Shown here piece after piece: positions 1 through 64,000 of a DNA stretch of 64,000 nt. Source of the stretch: Ypsolopha sequella (lineage: Eukaryota > Arthropoda > Insecta > Lepidoptera > Ypsolophidae). Position 1 is the stretch's first letter. The number at the start of each line of letters is the position of its first letter. Made by a program: the position numbers and the translations under genes. A model generated the notes under the pieces. That model was not told where the DNA came from. It saw only the letters and a list, made by a program, of their open reading frames with translations, and ran no database searches. The stretch spans positions 7,672,201 through 7,736,200 of the forward strand of contig OW204001.1 of assembly GCA_934047225.1 (NCBI GenBank), written 5' to 3'.

Positions 1-345
1 AACTGGTGTTGATAAAATAACCGCCAAGCTAAAAACGGGGCAAAGATTGAATAAACATGGGCGGAGCTGCGGGCGAAAGGCTGTCTAGTATAAACAAAAT
101 CTCAGTTTCATCTATCAATAGCTAGATTTTAATTTAATGAAGTGGATATGTTATTATATTATGTTGCTAGAGGAATTTTATCTACGCGCAAACAAGATGC
201 ATTGATTGAAAGACACTTTCACGCAAGCGAAGCCGCGGGCAAAAGCTAGTGATATTATTTTAATACAATAAGTATCTAACTAAGTATTGGGGGATTTCTT
301 TATTTAAACACAATTAATAACGTGACAAAATATTATGCACCTACC
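1..345. repeat. Intergenic; Helitron-like 3' end at about 170-250
   Basis: No gene is visible here. Around 220-250 the sequence AAGCCGCGGGCAAAAGCTAGT resembles the 3' ends of Helitron-type or Helitron-derived repeats of Lepidoptera, which end in CTAGT after a short GC hairpin. Only this terminal part is recognisable. The assignment rests on remembered consensus and is tentative. Confidence 0.35.
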
Positions 346-347
346 TA

Positions 348-608
348 TAAACAGGGTGTTAAGATGAAGTTGCGGGAGCCGAAAACTGGGCGATCGTACC
401 CGTCCAAAGAATGAACTTTCCGTGAAAAAAAAATGAGAAATCGAGGAAAAAAATCATTTGTTTCATACATTTTTGTCGGGTAGGCTATGTATCTTTTATA
501 TAGAACAGCTGATATTTTTTCTCGATTCGAGCTTTGGTTCCATAGTGAAAGTTGTTCATTGTACTATCGCCAGTTTCCGGCTTCCTCAAATTCATCTTTA
601 CACCCAGT
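348..608. mobile_element. MITE family D, copy 1
   Basis: About 260 bp with inverted ends: GAAGTTGCGGGAGCCGAAAACTGG near the left reappears, inverted, as CCAGTTTCCGGCTTCC near the right. Two further copies lie at about 35.87 and 45.44 kb, so this is a dispersed non-autonomous element. No coding capacity is seen. Confidence 0.7.
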
Positions 609-610
609 AT

Positions 611-634
611 TTATATATATATATATATATATAT
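611..634. repeat. (TA)n microsatellite
   Basis: A short run of TA dinucleotides directly next to the end of the preceding MITE. Simple-sequence DNA with no evident role. Confidence 0.9.
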
Positions 635-693
635 ACCTAGAATTAAAACTAAATTAACCTATTAATATTGAAAACCTAAACTAAAGACCTAAA

Positions 694-877
694 ATCACTA
701 CATAGTATAAAACAAAGTCGCTTCCCGCTGTCTGTCTGTCCCTATGTATGCTTAGATCTTTAAAACTACGCAACAGATTTTGATGCGTTTTTTTTAATAG
801 ATAGAGTAATTCAAGACATTTCAAGAGGAAGGTTTATATGCATAGTACACGCCCGTGCCAAGCCGGGGCGGCTCGCT
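694..877 (+). repeat. Dispersed repeat E, copy 1
   Basis: Contains CTGTCTGTCTGTCCCTATG and CTTAGATCTTTAAAACTACGC and ends in GGCGGCTCGCTAGTA. An inverted copy lies at 2036-2213, so the 1.5-kb unit between them is bounded by inverted repeats. The CTAGT end resembles Helitron-derived repeats common in Lepidoptera. The two copies may be independent insertions or the ends of one compound element. Confidence 0.6.
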
Positions 878-1140
878 AGTATAGTATAACTATATAAAAA
901 AAATTGCTGCTGTGTCATGTATGAGGGAGGGTAATTAAGCAGGCTGGCAGCGTTACCCCGTTGTATGGCCAGACTGATTCTCTGGCCGAGGAAGTCCCAG
1001 CCCGAGGGATCCCGGAGGCAATCGACCAGGTGTTTCGACAAATCTTTATACAAAGAAAATGTGCACTCGGCCCGTACGGTCCGAGTGTCTCGGCGCCTAA
1101 GGGCGCAAACATTTTATAGTCCGTACCAAAGAATACATTA
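878..1140. repeat. LINE-like fragment, low confidence
   Basis: Includes TCTGGCCGAGGAAGTCCCAGC, similar to TTTGGCCGAGGTATGCGCC in the stretch at about 2540-2580. This suggests two decayed fragments of the same retroelement. No open frame of useful length or recognisable protein motif is present, so the class is uncertain. Confidence 0.3.
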
Positions 1141-1395
1141 TACAAGGTGACTTTTTGATCATCGTCCAAATTCATACTGGTGGCTTGGTAAGTGATCAGT
1201 ATCATGGATCAATAACAATTTTGGTGAAATTCGTAAAATGAAATTTCAACTTCACTCGGGACTGGAACTGAATTTCTATGGGAAGCCGAAATTTCATTTT
1301 ACGAATTTCACAAAAATTGTTGCTGATCCAAAATACTGATCACTTATCAAGCCTCCAGTATGAATTTGGACGATGATCAAAAAGTCACCTTGTAT
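1141..1395. mobile_element. MITE family A, copy 1
   Basis: A 255-bp element that is nearly one long inverted repeat. It begins TACAAGGTGACTTTTTGATC and ends with the reverse complement of that sequence. The ends suggest TA target preference, but the duplication cannot be separated from the TIR by eye. A second copy sits at 37541-37802 inside another MITE. No coding sequence. Confidence 0.85.
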
Positions 1396-2035
1396 ATCAG
1401 CGCTATATATCGGCGCTACCTCTTTTTTTCAGCTCTTTCCACCGCTAATTATTTAAATACCAACGAACGCCTTGCACTTATAATAAATATCTCAAAGTTT
1501 TAGTGTTCTTTTTATTCACTAAAAATTAAAACCCTAACGCAATCACTGCAAAAAATCTATTACAAACTTTGAATAAAATAATTGCTCAAATTTTTTGTTA
1601 CGCAGTACTCACTACAGATACAAAATGTTTGTATTTCGCAAACAAGCAGACGATTTAAGACAACCGACTTCTTTGTTAGATATAATGACTTTTAAATACA
1701 ACCGAATGGTGTTGTGAGATTTTTTTCGGTGGTAGTAATTATGTTTCTGCTTGCTGTAATTATATTAATAACTCTCTAATTGTAGTAGCAATTACAGTTT
1801 TTTTAGTAAGTATTACTAACTGGAACAATTAGGTAACTATGTACCAAAATAAGTTTAAGATAATTTTCCATGCTCTGTTCTAGAACAAATTTTGCAGAGT
1901 GCATCAAACTTGCAATCCTTACACCATATGGAGGTTTTTAATATATATCTACGATTTCAAAATTAATTCAAGTGGTCGATGAAAGGGATGTGGTGGCTAT
2001 AAAATAGTGATATAAAAGCCATATTTTTATAATCA
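1396..2035. other. Intergenic, nothing recognised
   Basis: AT-rich sequence without a gene, a tandem repeat or a repeat family that recurs elsewhere in the window. Confidence 0.5.
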
Positions 2036-2213
2036 ACTAGCGACCCGCCTTGGCTTCGCATGGGCATGTATTATACATATAAACCTGCCTCTTGAATCAC
2101 TCTATCTATCAAAAAAACCACATCAAAATCCGTTGCGTAGTTTTAAAGATCTAAGCATACATAGGGACAGACAGCGGGAAGCGACTTTGTTTTATACTAT
2201 GTAGTGATGAAGA
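2036..2213 (-). repeat. Dispersed repeat E, copy 2
   Basis: Inverted copy of the repeat at 694-877, with the CTAGCGACCCGCC end on the left. About 175 bp align with few differences. Confidence 0.6.
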
Positions 2214-2817
2214 GAAATTTCTATAAAATAAATTTCTATTAACGAAAAACCACAAAGCCGTCAAAACAAACCTAAGCTTTCACGACGCGGTTACACCATA
2301 GACAACAAATGTTTGTTTATTACGAATATATTTGCGTTTGTGACCGAACCTAGTGCATATCGAATATCAAGCTAACGAAATGGAAACAAATAAAATTAGA
2401 TTTTGCATTATCAGTAACTAATATTTAAAAAAAAACTTAAATAATATATTTAAAAATAATAATTCCTAAATATTAAAATTGAGCCAAAATCGCTGTCGTC
2501 TCGGGGAAAAGTACCCAGGACAGAGGACACTAGCGGCATTATCTCTTTGGATTGCTAGGCCAATTCTTTGGCCGAGGTATGCGCCAATCCTAGAATCTTC
2601 CTTATAAAGCTGTCGTGCTTCTTGCCCTAGCATGAGGAGTGTCTTTGTCTAGAACTCATTGAGTAGAGTATAAATGTTTCTTTTTTTATCTTGAAATATA
2701 AAGAAATGGGGGGCTAGTATAGTTATTGTCATTTTTAGACCATTTTTTTTTTGTCTATCTCAAGTAGTTTCAAATTACAAGGAATTTGTAATTTCTGAAT
2801 ACATTTTATATGTAATT
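2214..2817. other. Intergenic with a probable LINE scrap
   Basis: AT-rich. The part at about 2490-2660 shares GGCCGAGGTATGCGCC-type words with 960-1010 and is probably a decayed retroelement fragment. No frame is maintained. Confidence 0.3.
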
Positions 2818-3083
2818 ATACAAGGTGTAACAGAAAGGTGTAGCCATATTTGAAGAGCTTGTTCAGTCTATGGTTTAGAACAACTTTTACTATGGAACAA
2901 ATCATGTATATCGAAAAAAAAACTTACTTGCTTCATAGAAAAATGCAATGCCACTCGGCTGAAATGTATGGAAGAGCAGATTTTTTTTTTTGAGATTTCA
3001 GGGTTGGCTCCGTAGTAAAAGTTGTTCTATACCATTGACAGAATAAGCTCTTCAAAATATGGTTACACCTTTCTGTTACACAT
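2818..3083. mobile_element. MITE family B, copy 1
   Basis: About 265 bp with long inverted ends: GGTGTAACAGAAAGGTGTAG at left and CACCTTTCTGTTACAC at right. Other copies are at 21713-21970, 24192-24458 and 44797-45422. The arms read into AACAACTTTTACTATGGA and its complement, so most of the element folds back on itself. Confidence 0.85.
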
Positions 3084-3251
3084 TAAAGCCAATTCTGAAG
3101 GCTTTAATTTTAGTTTTAGTGCTGTCAAAGCTTAAAATTTTCCAAAGAAATTTAGCTTCTAATCCTAACTCTTAAGGACTATTTTCTATCAAAGAAAATT
3201 TTGTTCTGACAGCACTAAAACTAAAATTAAAGCCTTCAGAATCGGCTTTAT
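3084..3251. mobile_element. MITE family F, copy 1
   Basis: About 168 bp, abutting the preceding MITE. The ends are TAAAGCCAATTCTGAAGGC and its inverted counterpart GCCTTCAGAATCGGCTTTA. Further copies are at 8438-8602 and 14940-15087. Non-coding. Confidence 0.8.
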
Positions 3252-4255
3252 TGTATAGGTAAATATACATAAATGAGGCACAATTATTATAAGATATCAC
3301 AATAGAGTAAGATAAATAAAAATAAAAGAAACATGCTGATAAAGGCAATATATAATATATATTTTTTAAATTTCTGAATTGGTATATTATGTACCATAAT
3401 ACTGTATTTAAGCAACAAATACTGAAAACGCCGATTTAAAAAGTAGTTTTTGGGTTACGTCGCTAAATACTGAACCAACATAATTTTGCAGTTTTGTTTC
3501 ATACAATTTGTAAGTAATGATAAGTTTGTAATTTATGTTCAAATTATTTGAGTATAGGTATATTAACCTATTTAAATGGCACGGAACCCTCAGGGCGCGA
3601 GTCCTCCTCGCACTTGACCGGTATTTTGTTGTTGTCTTATCTCATCAGAAAAGCTTTTTGCGACGCTGAGTGATACTAAACCTCAGTCAAATCTTTATCT
3701 AAGTACTAAACTCAGGTTTGACACGTCATTTTAATGACATTTATTTCGCACGTAATAAAACTTGATTTCGTGTCAAGAGAAAGTGTTAATTAAGTTAATT
3801 TATCATGTTAAAGGTGTTAACAATCTTGAAAGTTTTTCGTGTTACCTTAGATACGCTTTTAAAGAAAGCGGATAATAAGTTTCACTAGACAACCCGTCAT
3901 TGTTCTCTTTCTATCTCCCAAGCAGTTGAGTAGTAAAGTCACTCGTTTACTTAGAAACTTCTCTAGATTTACGGATGTCCCCAATTGGGGTATATGTGAA
4001 AGAAAGTCCCGGGCGAGCGCTTTCATCCTAGGTACAGATCGCGCCAAAAATCTTATCCTCTCTGAAGTTGCTCCTCCGAAGAACATCCCATACATTTTGT
4101 TTCTGTCGATGCGAATCACCTCGTGTTCAGAGTGGACTAGAAGTTTGGCACGATCTGTATCATTGACACTAGGGGATCCCGCTATCTGCGTGTAGATGCA
4201 TTATGTAGATGGAATGAAATGAATCCATTGGCTTCATCTAAACAACACGGGCCAG
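3252..4255. other. Intergenic with a repeat tail at 3576-3634
   Basis: Mostly AT-rich unique-looking sequence. GGCACGGAACCCTCAGGGCG followed by CTCGCACTTGACCGG at 3576-3634 is the tail of the common lepidopteran GTTCCGTACC repeat, seen more fully at 16.29-16.58 kb. Small open frames at 3.86-4.2 kb on both strands overlap each other and show no protein signature. Confidence 0.45.
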
Positions 4256-4713
4256 GAGCTGTATTTTTGAATCATTCGAATTTCAATTCGCATATGAATC
4301 CGCATGATTCGCATACGAAAACTTGAAATCAGTATTTTTGAAAATTCTCTCCGTGAATTCTGCAACGAGTGGTCTGACCCACTCCTTTTCCGATTTCTAC
4401 TAGTAGAAACTATGCAACAATGACAAGAAGAAGATGTCGATGTCGATGCATCGATGAGACTGACATGACATAACTTTTTAATTTACGTTCCGTTCACCTC
4501 CATTTATTAGCGGTTTTTAAAATCAACGAAATATTGCTTTCCGGTTTTAATATTTTCTGCGTGAAATGAAAACCGTTTACATTGTTTTCTACTGATTCGA
4601 CCAATCGAATTGAATTTCGCACGTGATTTTTTTTCGTGCGTGAATATTAATGATTATGATAATGATAATATTAATGATAATGATTCACGGCGAGTGATTA
4701 AAAAATACAGCTC
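4256..4713. mobile_element. MITE family G (458 bp)
   Basis: Starts GAGCTGTATTTTTGAATCA and ends with the inverted form TGATTAAAAAATACAGCTC. It contains further internal palindromic words (ATTCGAATT, CGATGTCGATG). Its left arm is clearly related to the arms of the A-depleted hairpin at 10.94-11.21 kb, differing there mainly by A in this copy versus G in the hairpin. It therefore serves as an outgroup for the direction of change in that hairpin. Confidence 0.7.
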
Positions 4714-4910
4714 ATGGTCAGTGCAGGCTTGCCTGATGACTGGCGCCAGAGTTACTGGCTTCGTCTAAACCTTGCTAAATCAGCCAGTGTATACGGAAAA
4801 AAACCTTTTCCAATGAACTTAGTGTAATATTATTGGAACATTTAGATAACTTCAGACAGTTAAGTTATTTACGAATTTCACAACTTCTATTTTGTTGGGC
4901 TGTTTGATCA

Positions 4911-5021
4911 ATTTGATCGTTGGACGACACCCGCGTCTAACATTAGAAGGTGGCATAATACAAATCAAAGCGTGCAAAAGCGGTGGCATGTTAGGTGGGC
5001 GTCGTCGACCAACGATCAAAC
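4911..5021. mobile_element. Short fold-back element
   Basis: About 110 bp with inverted arms: TTTGATCGTTGGACGAC at left and GTCGTCGACCAACGATCAAA at right. Open frames in it on both strands are by-products of the symmetry. Confidence 0.65.
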
Positions 5022-5944
5022 TGTACGTAATCTTGAGCAATTCTCTGCCTTCAGGGAGCATGCTTGTCTCTTACCACTAACAAAATGTAGTTATGTACCA
5101 CTATAAGTACGCATCATATACATCAAATTCCAGAGAATCCTCATCGTGGTAGGTCTACGCATGAACAGATTTCACGGTGATCGTCCCACACGATTGACAG
5201 GTCCAGGACGCATCGGGACACAATCCGGGACACAATGGGACATCAGTCCAGGACTTCAACTCTAATTCCCCATTATTCTCTAATTCGGGTCGGGTTACCA
5301 CATAATGAGACGTATTTAAGATGAATCGGTTAGGATTTGTTTCGGTGCTTGGTATGCAGGCGGTGGAGGATGCATAGTTCAAACAAAAGCAATACCAAAA
5401 TCATTTGTAAATGGTAATGTGTATTTATTTAGATTGAATTACAAAATGTTTAGGGTCCCAAGTGTCTATTTTATATTAACACTGATTTAAACATGAAATA
5501 TCAGAAAAAATAAGTTTTTCTTACAGAAATTCTTTATATTTTGTCTTTAGATCAGTGTTCATATAAAATACACGTTTGGGAGCATAAATATTCTGTAAAC
5601 AAATCGGAAGAAATACGCATTACTTACCTTAAAAATATGTATAATTTCTGAATGATTTTGGTATTTCGTTTGTATCGAAATGGGTACCTACTTTCTAAAG
5701 ACTACTTATTCCTCCTTTGTGGCTGTAATAGGGCTTGAAAATATTTAATATTCGAAAAATGCGACTTTTTTGGTATAATTCGAATACTTTTCGAAAAATA
5801 AAAAAGTTAAAAGTTGTTATAGTAATCATGTTTTGAAAAGCCAAAACAAAATCTTCATTATTTCGATTATTCGAATAATATTTCAATATTCGAAAAAGTC
5901 GAATAACGTTTTTTTTTATTCAGAATTTTATTATTACCCAAACT
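5022..5944. other. Intergenic, no recognised gene
   Basis: A 75-codon open frame on the minus strand (5155-5382) contains a cysteine cluster, C-P-G-L-C-P-D-A-S-W-T-C-Q-S-C. I do not recognise it and see no splice or codon support. The rest is AT-rich, with TTCGAATA-type words in 5730-5900. Confidence 0.35.
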
Positions 5945-6440
5945 GATGAATGAAAGTAGAGTGACGAAAGAAATTTATGGTGCCCAAGTATTGATGCAAG
6001 TACCTATAGAGCTCGACCAGCGGACCTATTATGTATCTTTAGTTGCCAACTGGACTAGGTGCCTATCACCAAAAACCTGATATACTATCGAATTCCGATT
6101 TTCTAAGGATATGTTCACACTTGAAGCGACGATACAGTTCGTAAATAGTTCAATACCCACTTAAGGCGATTTTGAATGTTCAGTTTTAGCTTTGTTTTTG
6201 ATGAAAGGCACCCAGTCCAGTTGGCAACTTAAGATACATAATAGAGGGGCAGGCCGCCCTATAAGGACGTATGCTGAACAAATTGGCGAGATATTGAAGA
6301 AGGGCAATGACAAAAGTACCCAGAATACAAGAACTTATATGACTAGATTGATGGACATGGAAAAGGCAAAAGAAGATTGTCAGGACCGTAGCACATGGAA
6401 ATCTGTAGTATCTGTTTACCCCTCTGGGAGACAGGCGTGA
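5945..6440 (+). pseudogene. LINE ORF2 C-terminal fragment, split by a MITE
   Basis: A decayed end of a non-LTR retrotransposon reading frame on the plus strand. The part after 6253 reads GRPIRTYAEQIGEIL, then TRLMDMEKAKEDCQDRSTWK and ends VVSVYPSGRQA before a TGA. This is the arrangement seen at the C-terminus of many insect LINE proteins (a GRP box, then D-R-x-x-W-K). The upstream part (GAAAGAAATTTATGG) is separated from it by a MITE family C insertion at 6017-6252. Related fragments occur at 29335-29550 and 42600-42788. The clade cannot be decided from this short piece. Confidence 0.6.
6017..6252. mobile_element. MITE family C, copy 1
   Basis: Inverted ends CCTATTATGTATCTTTAGTTG and GGCAACTTAAGATACATAATA enclose about 235 bp. 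It interrupts a LINE fragment. Copies 2 and 3 are at 7441-7681 and 37383-37860, and a deletion derivative with only the ends is at about 47485-47530. Confidence 0.75.
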
Positions 6441-7293
6441 GTATATGTATGTATTGTAGCATTCGCTACAGGTATTCAACCTGTTTCATCTATTTTAGTC
6501 TTTCTTTGTCGTTGATTCCTTTACTGAATTTTCAAATTTCAAAATTTAGAAAGCCTTGTGATGGTTTTTGTTATTTTTCTCATATCTAAGAGTATCGTCT
6601 GACCACTCCGTGGGGAAGAATTCCAACGTCGACGTCACGAAGACACCCCTAACAGGTTTTTATAACTGTAGCCTGGCATTTAATAGACTCTGAATCAATA
6701 ATTTTTCTCTCTTAATGTAAAGCTAGATAACGACTGCTTTTAATACCTTTACGAATTAAAGTTATATTTTCTCTCGTCTAGATGTTACTAATACTTCGGC
6801 GTAATACTAGTTTCTGGGATCCTATAAACTGGTTTTAACATTCAATTTCGAATCTATAATATCGTTAGCCAATAGCGTCGTTAAAGCTATAATAAATTAC
6901 CAAAATCCTAAAAACAAGATGGAGACTAGGTATTTTTTTTTGTGTTAATTTTCGAAGTTCCGACGTAATGCTCTTGTGATATACTTGTGTTTTTGTACCT
7001 TTTTTTTACATCAGTATTGTTATTTTTAGTTTACCCAAAAAATTATATAGTATCTTTTTCCTGATTTATCCTTTTATTTTTGTTTTGGCTGTCACCAGGC
7101 TTGTCCAAATTTAGGCCAGATCAACCAAATTAATAAAACCACACTCGTGATTCTCTAGTAGCTAATTAACTTTTAAATGTAATGCTACAGTATGTAATAA
7201 CCAAAAATAGTCGACCTTTTCATTGCGCTAATCTGAAGTGACTAAAGGCTTTTGCAAGTTTGTGGAATGCCTTACTCAATATTTTTTTGTAAA
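6441..7293. other. Intergenic, nothing recognised
   Basis: AT-rich sequence without a supported gene or a repeat shared with the rest of the window. Confidence 0.5.
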
Positions 7294-7870
7294 GGCGATA
7301 TGTAAAAGTTTTAGCACCCCTGTTACTCCATATGCGAAAAAACCCTCAGTGTGAGAGGGACGGATTCGTGGAAAAGTAGCAAAAAGTCGGTTTTTTATTA
7401 ATATAAAATGTACTCAAGTTGCTATCAAAATTTCGTTTAACCAGCCCCTCTATTATTTATCTTTGGTTGTCAACTGGACTGAGTGCCTATCATCAAAATA
7501 TAGATAAAAATTGAACTTTCAAAATTGTCTTTAGTGTATATTGAACTATTTACGAACTGTATCGTCACTTCAAGTGCGAACATATCCTTAGACAATCGGA
7601 ATTCGATAGTATATCTATGTTTTTAATGACACGCACCTAGTCCAGTTGGCAACTAAAGATACATATTAAGCCCTCTGGTCTTAGATACCGTTAAAACCCA
7701 TCTAATTAAATAAAATTGCAGTCCATATATCACTCTAAATTGTCAGACCGGAGAATTGATGTCGAAAAAGACCTCAATTCAATAAATATTTCTATCGATC
7801 CGAATTTCTCCAATCGCGTTTCTGTTTTACAGATCCCTAGAAAAAGGTTCCAAAAATAATTTAATATTTT
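7294..7870 (+). mobile_element. Dispersed repeat I, copy 1 (with nested MITE)
   Basis: Starts GGCGATATGTAAAAG and contains CCATATGCGAAAAAACCCTC and GAGAGGGACGGATTCG. It continues after the nested MITE with ACATCACTCTAAATTGTC-type sequence up to GATCCCTAGAAAAAGG. Copy 2 is at 38469-38830 and an inverted partial copy at 22495-22890. Repeat J (15.9 and 33.7 kb) is a related subfamily. It has no clear protein. Confidence 0.65.
7441..7681. mobile_element. MITE family C, copy 2 (nested in repeat I)
   Basis: CCAGCCCCTCTATTATTTATC at left and the inverted form ending in CTGG at right. Comparison with the uninterrupted repeat I at 38.6 kb shows that this block is an insertion and places its borders to within a few bases. 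Confidence 0.75.
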
Positions 7871-8437
7871 ATCAAAATAATACATTATTTACTGAAGTAG
7901 ATATGCAAGTTCGAAAAGTGTAATTTTTTTTTAGAGATACAGACAGCTATATGTCTATCGCCTATGAATAGGGTCGTATTATTGACGACGCGATGGTAAA
8001 AAATTGAACGACAAAGGCTGTTTTGAGACAGGAGCAAAACAAGTTTATTCGTCACCGAAATATATGTAGACTTGGTAAATGACAAGGTTTCTTTCAAATG
8101 GATTTCTTTGGTTTACTTGCACTTTATCTAATCTATTAATGGCAAGGAAGTATATTATTTGAACTCTTGCATTTTAATTTAAAGTTTAACATTTAAAAAA
8201 TTATTGGCTGATCTAAACTGATCAAAACTGATCACTTAGATCAGTTTAGTTCAACTGTTATACATGCATTTTCATTCCGGGAAGTGAGTGAGCCATACAA
8301 CTCCGAGTACCTCCTTGGATACTGAGGGAGCCAACTTCACTTACCAAACCAAAAAGTTTGAGCCAAAAACACTTAGTCAAGTCATATCAATAAGCATTTA
8401 ACTTATCACGAATAACAAAATAACTAAAATTAATAAA
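7871..8437. other. Intergenic, small palindrome only
   Basis: Nothing coding. A small inverted repeat (GATCTAAACTGATC / GATCAGTTTAGTTC) lies at about 8208-8250. Confidence 0.5.
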
Positions 8438-8602
8438 ACTGATTTTGAAGGCTTTAATTTTAGATAAAGTGCTATCTAAACAAACATTTCTTGAGTGCAA
8501 AATAATCCTAAGCTGTTAAGGAACAGAAACTAAATTGCTTTGGAAAATTTTAGATTTTGACAGCACTACAACCAAAATTGAAGACTTCAGAATCGGTTAT
8601 AT
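8438..8602. mobile_element. MITE family F, copy 2
   Basis: GATTTTGAAGGCTTTAATTTTAG at left and ATTGAAGACTTCAGAATCGG at right match the ends of the copies at 3084 and 14940. It is more diverged than those. Confidence 0.75.
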
Positions 8603-9149
8603 TGAACAATTAAAAAACGTAATAATATTAAAAATTTAATATTATCAGAAATAAAATTAATCTTCGTTAACGTACCTGAAGCTCTGCTACACGAGATTCG
8701 AATAAATAAGTACACTTCTTACGGTGGTGTATACCCACTTCAGAAGTCTACTTTCGTAAGATCCTCTCCCAAAGTATAGGTCTACAGATATTTCTGTGGT
8801 TTCAATATGACTACGTAGATCTGTCACATTTGTCACTGATTGATTGATTATTTTTTGCGTGTAAGCTTTGCTCCCGGAATATCCATCTTGTTACATCTGT
8901 CATCGTAATCCTCGGCTTCACTAATGTAATAAATGCGAAATGTTGTTTGTCTTTCGATTTTTGTTACTTAATCGCGTAAAAATTTGACGATGTCAGTTAG
9001 GCGAGATGATAAATTGATTAGCTTATAGAAGGTTGTATTACCCGAATCAATAAACCTTGGGAACAGAAATCGCCGTCTCCGTTCTTGATGTGTTTTATTA
9101 GCAGTTCAGTACCTATATACAATAGACTAACGCACACTTGATATAATAG
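8603..9149. other. Intergenic, nothing recognised
   Basis: No gene or shared repeat was identified. TTGTTTGTCTTTCG-like words near 8940 suggest a decayed repeat tail. Confidence 0.4.
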
Positions 9150-9567
9150 ATCTTTACATATGAAATTTCCGAAATTTTCTTACACATTCATGAGCTCGTA
9201 ATTCCTGTAATTCAATATCTATTTCAATTATTTTTTTTGTTTGAAAGTTGATTTCAAGGTACTAAATTTTTCTACGTATTAAATTTTGTTTTTATTTTTA
9301 GTTTGATTATAAAAATTAAATCTTCAAAAACAGTTCGTCTTAAATGTTATCAATTTCCATGATAAGATTCGTAATGATTTTTTAGAGCTGACACTTTTCA
9401 AAAATTAAACTAACGTTGCTGTTAGCTTAATGTTGTCTCATTCATAGACAAAAGAAAAAACATAATTAAGGTTTGTCATTCCTAAAAAAAAAATGCAAAA
9501 AAGTTAATACTGAAAATTGAGTTTCCTTCAAATTCTCTATAGAAAACGGCAATTTCATATGTAAAGA
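9150..9567. mobile_element. Non-autonomous DNA element K
   Basis: Terminal inverted repeats of 21 bp with one mismatch (TCTTTACATATGAAATTTCCG on the left, inverted on the right) enclose about 418 bp. A second, partial copy lies at about 36245-36770 and is itself interrupted by a palindrome. Non-coding. Confidence 0.75.
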
Positions 9568-9640
9568 CCTAATATTTACGTCACAATATAGAATTTGAAC
9601 GAAGGACAATAAACACACTGACAGCTATTCTGCGGCAGAA

Positions 9641-9712
9641 TTTCTGCCGTCCTAAGCATAACCATCGCAATCGTCATTGCCGCGAATTGCCGTTGATGCT
9701 TAGGACGGCAGT
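9641..9712. repeat. Short inverted repeat
   Basis: CTGCCGTCCTAAGCAT and its complement ATGCTTAGGACGGCAG flank about 40 bp. Probably a minimal fold-back element. Confidence 0.6.
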
Positions 9713-9724
9713 ATCGTTTTAAGA

Positions 9725-10200
9725 AGATGGCATGCTTTAGCAACTTTTTTATTACCCGTCCAGCACAATAAGTCTAATGGCAAAAACTTTATTTGTTTTT
9801 CATAGAGGCGATATGTTGGCTCTTTGGCCTCTTGTTCTTGGACGCGTAATACTAGTGATCACGCAGCGAAACAACAAATTGGTGTGTTTTTAGCTAATAC
9901 TGAAATATTTTGTAGGGAAAAAATATTGAATTTAGGTGATATACCTTCATATTTCTATTACTTATTTTATGAAAAAAAAAAATCAAGTTGATCTCTTAAC
10001 CGCATTCTTGAAGCGAAGGTTTGAAAACAAAAAAAAAAGAGGGTGCAAAACATATTTTTTGACAAAAGTATAAATCTTAGTACATTGGTTATACGTAAGA
10101 TCCCTAGAGAAAAGATTAATAAACCAAATATATTTTTTTCAATACAAGGAGAGTCCGAATTTCTTCAAACGAATCCTAGATAGCCTGGAGTTGGTCATGC
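9725..10200 (+). mobile_element. Dispersed element L, copy 1
   Basis: Contains CTTTTTTATTACCCGTCCAGC, CTCTTTGGCCTCTTGTTC and ATATTTTGTAGGGAAAAAATA. Copies occur inverted at 27356-29013 (split by a fold-back element) and direct at 58784-59275. No coding region is visible in any of the three, so this is a non-autonomous or remnant element. Confidence 0.7.
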
Positions 10201-10225
10201 TCTAGGCTCAGGTACAGTTTTAATG

Positions 10226-10603
10226 CTATCTATATTTCCATGTACTTAAACAGACAGAGAGGTGGATAGAACGGTTCCTTGTGAATATATTTACCAAGTC
10301 CTTAGATATGTCAGAAAAAATGTTGAGTCTTTCCCAAGGCTTGGTAAGCAACATTGTAAGGAAACCAGAAATAAGCATAAACTGGCTTTTCCAAAAATCA
10401 GACTCGCTAAGGTGAGTACCTCTTTTGTAGGACATGGTATAAGATTTTACAATAAACTTCCAAAGGAGGTCCTTACTTTGTCAGAGAATAAGTTTAAACT
10501 GTATATTAAGCAGGGCCTATTGAAAAAGGCATATTATAAAATAAATGAATATTTGGATGATGGTGAAGCATGGTGTTACAGTGATAATGATAGTAAGTTA
10601 TAA
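10226..10603 (+). pseudogene. LINE ORF2 C-terminus (113-aa open part)
   Basis: The open frame from 10262 to 10603 has no host-gene context but reads like the extreme C-terminus of an insect non-LTR retrotransposon ORF2. Its order is KLAFPKIRLAKVS, FVGHGIRFYNKLPKE, then KFKLYIKQGLLKKAYYKI and YLDD before the stop. The core of the reverse transcriptase is absent, so this is a 5'-truncated copy, as expected of target-primed insertion. The same segment recurs at 55345-55520 with the stop pattern broken. The 3' UTR follows on the plus strand to about 11405. I am confident it is a LINE end but cannot name the clade. Confidence 0.65.
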
Positions 10604-11405
10604 TTTAATTAAATAGTATTATTTCTTAACTTATGATTCCTCTAAGGTGTAAACATTAATTGATTACAGACTGTAAAAGGAAAAGGACTATATGAGACAG
10701 GTAGACAAAGATATATATGTTTTTCTTTTTTTCATTAACCTGAATTCCTGCTGTCTTGTATTTTCTTATCCCTTGGTTAAAGTAGATATAAGTCATATAT
10801 TGTATAGCATAAGTTTTATGTTGAAAAAAAAGACATGATCTTGCTAAGTTTCTTGCCCTTCTTCTTAGCAAGACTAATCGAATGGGCGGAGGTAGGCATG
10901 TATTTATATATGTAACCTATTAGTATGTAGTATATAGGATGGGATTTGGTCGGCCGCCTGGATTCGTGCTGGGGGCTCGGTTGGTGATCATTGAACCTTG
11001 TTCCTGGGGCCGTATTTTTGAGTCGTTCGGGTTCGGTTCGCGTGCGGGAGTGTATGCCTGTCTCATCTTGCAAATGACAAGTTCTGATGTGCATCGTGGG
11101 ATGGGTGTGTGCTTTCGCGCGTGGGTTGGGAACGAGCGATTCGAGGGTGCGGCTCCTGGTCCCTGGCCGGGTCTCCGGTGTGGGTTCGGGCGGCTGATTG
11201 GATTTTACCTTGTATAATATATATTTTACCTATCATTTTAATCGTAAATATATTGCTACATAAATTAAATAAACCTTTAATTTAGTTCATGTACATTTAT
11301 TATTTTATTACATATATTTTCTTTATTAGATTAAATTTGACGTGTAAAAAGTGTATATATCTATACCTGCTTTGCAAAATAAACTATTTGAATTTGAATT
11401 TGAAT
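10604..11405 (+). mobile_element. LINE 3' UTR with simple-repeat tail
   Basis: Downstream of the truncated ORF2 the sequence matches 55520-55980 in order (CTTATGATTCCTCTAA, TTTCTTGCCC, AGGCATGTATTTATAT, TATCATTTTAATCG). It ends in a short TTGAAT-type tandem tail at about 11385-11405, typical of LINEs that end in a microsatellite. An inverted fragment of the same UTR is at about 32455-32530. Relative to the 55.8-kb copy this copy carries an additional, unusually G-rich segment at 10.94-11.21 kb, listed separately. Confidence 0.65.
10941..11206 (+). repeat. A-depleted hairpin in LINE 3' UTR; ADAR-like A-to-G signature
   Basis: Left arm 10941-11066 and right arm 11096-11206 pair around a loop of about 29 nt. 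I aligned four blocks by hand: 10941-10983 with 11164-11206, 11006-11029 with 11133-11156, 11032-11056 with 11106-11130, and 11057-11066 with 11096-11105. They total 102 positions and hold 49 mismatches. All 49 give G.U pairs in a plus-strand RNA and none gives an A.C mismatch. If every G.U was once A-U, 49 of 62 A-U pairs were converted, and the ancestral arm was about 61% AT, like its surroundings. Composition over 10941-11200 is A 26, C 54, G 102, T 78. A related MITE at 4256 keeps A where this copy has G. Transversions occur only at the GG/TT junction (11030-11031) and near 11001-11005, where the left arm has extra bases. The flanking LINE sequence is not affected. The 92-codon open frames here on both strands arise because loss of A removes stop codons. 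I infer enzymatic editing of the hairpin RNA before retrotransposition. Confidence 0.85.
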
Positions 11406-13762
11406 TTGAACGGTCGCCATTTCTATTCCCAAGGTCTATTGACTCGACTAATCGCATATAATACTACAGTTATTCTGTGGTAGAAGATTAGAATGTAATT
11501 TGCTACGTTGGGCAATTTTTTTGTGAATCTGGACGTAGAATAACTAGGGTGTAATTGTGTAAGAAAATCGTATTCATTTGACAGCTTAAGAGGAACCTTT
11601 ACGCCTGGATTTTTCTCAAGATTCATACAAAAGGTAAAAACTGAATGTGAATTCTACAGCATATATTCTTCTATTTTTTTTTCATAAGTTTTATCTAGCG
11701 ATATCAAAAAACGTCTCTATACAGGCCAAAACGAAAAATTTCATAAAACACCATCATAAAAGATGTCAGGATATCGTGAATATTGCCTCGTTTTTACGCA
11801 AAGTTTAGCAAGTTGCATAATTTTTATCTATACTGGAAATAAAAAAAGAGAGAAATATAGACGTCGTTCATGTAAAGAAGACCAAGTTTATACACTTTTC
11901 TATGAATAAACAGTTACCGTTTAATGGAAAACAGTTTTTACCTAAATCCATTTTACAAATTAGGTGCTTTTTTAATATCTTGTCATATTGCACCTCTTGA
12001 TAAGAGATGGATTGGAGTGCGGTGGGGGAGGAGGAAGGGAAACATATATAAAGATGTGTGCAAAGTTTCACTGAGATCAAAGCCATTAGGACGTCACTAT
12101 CACCTGAAGCATTTATATGGCAGCTGAGTGAGTGGGATGGTCCACCTTAAACGGATATTCGCTTAAGCAAATTAGCCAGTTTGACAATTGAAATCGTACG
12201 GTTTCGTCGAACGTTTCTTACACAATTCCAGGGCAGGAGTGTACGTAATAGATAAAGGTGAGAGTACACCCAAGTTTTCAAAATAACTCACCAAGTTTGA
12301 CATGAACAAGCGCCCTGCCTTTAGCCAAAGGAAGAAGGGCACGGAAGTTTTCTCGAAGCGTTTTGTCGTATTTTAGAACCCTCATAGCTTTGGTCTGGAT
12401 AATACTAGAGAACCCAAATTAGGATAAGGACTAGTTAGCGGACTAATGAAACAAGCTAAGTTAAGTTAGTCTAGTTTTTATACTTTAAATTTTATTAATA
12501 TCTAATTTACCTCAATTTCGTCACTCACTCACTCACTTATAAATTATAACATTTATAATATTTATAATTATAAATTTATAATATTTCATAGAGGTTTGAT
12601 GATTATAAGTTATAATCATCAAAACCTCTATAAAAACGAAAGAGAAACAAATTTATTTGCCATAAAAGAAGAAACAGTAGAACATAATATAAAATGGCAA
12701 AAAGGAACAAAGTCAGCAAAAGTTGAAGAAACTTGCAGCGCTAATTTTCAGTTTTTAAACACATTTTAAAACATAAAAAACAAAACACAAAATCAACCTC
12801 TATAGAGGTTACCTATCTATAGGGTACTTCCTGAAGTCCCGCAGAAAGCTGAAATTTGGTATGAAGGCACTGACAGAGCGCCACATCAACAGGGTCAATT
12901 GGTTCAATGTATGAGTCAGCAAGCCATATCTAATCGGTCATCGAAAACTCGCGTACTGTGACATGTTATGTAATTATGTAACTGCTGTAAAATTTTCAAC
13001 GACAAGTCCTGTTTAAAATTTACTGTATCGCAGAAAACTATCCATAGTTCCTAAACACAGGGTCTAGTGCCACAAATAATTAACAACATGTTCTCCTGAT
13101 TTCACTGAAAAACATGTGTCTTGCTATTTTTTAGTTTTAGTTTTAAGACTAATCAAAAGGCGCGATCGCGCTTCCTATTCTACTTCAATTGTAATCAAAA
13201 ATTTATACTTGAACGAGGTAAATATAGTGTGGGGAAAATACATAGAACAACACTAGTCTTTCTTGTCAGTAGATAATATGGTTTAAATTTGGAAGCAGGT
13301 CACAATACCTGGTATAAACAAACTGATTTATGACGTGTAGGACTTCTACTTCGGTCAGGCTATATCGCTCATTCACAGAATTCACCGTTATTTTAATCAG
13401 ATAATGATGTATTTTATCTCATCTCAGGATATCACACGATAAAAACTGTCCCGACTTTTTGGTATAGAGTTTAAATGAAATTTTTTGTGTAACCCAAATA
13501 ACATGAAAGGGCTACTGGACAAGACCACAAGTTGACTGAATTAGGTAACTAAACAAGCACCACCCAAGTTCGCAGCTTACCAGGTATCCAGGGCATTCTA
13601 ATTTCCTCCTTATGTCTGGTAGTATTAAAGTTGTAGGATGGTAGCAAGATAACTCAAACGCAGTCTTATTTATAGAAAAGATGATCGATTATGAATACTT
13701 TCAGGGTGCAGCTGAACAAAGATGATCGCTTACGAACGATTTTCCTCTACTGTGTTGTATCG
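11406..13762. other. Intergenic, one small hairpin
   Basis: About 2.3 kb without a recognisable gene. A near-perfect 22-bp hairpin sits at about 12588-12640 (ATAGAGGTTTTGATGATTATAA and its inverse). AT-rich tandem words (ATTTATAAT) lie at 12540-12590. No repeat here recurs elsewhere in the window. Confidence 0.5.
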
Positions 13763-14930
13763 GATAGTGATATGACAGAGGTTAGTGATGTAACAGAGGG
13801 TAGTGATGTGACAGAGGATAGTGATGTGACAGAGGATAGTGATGTGACAGAGGATAGTGATGTGACAGAGGATAGTGATGTGACAGAGGATAGTGATGTG
13901 ACAGAGGATAGTGATGTGACAGAGGATAGTGATGTGACAGAGGATAGTGATGTGACAGAGGATAGTGATGTGACAGAGGATAGTGATGTGACAGAGGATA
14001 GTGATGTGACAGAGGATAGTGATGTGACAGAGGATAGTGATGTGACAGAGGATAGTGATGTGACAGAGGATAGTGATGTGACAGAGGATAGTGATGTGAC
14101 AGAGGATAGTGATGTGACAGAGGATAGTGATGTGACAGAGGATAGTGATGTGACAGAGGATAGTGATGTGACAGAGGATAGTGATGTGACAGAGGATAGC
14201 GATGTGATAGAGGATAGCGATGTGACAGAGGATAGTGATGTGACAGAGGATAGTGATGTGACAGAGGATAGTGATGTGACAGAGGATAGTGATGTGACAG
14301 AGGATAGTGATGTGACAGAGGATAGTGATGTGACAGAGGATAGTGATGTGACAGAGGATAGTGATGTGACAGAGGATAGTGATGTGACAGAGGATAGTGA
14401 TGTGACAGAGGATAGTGATGTGACAGAGGATAGTGATGTGACAGAGGATAGTGATGTGACAGAGGATAGTGATGTGACAGAGGATAGTGATGTGACAGAG
14501 GATAGTGATGTGACAGAGGATAGTGATGTGACAGAGGATAGTGATGTGACAGAGGATAGTGATGTGACAGAGGATAGCGATGTGATAGAGGATAGCGATG
14601 TGACAGAGGTTAGTGATGTGACAGAGGTTAGTGATGTGACAGAGGGTAGTGATGTGACAGAGGATAGTGATGTGACAGAGGATAGTGATGTGACAGAGGA
14701 TAGTGATGTGACAGAGGATAGTGATGTGACAGAGGATAGTGATGTGACAGAGGATAGTGATGTGACAGAGGATAGTGATGTGACAAAGGATAGTGATGTG
14801 ACAGAGGATAGTGATGTGACAGAGGATAGTGATGTGACATAGGATAGTTATGTGACAGGATAGTGATGTGACAGAGGATAGTGATGAGACAGAGGATAGT
14901 GATGTGACAGAGGATAGTGATATGAAACAG
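13763..14930. repeat. 18-bp minisatellite, about 65 units
   Basis: The unit GATAGTGATGTGACAGAG is repeated head to tail for about 1.17 kb with very few variants. Because 18 is divisible by three, both strands stay open: the plus strand reads (DSDVTE)n over 383 codons and the minus strand (HITILC)n over 421. Rare variants (GATAGCGATGTGATAGAG) begin at 14195 and again at 14573, exactly 378 bp or 21 units apart. The GAGGTTAGTGATG / GAGGGTAGTGATG variants at the left edge recur near 14610-14650. This points to block duplication within the array. There is no promoter, splice or codon evidence that it is a gene. A 4-bp loss near 14850 breaks the frame near the right edge. Confidence 0.9.
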
Positions 14931-14939
14931 GACAGACAC

Positions 14940-15087
14940 TTGAAGGCTTTAATTTTAGTTTTAGTGCTGTCAAAACTAAATTTTCTTCGTTGCAAAATAG
15001 TCCTTAGGTTTTAAGAACAGAAATTAAATTACTTTGGAAAATTTTAAGTTTCGATAGCACTAAAACTAAAATTAGAATCGGCTTTAA
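14940..15087. mobile_element. MITE family F, copy 3
   Basis: Abuts the right edge of the minisatellite. GAAGGCTTTAATTTTAG on the left and CTAAAATTAGAATCGGCTTTA on the right match the copies at 3084 and 8438. Confidence 0.8.
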
Positions 15088-15890
15088 AATCTGTGTTGAA
15101 CTAAGAAGAGCTATTTGTATGTATGCACATACCAAAGACAAGCAAAGATAAATTCGGTTATAGTAGTAGCTGATTCGACTGAAAAAAATACCCCTCTGCT
15201 ATAGATAGTACAAATTATTATCAATCGTAAATATCAGACGGCGGTTAAAAGCACAGCTACACAATTCAATCATAGACAGCACATTTTTCATCCCTTGTCC
15301 AAAGACACCACCCCTATGAAAAAGAGAAATGTTCAAAGTAAACATGAAAGTAAAGGTGGCATCATTAAAACGACACTTTTGCCGGTAAAAAATTACACAC
15401 ACATCATCCAGACAAAATTCAATTCTATTTTTTGAGAACAAGATCTAAAGTTGTTTGGCAGGACACAGTCAAATTTGTAGGGGACAAAAATAACAACACA
15501 TTAAGGGGTAGTTCATCCATACGTGACGGCAAAACGTGGGAATCTCTATGGGAGAGAATTTGCATGAGTTGAATAGAAAAAGTGGTTAAAGTTAGGAGTT
15601 GGTAATGACACGCGAAATATTTGCATTGTACGGATGCATTTAAACTTTACTTCTATGGGAGAAGTGAAAATTTGAATTTGGAATGTTTTTTTTTTTTATC
15701 ATCCTTGAGATTTACTGGCCAGTTTTTATTTGTTGATAGAGTTTAAGGGAGATAATGAAGTTCTTTACGTATGCAAATTTTTTGGTCTAACCTTCTATTA
15801 TCTGTAGTCTAACAGTTTGCATTACATGCCGCGCTGGTCGTCTTATAGACGTAATAAACTATACCAAAACGTCTTTTTATGGTCCGTTGT
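15088..15890. other. Intergenic, nothing recognised
   Basis: No supported gene. A minus-strand 80-codon open frame at 15199-15441 shows no recognisable motif. Confidence 0.4.
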
Positions 15891-16205
15891 TAAGAGGCTA
15901 TGCGAATTTTATTTTTGTCACTGTCACTACAAGCGAAAAATCGCGCAGTGCGAGAGGGGTGGATTCAGAGTAAAAGGGAAGAAAGTTGGTTTTATATTTT
16001 TATTACAAAAACTAAAATAGCTAGCAAAATTTCAAATATCAAATCTCTAGATAACACACCTAATAAAATATGTTTGAGATCTGAATATGGTTATTATTAG
16101 TCAAACGAGGAGAAAAAGTGTGTTTGAAGACCTCATTTCAACAATTATTTCTATCGAGGAAAATTTATCCAAACATGTTTTCCAATTTCAAAACCCTAGC
16201 TAGAC
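15891..16205 (+). mobile_element. Dispersed repeat J, copy 1
   Basis: AAGAGGCTATGCGAATTTTA through CAAACGAGGAGAAAAAGTG to TTTCCAATTTCAAAACC. Copy 2 is at 33713-34085 with the same order. It is related to repeat I. No intact frame. Confidence 0.65.
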
Positions 16206-16285
16206 TATATAGACAAAATGCATAAAATGTATTAAAATTATCCGTGTATTTCATTAAACATGAATACAACGTGTAAATAACAATT

Positions 16286-16583
16286 TTATTAGGGTTCCGT
16301 ACCCAAAGGGTAACCAACGGGACCTTATTACTAAGACTCCGCTGTCCGTCTGTCTGTCCGTCTGTCACCAGGCTGTATCTCATGAACCGTGATAGTTAGA
16401 CAGTTTTCGCAAATGATGTATTTCTGTGGTCGCAATAACAACAAATACTAAAAAACAGAATAAAATAAACATTTAAGGGGGCTCCCATACAAAAGACATG
16501 TTTTTTTGCCATTATTGATAATGGTACGGTAGGTACCCTTTGTGCGCGAGTCCGACTCGCACTTGACCGGTTTTTTATATACG
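16286..16583 (+). repeat. Common lepidopteran GTTCCGTACC repeat, near full
   Basis: Runs from TTAGGGTTCCGTACCCAAAG through the CTGTCCGTCTGTCTGTCCG run and CAACAAATACTAAAAAACAG to GAGTCCGACTCGCACTTGACC. This arrangement is one of the most common dispersed repeats in moth and butterfly genomes. Partial copies in the window are at 3576-3634, 36952-37034, 44351-44411, 56396-56525 and 63257-63345. Its presence supports the lepidopteran assignment. Confidence 0.7.
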
Positions 16584-16839
16584 TTGCTTATATAAACTTG
16601 TGTTTTGTTACATGTCAACCATGACCAAGGATATCTATGACCATGACAGATGTAATTATGGTACTGTAGCCTTATCAAATAAAACATATTTTAAAGGTGA
16701 TCTACAATGAGGAAGAGTCACGATTTTTGTTAAGTATGTAGATCGATGACAGTAAAAAAAACATGACTTATGGTGAAAAAAATATCCAAATCGGACAAGA
16801 AATGTCGAAAGTACAGCAATTTTACTGTAGCAGTTCAAA

Positions 16840-16915
16840 TAACGCCCGCCAGTACCAGCCGCGAGCGCGTGACGTCATCCCACACATACCCGGGGCGCGA
16901 CCCCGCACGCGCTCT
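16840..16915 (+). promoter_or_regulatory. GC-rich subterminal promoter region, CRE palindrome
   Basis: This GC-rich patch lies just 5' of the transposase start codon and contains the perfect palindrome TGACGTCA at 16870-16877, a CREB/ATF-type site. Inverted similarity with the patch 5' of the nuclease gene suggests that both promoters are carried in the element's inverted ends. A promoter role is inferred from position. Confidence 0.4.
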
Positions 16916-17016
16916 TCAGTTCTGTAGGTGTACTCTGTTTCCCGCGCAGTTCTTGAGCTGTGCTTGTCACGGTCGCTTTGTTATAGATTTATTGTTGTGT
17001 ATCAATATCCTTAAAA

Positions 17017-17193
17017 ATGTCTTACAAATATTGTGTCGTGCCAAAGTGCAAGAGTACAAGTAGTAGTACGCCCGACAAACTATTTTTTCATGTTCCAACA
17101 GACAAAAAAGCTAGAAAAAAGTGGTGTAGTGTTATGAAGAGAGATCCTTTATCAAGCAAAAGTACTCATTACTGTTGCGAAGATCATTTCGAC
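17017..17193 (+). CDS. THAP-domain transposase, exon 1
   Basis: First coding exon of the ISL2EU transposase (59 codons). It starts at an ATG with A at -3 (TTAAAAATG) and ends in phase 0 at GAC followed by GTAAGT. The residues form most of a THAP zinc finger, the DNA-binding module of P-element and related transposases. Cys6 and Cys11 form the first pair, Trp36 is the invariant tryptophan, Pro27 precedes it, and Cys54 with His57 complete a C-x4-C-x42-C-x2-H set. THAP domains contact transposon ends through this C2CH fold. The exon joins in frame to the one at 17572. The gene is part of a mobile element, not a host gene. Confidence 0.85.
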
Positions 17194-17571
17194 GTAAGTA
17201 CCTTTCCTACGTTATACCTTATACTTGACGTATACCTATTTCCTCGTATTATTGAGTAAATGTCACCTATTTTATCGATCAATGGAATCAAAAACCTTAA
17301 AACTTAATCCTTTTATGTCATATTGTCTCAACCTTAACACAATCGTATGAGGTAATAACAATAAACAATAATCAACGTAGGTATGATATTTGTAGTCCGG
17401 GAGACTACCGCATTTTTATCTACGATAATGAATACCTATCAACAATAGGTAATGATTCGAATTTTAATTTCTTTGCTGTAGGACCTATTTTTTGGATCTG
17501 CTTTTCTCAGTAAGTAAAGTATTATTTAAAAATAAAATAAAGAATCTTTAATCTGTTTTTACTTTTTACAG

Positions 17572-18864
17572 GTCGAAAATGACATGGAAAATTATATAAG
17601 GTACCGATTGATGGGTGGTCAACTAAGACTAAAAAAAGGAGTTCTGCCGCATAAATTTGACTGCCAAAGAAGGGATAACGCCGTTGTAGAACGGACTGGA
17701 TATAAAAAAAGACAGCAGATTGAGTACTTTGAAAGAGTGCTTAATCCGGAAGTTGGTCATGAAAACCTAATAACACAAGAAGAGTTCGTGGCGTGTGAAA
17801 CGATTGATTTTAATTCAAATGATACAGAGGCTATAAACCCGCTTGAAGAAGATAATGCGGCAAATCTACACAATGATCCTAAATATAAATCACTCGCAGT
17901 GCAAGTTAATATAAAGCCAAAAGTTCGAAGCAAGGGCATTAATACTGACGCCGGTTTTGACCGGGTTGAAGAGTTTGCTCTTAAAATAAAAACGGTGAAA
18001 CCAAAAGAACATCGTCGGGATCATCATCGGGAACCAATGCATGATAGCTTCACATCTTACTCTAATACCTCATCAGTTTCTGCGAGCCTAAGTGGATTCA
18101 GTGTAAATACTGACGCCTGTGAAATGAAACGACAAGTAGATACTGAGTTATTTAAGGAACACATGCAAAAAGGAACTTTAATGTCTATATCTAGAGAACC
18201 TAAGCTTTTTCTCGGATTACCATCGCAAGTGTATTTCTGTTTAGAATATTTGAGTGAATCTACTGAGAGACCTCTGATGGATGTATTATTGAGCTTGAAA
18301 AAACTGAGATGGCGTGAACCGAATTCCGTGCTTGCTGTTCAGTTTGGAGTTTCGGAATCTACAGTCGCCAGACATTTCAAAGAAACAATACCTAAGGTTG
18401 CTCAATGCATGGAGAAACTGATTTTTATTCCTCCTCGCGACGATATTCGCTCAAATCTTCCGATACCTTTTAGGAGGCGTTATTCAACAGTCGTCAGCAT
18501 CATAGATTGTTTAGAAATTCAAATCGAGAAACCTAGCTCAGCAGTACATCAGGCGCTGACGTGGTCACAATATAAAAATGCGAATACTATAAAATATCTA
18601 ATATCGATAACACCTAATGGACTTATAAACTTCATATCCGAAGGTTATGGAGGAAGGACATCGGACGCCCTTATCTTTGAAGACTGCGGTTTTCTTCAGA
18701 TGTTATCCCCCGGTGACGTAGTGATGGCTGATAGGGGATTTAAGAATATAGCTCATTTACTTGAACGTCAAGGTTGCAAACTTTTAAGGCCTCCTAGCGT
18801 TGATTCGGGATCAAAACTAAGTAAAGAAGAAGTTTTAGAAACTAAAAGAATAGCGGCCCTTTGA
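17572..18864 (+). CDS. THAP/DDE transposase, exon 2, ends at premature TGA
   Basis: The exon follows a clean acceptor (CTTTTTACAG) and continues the frame as VENDMENYIRYR. LKKGVLPHKF at residues 79-88 is the AVPTIF-like box that ends the THAP domain. A charged, low-complexity linker (about 95-245) follows. Residues about 300-335 (KKLRWREPNSVLAVQFGVS..) look like the helix-turn-helix that precedes DDE_Tnp_4 domains. The catalytic core shows IIDCLEI with Asp371 as first D, GGRTSD at 420-424, and MADRGF with Asp446 as second D. The frame stops at 18862-18864 after KRIAAL, four codons before the expected catalytic Glu. The 489-residue product therefore lacks the third acid and should be inactive. 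A sequencing error or stop-codon polymorphism is an alternative. Confidence 0.8.
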   Translation, partial: VENDMENYIRYRLMGGQLRLKKGVLPHKFDCQRRDNAVVERTGYKKRQQIEYFERVLNPEVGHENLITQEEFVACETIDFNSNDTEAINPLEEDNAANLHNDPKYKSLAVQVNIKPKVRSKGINTDAGFDRVEEFALKIKTVKPKEHRRDHHREPMHDSFTSYSNTSSVSASLSGFSVNTDACEMKRQVDTELFKEHMQKGTLMSISREPKLFLGLPSQVYFCLEYLSESTERPLMDVLLSLKKLRWREPNSVLAVQFGVSESTVARHFKETIPKVAQCMEKLIFIPPRDDIRSNLPIPFRRRYSTVVSIIDCLEIQIEKPSSAVHQALTWSQYKNANTIKYLISITPNGLINFISEGYGGRTSDALIFEDCGFLQMLSPGDVVMADRGFKNIAHLLERQGCKLLRPPSVDSGSKLSKEEVLETKRIAAL

Positions 18865-19023
18865 GTACACGTCGAGAGAAGTATAGGGCGTTTAAGGGAG
18901 TTTGAAATGATTGCACCTCATGCATGTGTTGACATTGATTATGTTAGAATATTAGACTATGTTGTGACATCTGCTTGTGGAGTAGTTAATCTTCAAGAAT
19001 GCTTATTTAGAAACCAAGTTTAA
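18865..19023 (+). pseudogene. Transposase C-terminus beyond the TGA
   Basis: The same frame resumes as VHVERSIGRLREF and ends IAPHACVDIDYVRILDY..FRNQV at a TAA. The VHVER Glu (position 494 if the TGA counts as one residue) is the expected third catalytic residue of DDE_Tnp_4 transposases. The TGA sits where related proteins usually have Arg (R-V-H-V-E-R), and one C-to-T change turns CGA into TGA. The intact proteins of this group would be about 542 residues, as here once the stop is ignored. Confidence 0.75.
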
Positions 19024-19029
19024 AATAAA
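19024..19029 (+). terminator. Poly(A) signal of transposase gene
   Basis: AATAAA begins directly after the TAA stop of the transposase frame. A compact 3' end is usual in transposons with convergent genes. Confidence 0.5.
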
Positions 19030-19055
19030 ACAATATTTATATCTTAAGCCATCTG

Positions 19056-19061
19056 TTTATT
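19056..19061 (-). terminator. Poly(A) signal of nuclease gene
   Basis: TTTATT on the plus strand (AATAAA on minus) lies 14 bp beyond the TAG of the nuclease frame. The two transcripts converge here and probably overlap at their 3' ends. Confidence 0.5.
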
Positions 19062-19074
19062 TTTATACCTTAAC

Positions 19075-20251
19075 CTAAGTTTTGACCAATTTAGGAAAGA
19101 CTGAGTGTTTCCAAAAACTTGTTGACTTTTCCAAAAGATCTTTGCAGTAAATTTCATCAAAATCTTCTTCAAAGATTTCTACTTCTTTGTTAGCTTCAAA
19201 ATTCTTATCAGCAACACAAAAAAGCCCTTTAGTTTTGTTGCAAAAAAACATTTGCAGCTGGATTTGACCTTTTGATTTGTTTGTGAGACGATTATTTTTA
19301 ATAAAGCTTTCTTTGCCTTGTGTGGTCATGGGACATTTTATTTCTATGACATATTCTTGTGTTAAGCCATCAGGAGATGCACCTAAAATAGGCCAATCAC
19401 TTTTCAAAAACAGCCCACCATTTTCGATTACAAATTTTCTCAATTTTGCTACTTTTGCCCTAACATCAGGTTCCAGTACTTTGCCTCTTCGCATTGCAGG
19501 AGTTTCTGGTATGGTTGCACCGAATATTTGCTCAACTAATGAACCATCAGGGGTTTTGCAATGGGCGGCGTCGTGTATTTTTGACGCGGTTATTCTGCAA
19601 TATCGCATCTCATGCCATAAAGGAGACTGAGCTTGAGATAGAGTTTCTTGTTCTATTTTTGAACACTTTTCTGGTGTTTGTTTTGTTGTACAATAATCGA
19701 TGAAGCCTTGTGCACTGTTCGTGTCGTTACCTTCTTTTTTATAATCATTTATCAAGTTATGCAATGATAATTTCGTAAGTTCATTCTGTGTAACGTAACT
19801 TGTTAACTGAATCCTAATAGAATTTAACTGTATATTGTGCACCAGTTTGTTAAAAAATTGTTCACTTCTTACATTAGCGTTATCGTCAATATCTCCAGCG
19901 CTGGAACCGATATCTTTGGCTTTTATAAATTTCAAGGTTGTGCCCACTGTGGCCAGTTTTGGTTTGGCCCAATAACATTTTTTTTCAGTTGGAGAAGGCT
20001 CTTCACTGCGTCTGTGTATCCACATAAGAAATGCTACACTATGTTTGCAACCTCCTTTTTGTGCAGCACAATCATGACAAGTAACATCAATAATAGTTTT
20101 ATCATTTTCTTCACATTTGAGAGTGCAGCTATAACCTTTAGTTTTTACTTTATGCTCCGGTGTTATTCTTGCCTTTACTGTGCACACATTTCCATTTCTT
20201 TGGACTTGGACATACCCTACGGCATCGTCGCCATATGACTCTCGTACAGAC
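19075..20251 (-). CDS. YqaJ-like nuclease of ISL2EU element, exon 2
   Basis: Carries residues 48-438 of a 438-residue protein. The acceptor is TTATTACAG at 20252-20260, and the joined codon completes Arg47. Near the start is a zinc motif C105-x2-C108-x6-C115-x-H117, a SWIM-like finger thought to bind nucleic acid. The nuclease core is of the PD-(D/E)xK fold as in the phage lambda exonuclease/YqaJ family. Glu307 lies in RRGKVLEP, Asp341 in GASPDG, and Glu350 with Lys352 in VIEIKCP. A QIQLQM helix (about 376-381) follows. All expected metal-binding residues are present and the frame is intact, in contrast to the partner transposase. The protein is thought to assist transposition or end processing, but its exact role in ISL2EU elements is not established. 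Confidence 0.85.
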
Positions 20252-20660
20252 CTGTAATAATCATACAGCATTAAATACCTACATCACATTACCTGATGCG
20301 GTTGCACCATTTAAGTGAATCGAAACAAAAAACATGGTAGGTATCCGCTAATGTTAGTTAATCTACGGCGCGCTCCCGGTCTATAATGTTTAGGTGAACT
20401 TGAAACCGGCACTTACTAAATCGCAATGAATCATGCCTGCAGTTGCCTGCTTACAAAAACATCAACTCGAACTCCGTAGGAAGAAATAATGTAGGTACTT
20501 GACTTGACTAACGTTTTTATGATGGAGTGTGTTATGCTGTCCATGTACCTTTTTACCCAGGTTATTTTATTATTTTCACATTACCTACCGCAACAGCCAT
20601 GGGAAAAAGTACCTAGGCCTAAACTCACTAACTAACACATTAAATTTGGTAGGTACTTAC

Positions 20661-20800
20661 CGTTGAAGCTTCCAACCTCGGATTTCAGCGCTGGTATACT
20701 TCACATGATTGTTTAAGTATTCAAAAACCATGAAAGAATCCACTTTAGGTAGATTATCTGACTGTCCTTTTTCGAATCCATCTTCCAATTTGTTGCTCAT
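20661..20800 (-). CDS. YqaJ-like nuclease of ISL2EU element, exon 1
   Basis: First coding exon, giving MSNKLEDGFEKG to GWKLQ and two bases of the Arg47 codon. The donor is CAACG followed by GTAAGTACC and matches the phase needed by the exon at 20251. The frame is also open further upstream (to an ATG at 20998), but that stretch is GC-rich, basic and overlaps the inferred promoter and inverted end. I therefore chose the ATG at 20800, whose product begins with ordinary acidic residues. No domain falls in this exon. A longer N-terminus cannot be excluded. Confidence 0.75.
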
Positions 20801-20879
20801 TATTACAGAACACCGAAACAATAAACCGATAATGCATAAAACTCGAAAAAAAACCGAGTGTTCGCTACTAATCACGAAT

Positions 20880-20960
20880 GTGCGTACTGGACGACTGCGA
20901 TCGCGCGGGGTCTGTGTGTGATGACGACATCGGTATCCACGGGCGGGAGGCGCGCGTTTT
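20880..20960 (-). promoter_or_regulatory. GC-rich subterminal promoter of nuclease gene
   Basis: A GC-rich patch upstream of the nuclease start. It is inverted-similar to the patch upstream of the transposase: read on minus, TCGTCATCACACACAGACCC resembles the GTCATCCCACACATACCC at 16.87 kb. A promoter role is inferred from this symmetry. Confidence 0.35.
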
Positions 20961-21030
20961 AAAATCAAGCCCGATAAAATATTAAATAACTTTGCCATTT
21001 ATGGACGGATTTCAAAAAATCAAAAAGTAG

Positions 21031-21712
21031 TGTACTCAGAAAATCATAACACATGCAATGTAATAGTCAAAATTGGATTCTCCCGTTATGTGACTTATCC
21101 TCATTTCTAAACATAATTTAATAATTTAAAAATCTTCGGTATTCATAATGAACATCAAATTAAAATTATGCAAAAGTTATTCCATCACGTTAAATTATCA
21201 AAAAGTTATATTAAAGTAATTATATAACATAACATTTATATAAACGTTTTAAGTAAATCAATTATACAATTGTTTCAAAATTGTGGAATAAACTTTTCTA
21301 AAACAACGTGAAAATAATACAAAAGTCATGTAACCATAATTTTATAACATGAACATTATAAAAATGTTATAATAAACAACAAGTATGCGACTGATATATA
21401 AGTATTGTATAAACGTTTTCAAAATAGCGAAATCGTTTCCGCTTGACTCTAACCTGACTGAAACGTTATTACCACACAAAATATCATCGTGTAAATGTCA
21501 TCGCTGATACTGCTACATAATTTTTCTATATTATAGAATATAATATTTCTATATAAACGTCGTATAAAGTAGTCGTCAAAACGTTTTCATAATTAACTTA
21601 AACGACATAATGGTACAAAAACTAAAATATTATATAATAAACCTCTACAAACTGTTCGGTTGTTACTAAACTGTTATGAAACCCTTATAAACTTAAACCG
21701 TTATACAACGTG
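21031..21712. other. Intergenic, very AT-rich
   Basis: No gene and no recognised repeat. Words such as TATAAACGTTTT and TTATAACAT recur irregularly, so this may be a decayed AT-rich repeat. Confidence 0.4.
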
Positions 21713-21970
21713 TAACAGAAAGGTTTAACCATATTTGAAGAGCTTATTCAGTTAATGGTATAGAACATTTTTTACTATGTAGCCAACACTGAAATCTCGA
21801 AAAAAAAATCTGCCCTTCCATACATTTCGACCGAGGGGCATTACATTTTTCTATGAAACAATAACAAAACTTTTTCGAGATGCAAATTTTGTTCCATAGT
21901 AAAAGTTGTTCTATACCATTGACTGAATAAGCTCCTCAAATATGGTTACACCTTTCTGTTACACGTTGTA
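21713..21970. mobile_element. MITE family B, copy 2
   Basis: TACAACGTGTAACAGAAAGG at left and its inverse at right. About 258 bp, an intact fold-back structure. Confidence 0.85.
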
Positions 21971-22494
21971 TAGCATCTTGACTATATGACGTTTTTGCTA
22001 GTTGGGTATGCGTAAAACGCTTTAGCACTATCTAACTTTATAGTGATTCCTGGATAGGCATTTTACACAAAACTGATACTTATAATATGACTGTATCCGT
22101 GTCTCGTACACATATAATTTTGATGTTTCCTTCAATGCAGTTCCTACATAAAATTACCGTTTGTTTACAGACGGGTGAAAGTGGCACCTGACACGATTAT
22201 TATAGACATTGTACATACATACAATAACCTACAATACTGTCTGTCTGACTGTTTATCCGGTAAGTTTTATTGCTAGAAACATTCCTATGAGGCGGGTGTG
22301 GGTGGCTAAAGCAGATGTTTGGCGTGTGGTCAAATTGGTCAGTCAATACGCCATTTGCAAAGCTATACCGGTTGCTAAGGGTGTAGGGCAGCTGTTATTT
22401 ACGACATAATTTACAAAACAAACTGAACAATACTAAATATATAGTTATTTGTGCAACAAGAGAGCGAAGAAGAAAGAGATACAAAAAAAATAGG
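21971..22494. other. Intergenic, nothing certain
   Basis: No gene was identified. A GC-richer part at about 22290-22400 (GAGGCGGGTGTGGGTGGC) stands out, but it has no inverted partner and no known family that I recognise. Confidence 0.35.
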
Positions 22495-22890
22495 CTTTTT
22501 CGAATCCATTTACTTCACTATAACGTCATCTACGTATTTCATTTTTGGGTAAATGATTATTGAGTATTTGATTAAGATTCTCACTGAAGGAAAACGCGAT
22601 TGGATGAAATTTTCTTGATAGAATTTAATTCCGAAAAGACCTCTAAATTGTTTAATTTTTTCCTGTAATTCTGAAATCCTAACTAATTTCATTGTTAAAC
22701 TGCATTCAAAATGTGGATATTATGTATTTGTAAAGTCTCCTTGAAAATATTTTTGACAAAATAGCTTAGTACATTTTATATTAATAAAAAACCGACTTTT
22801 TGCTACTTTTCTACGAATCCGTCCCACTCGCACTGAGGGTTTTTTCGCATATGGAGTAAAGGGACCGCTACAACTTTTACGCGAGTGCCG
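22495..22890 (-). mobile_element. Dispersed repeat I, inverted partial copy
   Basis: Read on the minus strand it follows the order of the copies at 7294 and 38469: CATATGCGAAAAAACCCTC, then GTAGAAAAGTAGCAAAAAG, and finally CCAATCGCGTTTTCC. The 5' 30 bp are altered. Confidence 0.6.
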
Positions 22891-23372
22891 AGTTTGAATC
22901 CCGAGCAACAAAACGAGCGACAAGAAACAAATCACTTTGCTCTCGTGTGACACATACAACTTTTCACTTCAGAAAATCCAAGATGTAAGAATCGATATTT
23001 TCGAATGAATTAACTGAGATACTCGTATTATGTTAGGAAGTAAGAAGAATCCACTTAGAGAATTTACGTTTGTTTCTCCGGCTTCTTTTTGGATGAAAAA
23101 AATTATTTCTGGCTTGAAACAACAAGTATCCAGAGCCATAAAACGATATAAAAAAAGAAATGCAAATTCGCAGCGTTCTAAATTGAAATACTCGTTTGTT
23201 TATTATTTTGTTTTAATAACTACTTACGTTTGTGTCTTCTCTAAGGAACTGTTATACAACGAGTTTACCAATTATGTACTTCATTCTGTTTTTGTCGACA
23301 TTATTGCAGTTTCATTATCACCAACAATAAGAGAAACATAAGAATAAGGTTCAGATATAAGTAATAATATTT
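22891..23372 (+). other. 103-aa open frame, unrecognised
   Basis: The frame at 23030-23341 begins MLGSKKNPLREFTFVSPASF and has a basic first half and a hydrophobic second half (YSFVYYFVLITTYVCVF). I recognise no family, and there is no splice or promoter evidence. It lies just upstream of repeat N and is probably fortuitous. Confidence 0.25.
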
Positions 23373-23760
23373 TCAATGCAAGTGCTCGTAAGGGCCCACT
23401 TTTTATGCATCAAAACCGAACAGAAAGTCAATTATTTTGCCCTGGGGCTTTATTATTATTTTTTTTAATTTATTTACAATGGTTGGCTAACTTACAGCCT
23501 TTCCTGTGTACCATAAATGGTATACTTTTTTTCTACTGTTTAACGGCTCTGGATACAATCCTTTTAAGCCAATCATAATTTAAAATTCACAAGATTATAT
23601 TTGTTTTATTTCCTCACACTATGCATTGAAAAACGTAGTATGATACACAGGCGTAAGAGCAATAAATTACTCGGCTACGTTTAAAACACTCGCTACGCTC
23701 GTGTTTTAAATCGTCCTCGTAATTTATTCCTTTTCGCCCTTGTAGCATAAACTACTATTA
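23373..23760. mobile_element. Dispersed repeat N, copy 1
   Basis: CAATGCAAGTGCTCGTAAGG, then CATCAAAACCGAACAGAAAG, and ending TCGCCCTTGTAGCATAAACTA. A direct copy lies 3.1 kb downstream at 26509-26910. Includes an internal CACTCGCTACGCTCGTGTTTT palindrome absent from copy 2. Confidence 0.7.
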
Positions 23761-24191
23761 TATTTTCTATGGAATAATATTAAATATCCCACACTCAGTG
23801 TGGCACACCGAGATATAAGATTTTATCTACCTTGCCCTGCCAACGGTTTTATATGAGTGAATGTAGGTATCTCTATTTTAGTTTATTATTACGTATTTAT
23901 ATTATATTGATTTTATAATATTGTAGAGCAAAGCGATTCCTTTTTTTTTATACATTTTCAAGGTCCCTGAAATATTAGTATCCAGGGAAACATAGTTAAT
24001 AAAAAAAATGTGAACATCCTTACTGCGTTGTGAGCGACAACTTGACCCGACGGTTCTGACGCATAATGTCCGATTCGCAAAATGTCATGTTGTCAAAAAA
24101 TGCCCGATCTTGTGATTACAGCTACGTCATGGATGGAGCAGTTCAAGCAGTTTACACTTACATACTTTGTTTTGCTTACTATAAATACCTA
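23761..24191. other. Intergenic, nothing recognised
   Basis: No gene or shared repeat seen in this AT-rich stretch. Confidence 0.45.
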
Positions 24192-24458
24192 TACAACGTG
24201 TAACAGTAAGGTATAGCCATATTTAAAGAGCTTATTCAGTCAATGGTATAGAACAACTTTTACTATGAAGTCAACCATGAAATCTCAAAAAAAAAATCTG
24301 CCCTTCCATACATTTCGGCCGAGCGGCATTGCATTTTCCTATGAAGCGAGTAATTTTTTTTTTCGATATACAGGATTTGTGTCATAGTAAAAGTTGTTCT
24401 ATACCATTGACTGAATAAGCTCTTCAAATATGGTTACACCTTTCTGTTACACGTTGTA
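24192..24458. mobile_element. MITE family B, copy 3
   Basis: TACAACGTGTAACAGTAAGG at left with inverse ACACCTTTCTGTTACACGTT at right. About 267 bp. Confidence 0.85.
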
Positions 24459-24940
24459 TATGTGGAAAATCATAAATAATGTTTATAATATTAAAATTAA
24501 TAATAACACAGTATTTTTTCAAACGGTCATAATGCTACTTTAAGATTTTCTGTCAATACTTGTAAAAAATCTTCCTTTATTTTATTCTAAGATAGGTTTT
24601 CTCGTTCATAAAAGTCAAATTCGGTGCTATGACCTTTTCTGCAAGTAAAAGTTCAGTAAAACCAAGACCTTGTCTTACAACTGGCCTTACCATTTTACCG
24701 CTGATTAGCGCCACTCGCTCGACACTCACGCGCACGAAGCGAGACTGCGCCGGCGCATCCTACCTACCACTCTCACTTTCTGACAATGAACCGCGAAGAG
24801 TTAACAACGCAACAACTAGATCTTTACTTTCTTTTTAAGCATATAAAACTGTTTTCCTGTGGAAATAAACGTTATGGTTGAAACTAGTCCCAAAATTAAT
24901 TGCTAGTGGACGTGGATGGAAGACAGCAAAGAGATAAGAC
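24459..24940. other. Intergenic, nothing recognised
   Basis: A 69-codon plus frame (24629-24838) is Ser/Thr/Leu-rich without a motif. The antisense strand of decayed retroelements often gives such frames. Confidence 0.3.
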
Positions 24941-25490
24941 AGATCTGAGGCATAATGTGAGAAGAGGCAAAATTCCCGGAAAAAGAGCTCCTATATTACC
25001 AAAGATTGTGGCGTGATTTCCATATGTATATACACATTACCTATAAGGGACCCCAGAGTGCTATCATACTCTGGGTCAATCATCCATCCATCAGCCTAGT
25101 TCGTCCACTGCTGGACATAAACCTTTTCAGGACTTTGCCACTCCCGGCGGCCATTCTGGAAGAACTGCCCATACTCACACACGCTGGGCAGGCGGGTTGG
25201 TGAGCGTGGTGCCGGAACCCTCGCACAATGACGTCGCTGCCCGTCACCAGTCTGTTCCATATAAGGCCCGGCTATTAGGGATTGATTTACCGCCATCCAT
25301 CGGTCCCAGGCATGGTGGGCCTCCTGGTTTTTTGCCTGTGAGCTGTCCTCTTACTCTCCCCCGAATTACTTCGAGGGGGTCTCCAAGTAAGATGGTGGTA
25401 CCTCCACAGTCGAGCCCGGCATCAGCTCTACCACCTGTTAACACACATACGCTGGGTGTACATATTAAATAGACGGACATACAGCCAAGA
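24941..25490. repeat. Retroelement-type repeat fragment
   Basis: Contains CCTAGTTCGTCCACTGCTGG followed by ACATAAACCTTTTCAGG. A version of this sequence is common in Lepidoptera as part of a dispersed retroelement. The region is more GC-rich than its surroundings and both strands have short open frames, none convincing. Family assignment is from memory and tentative. Confidence 0.45.
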
Positions 25491-26030
25491 AAAATCTAAT
25501 AATTAAACAGTTTCCGTTTCTCGTTGGAACTGTGTAGACAAGAAACTGAATTGTTATAAGTTACCAACAGCAAAAGAATATCAATTACAAATAAATGGAG
25601 CTTCTAAAATTTCTGATGCCTATATTTATGGGGTGACGGGCGTAATCACGCTCAGTTATTGCTCCGCATTTGTTGACAATCGTGCGATGAAAATCTTCAC
25701 TTTCGCGCCTTCACAACAATTACCGTATTACAAAGTATTGTTCTTTTTGATAACCATTCCATTTTTCACTCGATTACAATCGCTTTTTACAACACTTAAC
25801 TTACATAACTTACATAATTCCTCTGTTCTAAGTTTTTTTTCGAAATCGATGGGAAAATTCTTAATTGTTGTGACAGCTACACTGTTTTTAGAACAGTTTG
25901 AATCTTTTGATGAATTGTTCTGCGCAATATTAAGATACACAATGAAACAATGTATAACTGTTTTGTTTTTATTTAGTAATAAATATTTATATTTGACTTT
26001 ATTTTAGCTTTTCATTTCATTTTATACTCA
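25491..26030. other. 124-aa open frame, unrecognised
   Basis: Plus frame 25633-26007 is hydrophobic (YYKVLFFLITIPFFTRL). The opposite strand 25728-25940 reads KKLRTEELCKLCKLSVVKSD. Neither has a family signature that I recognise, nor splice or poly(A) context, so I make no functional call. Confidence 0.25.
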
Positions 26031-26148
26031 TAAACACAAGGAAAATCACAATTGAGTTATTTTCGATATATATTTCGGCTCACTTTGAGGCCGGCATCAG
26101 TCGAAATATGTATCGAAAATAACTCAATTGTGATTTTCCTTGTGTTTA
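26031..26148. repeat. Palindrome with hammerhead-like core
   Basis: Arms of about 46 bp with one mismatch (AAACACAAGGAAAATCACAA and onward) surround a core. Read on minus, the core is CTGATGC, a GC stem with an AAAG loop, then CCGAAA. This resembles the catalytic core of a hammerhead ribozyme (CUGANGA-stem-GAAA), but has C in place of the last A and an extra base before the stem. A similar core occurs in the palindrome at 36293-36461 with unrelated arms. Confidence 0.5.
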
Positions 26149-26508
26149 AATTTAGTGTATTAAAAGGCTCGATTAGTTACCAATTGTGTAGCCAGTAAAT
26201 TGTTTGCTGATTCTTCCCATTGATGGCTGGTTTAACAACATGTTCGAACTCTTACTCTTTTGTCTTATATTTATTATTACATATCTTCGCATAATTCTCC
26301 TTTTACTATTGTCAAGTTTCCATTGGATTTATAATTTTGTAAGTATCATTATTATCTTTTCTCTGTTATGAATGTTAGTGACTTCTTTATTTATTATATT
26401 ATAATGGGATGGGAGTAACTAGCCTTCACAATGCTGAGTCACAAAATTCTTAGGTTCTTAGGTACTTAGATACTTATGTTTTTTTTTCGTGTCAATAAAT
26501 TATTTTTC

Positions 26509-26910
26509 AATGCAAGTGCTCGTAAAGGCTCACTATTTATGCATCAAAACCGAACAGAAAGTCGATTATTTTGCCCTAGGGCTTTATTATTATTTTTTTT
26601 TTATTTATTTAAGAGAAGTTGGCTAACCTGCAACCTTTCCTGTGTACCATAAATGTGATACTTTTTTCCCCACTGTTTAACGGCTCTGGATACAGTCCTT
26701 TTGAGCCAATCATTAACTTGCAAAATTGTAACAATGTAACTTTCAACTTTAATTATTAAATTGTTTTCTTTGTTTATATTTGTTTTATTTTCTAACACTA
26801 TGCATTGAAAAACGTAGTATGATACACGGGCGTAAGAGCAATAAATTACTCGGTTACGTTTAAAACGTCCTCGTAATTTATTCCTTTTCGCCCTTGTAGA
26901 ATAAACTACT
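26509..26910. mobile_element. Dispersed repeat N, copy 2
   Basis: Same order as the copy at 23373 (ATGCAAGTGCTCGTAAAGG to TTTCGCCCTTGTAGAATAAAC), with a different middle section. Confidence 0.7.
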
Positions 26911-27355
26911 ATTTCAATTCTAGTTTTATGTGGAAACTAAAAATCACCTTGTATTTTTACAAATGTAACACCATGTATTGATTCAGACTTGTTTATAAGA
27001 AGTGAATAAAATTACAAAGTCTATAAGAACAAAATCGCATCAAAAACAACACGCAAAAATTCAATTAAACTAGATGAGATTGGAGAAAAAATCAATCTGC
27101 AAACGAATTATTATAAAACAATTTACGAGTAAAACAACAACCAAATAACAACTGCTGACCTTTTGCTGACAGGCTGACTGCCGTCCTTGAGGAAAAAAGA
27201 AATGTCATAACTACAGGTGTAGGTACTGTCGGCCAAAGTATCACCTGACATCCAAAGGGTCCGTTTGGACTCAAAAAGCTACATTCCCTCGATATTTCCT
27301 AGCAATTTGTGCTAGTTGCGTGTACATAAAAGATACTCTGCAATATATCTTTAAG
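26911..27355. other. Intergenic, nothing recognised
   Basis: No gene, and no repeat shared with other parts of the window. Confidence 0.45.
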
Positions 27356-27776
27356 ACTGTACTTGAGCCTAGAGCATGACCGACCCCAGACTATCTAAGA
27401 TTCGTTTGAAAAAATTCGGACTCTCCTTGTATTGAAAATAATATATTTGATTTATTAATCTTTTCTCTAGGAATCTTACGTATAAACAATGTACTAAGAT
27501 TTATACTTTTGTCAAAAAAAAATGTTTTGCACCATCTATTTTTTTGTTTTCAAACGTTCGCTTCAAGAACGCGGTTAAAAGATCAACTTTATTTTTCTTT
27601 CATAAAATAGGTAATAGAAATATGAAGGTATATCACCTACATTCAATATTTTTTTCCCTACAAAATATTTCAGTATTAGCTAAAAACACAACAATTTGTT
27701 GTTTCGCTCCGTGGTAACTAGTATTACGCGTCCAAGAAAAAGAGGCCAAAGAGCCAACATATAATCGCCTCTATGA

Positions 27777-28135
27777 TAAAATAAACTTTTAACAAAAAAA
27801 TAGCAACCGACTTCAATAGTAACAGCAGTCATTCACTAAAAAGCTAATAATAATTCTATAAAGACCGATGGTACCGAAGCAACACTTTTGCCGACTTCTT
27901 TCTTCCTGAAACGTTATGTTATCTAGAAGTCGGCGTTCTTATATTGGTTTCTATGTTGCTATATCGTAGGAAATACGCCGACTTCTAGATAACATAATGT
28001 TTCAGGAAGAAAGAAGTCGGCAAAAGTGTTGCTTCGGTACCATCGGTCTTTATAGAATTATTATTAGCTTTTTAGTGAATGACTGCTGTTACTATTGAAG
28101 TCGGTTGCTATTTTTTTGTTAAAAGTTTATTTTAT
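27777..28135. repeat. Fold-back with ~158-bp arms and 40-nt loop
   Basis: Left arm 27777-27935 (ATAAACTTTTAACAAAAAAA to GAAGTCGGCG) and right arm 27976-28135 are reverse complements, with one difference noticed (GAAACGTTATG versus GAAACATTATG). Such low divergence implies recent formation or gene conversion. It forms the left end of a longer insertion whose far end, TTTTTGAAGTCGGTTAAAAA at about 28922-28941, is again the inverse of the outer arm. Confidence 0.85.
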
Positions 28136-28924
28136 TTCACATTTTTTAGTGTTGCTGGGTTAAATTGTGAGGTATAGGTAGTTCTTGCAAACGTGGTATT
28201 AATATGAAACGAAGTTCAAGTGAGTATAAGTAGCCATGTTTGAGTAGCTTCCTGCTATCAGCACCCTAACACAACATGATTACCGCAATCTCGAGTTATG
28301 TGCTGTCATCCGTTGAAGAGTTCTACGGTGATGAAGCCAAGATCGAAGGTCAGGTGGGTACGCTGGCAATTTTCAGCAATGCCCTGCAATGAGCACCCTA
28401 ACACAAACTGGTTGCCGCAATCCAAAGTTATGTGCTGTCATCCGTTGAGGAGTTCTATGGTGATGAAGCCAGGATCGAAGGTTAGGTGGGTATTCTGATA
28501 ATCTCCAAGTAATATCCTTGAATCAGCACCCTAACGCAGTGATTGCCGCAATCTCGAGTTATGTGCTCTGATCCGTTGAAGAGTTCTATGGTGAATATGT
28601 TGATGAAGCCAGGATCGAAGGTCAGGTGGAAGAATGTCGATTTTCAAGTAATACCTTGTAATCAGCACCCAAGTACATAGCGATTGCCTCAATTTCGAGA
28701 GATATGCTGTCATTTTCTGAGGAGTTCCACTGCCTATCTCTGAAGACCTTCATCAGATCATGACCAAACCCAAAATGGGACCTACCTGGAAGTATACTCT
28801 TTCAAACAAAAAAAGAATTGTTCAAATCGGTTGGGAAATGACGGAGTTATGGAGTAACAACGCCAAAAAAAAAAAAAAAAAAAAAAAAAAAAACATACAG
28901 TCGAATTGAGAACCGCCTCCTTTT
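28136..28924 (+). mobile_element. Body of inserted element, four ~130-bp imperfect repeats and poly(A)
   Basis: Contains four diverged units of about 125-135 bp, each with ATCAGCACCCTAAC, GCCGCAATCTCGAG, ATGTGCTGTCATCCGTTGA and TGATGAAGCCAGGATCGAAG. They are followed by AAATCGGTTGGGAAATGACGG, a 29-A run at 28865-28893 and GAACCGCCTCC. Repeats of this kind ending in TTGAAGTCGGTT are widespread in Lepidoptera. No protein is encoded. Confidence 0.6.
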
Positions 28925-29013
28925 TGAAGTCGGTTAAAAAGCAAATAAAGTCTTTGCCATCAGACTTGTTGTGCTGGACGGGTAATAAAAAAAGTTGCTA
29001 GGGTATGCCATCC

Positions 29014-29334
29014 ACTTAATGTAATGCAATGAATCATAAATAGTCAGGGCAGGGGTGTTTTGAAAACCAGCGCCGACAGGCATGGTGAAAAACTTGATAC
29101 TTTGATCTACCATTTACATGAGATTTGGCTCGAGCCAGGTTATTGAATTGATTGTCCCGTAATCGTCTAAAGTAAACAGATGAAATATCTAAAAGAACGT
29201 ACATGTCAACCAGTCAATAAAAAGGTATAATTTGAGATTAAGTTGTGGTTAGCATAGTAAGTGCATCGTAAGTGTGCAAGTACAAAGAGTTGATACCAAA
29301 GAGAAAAAGAATCGAAAATCAGACTTTAAAAATC
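29014..29334. other. Intergenic, nothing recognised
   Basis: No gene or repeat recognised. Confidence 0.4.
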
Positions 29335-29550
29335 AGCAAATAGAGTGATGAAAGAAATTTATGGTGGAGTGGCGCAAATGGAGGTACAGAAAGGCCGCCC
29401 TAGAAGGAGGTACGCTGACCAAATTGGTAACATACTGGAAGAAGGGCAATGTCAAAAGAACCCGGAATAGAAGAGCTTGTATGACTGTGATTAAAGGGGC
29501 GAAAGAAAGAGGTGTGTCGTAACAGATGGAAAACTGTAGTCTCTGTCATG
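29335..29550 (+). pseudogene. LINE ORF2 C-terminal fragment
   Basis: Matches the uninterrupted arrangement of the LINE end at 5945-6440: GAAAGAAATTTATGGTGG, then GRPRRRYADQIGNILEEG. A frameshift and a stop (about 29465) are followed by the NRRACMT region and CRNRWKTVVS. It is clearly broken. It shows what the 6-kb copy looked like before its MITE insertion. Confidence 0.55.
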
Positions 29551-29776
29551 TATGTAAAAATAAAAAAAAAAGGTTAACTAATTTCCTACATGAGTATTAA
29601 ACTCGCAATCATTGTCTAAAGTTACCTACCGAATGTTGTTTGTTAGTTAGGTACTGCTTTTGTTTAGTTTTGTTTGTGCAACAGTTCGTGCTTTAATTGC
29701 GATATGCCCATTCACAAACGTTGCAGCAATAGTAAACATGTTGTAATTAGTTATTCGTTATTTGATGTCGATGTCG
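29551..29776. other. Intergenic, nothing recognised
   Basis: No supported feature. Confidence 0.4.
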
Positions 29777-30150
29777 CAGGCAAATAGTAAAATTCGACAT
29801 GTTACAAACGCCGTCGTCAGTTTCTAAACGCTCGCTGTTTTGAAATTTGCTTTTCAGCAAATTGTAAAATGCCCGCTGTTTTATGATTTGCTGAAGGCTA
29901 ATTGTAAAATGACTTTGTAAAATAGGTGCGACAACGAGCTGAGCGAGGAGGAGCGTGTTAGGTTTACATGTAAATACATATTAGGATCCGAGCGAAGTGG
30001 AGCGGAGCGGAGCGACCCTTAATAGTTTTAACAGAATTACTACATGCCAAGGCAAATTATAAAATGCCGAATTTATGATGAAGATACGTCAAATTGCAAA
30101 ATAGCGAGAGTTTGGAAAATGATGACGCCGTTTGTAAATTTGACAAGACA
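29777..30150. mobile_element. Non-autonomous element O, copy 1
   Basis: The left end GGCAAATAGTAAAATTCG and AACGCCGTCGTCAG are inverted at the right as TGACGCCGTTTGTAAATTTG. The middle contains GTGCGACAACGAG, TTAGGTTTACATGTAAA and GAGCGAAGTGGAGCGGAGCGG. Copy 2 is at 48285-48689 and an internal fragment at 49618-49740. Confidence 0.7.
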
Positions 30151-30560
30151 TGTGCTATAGGACTAGGTGTCGTAGATAGAGCACCCACCTTTTGGGCCAC
30201 CCAGCGCAACGTCATCCGAAAATGGCACCTATTGAGTATTTCTCTTAAACGGAATATCTAAGATTATGAGAAAAAAAAATGTTATTTAAACTTTAAAGAA
30301 TTACTTCATTGCAAGACATTATTCTCGCGTATACAGGTTGATAATGAATCCCCTAGCTATAACTATTCAAAGGAAACTATTTTATGTTCGAAATTAAAAT
30401 TATATGTTTTGTTACTTTTGTCTTGTTTCATAGTAAAAAATAAAGATATCGACCATCAAAGTCGATCGGGAGGGAGGGTGCATTGCTAAGGGCGGGTGCC
30501 AAAGGCGTCGGGAATGTTTTTCATTGATGGCTGGGGTTCGTTGGCTCGTTGCGGGGAAGA

Positions 30561-30568
30561 CTCTAAAG
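30561..30568. other. Target-site duplication of hAT element, left
   Basis: CTCTAAAG immediately before the left end. It is identical to the octamer after the right end, as expected for hAT insertion. Confidence 0.9.
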
Positions 30569-31769
30569 CATGGATGCACAGACCACGGCCCGCGGGCCGC
30601 ATGCGGCCCGTCAGTCGAATACTGGTGGCCCGCCGCGCCGACAGCAAAAATAATACTCTCTTACATTCGAAAAATATTGAATTCTATTCCAGAATAAAAC
30701 CAAAAAAAATATGTTCGAAAAGTAATTGGAATCTCGCACGTGCGCTCTTAAGTGCGCTTATCGGTGCGCCGCCGTGCAAATCACGAGGACTTAATCACAG
30801 GCAATTCAAACAATTCCTTGATGGCATCGAAAGCGAATATGGAGATTTACTGTATTATACAGAAGTAAGTCCGACTTAGTAAGTCGTGGATTGACACTGG
30901 AACGATTTCTAAATTTAATAGAAGAAATTGGAATATTTCTGGCGGAAAAGCAAAGGGATGTCCCGGAACTTAAAAATCCTGATTGGTTGTGTGATTTGGC
31001 TTTTTTAGTTGACATTACAAATCATTTGAATGTCTTGAACACACGGCTTCAAGGCAAAAATCAACTGATATCCCAGCTCTACGCTCATGTATCATCCTTT
31101 CAATGCAAACTGACACTTTTCAGATCGCTATTGAATTCTGGAAATTACAATCATTTTCCGAATTATAAGAAAATGGCTGAAAAATTCAACAAAACTGCGA
31201 TTAATTTCAGTTATGTAGAACAGCTAGATATTTTGATTCAATCTTTTCAAGACAGATTTTCGGAGTTTAAAAAAGTGAAACCTCAGTTGGACATATTCAG
31301 CAATCCTTTCACGATTTCAGTTGAAAATGCGCCAGAGTCAATGCAGTTAGAAATTATCGACATTCAAAACGACCAAGATTTACGCAACAAATTCAACGAA
31401 GGAGACTTGCTGAACTTTTACCGCTGCATTGATAAAAATACGTAAAAAGAGTTGCGCATAAATGCTCTGAAATGTGCCAGCTTATTTGGTTCTACCTATA
31501 TATGTAAACAAACCTTTTCAATACTAAATAATAATAAAACAAAAAATCGAAACCGCCTTGCAAACGAAAGTTTGGAAGCAGTTTTACGTGTTGCTACAAG
31601 TAAATTTGAGCCAAATATAAAAAAGATTGTAAGCACTATGCAGTGCCACGCTTACAATTAATAAATTCTTTTTCAATTTTAATACATCTTTATTGTCTTT
31701 AATTACCTATACTTCTGGCGGCCCGCCATCAGTTCATAATTTGCCCGAGTGGCCGTCTGTGCATCCCTG
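30569..31769 (+). mobile_element. hAT transposon remnant, 1201 bp, TIR and TSD intact
   Basis: Left terminus CATGGATGCACAGAC, right terminus GTCTGTGCATCCCTG: a 15-bp inverted repeat with one mismatch. hAT ends normally begin CAGGG, so the left T is the changed base. It is flanked by the 8-bp duplication CTCTAAAG. It encloses the 3' part of a hAT transposase gene of the GTF2IRD2/ZBED-like group. The N-terminal zinc finger and first catalytic region are missing, so this is an internally deleted, non-autonomous copy. Confidence 0.9.
30786..31661 (+). pseudogene. hAT transposase remnant (GTF2IRD2-like)
   Basis: Three pieces of one protein are readable. The first ends FLDGIESEYGDLLYYTEV at about 30866. 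A +1 frameshift removes the usual RWLSRG motif, of which LVSRGLTLERF is left. The second piece (30891-31445) runs through LNLIEEIGIFL, DLAFLVDITNHLNVLN and a helical region to NEGDLLNFYRCIDKNT, and a TAA at 31443. After this stop the same frame continues as the hAT C-terminal dimerisation region: LFGSTYICKQTFSI, then NRLANESLEAVLRVATS and PNIKKIV. This order matches hAT transposases related to GTF2IRD2-type proteins. One frameshift and one nonsense codon plus the N-terminal deletion make it non-functional. Confidence 0.8.
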
Positions 31770-31777
31770 CTCTAAAG
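31770..31777. other. Target-site duplication of hAT element, right
   Basis: CTCTAAAG directly after the terminal CATCCCTG. Identical to the left duplication. Confidence 0.9.
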
Positions 31778-33265
31778 TCTATTGTCAATCACATGTCGCG
31801 TCGCGTAAGTAAGCCATTTATTCTAAATATAGCAAATATTCCCAATGAAAGATATAAGAAAAAGAAACAGTTTTTTTACGATTCTGTGTTCTATCAGTGT
31901 TTCTGATTCATATATTTCAATATAGCTAGAGGTTTCATTTTCAACCTGTATAAGGGCAAGTTTGATTGAAAGACACTATATAGATCTAAGACACGTGCTA
32001 GATAGACCTCCTGTTCTGGTTCATGAAAAAGATAGCTCACAGTAAAATGAATTAAATGCAGTACTTTTAGTAAGCGCGTGAAGGATTGTATGAATATGAA
32101 CTGTAAGCAATTTGTAGTCTCAATCGGACTGCGAGAGATAATAAGTAATAACACAGGCGAAAGTTGCAATTTTATAAAAATTGAAATGAAATTATATATA
32201 TTTATTTATGTAATGTAGGTATAACAGATACACTTATTACAGGTCAGTTTTTATGTGATATCAGTAATTAAATAATCTTTGTGTATAGGTAATAGTTTTA
32301 TGTCAGAAATAATAATATGGGGAAATACGCAGGAGAATAATAAAGTTTGGTTTTACTTAAATTTAATAAAAAAAATACGGTTGAATAAAATAAAAATATA
32401 GGAATAAGGAATAAATAATATTATAAATATATGTAATACATATAATAAGTATAAGCCTAACGCCGCCCATTCGATTAGTCTTGCTAAGAAGAAGGGCAAG
32501 AAACTTAGCTAGATCATGTCTTTTTTTTCATAATATTGGCACAGATAATATAAGTTACAACTAAAAATGGCCAGAACATCGCTGTTTTATACATAGATAG
32601 ATATTCTTCCCACCTCTCACTTCTTGTAATGTTCTGTGCTTCTTGTACCCCAGTGAAGATCTCCCTCCACAAACTTCCTTGCGTAACCGTGAGGGATCTC
32701 TGCTAATTTTGAGGTCTACGGCACCACCAGTCGCACAGTTATAGGTAGGGTTGAAAAAAAAACAGTTATTTTTAAAATAATCATGCTTAGAACAAAAAAA
32801 ACGTATTCTAAACATAAAATTGACTACTTAATGTTTTTATGGAATTGTTTTAAAAACATGTTTAAAACCCGTTTTTGGATGTCGTTTTTTTATAATAGGT
32901 TGGTATGATTGTATGATTGGTATGATTGGACAGATTAAAAAGATCAATTAGAAACAAATTACAAGCAATACAAATAGATATATTGAAAAAAAATCTTCCG
33001 ATTACTTGGTGTTTGTTTTAAATTGATCTTTTCTATCTTCTCTATTGAAATATTTAGTGTTTCCAAAACCAATGGACTTCACAATAAATATAATAAATCT
33101 GTCTTTGATTGAATACAAAAGCCGTGTTCAAAAATGTATAATCAAAATAATAGGTTGCTTATCTATCTTCTACTTACTTTTAGGATGCGTTCGGTAAACA
33201 CGATGCGTTCGATAAAAGAAATTTAAACATTGTTTAAAACAATGCCAACCCTGGTTACGGCACGT
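31778..33265. repeat. Intergenic; inverted LINE 3'-UTR fragment at 32455-32530
   Basis: Read on minus, the 32455-32530 part carries ATCTAGCTAAGTTTCTTGCCC and CAAGACTAATCGAATGGGCG, matching the LINE 3' UTR at 10845-10890. The remainder is AT-rich and shows no gene. A minus-strand 84-codon frame at 32561-32815 is not supported. Confidence 0.45.
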
Positions 33266-33586
33266 CTATACTGTATTTAGCGAGACGATGCAAAGCCGTT
33301 TATTCATCCCTCAGTATTATGATACTTCATTTTAGAAAACGATACTCCGGAAATGTATGACTTCTGTTATAAAATGCAACTACATATTATTATCATGGTA
33401 AAAACCACCCGCCGCCAGGAGCCGCCGCGCCGGCGGCCCGTGACTGCTTCCTTTACTAAAGGGTCAGGTCACGAGCAGTAACGGACCGGCGCGGCGGCTC
33501 CTTTTGTGTTGAGAGTCAAGGCAGCGGTATTTGCTCTGACGCGGAGGAATGACCCGCTTTGCATCGTCTTGCTAAACGTAGTATAG
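33266..33586. mobile_element. MITE with GC-rich inner arms
   Basis: Termini of about 31 bp: CTATACTGTATTTAGCGAGAC followed by GATGCAAAGC, inverted at the right with a few changes. Inside, GGAGCCGCCGCGCCGG pairs with CCGGCGCGGCGGCTCC across a short spacer, giving a second nested hairpin of high GC. The differences between the arms are mixed and not polarised as in the 10.94-kb hairpin. Confidence 0.75.
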
Positions 33587-33712
33587 CAAGAATCAGCAAG
33601 ATATTAATATTCCTCAATACGCACAAAACATTTGGTCGAAACAATACATGTTTTGGTAGACAAATGTCCTGTTTATATTAAAATGACTGATTATGTTAAA
33701 GACACGACATTT

Positions 33713-34085
33713 TAAGAGGCTATGCGAATTTTATTTTTGTCACTGTCACTCCAAGCGAAAACACGCTCAGTGCGAGAGGGGCGGATCCAGGGCGAAAGCG
33801 AAAAATGTTAGTTTTATAATTTTTATAAAAAAAACTAAAATAGCTAGCAAAATTTCAAATATCAAATCTCTAGATATTGTTGAAACACACCTAATAAAAT
33901 ATTTTTGAGTTCTGTATGGTTCCTATTCATCAAACGAGGAGAAAAAGTGTGTTTGAAGACCTCATTTCAACAATTATTTCTATTGAGCAAAATTTATCCA
34001 AACACGTTTTCCAATTTCAAAACCTAAGATTATATAGTCAAAATGCATATACCAGAAATTTATTAAAATTTTCCGTGTATTTCTT
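33713..34085 (+). mobile_element. Dispersed repeat J, copy 2
   Basis: Same order as the copy at 15891, including AAGCGAAAACACGCTCAGTG and CAAACGAGGAGAAAAAGTG. It extends somewhat further at the 3' side. Confidence 0.65.
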
Positions 34086-35630
34086 GAAATACACAAAAAA
34101 GAAGCACCTCTATTTTTTTACATATCGCCTTAATACTTACGTATTATCAAGTTTAAGTGTGAAATTCTAAGAGAATAGGTGTGCAAAATGTCGTTAACAC
34201 GGTTCACGAAACTTTTGACGTCGCCGTTGTCGTTGGTGGCATGAAAAATTACTAACTATGAAAGCCTTAAATGTATAAAAAAATTGTAATTTAAACTCGG
34301 GGACAATCTTTTTTGACTCTGATTGATATTTTATCAAGACACGCAGCAGCGTACCCAGGGCCGAGTTCGAAAAATAAAATGCCAGCGCACCAGCCGAGTG
34401 TTATCGTATACGAACTATTCCGAGCTACTTTTGACCTCCCCATAACTAATTTCCTATTGGATCTACGAATTTGTAATGCTGCGTGCATGTTAAGGTAGTT
34501 GTAAAATGTAAAAGTGCTTGAGGTTAAATAAAATTTGTGTTTTAAACGAAAGGCTCTCAGGGCACGAGGCTTGACCGGTTTTCCTTTCTTGCAATGCACT
34601 TTAATCTACACTTATATTATAAAGAAGTAAAATTTGTTTGTTTGTATGTAGGGGTAATATCTGGAACTAATGAACTGATTTTAAAAATTATTTCGCTGTA
34701 ATAATGGTTAGACTCTTGAACATAGGCTATAGTTTGTTTCTTGGGGACGGGCAGTTTACCGTCACACGTGCGAAACCGCGAGCAAAAGGCTATTAAAATA
34801 TGTATAGGTATTTAAATAGAAATTACCAAAAATCAATGATATCCCACCAAAAAACATAAATGTGAAAAAGGGGCCGAGTTCAACACAAAGTGCAAGATTG
34901 TCGGCTTCGCCGAAAAAATGATTGAGATGAAATTGGGTGCTTTTGTGAAACGTTCTTCACTTGTTCGAAAAGAAATTTTGTAAGGGCTTGGCAAGTTATA
35001 ATAGTCAATTATTTGCATGTACATATGATGTAACCGTTTAAACTTTAGCTGTAAAAACTTGCCAAATTCAACATATTCAGTAGCAAGGGCCCTAACAAAC
35101 TTTATTTAAAAACAGTGAAGAACGTTATGCATTATTGCAGTTATGTTATGACTGAAGGAACCTCCATAAACCTCAGCACCCAATTTGATCTCAATTCTTT
35201 TATCGGCAACATTTTTTTAAAGCATCCAAAAGACAAACACCTCTTTACACTTTAATTCAGGTCCAAAGGCCAGTAACAATAATAACTAGTATAGTATACC
35301 TACAAGTAGATATAACATGGTGTACTCCAACAATGTGTACCAAGGTGTGGGCGAATGCACACATGTCGTGTTATGGTTAAGCAAGCCATCATATTGACAT
35401 AAATTGTGACCCGCCACATACTGTGTACTCACCACACAGATCGCTATGCCATTAGACGTCGAAAGGAGAGCAAACCTTCTTCGCCAACACATCAGTATTC
35501 ATCGCAAGTTGCTAATGCGTTGGGACTTTGTCTAAGTAATTCACAATGACAATTAAACAAACGTTTAAGAACGGTCAGGAAAAAAGTAATACACTTACTG
35601 AAGGATAGATGACACTTGGTATAAATTAAC
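34086..35630. repeat. Intergenic with repeat tails
   Basis: The 34612-34800 part (TTTGTTTGTTTGTATGTAGGG to GCGAAACCGCGAGCAAAAGG) looks like the end of a Helitron-derived or similar lepidopteran repeat. The remainder, including minus-strand frames at 34.3-34.6 and 35.3-35.5 kb, shows no recognisable protein. Confidence 0.35.
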
Positions 35631-35770
35631 ATTATATCATTGCAGTATAGAAACGCAGAAAGAAAAGTAAATCTGGATGTGAGGAGCTCAATCCTGGTTC
35701 AGAGCTCCTCACATCCAGATTTACTTTTCTTTCTGCGTTTCTATCCTGCAATGATATAATGTCAATTTAT
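35631..35770. repeat. Near-perfect 64-bp palindrome
   Basis: ATAAATTAACATTATATCAT to TGTGAGGAGCTC, an 11-nt loop (AATCCTGGTTC), then the reverse complement with only two or three differences seen. A transcript through it would make a long stable hairpin. No repeat family recurs elsewhere in the window. Confidence 0.85.
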
Positions 35771-35873
35771 ATCTCCTTGCGATGGACAAATCGCTAAGTG
35801 TTCAAGCATAGAAATTTATTTCTGTCATAGTTTCGACACTGGTATCATAGGCATTATGAGAAAAATCATCAAT

Positions 35874-36122
35874 GTACAGGTTGTTTAAATGAAGTTGCGG
35901 AAGCCAAAAACTGGCGATAGTACTCGGCCATACAAACAACTTTCCCTGAAAAAGAATCTGTTGTTTTATACATTTTGATCGGGTAGCTATGTAACTTTTC
36001 TATGGAACAGCTGATTTTTTTTTTTCGCGGTTCGGGGTTTGCTCCATAGTCAAAGTTGTCCGTATGGATCAGTACTATCGCCAGTTTCCGGATTCCGGAA
36101 CTTCATCTCAACACTCAGTATA
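35874..36122. mobile_element. MITE family D, copy 2
   Basis: GAAGTTGCGGAAGCCAAAAAC at left and CCAGTTTCCGGATTCCGG at right, with GGAACAGCTGATTTTTTTT inside as in copy 1 at 348. Confidence 0.75.
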
Positions 36123-36244
36123 GGTAGGTTCTAAGAACAAAATATACTCGATAGCTATGCTAACAGTACTAACCGGCCGAAAACAAATGCCATCCGAGCG
36201 CATTAGCAATTTGCGGGGATTATTTATACAAATATCATTTCATA

Positions 36245-36770
36245 GTTGATAATAGGTTTACCTATGAAATTGCCGAAATTTTCTTAATTAGAATTACACA
36301 ATATAACTTTAAATATATACAATAAATAAAAGAAAATTTAAAACTAGAAATATATTTCGGCCCTTAGTGGGCCGTCATCAGTCATCATCATACTTGACTG
36401 ATGATGACAATTTTAAATTTACTTTTATTTATTGTATATATTTAAATTTATATTGTGTAATTAGAATTTTTTTACAGATTCATGAGTTCATAATTCCTGT
36501 CATTCAATATCTATTTCAATTATTTGTCTTTTGTTTGAAAATGGATTTCAAGATTTTGCATCTACGTATTAAATTTTGTTTTTATTTTCAGTTTGATTAT
36601 AAAAACTAAATCTTCAAAAACAGTTCGTCCTAAATGCCATCCATTTCCATGATAAGATTCGTAATAATTTTGTACAGCAAACACTTTTCAAAAATTAAAT
36701 TAATGTTGCTGTTAGCTTAATGTTGTCTCATTCATACACATAAGAAATTACATAATTTGGATTTGACCTA
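36245..36770. mobile_element. Element K, partial copy, split by a palindrome
   Basis: CCTATGAAATTGCCGAAATTTTC, then after the palindrome GATTCATGAGTTCATAATTCC to TTAATGTTGTCTCATTCATAC. This matches 9160-9460 in order. The right end is lost. Confidence 0.65.
36293..36461. repeat. Palindrome with hammerhead-like core, nested in element K
   Basis: Arms of about 60 bp (ATTACACAATATAA, then AAATATATACAATAAATAAA) surround a core. Read on minus, the core is GACTGATGA, stem GGCCC/GGGCC, then GAAATAT. CTGATGA and GAAA are the invariant blocks of a hammerhead ribozyme, but there is one extra C between CTGATGA and the stem. The block is absent from the corresponding place in the 9-kb copy, so it is an insertion. 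Confidence 0.55.
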
Positions 36771-36951
36771 ATAAGATGTCTAATGGCTAAGTGGTCTGTG
36801 ACACACCAGCCCTAAGCATACTAGTTTCATAATACACACAGAGAATGCCTGGAACAAGGAGGTTGTGAGAGTGATGTGTGTGACCCAGCGGCTTATTTAA
36901 AGATTTGGCGCTCTGGGCGTATAAGACTTGCCGCCTCATAAATTACTAAAA

Positions 36952-37034
36952 AAAAAAAACGACCAAGTGCGAGTCGGAATCGCGCACAAAGAGTTCCGTA
37001 CCACCGCACAATACAAGTACGGAACCCTAAAAAC
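36952..37034 (-). repeat. GTTCCGTACC repeat fragment
   Basis: AAACGACCAAGTGCGAGTCGG to AGTACGGAACCCTAAAAA. This is the inverted end of the repeat seen at 16286-16583. Confidence 0.65.
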
Positions 37035-37382
37035 ACTTGTAGTTATGTAGAACCAACCTAACTTGACACTAATGATCTATTAAAAGATCTATTAAATGTT
37101 TCTAAAGGGTCTAATTAAGTTGGTTATTTAAAACTTCCGACATATTGAAATATTTGTCATTCTCAGATTTTTTTCTATGTGTGTGCTATAAGAATTACAT
37201 GTAAACGAAATTTCAAGTTTCTCAGTCAACTGGAAGTGCCCTATATGTTTTGATTCCCTTGCGAGTGTCGAAAATTGGTACGCCACTGGATGTCTTCTTT
37301 GCTGAGTGATCGTACTTTGTGTCTTGTAACCACTGTAAAGACTACTTAGTTAAATTACCTACGTAGAAATAACATATACCTG

Positions 37383-37860
37383 CCCTTCTATTATGTATCT
37401 TTGGTTGCCAACTGGACTGGGTGCCTATCATCAAAAACATAGACAAAATATAAACTTTCAAAATTGCCTTAAGTGGGTATTGAATCATTTTGGAACTGTT
37501 AGTGCGAACACATCCTTAGACAATCGGAATTCGGTACTATACAAGGTGACTTTTTGATCATCGTCCAAATTCATACTGGTGGCTTGGTAAGTGATTAGTA
37601 TCATGCATAAATAAAAATTTTGGTGAAATTCGTAAAATGAAATTTTGACTCCCCATAGTGATTCACTCGGGACTGGAACTGAATTTCGGGAAGCCGAAAT
37701 TTTATTTTACGAATTTCACAAAAATTGTTACTGATCCAAAATACTGATCACTTATCAAGCCCCCAGTATGAATTTGGACGATGATCAAAAAGTCACTTTG
37801 TACTTATATGTGTTTTTGATGACAGGCACCTAGTCCAGTTGACAACTTAAGATAATAGGC
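37383..37860. mobile_element. MITE family C, copy 3, split by MITE A
   Basis: TATTATGTATCTTTGGTTGCC at left and CAACTTAAGATAATAGG at right. The element is interrupted by a complete MITE A at 37541-37802. Confidence 0.75.
37541..37802. mobile_element. MITE family A, copy 2 (nested)
   Basis: Begins TACAAGGTGACTTTTTGATC and ends GATCAAAAAGTCACTTTGTA. Its insertion into MITE C gives the order of events. About 255-262 bp in both copies. Confidence 0.85.
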
Positions 37861-37939
37861 CGTATATGATATGACGTATGAAATGTTATCATATCAGTAT
37901 AATCAATAGACCAATTTTAATTAATAAGTCAGCCCAACT

Positions 37940-38125
37940 GTTTTCTACCGAGGTTCCTACCCAGACCGGTGAATTCTTCCATCATACTTGTCCACTGTTA
38001 TTTTTGCTTTTACCTGATATACTAGCTTGTACTTTGTACTGCACATATAGAACGCTCACGAGGGCGTTATGTGATTTCACGAAACAGATGGCGCTGTTGT
38101 TGCTACAATATTGTTGCTTCAGACA
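37940..38125 (-). repeat. Inverted 5' part of tRNA-like repeat
   Basis: Reverse complement of 53215-53350: AACGCCCTCGTGAGCGTTC, TATATGTGCAGTACAAG, and up to AGGAACCTCGG. The 3' half of the same repeat follows in the opposite orientation at about 38278-38330, so the 5' portion is inverted relative to the 3' portion. Confidence 0.6.
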
Positions 38126-38155
38126 GTTAAGAAATTCACAGTTCTCATTAACTAA

Positions 38156-38430
38156 GATTATGTTTATTTTGCGAAATCCATCGCTATGAATACTCTAAAT
38201 ATTATTAGAGTGCATTATAAACTAGAAAATATCAATCAGAAACAAACCCAAAGACAAGAATATGAAAAAATTTGATAACAAGAGGTCGCAGGTTCGAATC
38301 CTGGCCCGGGGAATTTTTTCATATTCTTGTCTTTGGGTTTAGTTTCAGATTGATCTTTTCTAGTTTGTATTGCACTCTAATAATATTTAGAGTATTCATA
38401 GCGATGGATTTCGCAAAATAAACATAATCA
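38156..38430. repeat. 118-bp-arm palindrome with B-box in loop
   Basis: Left arm 38156-38272 and right arm 38311-38430 are reverse complements with a handful of differences (TGATTATGTTTATTTTGCG at the outer ends). The loop contains ACAAGAGGTCGCAGG followed by TTCGAATCCTGGCCCGGGG, the 3' half of a tRNA-like sequence with an intact B box. The copy at 53.2-53.45 kb has a full tRNA-like head but only short remnants of the arms. Confidence 0.75.
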
Positions 38431-38468
38431 TAACAAAGCTTCCTCGGTAAGTTCTTAATTAGTTTTAA

Positions 38469-38830
38469 GGCGATATGTAAAAGTTTTAGCGTCCCTGTTA
38501 CTCCATATGCGAAAAAACCCTCAGTGCGAGAGGGACGGATTCGTGGAAAAGTGGCAAAAAGTCTGTTTTTTATTGATATAAAATGTACTAAAGTTGCTAT
38601 CAAAATTTTGTTTAATCAGGTCCTAGACATCGTTAAAACCCATCTAATAAAATATAATTGCAGTCCATATGTCATTCTAAATTGTCAAACCAGGAGAATT
38701 GGTGCCGAAAAAGACCTCACTTCAATAAATATTTCTATCGAGCCGAATTTCACCAATCGCGTTTCTGTTTTAACAGATCCCTAGAAAAAGAATCCAAAAA
38801 TTATATATATATTTTTCAAAATCATACATT
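38469..38830 (+). mobile_element. Dispersed repeat I, copy 2 (uninterrupted)
   Basis: GCGATATGTAAAAGTTTTAGC to GATCCCTAGAAAAAGAATCC, in the same order as 7294-7870 but without the MITE C. It begins directly after the preceding palindrome. Confidence 0.65.
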
Positions 38831-39837
38831 ATTTACTGAAGTACATATGCACGTTCTTAAAGTGTCGATTTTTTTTCGTAGCGCCTTAATTTTCTTTGTT
38901 TTCCATTTTGACATCTACTCACAAAACTTTCTCCACCACACTATTATTCCTCTAATATTTCATGTGGACTCCAGGGCTCAAGTCATCCATCACAAGTGGA
39001 ACAACTTTCACTTAGTTACCAGCATGCCCCATTTATTCTCCCATAAAAATTGTTGTTATATTATCAGACGTAATCATTGCTTTGGTCACGCCCAAGATAG
39101 TGATACGACCAGCGTAGCTTGATCTTCAATGATACATTTCTTCCCCTTCAACCCTTTATCATAGTGAGGTGGCTTTAGGGGTGGGGAAGATCATGTTAGT
39201 CTGGTGGAGTGAATGAGTTAAATGAGTAATCAGAGGCGCCTGACGCGTCTCCTCCATCCATCACTAGTTATGAACCTATTAATTTAAGACTGCGTTTAAA
39301 CATAAAGTCTCTTGATTCGTCACGTCGTCGTTTAATAAACATTAGTAGAAGGTACTATCAAAATAAATTACTTGCAGCAACGCGTGGCTGGGCCATCAGT
39401 TATTATAAGTCATCACGCGCAAACCTCCATACATGTCTCCAAATTGTGGGGTGTCAGTGGAATGTTATTATGATATTTTAGGCTGAGTTCATTAGCATTA
39501 TCTAGATCTATGTTTAAGTCGAACTAAAAATCGTGAAATTTTAGTAAATCTTAACAACAAACCCTTTACAACGAAATTGTAGCCGAATGTGCTTTTATTT
39601 TTTTAGATAAAATCAAAAAATTAATACGAGTCAAACATCGAAAATGTTATTTAGATAACTAATGACTAAAAATAATATTTGAAAACGTCCACAGTCTTGC
39701 CAAAATCATGTTTCTCCTGAAACAAGTTATAAATTTTCCGCCCGCGACGAAATCCGCACGATTGTATTGTCCTCGCAAGTTTCATGGAGCGTGCACCTTA
39801 TAGCGAAATGAAACAACTGAATTGGTCGCGTCATGAT
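38831..39837. other. Intergenic, nothing recognised
   Basis: A long plus frame (38658-39122) overlaps repeat I and runs on without a motif. I do not regard it as a gene. Confidence 0.35.
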
Positions 39838-39905
39838 GTCTTAAGCAACGATTGGCATGTTCAGTCCTTGGATGGGTGAACATTAGCGTCCCTCCGTGCC
39901 CAAAA
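39838..39905 (+). repeat. 5S rRNA-like fragment in a dispersed repeat
   Basis: CTTAAGCAACGATTGGCATG and AGTCCTTGGATGGGTGAAC resemble the 3' half of 5S rRNA (AAGCAACGTCGGG..AGTACTTGGATGGGTGACC) with several changes. Such 5S-like pieces occur in insect SINEs. It is not a 5S gene: the 5' half and the Pol III internal promoter are missing. Confidence 0.5.
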
Positions 39906-41550
39906 AACAAATAAGGACGTTCTTGGTTCCAGCCATGTCAAAGGCCTCTGCGTTGAACTGAATGACTCTGGCACCAGGGTGGCCACAAACCACACGGCTG
40001 GAAGAAGAAAATAATTTAAAACACTTTAGTCGTCAAATGTTTTTTCTTTCCATAATTTATGCCTCTCAGAGTTAGAGAGATGCCGAGGAACAATTTTTTG
40101 TTTTGTTACGAAAAGGACCTTGCTCAATGAAAAGAACATTTATTTGTACGTTACTTACAAGCTGTATACGAGTAGGTAGTTGAGACCTACTGTTTAAATT
40201 TGAACTAGTTTAGTAGCGAGTTTACTGGTATACCTAGCGACCGCTAGTAGCGAGTTAAGGGCCTTACTATTGCCAAATGGGTACTTTCTAAAGCCTACTC
40301 CTCGTTTATAGCCAAACCAAAAATAATGAAAAAATGTATTATGAATAATAAACTCTTAGACAACATATGCAACAGTTTTCTTTTTCATACCACCAAAACT
40401 TCTACATGTTTTTTTTTTTTACTGAATGGTGTTTTTTGACCTCAAATTCCCTACTGCTCCTGAGTGGCTTGGCCGATTGAATTCATCTATGCTTTGATAA
40501 ATAGATAAACTTTATAGCTATAAACATAACATAAGATTATTCAATCGAGTAATCACGTCCAAGTGAAAAGTATAATTTTCCCCTATTTCGCTCTACCAAG
40601 GACGCACCGAGCGTCGTAACAGCCACAACGTTATTTCAATGTCGTTTCCGTTGATATTCGTTCTGACAAATATCGAGCTGCTAATTTGGCGATGGTAATC
40701 GCCTCAAGCTGCAGGAATAGAATCGCTTTCTATTTTTTGGACAGTTAAGTATGGGGAACCTCATCCCGCCAACGTTACCCGTGCTGTGTTGCCGCGCATC
40801 TGAAAAGAGGAGTTTAGTACAGTTCATTTTGTTGTCAAAGTGAAAACGCGCGCGTTGTATTTGAGGTTATCTTTTGAGGTTATTTAAAAAACAATTTAAA
40901 TGAAATGGTCGGAATCGACCACTTACAAATTTTTCAGTGAGTATCTGAAGTATGTTATCACATATTGTTTCGAAGTGACAACCAACAAGTACTCTCATAC
41001 TTGGCAGCAAGTGTAACTTTGGACATTTCTTACTGCTTGACCAAAGAACGAGTTAACCTGCCAACTGGTAAACGAGCCTTTATACCAAGAGTTCTACAAG
41101 CATGGGTATGAAATAATATTCTTCAACTATAAAAATTACGCCAAATAAAATTGCGAATTGATTTTATGAGTTTTGAATGTAGAACTCTTATGTACCTTTT
41201 TTCATGGGCTAGAAGATCACTTGATATAATGTTATTTCCACGAGAATACCCAATTTGTTCTCTCAAATTAGTTAGTATTGAAATGATTATGGATCATACC
41301 ATAAGTTATGGTAATTGAATTGGTAATGGTTTGTTAACATGTGAAAAAAAAAACACTATTTATTAAACCATAAATCGATACAAAGGTTACAGTGAGACCC
41401 TGTTATAATATAAGTTAAGTATAACCTGAGGTTCAGGGATCTTGCGCTTCCTCTTGGATGTTACGAAGTGATTTACACGTTTAATTAAATAGTTAAACAA
41501 ATAAAACTATAGATCCAATAGAGAGGCTATCGGACATATGTAAAGAAATT
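39906..41550. other. Intergenic, nothing coding
   Basis: The first 100 bp (GACTCTGGCACCAGGGTGGC, CACAAACCACACGG) probably belong to the same dispersed repeat as the 5S-like piece. The remainder has no supported gene. The part at about 40560-40870 is slightly richer in GC, without open frames. Confidence 0.4.
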
Positions 41551-41720
41551 ATTATAAAAATATTCGGTGTTACTACAAAACGGTGTTTAACTTTAGACAG
41601 TATTTAAATCTGTTGCTGTCACTTTTTTACAATATGAAAGAAAAGGCGACAACAACAGATTTAAACACTGTCTAAAGTTAAACACCGTTTTGTAGTAACA
41701 CAGATTATATTTATAAAATA
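41551..41720. repeat. Palindrome, ~60-bp arms
   Basis: GTGTTACTACAAAACGGTG to TTTAAATCTGTTGCTGTC, a short loop, then the reverse complement with two or three differences. It extends outward with weaker pairing. No second copy in the window. Confidence 0.8.
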
Positions 41721-41890
41721 TTATATTATAATCAAAATAAATATAAAAAAATAAAAATAAATAAATTATAAGTAAATGTTTGTAATATGTAATGTAATGG
41801 CAATAGTGCCATGGTGTTTAGGTATTACTCTCAATAACACTAACAAAATAATTGTAAAGACAATACAAAGAAAACAGTAAAAAATACATA

Positions 41891-42112
41891 TAAGGTCTTT
41901 CAATTTTAATGGAAAGTAATTTAGGAGGTGATTCAGTATCGTTAATACATCACATTCCACTGCAAAGCACTTTTTTTTGCGCGAACTTTTTTTTCGCTTC
42001 TCAGTACAGTTCGCGCAAAAAAGTACTTTTCAGTGGAATGTGATGTTTTAACGATACTGAATCACCTCCTAAATTACTTTTCATTTAAATTGAAAGACCT
42101 TTTATAACGTTA
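41891..42112. repeat. Palindrome, ~95-bp arms
   Basis: AAGGTCTTTCAATTTTAATGG, AATTTAGGAGGTGATTCAG and CACATTCCACTG are all mirrored on the right side. The centre is a GC-richer segment (TTTGCGCGAACT / AGTTCGCGCAAA). Confidence 0.85.
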
Positions 42113-42327
42113 TAATCGACATCTAAAACAAAATCGTTTCATCTGAATATTTCTATGGATTGGATGATTTAAGCTGGATTGCATTGCTACCAATAATGGG
42201 AAGACAGGAAGATAATGTAAGGAAAAACCTATTTAAATCCAAATTATTGACAGCCTATAAAAATGTAATGTTTCCTTTTCCATTGATGAAGATGATGGTC
42301 TCCAAGCCAACACGGCTACGGTGACTG

Positions 42328-42450
42328 CTATTGGTGAGGGTGTGATGGGCTTCGCTGGTGTGCCCGAATGTGGCTGACGTAACCAATCTTGGCTTTAAAT
42401 GTTCGTCCGCATATACCACATTTGATTTGAGTATTCCATTCTCGTAGTTG
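42328..42450 (-). pseudogene. LINE ORF2 C-terminus with C2H2 finger
   Basis: Read on minus, an open segment gives EWNTQIKCGICGRTFKAKIG followed by YVSHIRAHQRSPSHPHQ and a TAG (42328-42330). A single C-x2-C-x12-H-x3-5-H finger with the sequence CGxCGRxFxxxxGxxSHxRxH is the usual end of one group of insect LINE ORF2 proteins. The frame upstream is lost. It belongs to a different LINE family from the one on the opposite strand at 42600. Confidence 0.65.
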
Positions 42451-42599
42451 TAGTCAATAGCCACAGGTCACAGAGTACATTATTATCCACAGGTGGACGG
42501 GCCTTGAATGGTCTCGCTTGGAGTCGAGATCTGCTCGTCTTTGTGCTTCAAAGCTAAAAACATTTGTTTGCACAAGATGTGCAATTTTCCTTTTCCATT

Positions 42600-42788
42600 A
42601 CTGGATGCTATGACGGGTTTGGCGACATACTGAAGAAGGGCCATGTCAAAAGTACTAGAAGAGCTTGTACGACTAGATTGATGGATGTGGAAGATGCGAA
42701 AGAGGTGTGTCTGGATCGTATTAGATGGAAATCTGTATTTTCTGCCTACCCCTCTGGGAGACAGGCGTACGTATGTATACAAAATTAG
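42600..42788 (+). pseudogene. LINE ORF2 C-terminal fragment
   Basis: GFGDILKKGHVKSTRRACTT, then RLMDVEDAKEVCLDRIRWK and SVFSAYPSGRQA. It matches the LINE ends at 6253-6440 and 29335-29550. Only the last ~70 codons are kept. Confidence 0.6.
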
Positions 42789-44796
42789 AGTATAATAAAT
42801 AGCTTATGTGACCAAGTTAGGATAAATAGATGAATAGAATTAGGTGAGTCATTCAAAACAACATGTAGGTTGTTACTGGCAAAGATTTCAAAAGTTTAGA
42901 TGAGCTCTGGCACATAAAATCTATTGCATTGTTTTTGAATGTGAAATGTCACACTTTTGGCTTTATTCGTATTTTTTGAAATGTTAGTGCACTTTAAAAA
43001 TGCACACGACAAGACGGCATTGAGATCCTTTTCTCGTAAAAATGCATTAAGGAGTCCAACTATCACTGTGTTCAGATGAGCACTGAAACCAAACGCGCGT
43101 GTGAGTGTCACCCATTTAAAGGTGAAAGCATTTTGGTGCTGTGATACTACGGTAAGGGCCTATCTTTACTTTTAAATCTTTGGTTACTGGCACACTTGGT
43201 AGCAGACTTGGCTTACCACTAGAAATAATGGGTTTGCTCTATTAACTCACAATCGTATCTATTTTTATTGTTCACTTCTTCTGTAGGCAGTTAAAAGTAG
43301 GTAGCAAATCATTTAATGTCTGAAGACAAAAAAGCTCTTTATTTCAAAGTACCGCAATATCATTTGTATACTGTCAAAATACTGACACTGTATTCAATAG
43401 AGAATTTGTTAGGGTTCCATCATTAACGTAAACCCTGAAGCGAAATTTCAGTACGTGTTTTTGCGTAACTCGAAAACAGTGAGCTAGGAAAGGTGAAATT
43501 ATTAATTACTTAATTATTAATTACTTAATTATTAATTACTTAATTATTTAATATGGACAGGAAATAAGAAGGATTTTTTATTGGTTTGAAACTGCAGCAT
43601 GTTCTTATGTTAATTTTGTAGATTTAGAATGTTGAATATGTTGGACAAGTGTGTAGAATAATGTGAATTTTGTAGGTGAGTGCTCTCTCGAAATTTGCAG
43701 TACCCAACGGGGTGCTACTTGTAGACCTGTAGCCTAAGCATGGAAACATCTCCGTATAGTTTCGTTTCAAACTACATACATCATAATCGTATGGAATCTG
43801 GGAAACCACTCTAAGCGGACAGTAGCGGAACTAACAGCTACGTATGGCAACCTAAGTTTAGTTTCCATCTGAAGATATTTGGAACATACAAATATTTCTG
43901 CCAAACTGTAATGCAGTTTGTAGGCAGAAAAAAACTCTCTGTTTAATTAAGTCTCATGAATAACAAAAAAATTAAATTTAACAGTTTCAATTTAACCTAA
44001 CAATTAAATTTGCTTACACAAAAATAAAAGATCATTGGTTTATCTACACTTAAATATCATGTTTCTGCAATATTAATGAATTGAACTTATTTTTAAATAT
44101 AGAATGGGTTACATTACATTCTGAGAATCCAACAGGCGATCAAAATCGTATGGAATCTGGGAAACCGCTCCAAGCGGACACTAGCGGAACTAATAGCTAC
44201 GTATGGCAACCTAAGTTTAGTTTCAAACGCAAAGATACGGAGGTGTTTTCATGCTTATGTTACCCTAATTGTAACAACCAATGTAACTAGGAAATAAATA
44301 ATTATAAATTATGAAAATATTTTGTTAGACGTCCTCTTTTGAAAGTCTACGATCAACTTACGGAACCCGCGTGTTCTGTGCGGGAAGTACACTTGACCGA
44401 CTTTTTTTTACTAAAATATTTAACGGTAGGAAACTCTATTGTCTATGTCTTAAACATAAAGAAGAATAACAACTAAGTACTATTCGTATGTGCGGATCTT
44501 TAGGTTCACAAAAGTGTTAAGGCCCTGTATAAAGCCAAATGAATATTTCATTTAATTCATATTGTCAGGTTATTATCATATTTTACATACAAAAATACAT
44601 ATGAGGATATACTCAAGACATTTTTAAAGACCAGAAAACGTGTTATTGGTTAACTGCACTCGATAGAAATAATCCCTAAGTCAGCTCTAAAAAAACCTTA
44701 AAATAGCGTTAACCTCTCGGCTCGTATTGGTTCCAACTGGAACGGGTAGGGTAAGTTGCAATAAATTTAATATTTATGAGTAGTTATTATAGTATA
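42789..44796. other. Intergenic; 16-bp tandem repeat at 43498-43555
   Basis: No gene. ATTACTTAATTATTAA is repeated about three and a half times at 43498-43555. The phrase CGTATGGAATCTGGGAAACC occurs at about 43790 and again at about 44147, followed both times by GCGGAACTAA..AGCTACGTATGG. The two blocks are therefore copies of one repeat about 360 bp apart. A GTTCCGTACC-repeat tail is at 44351-44411. Confidence 0.45.
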
Positions 44797-45422
44797 TACA
44801 ACGTGTAACAGAAAGGTGTAACCATATTTGAAGAGCTTATTCAGTCAATGGTATAGATAGAACAAGGCCGGCCAAACCCAGGCACGCGGGCCACGAAGTG
44901 GCCCGCCAAGGCATTTGAATTTGCCCGCCAGCACTTCGATCGGCCGGCTAGCCGGCAAATTACTATCAGGAAAATCACTTCACAGCTCACATTAAATAAA
45001 AAGAAATATGTTATTTCATTTCATTTACAAATATATTAAATTAAAGCATATTTTGTCTCTTTTGTGCATAAATTACCTTATGAATCCATATACTACCAAC
45101 TCAATTGTAAATATGAATCTTTATTATTCGCAACAAAAATATATATATATTTTTTATTTATTCGTACTGGTGTCCCGGCGCCGTCACAGTCTAAGAAAGT
45201 TTGCTCACCTGGAAAATCTATTGGCCAGCCTTGGTATAGAACAACTTTTACTATGGAGCCAACCCCGAAATCTTAAAAAAAAATCTGCCCTTCCATACAT
45301 TTCAGCCGAGCGGCATTGCATTTTACTATTAAAAAGTTTTTTTTTTCGAGATACAGGGTTTGTTCCATAGTAAAAGAATAAGCTCTTCAAAATATGGTTA
45401 CACATTTCTGTTACACGTTGTA
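44797..45422. mobile_element. MITE family B, copy 4, split by a hAT element
   Basis: TACAACGTGTAACAGAAAGG at left and TTTCTGTTACACGTTGTA at right. The two parts are separated at the GGTATAGAACAAC site of the family by a 371-bp insertion. Confidence 0.85.
44863..45233. mobile_element. Non-autonomous hAT element (371 bp), nested
   Basis: Termini CAAGGCCGGCCAA and TTGGCCAGCCTTG form a 13-bp inverted repeat with one mismatch. GTATAGAA follows on the right. On the left the sequence is GTATAG-ATAG-AA, the same octamer with a 4-bp duplication inside. This fits the 8-bp duplication of hAT elements. The interior is GC-rich near the left end (CACGCGGGCCACGAAGTGGCC). No transposase. Confidence 0.75.
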
Positions 45423-45436
45423 TATGTATACTATAA

Positions 45437-45697
45437 TAACTACGGAAGCCGCAAACTGGAGATAGTACTCGTCCATACGAACAACTTTTACATTGGGACC
45501 AAACTACAAATCGCGAAAAAAAATTAGCTGTTTGTTCCATACAAATGTTACATAGCCACCCGACCAAAATGCACAAAAACAACAGTTTTTTTTTTTTTAT
45601 TTCTCAATTTTATTTCACGGAAAGTTGTTTGTATGGACGAGTACTATCGCCAGTTTGCGGCTTCCGCAAGTTCATCTGAACATCCTGTATATACAGG
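45437..45697. mobile_element. MITE family D, copy 3
   Basis: ACGGAAGCCGCAAACTGGAG at left and CCAGTTTGCGGCTTCCGC at right. It lies right after MITE B copy 4. Confidence 0.75.
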
Positions 45698-47484
45698 TTG
45701 TAAATAGTCTGCGACTTATAAATAAAACCACATAGTCTACTGATCATACTGAATAACTCTCTGAAGAAAAATACCCGCGTAAATCTTCAGAGAAGAAGAT
45801 ATTCAACTGTAACTTAAAGACTTTATCTCGCACAAGGAAGGTCTATTTTAGAACACTGCGCGTGAACAGCTGTTTCACGGACGACACTGACTTAAAAAAC
45901 GATCGTATCTCGGTGCGTTAGGGTTCACGCATTTTTGTTATAAACTCGAATATTACCTAAACTAATGGTTTGCGCGGGTATATTTCTTGGGAAAAGTGGT
46001 TCAGTGTGATCGGTAGAATATGTGGTTTCATTTAAAGGTAGCAGTCTATTTACAACCGGTTTTATATATATATTTTTTTATAAAATTAATCATAAGAAAT
46101 TAAATTGTAACCTTACAGAGGTCTAATGTTAAATATACGAAGTATAAGCATCCACTGTAATTACGTGAATATAATTTTTATTTAATATGTTACAGAACCC
46201 TCGGAATGTAAAGGCTCACATTTGACTGATTTGCATTTAATGATGTCGATTTGAATATCAGGTATATACAAGAGGTATATACTATACTATAATTAACGTA
46301 TTTAATAGATAATATTTTGTACTGTAATAAAACCCAACTATAAATATATATTTAATTACTATTTTATCGATTCCTTTTTACCGTTAAATACATAACGGGG
46401 GTTAATAAATATAATATTAAAGTAAGTAGAACTCGTATTTAATAGAAAAGACATTTTTCAAACCATTATTAGTTACTTCTGCTCCAACAATGGGTTTGGA
46501 CGAAAAATGCAAACAAGAAATAACAGCAGGTCAGCCAGTCTACACGGCTTACCGTCTTATATCGTGGTTAACCTTTTGTAACCCTTTCAATCCAATCTTC
46601 AGTCACCTAGGAATTCTTACGTAGACGATTGTTCCCATGCTCCTTTCAAAAGAGCCTTTCACCGAATTGTACTTGTATCAAGTTGTCTGCTAGGTACCAT
46701 CCTGTATTGATTCATGGCCATCATGCATAGTTAAGGGGCTGCACAATGCTAAAATTCAGTCCTACTCTAACGCGTTTGTTTTTTAACTCTCTATCCTGCT
46801 CTAATCAGATGCCACGCACGCAAAACTTCAGTTATTATGAAATTATGGCTACATTAGGACATTAACTATAATTTCTTTATGTAATAAATATGTTTTTTTC
46901 CAGTTAGTATCTACTTGTGTTGGGTTTGTTTCAATCGGTTTTGAAACATGGAAACTGAATCGCTTTGTTCGTGAAATTCATGCTTTTTTTAAAGTTATAT
47001 AATTAATAGTAGATTGAAAGTATGTTTATTTATAAAGTGTAATTAGTAATTGCCTTGAGTCACAAAATACGCCATTTTTTTTCAATTTTTTATCATCTAC
47101 ATTGATGGAACTGAATCCAATACAAAACTGATGTTTGGCATTGTGGAGCCCCTTAAACTGTAAACTAGTTTTGAAACTAAAATTCCGGTTAGATTTTTTT
47201 TATATTTTCTCATGGATGAGATAAATAAATAGTAAAAGAAATTGTTCGAACATTTGAACAGCTGTTGATTCCTTAGAAAATCCGGCTTCAGATATCTGGA
47301 TGCAATAAAATATCACATGATATCCTGATATACACTGTACACGTTTTCCAAAGAAATTTACCTGCGTGCTGCGTAAGTAAAAGAAATGGCCTTGCTGTGC
47401 AGCCCTGGATTTCCCTTATAGGCCTTCAAGGCACGGGCCTAGGGGCCCAGCCAGCCTAGGGGCTCCAACCACCCAGCTACCCCG
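45698..47484. other. Intergenic, nothing recognised
   Basis: AT-rich, without a supported gene and without repeats shared with the rest of the window, apart from GAACCCTCGGAATGTAAAGG near 46195, which may be a decayed GTTCCGTACC tail. Confidence 0.4.
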
Positions 47485-47530
47485 ACCAGCGGGCCTATTA
47501 TGTATCTCTAGTTGCCAAGATACAGAATAG
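47485..47530. mobile_element. MITE family C, ends-only derivative
   Basis: CCAGCGGGCCTATTATGTATC, TCTAGTTGCCAA, then directly GATACAGAATAGGGGGGCTGG. The two ends are joined with the whole interior missing, probably an abortive-excision product or an internal deletion. Confidence 0.6.
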
Positions 47531-47537
47531 GGGGGCT

Positions 47538-47700
47538 GGGCCTGTAGCATAGTGTTTAATCGCGCGCGACATCTCTAGTTGAATCACAAGTGCAAGGAGC
47601 GTGACGTACTGTTTAATCGCAAAAACATCATGTCACGCTCCTCGCACTTGCGATTCGACTAAGTCGCATCGCGTGCGATTAAACACTGCTACGGGCACAG
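47538..47700. mobile_element. MITE with CpG-rich arms
   Basis: About 65-bp arms: GCCTGTAGCATAGTGTTTAA and CAAGGAGCGTGACG at left; GTCACGCTCCTCGCACTTGCG and AAACACTGCTACGGGC at right. Differences between arms are mixed. Confidence 0.7.
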
Positions 47701-48284
47701 GTAGCTTACGGCAGGCGGAAATAAAATTACAGAGACGTTTGAAACTGTGAGAGTGTACTTCAGAAAAAAGAAATTGTATTTTTTTCTTGATACAGTGTTT
47801 ATTACAATTTTTTTGTGTGATTTAGTTGTCATTTGACCAAACAAAGAAGCCTTTGTACGGACATTCTCTTCTTTTATACTCTCTGTATAGGAAGACCCAT
47901 TTACATTCAATATGTTGAATTAATCTCCTTGAGATTTTGAAACAGGCTCAATTTGAAATTATTGTGAGATCTAAAAGAACTGCCGCTGACCCATAACACA
48001 GGATAAATAATAGGGGTGAAAAGTGGGCAAGTGGCTTTTTATATTAGTATTAAAATAATTACATCTTAACAGAAATAAAATGAATAAATGAGTACGTAAA
48101 TACAAACAGGTCTGATATAAAATCGATTCTGATTGACCTTGCTGTCCATTATATAGATATAACCATCGAAAAAAGCTTAGGTTATTATTTTGTCAGTTTT
48201 TGTCTTCATAAAACAGCCAGATGACTATTTTGAATACAGAGATTGCTCATAATCTAGCGTTGATTCATCCAGCTTTATGTGGGG
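47701..48284. other. Intergenic, nothing recognised
   Basis: No supported feature. Confidence 0.4.
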
Positions 48285-48689
48285 CAGGCAAACAGTAAAA
48301 TTCGGCATTTTACAAATGGCGTCGTCAGTTTCTAAACGTTAGGGCTTTTGCAATTTGCCGTCGGGCAAATTTTAAAATGCCCGCTGTTTGTAAAATAACT
48401 TTGTCATTTTTTAAAATGCCAAAATCAAATACTTAATTTTTTTACTAAAAAGTGAGAAATAGTTGCGACGACGAGCGAAGCGTGTTAGTTTTACATGTAA
48501 GTACATATTGGGAGCCGAGCTAAACGGAGTAGAGCTAGGCGACCTTCAATAGTTCTAACAGAATAACTATTTGCTGAGGCAAATTATAAAATGCCGAATT
48601 CTACTATATCACGAAGATTCGTCAAATATCAAAATAGGGACAAACTGACGACGCCGTTTGTAAAATGCCGAATTTTATCATTTCCCTGC
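48285..48689. mobile_element. Non-autonomous element O, copy 2
   Basis: GGCAAACAGTAAAATTCGGC at left, and GACGCCGTTTGTAAAATGCC with GAATTTTATCATTTCCCTG at right. The TIRs of about 40 bp are better kept than in the copy at 29777. Confidence 0.75.
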
Positions 48690-51338
48690 GCCATATGCAA
48701 GGTAGTAATAGGGTAGTACAAAGTACAAGTATATCCTGTTGCAATTAAAGTTTTGCAGATAAACATTTAGTCTGCCGGCAAAAAAACACAACAATTGAAT
48801 CTATTGTGTCTGTAATTTAGATCTGTGTTCAAGCGTCCCAAAGGTTAAGGAACACAAAAAGATATCAACAAGCAAGACAATTCAACAAGCTTAGAATACA
48901 GGATAATAAATATCTGATACGGTATTGGTAACGATTGCGATTACTACGCTAATGCGACAAAAATTTCATTATTCTCGTTATTTTACCGTCTAATGTACCT
49001 AGTTAATGGTGCAGTGCTACCAAATAACTCTTTAGTTGTTATTGAGACGGCCCAGATTCATCTATCTTTTTCCTACACAATCGATCTTTACCTGTGTTTA
49101 GAAAAGATAGACCACTCTGATTCCAACCGCTTCAACACGTACATTATTATTAAATAAATAGGTAAATAAAACATACTTACAATAACCATGGCCATGGATT
49201 GTCCATTTACGCTCAAGTCAGTCACGTTCAAGGTCGGTGCATTCACTGACCGAGTTACCTGATAACTCGGTGCTGGAGATAAATATGGTGTCGTGTATCA
49301 CTATCATTGAAAAACTCATGGCTTTCAACCTATTTTCCACTCTGTGTTCAAAGGAAGTAGATGGACTTTCTAATGGTGGTGGAGGAGCCGATCTGCATAG
49401 CATGCTACACACGCCACTTATGTTTTGAAGAAGCGTGAAGGAGGTTAGTTGTAAAGACACTGGTTAAGTAAGCTGTAATAGAACTAGGAATATTTTCCTC
49501 AGTATGATTTACTTTTATACTTTGTATTTTTTAATTAAAAATGTGTATTATGTCGTGGACAGATCATAGAATTGAGCAGTTCGCAAAGTATAAAATCAAA
49601 AATCTTTCACTGAAAGTCAAAAACAGGTGCGACGACAAACGTGTTAGGTTTACATGTAAATTTTGGGGAGCCGAGCGAAGCGGAGCGGAGCGATGCAACC
49701 CCCTAGTTTTAACAGAAATATCATGATATGCCCAATTCTCCGATGTGTCGCCGACATATAGATTCTTTTGTCTGTTCAGAACGTGGACTGAAAAGTTCAT
49801 CCACTTATGTAATACCTACATGAATAAAACACCTGTTTTCATTCAGGATCAAAGGAAATGAGAAAAAGTTATAACCGCGTAGACTGAATTTGTGCAATTT
49901 TTCACGGCAGTTTTAGGTATATTCGAATAGAATAGACCAACAGCTAACAGGTCTTGCTAAAGCTCTTTTACAACATAATGGCGCTGCAAATGCACTCTGC
50001 TATTTTAACATCTTCAACACTGCGTTTCATCATCTGCACATGTTTTCACGCTCACTACCCGAAATACAATGATGTTGTGTAAGCACGCATTTCTGAATGT
50101 AAGTACCAAGTCTAGCGCGGTCACTTTGTGACCTGCTGGCTATTATTCGTTGAGTTTATATCGTCACCCAATGGCCGATTGGATCCACGCTACCTGTACC
50201 ATCCCTCGGTATTCTTTGTAGTTTTTTTCTAGTCCTACTATCTCTTTTGTAAGAGTTTTTTGTTAGATTGAATTACGGGTTGTGTGAGGGTGCAGCCACC
50301 ATTCGACATGGGCTGCATTCCAGCTGCTAATTTGGTTGAAGCTATTAAAATACAAAACATGAGGCATAGTCAAGTCAGGAGAGAAAGGGAAAAGAGACCT
50401 TTATTTCATTCGGGAGTTCATTTAAGGTTTGGAAGTTGCTTGAGAATTCGTTAACAATTAGTCATGCAGTGACAAAGATAATGACGTTTATCTGATGAGG
50501 AATCTAATCATATACATAACTTGTTTTTGCGTAAAGTTTCCGACTCATGTTCTTCCCACTATTGAACTCATTCTTTACTATCAGTGACTCAACGTCTTGG
50601 CCTTTATTTTCGGAAGCAGACTGCTACTACAAAATATCTTCTATTTCCTGATTTCTTTCTTTTCAACCCTTATACGACATTCTGTGTCAGACGACAAAGT
50701 ACCTGCACACAATAGTACGGATGGAATCACGACAACCATTGTGTTTCTCGTTGAAAACGAGAGTGGCTTACGCAAAGGTAATTCAAAGACTTAAAAGAAA
50801 TGTCAAAGCATCCGTGAATAGGTCACGAATCCCTTTACAAAGTTCTAGATATTTATAGCATTAACCGAGAAGGGGACGTCTATGATTCGAACATAATGTT
50901 AAAACGTGAATGGCAAAATGCTTTATCGCAAGTTTTGCAAGAGGTTGCCGTTCTTTAGTTGGTACTGCGTTGGAGTCGAGGACGTACGTGACTCGCGACC
51001 TTTGCAGCACCCTGCCGAGTGACATTTCGTGTTTCTATTGTAGACTAATAGCAACTCTTCGAGGTTTCAAAAACCCTCGTTTAGTCACACTAACGCAGCG
51101 TAATTAGTGAATGTCACGTCACCGACTGACTTGACTACATTCTGGCAATAAACGATAACAATAAACCGCTCGTTTGATTGTTACTGATTGAGACTACCCA
51201 CGCTATAATTGGTCTCATGTAAAACTATAATCACATACTGCTTCAAGTCTTTGCAGTTGCACAAGAACAATCAGCATTGTATTTACTCGTTATAGAAGCT
51301 GCTGAAATAAAAAAATAGTCTTCAATAGATACATCTCA
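48690..51338. other. Intergenic; element O fragment at 49618-49740
   Basis: Only an internal fragment of element O (GTGCGACGACAAACG, GAGCGAAGCGGAGCGGAGCG) is recognisable. Short open frames at 49.2-49.5, 49.5-49.8 and 50.6-51.1 kb show no family signature. The region is the 3' flank of the PH-domain gene. Confidence 0.4.
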
Positions 51339-51344
51339 TTTATT
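51339..51344 (-). terminator. Poly(A) signal of PH-domain gene
   Basis: AATAAA on the minus strand, 118 bp beyond the TGA stop, in a setting of A/T-rich sequence. It is the first canonical hexamer downstream that I see. Confidence 0.55.
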
Positions 51345-51461
51345 TATATTAGGTACTTTTATAACAATACTTTTAACAGTCTTAAAACGAACGACTAAAA
51401 TGAGATAGCCGGCGGTCCACGCCGGAAGTCTATCTACAAGAATATTTACAGGGTAGTCAAT

Positions 51462-52397
51462 TCAAGCATAAGTGAGGGAAGTAAAGGCGCGCGGCACGGA
51501 CTGTGGAGGTGCACTGTGCCTCTGTACACCGGCTGCACACGAGATACCGCCATCCGTGCCGCGCGCCACGGCTTCGAAAAATTGCCTCAGGTCACTAACG
51601 GACCTTGAAGGAGGTGCTTGAAGGTCATGAAGGGAAGCTGCCCGTCTCGGCGTCAAAATTGTCTCAGAGATCTTTGCGGGTGGAGCCAGTTGCTCACTAC
51701 TCCGAACTAGGGTCCCACCGGTCTGTGTCATAGACTCAAATATCGCCCGTCGTTCACGGACTGGTATATATTGTGCAATAGCTTCATGTGTATTGGGGGA
51801 ACACGATCGTGCCCTGCTCTCCAGTGAGGACGTCTTCCGCCGTGCCGCTTCGAGCGCGTACCGGCCCCGCTCTGCCCCTCTTTCCGACCCCTCCCATCGT
51901 TTTAAGTAACGATGCCGACCTTGCTCTAATTCAACAGTTCTCGCCGCTCGCGGCAACGTGTGATGTTGTTGCGCACCCGCATTCAATTTGCTGCAATTGT
52001 CGCATTTGACAATGTCAGCTGTCCTGACGGGCGCATCGACCACATCCGTGGTCTTTGGAGCGTCGAGGGATAATGAAAGATCAAGGCTGCGATCGGACGA
52101 TGAGTCGTAGTCGTCGTCTTCGACGACGATGCCCTCATCCGTAGCGGCTGGGGAGTGATCTCTGAGTGGTAACTGAGTTTCTGTTGAAGACGTCAGTAAC
52201 CTCCGCCGCGCTCTCGGCGGTGGTCTAGGCGGACAGGTAGGGGTCTCTTGCTGAGGTGTCTCTTTCTTTGGTTTCTTGCTGGCTGTGTCAGCGGCGGGTA
52301 ACACGTCCAAAAATCGGACTTGTGGTAATGGCGTCTGACGGAGGATTTCAACGCAGAGAGCGCGAACCCAACGAGCGTACTCAGTCGCATTGCAAGC
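51462..52397 (-). CDS. PH-domain protein, exon 3 (terminal)
   Basis: Encodes residues 116-426 and the stop. The exon starts after TTGTTGCAG in phase 0. It begins ACNATEYARWVRALCVEILR, the C-terminal helix of a PH domain with its invariant tryptophan (W125), and then PQVRFLDVLPAA. The rest is mostly disordered: a Pro/Arg-rich basic stretch (CPPRPPPRARRR), an acidic Ser/Asp stretch (VVEDDDYDSSSDRS), and short segments that look conserved (IAQYIPVRERRAIFESM, SDLRQFF). Codon use is GC-rich compared with the surrounding AT-rich DNA, which supports real coding sequence. PH domains bind phosphoinositides or proteins at membranes. I do not recognise the family beyond that. Confidence 0.85.
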   Translation of the reverse strand, partial: ACNATEYARWVRALCVEILRQTPLPQVRFLDVLPAADTASKKPKKETPQQETPTCPPRPPPRARRRLLTSSTETQLPLRDHSPAATDEGIVVEDDDYDSSSDRSLDLSLSLDAPKTTDVVDAPVRTADIVKCDNCSKLNAGAQQHHTLPRAARTVELEQGRHRYLKRWEGSERGAERGRYALEAARRKTSSLESRARSCSPNTHEAIAQYIPVRERRAIFESMTQTGGTLVRSSEQLAPPAKISETILTPRRAASLHDLQAPPSRSVSDLRQFFEAVARGTDGGISCAAGVQRHSAPPQSVPRAFTSLTYA

Positions 52398-53210
52398 CTG
52401 CAACAATAGAGAAAATAAAGTATTGAGTATATATGATGTATATTCCCTATAATATGGTCATTTATGAACATTTTAATTTGAATAACTTGCTAGCTTAACT
52501 AACAAAGAGATACGAATGTCTTTAGAAAAACATCAAGAGTGATGAGAAAAAATATGACATCTGATCTGATCTGCAGATTCTCTAAGAACTTTAACAACAT
52601 ACTAGGCAAACTTATAGGGACCGCCTCTTCACAAAACGTGTTTCTTTACTTGTCGACACCTTCGCGCATCTAGCCCTTCTTATGATAAATAGCCACATAA
52701 AAAGATTACTCAGTACAAAAGATGATGATTTACGGTTGTTGCATTATATTGAGGCCTACTAAAGTGAGCAAAACGTGAGAAAAATGGGTCTTAAAAGGGC
52801 TTCAACGTCATGAAAGGCGCTTGGTGACCTCTAAAGGTTAAAATTGGTTACTTATAAAAAGTCCGTTGGCGTTTTTTATTATCCTAGATAAAACGGTTCA
52901 AGTTTTAGATTAATAATACCACGTGTTTAAATTTAGAAATGCGACTCACATGTGCTTTTGATCATCTTAATATTCCATTTAGTTGTCGCAGGTATGTTGT
53001 ATTTATTTATCGGTTACAATATTTACGGCATATTCACAGTTTAAATTAATATTTATTTATGGATCTATTGTTTTAGCTGGACAATAACTAGTGACCGTAT
53101 ACGTGACCACGGTAAATTATTATCTTACATTGTCTCTTTAATCAGTACCTATCAGGCTTTCAATTTGTTAATTAAAGTTAATCCAACATGGAACAATTTC
53201 TTAAGAGCAT

Positions 53211-53455
53211 GGCGTGAAAAATCACATAACGCCCTCGTGAGCGTTCTATATGTGCAGTACAAGCTAGTATATCAGGCAGAAGCAAAAAAAAAAAACAGTG
53301 GACAAGTATGATGGAAGGATTCACCGGTCTGGGTAGGAACCTCGGTGGCGCAATTAGTAGCGCACTTGTCTTGATGACAAGAGGTCGCAGGTCCGAATCC
53401 TGGCCCGGGGATATTTTTCAAATTCTTGTCTTTGGGTTGTCACTCTAATAATAGT
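53211..53455 (+). repeat. tRNA-headed repeat (SINE-like)
   Basis: About 245 bp: AACGCCCTCGTGAGCGTTC, an A-run (53286-53297), a region shared with 37.94-38.1 kb, the tRNA-like part, and an end related to the palindrome arms at 38.2-38.4 kb. No coding capacity. Confidence 0.6.
53339..53411 (+). repeat. tRNA-like sequence (not a tRNA gene)
   Basis: 73 nt fold as a cloverleaf. D arm GCGC..GCGC with an A-box TGGCGCAATTAGTAG, anticodon arm CTTGT-CTTGATG-ACAAG with anticodon position TGA, a 5-nt variable loop, and T arm GCAGG-TCCGAAT-CCTGG with a one-base-degraded B box. The acceptor stem pairs at about five of seven positions. A TGA anticodon would mean serine, but serine tRNAs have a long variable arm, which is absent. 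It sits within a dispersed repeat, so it is a tRNA-derived head. Confidence 0.6.
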
Positions 53456-54097
53456 TATGGAACAATTTGTTTATAATTTGTTGTAAATTTTGTATTACCT
53501 AAATAAATTAGTATTTCATTTGGGTTGATACTTGATACCACTGACCTCTATAACATCGCTTCACGCGTAGAATATAGGTACAAATTTGACAACATATTTC
53601 CATGAGCTACAATCATTGTTTATTTATGAGGTATTCTAATCACAAAAAGAGCATTTTTCTATTCATTCCGTTTGTCAAATATGTACTGGAAAATAACGCT
53701 ATAATAATATATAATAACCGTATGATCTACGGTATGGTCAAACAAAGCACAATCGGAGATATTAGCCTAGTTCCAGTGGCCGAATGGCCTGACCATAATG
53801 ATATCAACAAATTCACGCTATTCTTGTTTCATATCTTGCGGTTTCTAGCAAAATCGAATAAAAACACGATCAATTTGTTACGCGTCATGAAAGATTGTAA
53901 TAACTGCAAAACATAATCTTCACTAATAGTTTTTGTAGCGGCTTTCATGCATTTTTTGCTTACGCCGAAGTTTTGTTATCGGACGGATATAAGAAAATTT
54001 AAATGCAATAATGAGAATGAAAAATTTAATGCTTGAATAACGATGATACACACGACGAAACACGGTCTGCGAATAGACAAGCCTACGTTTTAAAATT

Positions 54098-54418
54098 ACG
54101 TACGCAGAGGGGGGTAGGTAGGGGCAGCTGCCCCCCTCCCGGGCAAAAATAGCCCCCCCCCCCTGGAGTGTGAGACAAGCAAGTGTTATGTATTAAAATT
54201 AATATCTCGCTTTACACTGAAAATTAACTATTGTCTTGAAAACACATAAGGACTACCGAAAATCCCCGGAGACTAATTTTTTAAAGATAAATTGTATATA
54301 GAAAATACATACGTAGTGTTCAATAATTTGTCTTTTACGTTTTAGAACCTATGCCTACATTATTGAGTTTCTGCCCCCCCCCCCCCCCCCCCCTTAAGTG
54401 AAATCCTGCGTATGCCCT
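54098..54418. mobile_element. Non-autonomous element with poly(C) tracts
   Basis: The ends ACGTACGCAGAGGGGGG and CCTGCGTATGCCC are imperfectly inverted (ATACGCAGG). There is a 21-C run at 54373-54393 and a 12-13-C run at about 54153-54165. Repeats with this CCTGCGTATGCC end next to C runs are found in many animal genomes. The class is uncertain. Confidence 0.5.
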
Positions 54419-54951
54419 TGCTTGAGATAGACAAGAATTATGGCCAGGAACAAAGAAATCTATTGCATTAATATTCGACTAACGTTATTTGTCATACCTA
54501 GGTATTTATTTGCCATACCGATCGATTGATATCATTCAAATGCGTAGCAAATAGTATTTAAATAATTATCATTGGAGTATGGACTAACTCTACTGGAATT
54601 TAAGCGTTGAGGAATCTCAGTGTACTTAAAACATAGACGAATACAGCCTACAGACTCCTCATAACAGGCGACCGATTTCTATCAACACATCTGACTGAAC
54701 CAGCAGATACAATTCGCCACTCCAAAATTTTGTTTCGGTAGGCCGAACCAAAATGGGTTCTATATTCATTATGTTAGAGTCTTCGCCTTCGGGAAAGATA
54801 AGTTTGTGACGCTATACGTAAGATTGGAAGAGCCAATAGGATTGCAGTATCCCGTTTCGATTGTTGACAGAAATATTTGTACGCAAGATGTTAAACAATA
54901 GACCTCTTTCTGGGCTGTATTGTCTATGACTTGAAGTTATTGTGTTTTCAC

Positions 54952-55178
54952 CTGAAATGTGGCAACGGAAGCGTCATCTCTCAACCTGGACAACTGGAAC
55001 GCGTTCGGCAGCGTCAGAGCGGCTCTCAAGTGGAGGTGGCGTAGAGGCAGCCTGGCGGCTGGTCTGCGAGGCAGGGTGCCATCTCGCCAGGCCAGCAGGC
55101 TGCCACCCTTCACGGCTGCTCGCACCCACGTCCATTCGTTCTCGTCAGCGCCTCCGTTGTAGTATTGGCGGAGTACGC
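54952..55178 (-). CDS. PH-domain protein, exon 2
   Basis: 227 bp encoding the rest of Gly40 and residues 41-115. It follows TGTTGTCGCAG and ends CAG before GTGAAA, so the phase (1 in, 0 out) fits both neighbours exactly. It holds the main part of a PH domain: VLRQYYNGG as first strand, WTWVRAAVKGGSLLAWRDG as the second and third strands, LPLRHLHLRAAL, then NAFQLSRLRDDASVATFQ leading into the helix coded by exon 3. A 93-codon reading of this region on the minus strand runs into the intron at both ends. The plus-strand frames here are shadows. Confidence 0.88.
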
Positions 55179-55344
55179 CTGCGACAACAGAGAAGATGTT
55201 GAAAGATTTATCATTCAAATCTATTTATGCTCTATGGTCAGTCAGACGAAGAGAAAATAAAAGCGGAAATTCAAACAGAGTAAAAAAAAAACTGAGACAT
55301 CGTTGTCTTAGCATGACTGTCTGTCATTAAGAGAAAAATTCAAA

Positions 55345-55980
55345 GAAATTTATATATTACAATAAACTTCCAAAGAAGGTACCTACTTTGTCAGAGAATA
55401 ATTTTAAATTGTAAATTAAGTAGGGCCTACTGAAAAAGGCATATTATAAAATAAATGATTATTTGGATGATGGTGAAGCATGGAGTTATAGTGATATTTG
55501 TCATAATTTAGTACGTATAATTTCCTAACTTATGATTCCTCTAAAGAGTTAAGATAAATTAATGACGGACTATAAAAGGAAATGGCCTATATGAGGCAAA
55601 TAGACTAAGATATAATATATATATATTTATTATATAAGTACTTTGTATAGTATGTAACAGAAATTATAAAAAAAAGAAGGAAAAATGAAAAATGCTAAAA
55701 TGAAAAATGAAAAAAGGAAAAATGCTTAAAAAAATGAATTGATCTTGCTAGGTTTCTTGCCCAGTTAGGCATGTATTTATATAATGTAATTATGTATGTA
55801 GCATATAATTATAGATTTTACCAATCATTTGAATCGTTTATATATACATTCCTGCATAAATTAAATATAGGTACTTACCTTTAATTTAGTTTACATATGT
55901 ACATTTATTATTTTATTAAACATACCTATATTTATACGATTAAACCTACTTTACACAATAAATTATTTGAATTTGAATAG
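55345..55980 (+). pseudogene. LINE 3' end, copy 2 (in intron 1)
   Basis: Carries FYNKLPKKVPTLSENNFKL, then stops, then GLLKKAYYKINDYLDDGEA, and the 3' UTR to a TTTGAATTTGAATAG tail. It matches 10425-11405 without the G-rich hairpin. It lies antisense to the PH-domain gene. It is the control that shows the flanking LINE sequence of the 10-kb copy has ordinary, mixed differences. Confidence 0.65.
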
Positions 55981-56589
55981 CCGGAAGCTATCAAAGAAAA
56001 CTTGGCCAGAGATATAATTATTAATTATACATTGAAAAATGACAATCCCATTAATTTTATTTTTGATAAGCAACGGTTGCTTGGTAACGGTACAATAAAA
56101 ACTTCTTTAAATAATTAATCACTAGCCATATCACTAGTTTGAGTAACAACCGAAGCTTGAAATCATAATGGAGGTAATAACTATTAGTCCTTAAATATTA
56201 GGAAAAATAATATTATAAAGAAAAATAAAAAATATATTTACAAAAAAAAAATGTTTCGTATCCATTTTCGTGTATGAGGCCCCGCCTGAAAAATTATTTT
56301 ATTTTATTTTTAATTTAATACCTATTCGGTTTTGGGTCATATATTTACACAACACATCAAAATTTCAGGTCTCTATCTCATTCCGTCTAAGAGCCGTGAC
56401 ATACGGACACACAGACGGACAGCGGAGTGACATTAATTCAATTCAATTTATTTATTTATGTCAGGCTCTAGGCCAATATAATTAATACAGCTCCGTTTTG
56501 CCCTTTGCGTACGGAACCCTAAAAAGTGCACGTTATATTCCCAATGAGCATTACCTACCTAACCTAACACCAACACAGATGAATGTGTT
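55981..56589. repeat. Intronic, GTTCCGTACC repeat pieces
   Basis: GTCTCTATCTCATTCCGTC and CACAGACGGACAGCGGAGTG, then GCGTACGGAACCCTAAAAAG at 56396-56525. A split and rearranged copy of the common repeat. Nothing else recognised. Confidence 0.5.
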
Positions 56590-57140
56590 GTTGAGGTACG
56601 CAAGCTATGTACCTATAAAGTGGCCAAGCTATGCACCTATAAAGTGGCCAAGCTATGCACCTATAAAGTGGCCAAACTATGTACTGTATTAAGTGGCCAA
56701 GCTATATACCTATTAAGTGGCCAAGCTATGCACCTATAAAGTGGCCAAGCTATGCACCTATAAAGTGGCCAAGCTATGCACCTATAAAGTGGCCAAACTA
56801 TGTACTGTATTAAGTGGCCAAGCTATATACCTATTAAGTGGCCAAGCTATGCACCTATAAAGTGGCCAAGCTATGCACCTATAAAGTGGCCAAGCTATGC
56901 ACCTATAAAGTGGCCAAACTATGTACTGTATTAAGTGGCCAAGCTATATACCTATTAAGTGGCCAAGCTATGCACCTATAAAGTGGCCAAGCTATGCACC
57001 TATAAAGTGGCCAAACTATGTACTGTATCAAGTGGCCAAGCTATATACCTATTAAGTGGCCAAGCTATGCACCTATAAAGTGGGCAAGCTATGCACCTAT
57101 AAAGTGGCCAAGCTATGGACCTATAAAGCGGCCAAGCTAT
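56590..57140. repeat. 24-bp minisatellite with 121-bp higher-order period
   Basis: The unit AAGTGGCCAAGCTATGCACCTATA is repeated about 22 times. A marker variant (AAACTATGTACTGTATT) recurs with its GTACTG at about 56681, 56802, 56923 and 57020. The spacings are 121, 121 and 97 bp, that is five, five and four units plus one base. The array therefore grew by duplication of a five-unit block. It continues for one and a half units at 58046-58083 beyond a transposon. Confidence 0.85.
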
Positions 57141-58045
57141 GTACTGTAGTATACACATGCAGTCTATTCGGGATCTAGTAGGGATCTTCTTGAATTATAC
57201 GACTTTGTTTTCGCTTTGACTTCTTGTTTTAATAATTTTTTTATAATTATATTCACACTAAACTCCGGCCGTTCATTCGAGAGAATGGTGACGTTTGCAA
57301 ATGTCAGGGGATAAAACCTTTTTTTTACTGTTTTGCATTTCAATATTTTATATTTATCATGATGATTTTAGGGTAGATTGTATATCGTTAAAAGGTCCCA
57401 TTTGTTAATAAAAAGTATTTTATATATTTTCCACTTCCTAGTACAAAACTTAATGAATCAGCTGACTCAATTCTACGTAAAAGTTAAAAAAAAGCGCAAA
57501 AAATGTTATTTTGGCGAAAAGTTGTCTATTAGCGATACTGTGTTCACTTGAATTTAAGCGGTGTAAGGGAGTGTTGTCGTATTATAAAACTGATATACCT
57601 TACCAAATAATAAGATCGTATATATATTCTATTCCAGGGTTTTTATTTATAAAAAAAGTTTAAATAATCATGATTTGGATTTATTTCGTCCCATTTGTTG
57701 TACCGTTGATATTTTTTAACGTGCCTTTATTTATTTTTGTCGTGAAGAAGCTCTTGTTGACTTGTAGTATTTTTTCGAGATATCGCCACACTCCATCTGT
57801 CATCATTCTCTCGAATTAACGGCAGCAGTTTAATTATCACACACACATTAAGGGAGGGGAGCTCTAAACCTCGTAGGGCACTCGCTTATCGTGCTGGAGG
57901 TATTTTACTTCTCTAGAATTCCAGGAGGAATCTTAGGAGTCACGTTTATTTCATTAAAACGAGAAGTCAAAGCGGAAACAAAGTCGTATAATTGAAGAAG
58001 ATCCCTACTAGATCCCGAATAGACTGCATGTGTATACTACAGTAC
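57141..58045. mobile_element. DNA transposon (905 bp) inside the minisatellite
   Basis: Long inverted ends: GTACTGTAGTATACACATGC, AGTCTATTCGGGATCTAGTA and GGGATCTTCTT at left are mirrored at the right with about four changes over 92 bp. Weaker pairing continues inward (TTCGAGAGAATG). Array units flank it on both sides. No transposase is encoded. The end sequence coincides with a word of the array (GTACTGTA), so the target duplication cannot be separated by eye. Confidence 0.8.
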
Positions 58046-58390
58046 TTATAAAGTGGCCAAGCTATACCTATAAAGTGGGCAGCAGTGGCCTGCTTCCTAA
58101 GCCCACTTGATCGCATAATTTTGATCTTGTTTTATGAATTTAGGATATCAAGTCTTAATACGTGGGTAGAAACCTAGGTCATGGCTAATAAATATGAAAC
58201 AAACAATTATGTAGATTGGTGGTTATTTTTGGTGACTCGGTAGTTTTTACAGTTGTTGCCAATGATATAACATACAGTATTTATTATATACAGTAAGTAT
58301 TAACTTTAAATTAAAGTCTATTTAATTTAGGTAACCATGCACCACCCTTATTTTTCTTCAAATATTATGTAGGTACGATTAATATTTGCG
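58046..58390. repeat. Rest of 24-bp array, then unique intron sequence
   Basis: TATAAAGTGGCCAAGCTATACC and TATAAAGTGGGC are the last units of the array (to about 58083). Beyond them nothing is recognised. Confidence 0.6.
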
Positions 58391-58615
58391 ATTGTCAGCA
58401 CTTGGTGAAACTTGGATAACAACATGATGAATCATCAAGTTACCAATAAACGTTTCACTGTTTACCAATTTCATTTATTGCACGGAATAATATTATCCAA
58501 TCAGTCTAACTAAACCCTTGATGATGGTGTAAAACCGAAACCGGTCGGGTTAAATAAGCTTATAAACTGTGAAACGAGTGCAAGTGTATTTATTCATCAT
58601 GTTGTTATGTAGGTA
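58391..58615 (+). mobile_element. Penelope/hammerhead-like repeat region
   Basis: TTGATGA-TGGT-GTAAA-ACC-GAAAC-CGGTC at 58518-58546 resembles the minimal hammerhead motifs found in Penelope-like elements (CTGATGA, stem II, GAAAC, GTC). Here the first base is T instead of C, and there is an extra base before the stem. AACAACATGATGAAT at about 58420 is inverted as ATTCATCATGTTGTT at about 58592, so the motif is framed by a short inverted repeat. GTCAGCACTTGGTGAAACTTGG at the left recurs at about 61828. No reverse transcriptase is present. Confidence 0.45.
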
Positions 58616-58783
58616 CTTCAAATTATTTGATAAAAACGCAAGAACCCGAAAGTATGCAACTTATTGGTCTTTATTTATCGTGTACTGTCCAAACTTATTG
58701 ATAAGATTGTGAACTGTGACAGAGACCTAGTTTAGTGGTTCAGTTTTCTTATCCGTCATCCGTTTGTAGGTATCACTGTTAAG

Positions 58784-59275
58784 AGGATGGCATACCCTAG
58801 CAACTTTTTTTTATTACCCGTCCAGCACAATAAGTCTAATGGCAAAGACCTTATTTGCTTTCCATAGAGGCGATTATATGTTTGCTCTTTGGCCTCTTTT
58901 TCTTGGACGCGTAATACTGGTGATCACGCAGCGAAACAACAAATTGGTGTGTTTTTAGCTAATACTGAAATATTTTGTAGGGAAAAAATATTGGATTTCG
59001 GTAAAATCCCTTCATATTTCTATTGCCTATTTTATAAAAAAAAATCAAATTGATCTCTTAACCGCGTTTTTGAAATGAAAACGAAAAAAAGAGGGTGGAA
59101 AACATTTTTTTTGACAAATGTATAAATCTTAATACATTGTTTATAGGTAAAAGATAAAAGATAAAAGATCGATAAATCAAATATATTTTCTTCAATATGA
59201 GGAGAGACCTAGTTTCGTCTAATGAACCCTTGAAAACACGGTGTTGTTGATGTTCTAGAGTCAGGTGTCCACTTA
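58784..59275 (+). mobile_element. Dispersed element L, copy 3
   Basis: GATGGCATACCCTAGCAAC to GGAGAGACCTAGTTTCG. Same order as 9725-10200. It lies in intron 1. Confidence 0.7.
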
Positions 59276-59309
59276 AGACTACGGGCGCAACGTCGATAAC
59301 CCGAGTAAC

Positions 59310-59395
59310 AAGATGTGACCAATTTTCGTAAAATAAATACATCAAAATAAACAGGGTTGGCTGCGCGCAACCTGGAGCATTTTGAACAGTCAGCA
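59310..59395. repeat. Single arm of the fold-back at 59700
   Basis: GACCAATTTTCGTAAAATAAA, then AAACAGGGTTGGCTGCGCGC and CAACCTGGAGCATTTTG. This is one arm of the palindrome that follows 350 bp downstream. Confidence 0.6.
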
Positions 59396-59513
59396 AAAAA
59401 AAAAATACTGATAAAAAATCGCGTCTATGAGTAACAAGTAGGGCTACTACGTTCGATAGAGCGTATCAAAAGGTGCTTAAAAAAATAAGGTTTGCGCGTC
59501 CTATGTCGGTTGG

Positions 59514-59628
59514 TACAGTGGAGACCGCATCAAGTAAGACACATTGGACTTTGTACCTATCTTATATTCTTCTCTAAAGGGGCTAATGCCGTAATGCAAG
59601 TGTATAGCTTGATGTGGTCTCCACTGTA
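59514..59628. mobile_element. Short MITE (115 bp)
   Basis: TACAGTGGAGACCGCATCAAG at left and CTTGATGTGGTCTCCACTGTA at right: 21-bp inverted ends with one mismatch. Confidence 0.75.
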
Positions 59629-59699
59629 CTACCGCGAATCAGCCTGATTTTTTTGAAGATAGATTCATTTGAACAAAATCGATTGAGCATAGTTTTCAG

Positions 59700-59890
59700 C
59701 AAAACGTGACCAATTCATAGGTGTGTAGAAACAAAAACTACATCAAAATAAACAAGGTTGGCTAAGCGCAACCTGGAGCATTTTGTACAGTCAGCAAAAA
59801 CAAAATGCTCCAGGTTGCGCAAGGTCAACCCTATTTATTTTAATAAAGTTTTTTTTTCTACACAACTACAAATTGGTCCCATCTTGTTGC
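59700..59890. repeat. Fold-back repeat, ~80-bp arms
   Basis: GACCAATTCATAGGTGTGTAG, then AACCTGGAGCATTTTG, a 15-nt spacer, and CAAAATGCTCCAGGTTGCGC to CTACAAATTGGTC. Arm differences are of mixed type. Confidence 0.75.
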
Positions 59891-59984
59891 TCGATACATA
59901 GTGTTACCGACTGTACGCTTCTAGTCTACGTTTTAAATGTATGGGATCATTACATTACATGAACAATGTACGTCAATAGTTATT

Positions 59985-60361
59985 ACAGGTAGCGGCACGG
60001 TTTTTGACGTCTGACCTTGAATGCGCTAGTCATTTTTTCTTTATCGCACTTGGGAATTCTGTGCGCCAATGAACACATGCGCTACGCCGTAAGAACAACA
60101 ATAAAAAAAATATGAAAAAATTTAAATATCACTTTGAAAAAACTAGTTTGTATAGGAAATTTTCACTATAGGGTAGACATTGTCTACCCTGGCGTCATAC
60201 TAAATTTTTTTTTTCAAAGTGATATTTAAATTTTTTCATATTTTTTTATTGTTGTACTTGACCAATCGTTTGCTTTTCCAGCAAAAAGTTCTGTGCACGC
60301 AACTGTGCGCTAGTCCCCCACTATTTCCGCCGAGCGGTCAAAAACTGCGCCGCTACCTGTA
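59985..60361. mobile_element. Non-autonomous element with nested hairpin
   Basis: Outer ends ACAGGTAGCGGCACGGTTTTT and AAAAACTGCGCCGCTACCTGT. Inside, about 48-bp arms (CAACAATAAAAAAAATATG, TTTAAATATCACTTTG) and at the centre GGGTAGACATTGTCTACCC. Three levels of symmetry share one centre. Confidence 0.7.
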
Positions 60362-62239
60362 CTGAAGCTGAAGGAATATTCGTTCATTTGGGAAAGAATC
60401 TAGAAAGTTACCAATGAAACTTAGAATAATAATTATTCTATGCAATGAAAATAGTCTCAATTCCGAGTCACGACTAATTAAGGCCTTAATGGGTCTAACG
60501 GGTCTTTAAATGTCAAATAGATTGTTTTTTTTCCCTATAATGGTATTTAAGAGATATACCTACCACTTAGGTAAACAACAAAACATACTAAGTTCAACAT
60601 CAAAATGCATGTTTTACTGCATTCGTGTATCGAGTTCTAGTAATCGTGTACTAGTTAATGATTTCCCATAAGAAATTTTGCAATTCTTTCACCACGTCCA
60701 CAGCTGATAGTTTGATCCAGTGTTTTGAAAACTTAGTTCTTGTTATTGAAACACTTTCTTACATCAGTAACTGATTGAGCAAGGAGGTGGTTGTAGTAGT
60801 TTCACTTAAAATAAATAAAATAGGTGAACTTAATTATAACGGCCAATATACAACCTTTAGCTAGGCTAGGACAAGTTGGTAGTACGTTGGTTGGTAATTT
60901 CAGGCTTAGATTGGGCATTTCAATGTTATTTTATAGATAGCAAAACTTTCAGGCAATAGAAACCTATGATGTGTAAATTGTGAAAAGCTGCAAGCTGTAA
61001 ATATTATACTTTTTATAGGTATTTAAGGGTTGTTTCTCCGGATTTGTAACAAAATAATTACGAAATAATTACAACGGCCAAAATACAATCATTAGCTAAA
61101 ACAACTTTTAAGGGGAAACAAGGCGTAGGTATCCTCTACGATATCTTCTTATTTTTGAACTACAGATAGGTAGGTAGGTATTAAAGAAATGTGATATATG
61201 GCATTTCGCGTTAGACTTTTCCGGCAAAATTTTGTTATTTTATGCATTACGTTGTAAATGTATGAGCACACAAACTTAAAACACGCTTTTAAGTAATTAG
61301 GTACCTATGTAGGTATGTATTTTAAGAAGTCTACTTGAACAATCCGGCGTTTGCTTTGTAATCTTTGTATGTAGGTATGTTTGTCCGAAGATAACTCGAG
61401 TATCGTTGATCGGAACGTCATGAAATTTGATAGGCGAGTAAATGAGATAAAAAAAATGTCTAAGTTCGAACATGAGCCAAATCGCTCAATATTTAATCGC
61501 GACCTCGCGAGTTCACAGTTCGGGGGGAGCTACTAATTACGATAACATAGGAGATGATATAAAGGGCGCAGGGAAAGAAAAAGGAACGCAATTTTTTTTT
61601 ATTGTTAAGGGCAATATAAGTAATAATAGGTAGGTACCTATTTGTTGTTTATCGCAGTCTCGTTTTCCACTCACAAAAAATTGGAATGAAACAACCTGAC
61701 TGAATTTCATAGATGAAACAACCAGGAAGTTTGTAAGTATTTTAAAAAGTACCTAACAAATTACTCAGTGTAACTACTGGGAAATATATAATGTAGTTTT
61801 TTAAAATAATTTATACTTGCAATTGTCGGTACTTGGTGAAACTTGGAAAGCATCTTGAAGAAAACACTTTTGAAGAAAGACACACAACAAATGAATGAAA
61901 CACACAGTTTCACTATTATTTTTAAATGTTATTAGTAATTTATATAGTCTCTTTAAAATATGCTTATACTGTCAAACATTAAAATGCGTTTTTCTCGAAA
62001 TGGGTCAGAGTGACGATAAGGGGGCACGATAAAGCGAAAATTTTCCAAGTTTTTCTTTCTCATAGTGCCCCCTTATCTACACCGCAACCTCTAAATGTGC
62101 TCAGATGGGCATTCCCTGCTCTTTCCCTGTACCCGACTTCATATTAAGAAATAAGTAGGTATTGTTATTTTATTAGAAGTCTTCCTTCATGATGGTTGTT
62201 CTATTTCATTGTATCTGTCTGTCTATGCAAGACACTGAC

Positions 62240-62357
62240 CTGAAATCCTTAAGTTCGGATCAGTCGGAGTAGGAACAGGACCTGGGGTCAGTTCTGGTCT
62301 GAGCTTCCGCAGGCCTGCCACCACCCGCGGCGCCGGGGACTGTTCTCCAACAAGCAT
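62240..62357 (-). CDS. PH-domain protein, exon 1
   Basis: 118 bp encoding MLVGEQSPAPRVVAGLRKLR, then PELTPGPVPTPTDPNLRIS and the first base of Gly40. It ends CAG before GTCAGT in phase 1, which matches the exon at 55178 to complete GGC. The ATG has A at -3. An in-frame stop lies a few codons upstream in the other frames, and a short upstream ORF ends 5 bp before it. This exon has no domain, and its proline-rich N-terminus makes codon support weaker than in exons 2 and 3. An alternative is that a further upstream first exon exists outside the recognised region. The joined CDS is 1281 bp, 426 residues. Confidence 0.65.
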
Positions 62358-62362
62358 GCTCC

Positions 62363-62389
62363 TCAACAAAGCATTGCAAGAACACTCAT
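62363..62389 (-). promoter_or_regulatory. Upstream ORF in the 5' leader
   Basis: ATG to TGA, eight residues (MSVLAMLC), ending five bases before the inferred main start. If this leader is transcribed, reinitiation or leaky scanning would be needed to translate the main frame. The leader is inferred from position only. Confidence 0.35.
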
Positions 62390-63256
62390 ATTTCTAATCC
62401 ACCGGAAAATGCACAAAATCTCACTAAAATGCACACAAATCCAGCACCACTATTTGTCACAAAAATGTCGTGATTTCACGTCAATTCATTAGAAGTTCGT
62501 TTTTTAAATTCGAAATGTTCGTTAATTTTTTCAGGCGCGGCTTTTAAAAATTTCTATGCAACTGTCTTTCCAGCCAGCCGGCCGGCGCGTGAATGAGAAT
62601 GAATGAACGGTGCAATGGAACGATTCCGTTTTGCCGCCCCACTGTTGATACGTTTTGATAGCTGACTGCTTAACGCAATTTGTTTTGGCAGGCAATGCCA
62701 TCTAGCGTCGAGTAGATGAAACTCACTCGGATTCAGGCTCCAAATAAACACTAGCAAGAGGAAATTACATATCCTTTTTCGCTCGATATAGTAAACTACT
62801 ATTAATTATCTACCTCTGAAACCTATATTCTCATTGAATTTTAATAATTCATAAAAAAAAATATGTTACGCCATCTAGCGATCAGTAGATATTATTTATA
62901 GTGGGTAGTGAAGTGAGGTGTAGTTTGTTAGGATTTTAGGTAAATGCAATAGATGGAGGAAAAGTGGCAAAATATTCACTATGTCATTCAAAATTCCGAC
63001 GAACAAAAGACTATAGAATTATTATTCTAAGCAAAAGACGAAGGATTTATTATTTATTGCGAATTGTTGTTCCCTGATAACTGGGTATTGAACTAATAAC
63101 GTGTGCAATTAATTATATAGGTACAAATTTCATTCAAATTTACATAATGATTGTCAAACTGCTCTATTTTGTAGTTTCTAATTTGTACCTATTTTATTTT
63201 ATTATGAACTGGTTTATTTATCCAATTTCAAATTGTTATACTTACTTACTTTTTAG
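62390..63256. other. 5' flank of the PH-domain gene
   Basis: Contains a GC-richer patch at about 62570-62640 (CAGCCGGCCGGCGCGTG) that may be near the transcription start, on an otherwise AT-rich background. The minus-strand frame 62554-62757 is uninformative. No other gene. Confidence 0.35.
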
Positions 63257-63345
63257 GGTTCCGTAGTATCTTAAAGGTACAAAAGGAACCTTCATGGTGA
63301 GACTCCGTTATCCGTTCGTCCGTCTGTCTGTATGTCACAACTTCA
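63257..63345 (+). repeat. GTTCCGTACC repeat fragment
   Basis: TTTAGGGTTCCGTAGTATC to CCGTTCGTCCGTCTGTCTG. The left end of the repeat described at 16286-16583. Confidence 0.65.
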
Positions 63346-64000
63346 TAACTTGAAATTTTGTACAAAAATTGCATTAATTTGTAAAAATATTTAAAAAAAA
63401 AACAATTTCAATTTGTGCAAAATATTTCCATTACAAAAGAGAGAAAAAAAAAACCTAAAAATGCAATATGGGTATCAAATTGTAGATATTAATGATATCT
63501 GGGGTTTTTTTTGGTCGTGACCTTGCGACAAGGAAGACGCCGCTTGGCATAGTTGATCCTTGGGTTGTTTGTTGACATCAAATGACACTCTCTTAGGTAG
63601 CTGTTAGAGGGGGGAGGGGGGGAAAGGCAACTCCCGCGGTGCGGTCTGCGCTCGATTTCTGTTATAGCTACTAGGCCGTGTTTAGTATAAAATTTCATAC
63701 AATTCAAAGATAAGGAGATAATTTTTGGAATAAAGTTTTTACCCTTCCATAGAAAAAAACGAAGTAATTTGCAAAAACTCAAAATTACAAAAATAAAATA
63801 ATCGAAATATTGTCCCTTAGAATGATACTATGATGAATTGCACCAACTAGACAAAAGCCGTCTGTGCGGGCTTGGGTAGGGTTGCCAAATGGTCGGGATT
63901 CGTCGGGATTGTCACGACATTTCATATGAAGTCCAGAGTCCCGACAAATAACAAATAACAACGGTCGGCGGGCAAAAAGTATTTTGTTGTAATAACTTTA
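63346..64000. other. Intergenic, nothing recognised
   Basis: No gene. The last 130 bp (GGGTTGCCAAATGGTCGGG, AAGTCCAGAGTCCCGAC) resemble a repeat, but no second copy lies in the window. Confidence 0.35.

Follow-up and report, generated by a model that had tools for sequence, protein, structure and literature searches.

A LINE family in the genome of the moth Ypsolopha sequella (866.8 Mb) carries a palindromic MITE in its 3' UTR, and the stem formed by this MITE has changed in one direction, from A to G, and on one strand only. We put the probability at about 85% that recurrent ADAR-type editing of LINE RNA produced these changes, which were fixed by retrotransposition and inherited by later copies; ADAR as the enzyme, LINE RNA as the substrate, and reverse transcription as the writing step are what we infer from the pattern. 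RNA edits are normally lost with the RNA, and here they were apparently written into genomic DNA several times and multiplied. The family may thus hold a time-ordered trace of an insect LINE forming dsRNA and encountering an editing enzyme, and with it the question whether editing benefits or damages a retrotransposon becomes open to test. The analysis concerns a stretch of 64,000 nucleotides (C18:7672201-7736200; hereafter the window) together with related copies across the same genome.

The hairpin lies within a 5'-truncated LINE copy (Table 1). Homology to P0001, which we take to be a LINE C-terminus (56% over 101 aa), starts immediately 3' of the first GAACGGT, and a Pfam search of the truncated frame found no domain. 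GAACGGT occurs four times on the plus strand of the window, and only 4-7 bases of the duplication are informative because its GAA overlaps the 3' tail. The stretch 10276-11407 combines a target-site duplication, 5' truncation, a 3' repeat tail, a LINE coding end, and many copies, as non-LTR retrotransposons do. Since duplication, tail, and truncation are all present, the hairpin was part of an RNA-mediated insertion. A second, more diverged LINE copy on the plus strand (55354-55978, with the LINE match at 55354-55614) lacks the hairpin, and within 55755-55850 it matches the joined flanks of 10935-11212. Inverted repeats, a TA duplication, this precise empty site, and many copies identify the insert as a MITE, which bears out the first-pass annotation of this DNA in describing a fold-back MITE inside a plus-strand LINE. 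A third LINE copy, at 32178-32530 on the minus strand, is likewise more diverged and without a hairpin.

Table 1. Features of the LINE copy and its hairpin (window positions)
Feature	Position	Strand	Basis
5' target-site duplication GAACGGT of the LINE insertion	10269..10275	+	identical 7-mer at 11408-11414
C-terminal end of the LINE reading frame, 5'-truncated copy	10276..10600	+	P0001 match, E 1.6e-30
LINE 3' UTR left of the MITE	10601..10934	+	compared with the MITE-free copy in 55756-55812
MITE forming the candidate edited hairpin, 278-base palindromic	10935..11212	+	TA at 10933-10934 and 11213-11214; empty site elsewhere
Outer left arm, first layer of A>G changes	10936..10990	+	arm pairing and comparison of copies
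Unpaired stretch between outer and inner stems	10991..11005	+	comparison of forms
Inner left arm, second layer of A>G changes	11006..11075	+	A retained in form M, G in form Y
Inner right arm, pairs with 11006-11075	11087..11156	+	arm pairing and comparison of copies
Outer right arm, pairs with 10936-10990	11157..11211	+	arm pairing and comparison of copies
LINE 3' UTR right of the MITE	11215..11407	+	(ATTTGA)n tail at 11386-11410
3' target-site duplication GAACGGT	11408..11414	+	same 7-mer as 10269-10275

The two strands of this hairpin differ sharply in predicted folding. Plus-strand RNA of 10920-11230 is predicted to fold at -176.2 kcal/mol (z -14.1), a value equalled by none of 100 shuffles, whereas the minus strand reaches an ordinary -60.8 kcal/mol (z -0.98). 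Among 638 sliding 300-base stretches of the window, the largest strand difference, 102.6 kcal/mol, falls on the hairpin; outside it, the standard deviation is 11.6 and the maximum 44.4 kcal/mol, the latter in an 18-base tandem repeat. When the arms are aligned without favouring G.U, the two gapless blocks (outer arms and inner arms in Table 1) contain 125 pairs: 67 Watson-Crick, 51 G.U, 1 A.C, and 6 others. The imbalance of 51 against 1 has a p of about 2e-14, and 12 scoring schemes with symmetrically scored transitions returned 50-52 G.U-type differences and a single A.C-type difference each time. The first-pass annotation had counted 49 differences at 102 positions, all of the G.U type; the excess stands, but seven of the differences are of other kinds. 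Its base composition (A26 G102 T78 C54 over 260) becomes A27 G103 T82 C54 over the 266 bases of 10941-11206. Its expectation that neutral decay would yield A.C pairs in balance agrees with the remaining inverted-repeat segments of the window (n=53, some overlapping), which under the same scan sum to 141 G.U and 136 A.C. Because decay elsewhere in the window is symmetric, ordinary decay is ruled out as the source of the hairpin mismatches. One further repeat (434-483 with 2951-3000) was considered as a second case; with 9 G.U, 1 A.C, and p 0.02 among 55 segments, it most likely reflects chance. In the hairpin, 51 of 72 paired A positions (71%) are converted. G is already the majority base of five free MITE copies at 3-4 of the 51 sites, which leaves about 47 candidates for A>G change. 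The LINE flank outside the MITE holds two additional G.U pairs, at 10923 and 10927. G.U-only inverted repeats offer a simple scan for other cases.

The LINE family that carries the edited hairpin is abundant. A search of the moth's own genome gave 42 matches from the best 40 scored of 1,824 candidates; 40 were long and 98-100% identical, hairpin included. A pattern for the edited outer left arm, allowing up to 3 mismatches in 44 bases and therefore missing more diverged copies, was found at no fewer than 8,512 places (4,257 + 4,255), with none for the reversed-pattern control. These copies bear directly on the proposal of the first-pass annotation that a LINE transcript was hyper-edited in one event and then retrotransposed to this site. 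Such an event would leave A>G changes specific to one strand and one insertion bounded by its target-site duplication, yet 39 further copies, taken from the best matches, carry 45-51 of the 51 G states, the edited outer arm is common to those thousands of places, and the outer and inner blocks changed at different times. The single event in the window copy is refuted, and we give it almost no credence. Fixation by retrotransposition, another element of the proposal, remains the probable route. A master copy elsewhere with equally G-rich arms had been named beforehand as grounds for refutation; the presence of such copies shifts the editing to earlier times in the LINE family, where it would have taken at least two steps plus later additions.

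The comparison drew on five free MITEs, which are loci without a LINE match (L056, L060, L068, L076, and L077), on 20 form M copies, in which LINE sequence is present at the MITE, and on 40 young form Y copies, which are the best matches to the window rather than a random sample. L055 and L072-L075 were excluded from the free MITE and M sets owing to gaps or an incomplete LINE flank, and L002-L008 are duplicates of L009-L015. At the 51 G sites of the window, G is present at 3-6 in free MITEs, 20-27 in form M, and 45-51 in form Y. By majority base, the step from free MITE to M comprises 22 A>G and 2 other changes among 110 outer-arm positions, no A>G and 1 other change among 140 inner-arm positions, and 3 changes, one of them A>G, among 28 unpaired positions; the LINE flank was left out of this comparison because the sequences there are not homologous. 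The step from M to Y comprises, among the 140 inner-arm positions, 22 A>G in lineage A, 23 in lineage B, and 3 others; 3 of 110 outer-arm positions changed (one A>G), along with 0 of 28 unpaired positions and 1 of 142 in the near LINE flank. Over the wider flank, M and Y majority bases differ at 7 of 506 columns, which is more than the near flank suggests and counts against the editing reading. The flanks of individual M copies differ pairwise by a median of 13.9%, which marks these copies as old; the figure for Y is 0.4%. Within Y, lineage A has 31 copies and lineage B 8 copies with the window. Seven of 420 positions separate the lineages; each is an A/G difference in the inner arms, with A in form M. 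They have 20 edits in common, of 22 in A and 24 in B by this count, and therefore one joint burst preceded their divergence. These layered states and copy numbers show that the A>G process acted in layers whose products were inherited by later LINE copies. However, the inner palindrome of form M has only 0-2 G of 44 in each of the 20 copies while the outer stem is edited; this is unexplained and counts against the editing reading if both stems were in one RNA.

The commonest form, S, lacks the inner palindrome. On contig 1, places were taken in list order, and 40 of the 41 are form S, 37 by gapped alignment and 3 by reading; the remaining place (C1:4751414, L036) is form Y. The inner palindrome occurs at a minimum of 182 places by a pattern count that misses more diverged copies. 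Its boundaries are TCCTGG repeats, so form S may be the product of template jumps across the stem. In a tree of LINE flanks from 55 copies, forms S and M are mixed at all depths. Neither the best 40 scored of 1,608 candidates nor 78 pattern places included a LINE copy whose outer arm is fully unedited, so the starting state is known from free MITEs only; L138, considered as an unedited MITE inside a LINE, was rejected because it reads as a free MITE. L118, a LINE copy of form S, retains A in its outer left arm at three sites that are edited in other copies, and it is either an intermediate of the first layer or a product of reversals.

Change at the inner sites extends into the youngest copies. 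Among the 40 Y copies, 14 of 44 inner A sites are polymorphic, 12 of them by A/G. The corresponding figures are 9 of 117 for the remaining inner positions, 9 of 117 for outer arms plus loop, and 43 of 510 for the LINE flank; counts for 10276-10599 were disregarded because truncated copies align badly there. The inner region forms 12 haplotypes, and four-gamete conflicts at 24 of 66 site pairs indicate that the same sites changed repeatedly or that recombination took place. Across 84 of the 182 places with the inner palindrome, a single 7-base stretch shows at least 12 A/G states.

The direction of change can be read from relatives. After G-to-A reversion, the hairpin matches MITE relatives in the window, and neither the original nor the C-restored (T to C) hairpin finds one there. 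At 45 alignable G.U sites, the relatives have A 32, G 9, T 3, and C 1 times. These comparisons uphold the A>G direction on the LINE sense strand that the first-pass annotation had claimed. Deamination of C to T, or RIP-like mutation, of the plus strand would likewise leave only G.U pairs in a hairpin, and at 47 partner sites the relatives do have C at 7; at 36, they have T. Moreover, A>G changes number 22 and then 22-23 along the path from free MITE through M to Y, with one C>T per step, each in the outer arms, so that the clustered C>T named beforehand as contrary evidence was not seen. Dominance of C>T or G>A, as expected of APOBEC or RIP, was sought in the hairpin and not found. The outgroups refute the C>T direction, and its probability is close to nil. 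Confinement to the stem, also claimed at first pass, likewise holds: set against the MITE-free copy, neither LINE flank has a surplus of A>G (44 aligned positions on the left with 0 A>G, and 157 on the right with A>G 2 and G>A 1), and unpaired positions are nearly unchanged. Clustered A>G of a single polarity on the LINE sense strand, restricted to predicted double-stranded RNA, is the mark of ADAR hyper-editing. Slow A>G drift, with selection keeping the RNA stem and tolerating G.U without an editing enzyme, would accommodate the sites that vary singly among young copies. Such drift should also produce C>T on the other side, and the inner block changed at 22 sites against 1 of 142 in the near flank; we consider it very improbable.

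Avoidance of A preceded by G is the best-known ADAR preference, and this depletion is absent here (14 of 49 edited versus 6 of 21 retained, p 1.0). Other marks do appear in a series of neighbour tests, several in number and chosen after inspection of the data. Inner A's that turned to G are paired in the predicted fold of form M in 27 of 28 cases versus 11 of 16 for unchanged ones (p 0.018), positions no more than 2 bases from a helix break carry G less often (6 of 15 versus 45 of 57, p 0.008), and A before T is spared (12 of 49 edited versus 14 of 21 retained, p 0.0012), in line with a 3' preference against U. Paired changed A's, spared A's at helix breaks, and spared A's before T fit ADAR, and the 5'-G result does not; the neighbour preferences that the first-pass annotation proposed to examine are thus present on the 3' side and missing on the 5' side. 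Because 5'-G avoidance is absent, the process is classed as ADAR-type by mechanism, with ADAR itself as the putative enzyme. The same result speaks for some non-ADAR process that depends on dsRNA, for instance misreading of A by reverse transcriptase in strong stems, where its errors could also be stem-limited. The sparing of A's before T and near helix breaks fits ADAR, and we know of no reverse-transcriptase error that gives A>G alone at such density; we regard this process as unlikely. The available portion of one report gives the 3' neighbour order G > C~A > U for human ADAR1, which the sparing of A before T matches, and an editing completion of 40-50% for long dsRNA (PMC11019741). The conversion of 71% observed here exceeds that range and counts against ADAR, an excess that layered rounds would explain.

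Under recurrent ADAR-type editing, a palindromic MITE would have inserted itself in the 3' UTR of a lepidopteran LINE, and LINE transcripts would then have carried a long intramolecular double-stranded hairpin. Paired A's of the sense RNA would have been deaminated to inosine by an ADAR-type enzyme, reverse transcription would have written G at the edited positions, and some edited copies would have become sources of later ones. The layers suggest that the outer stem was affected first, the inner stem later, and then single sites repeatedly in the youngest subfamily. Successive rounds might also act as a ratchet, in which editing weakens or disguises the dsRNA hairpin, permitting escape from RNA interference or easier reverse transcription, and edited masters replace unedited ones. 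We offer this idea tentatively and think it more doubtful than probable. Its sole basis is the predicted fold energies: restoring the A's lowers the predicted value for the plus strand from -166.2 to -196.9 kcal/mol and that for the minus strand from -60.0 to -199.5 kcal/mol. Within the ratchet idea, loss of the inner palindrome in form S would be the other way out.

Several known systems resemble parts of this case. In the Drosophila sigma virus, the accessible text describes A-to-G hypermutation that is clustered on one strand, polarised by outgroups, and attributed to ADAR, again in an insect (PMC2790459); it concerns RNA virus isolates, names no genomic DNA copy, and reports the 5'-G avoidance that the moth LINE lacks. 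A review, as far as its available sections go, names A-to-G hyperediting in the avian retroviruses RAV-1 and avian leucosis virus, which are also reverse-transcribing elements (PMC8586724). Those viruses are exogenous, whereas here a genomic non-LTR element is concerned whose edited forms are inherited by later copies. APOBEC editing likewise leaves a deaminase signature in retroelement DNA, but as G>A rather than A>G in RNA stems, and the excerpted account treats ADAR as RNA editing (PMC2873906). Intramolecular Alu pairs in human transcripts are repeat hairpins that serve as editing substrates, with the edits described in RNA in the portion at hand (PMC526178). LINE-1 inhibition by ADARs is stated to be independent of editing in the available part of a further review (PMC6757416). 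The open-licence literature, with its partial coverage, yielded no genomic LINE family built on fixed ADAR edits.

Other features of the window were recorded alongside the hairpin. A search of phage records and viral contigs gave no match. Two copies of a related palindromic MITE with TACAAGGTGACTTTTTGATC ends (1139-1396 and 37540-37802) are 91% alike, and their G.U and A.C arm differences are balanced. An open frame at 17536-18864 with DDE_Tnp_4 and HTH_Tnp_4 domains is a DNA transposase, and a 402-aa frame on the minus strand (19075-20283) has a YqaJ-like recombinase domain. The minus-strand stretch 51462-52457, in which a Pfam search found no domain, is a conserved lepidopteran coding stretch: 48 of 49 protein matches are 61-83% identical over 62-98%, some are named PH domain-containing, and the organism names, where given, are those of moths and butterflies, which makes the host lepidopteran. 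The tandem repeat at 13762-14925 consists of approximately 65 copies of the 18-base unit GGATAGTGATGTGACAGA, is strongly G-rich on one strand, and is open on the plus strand as a repeated SDVTED frame.
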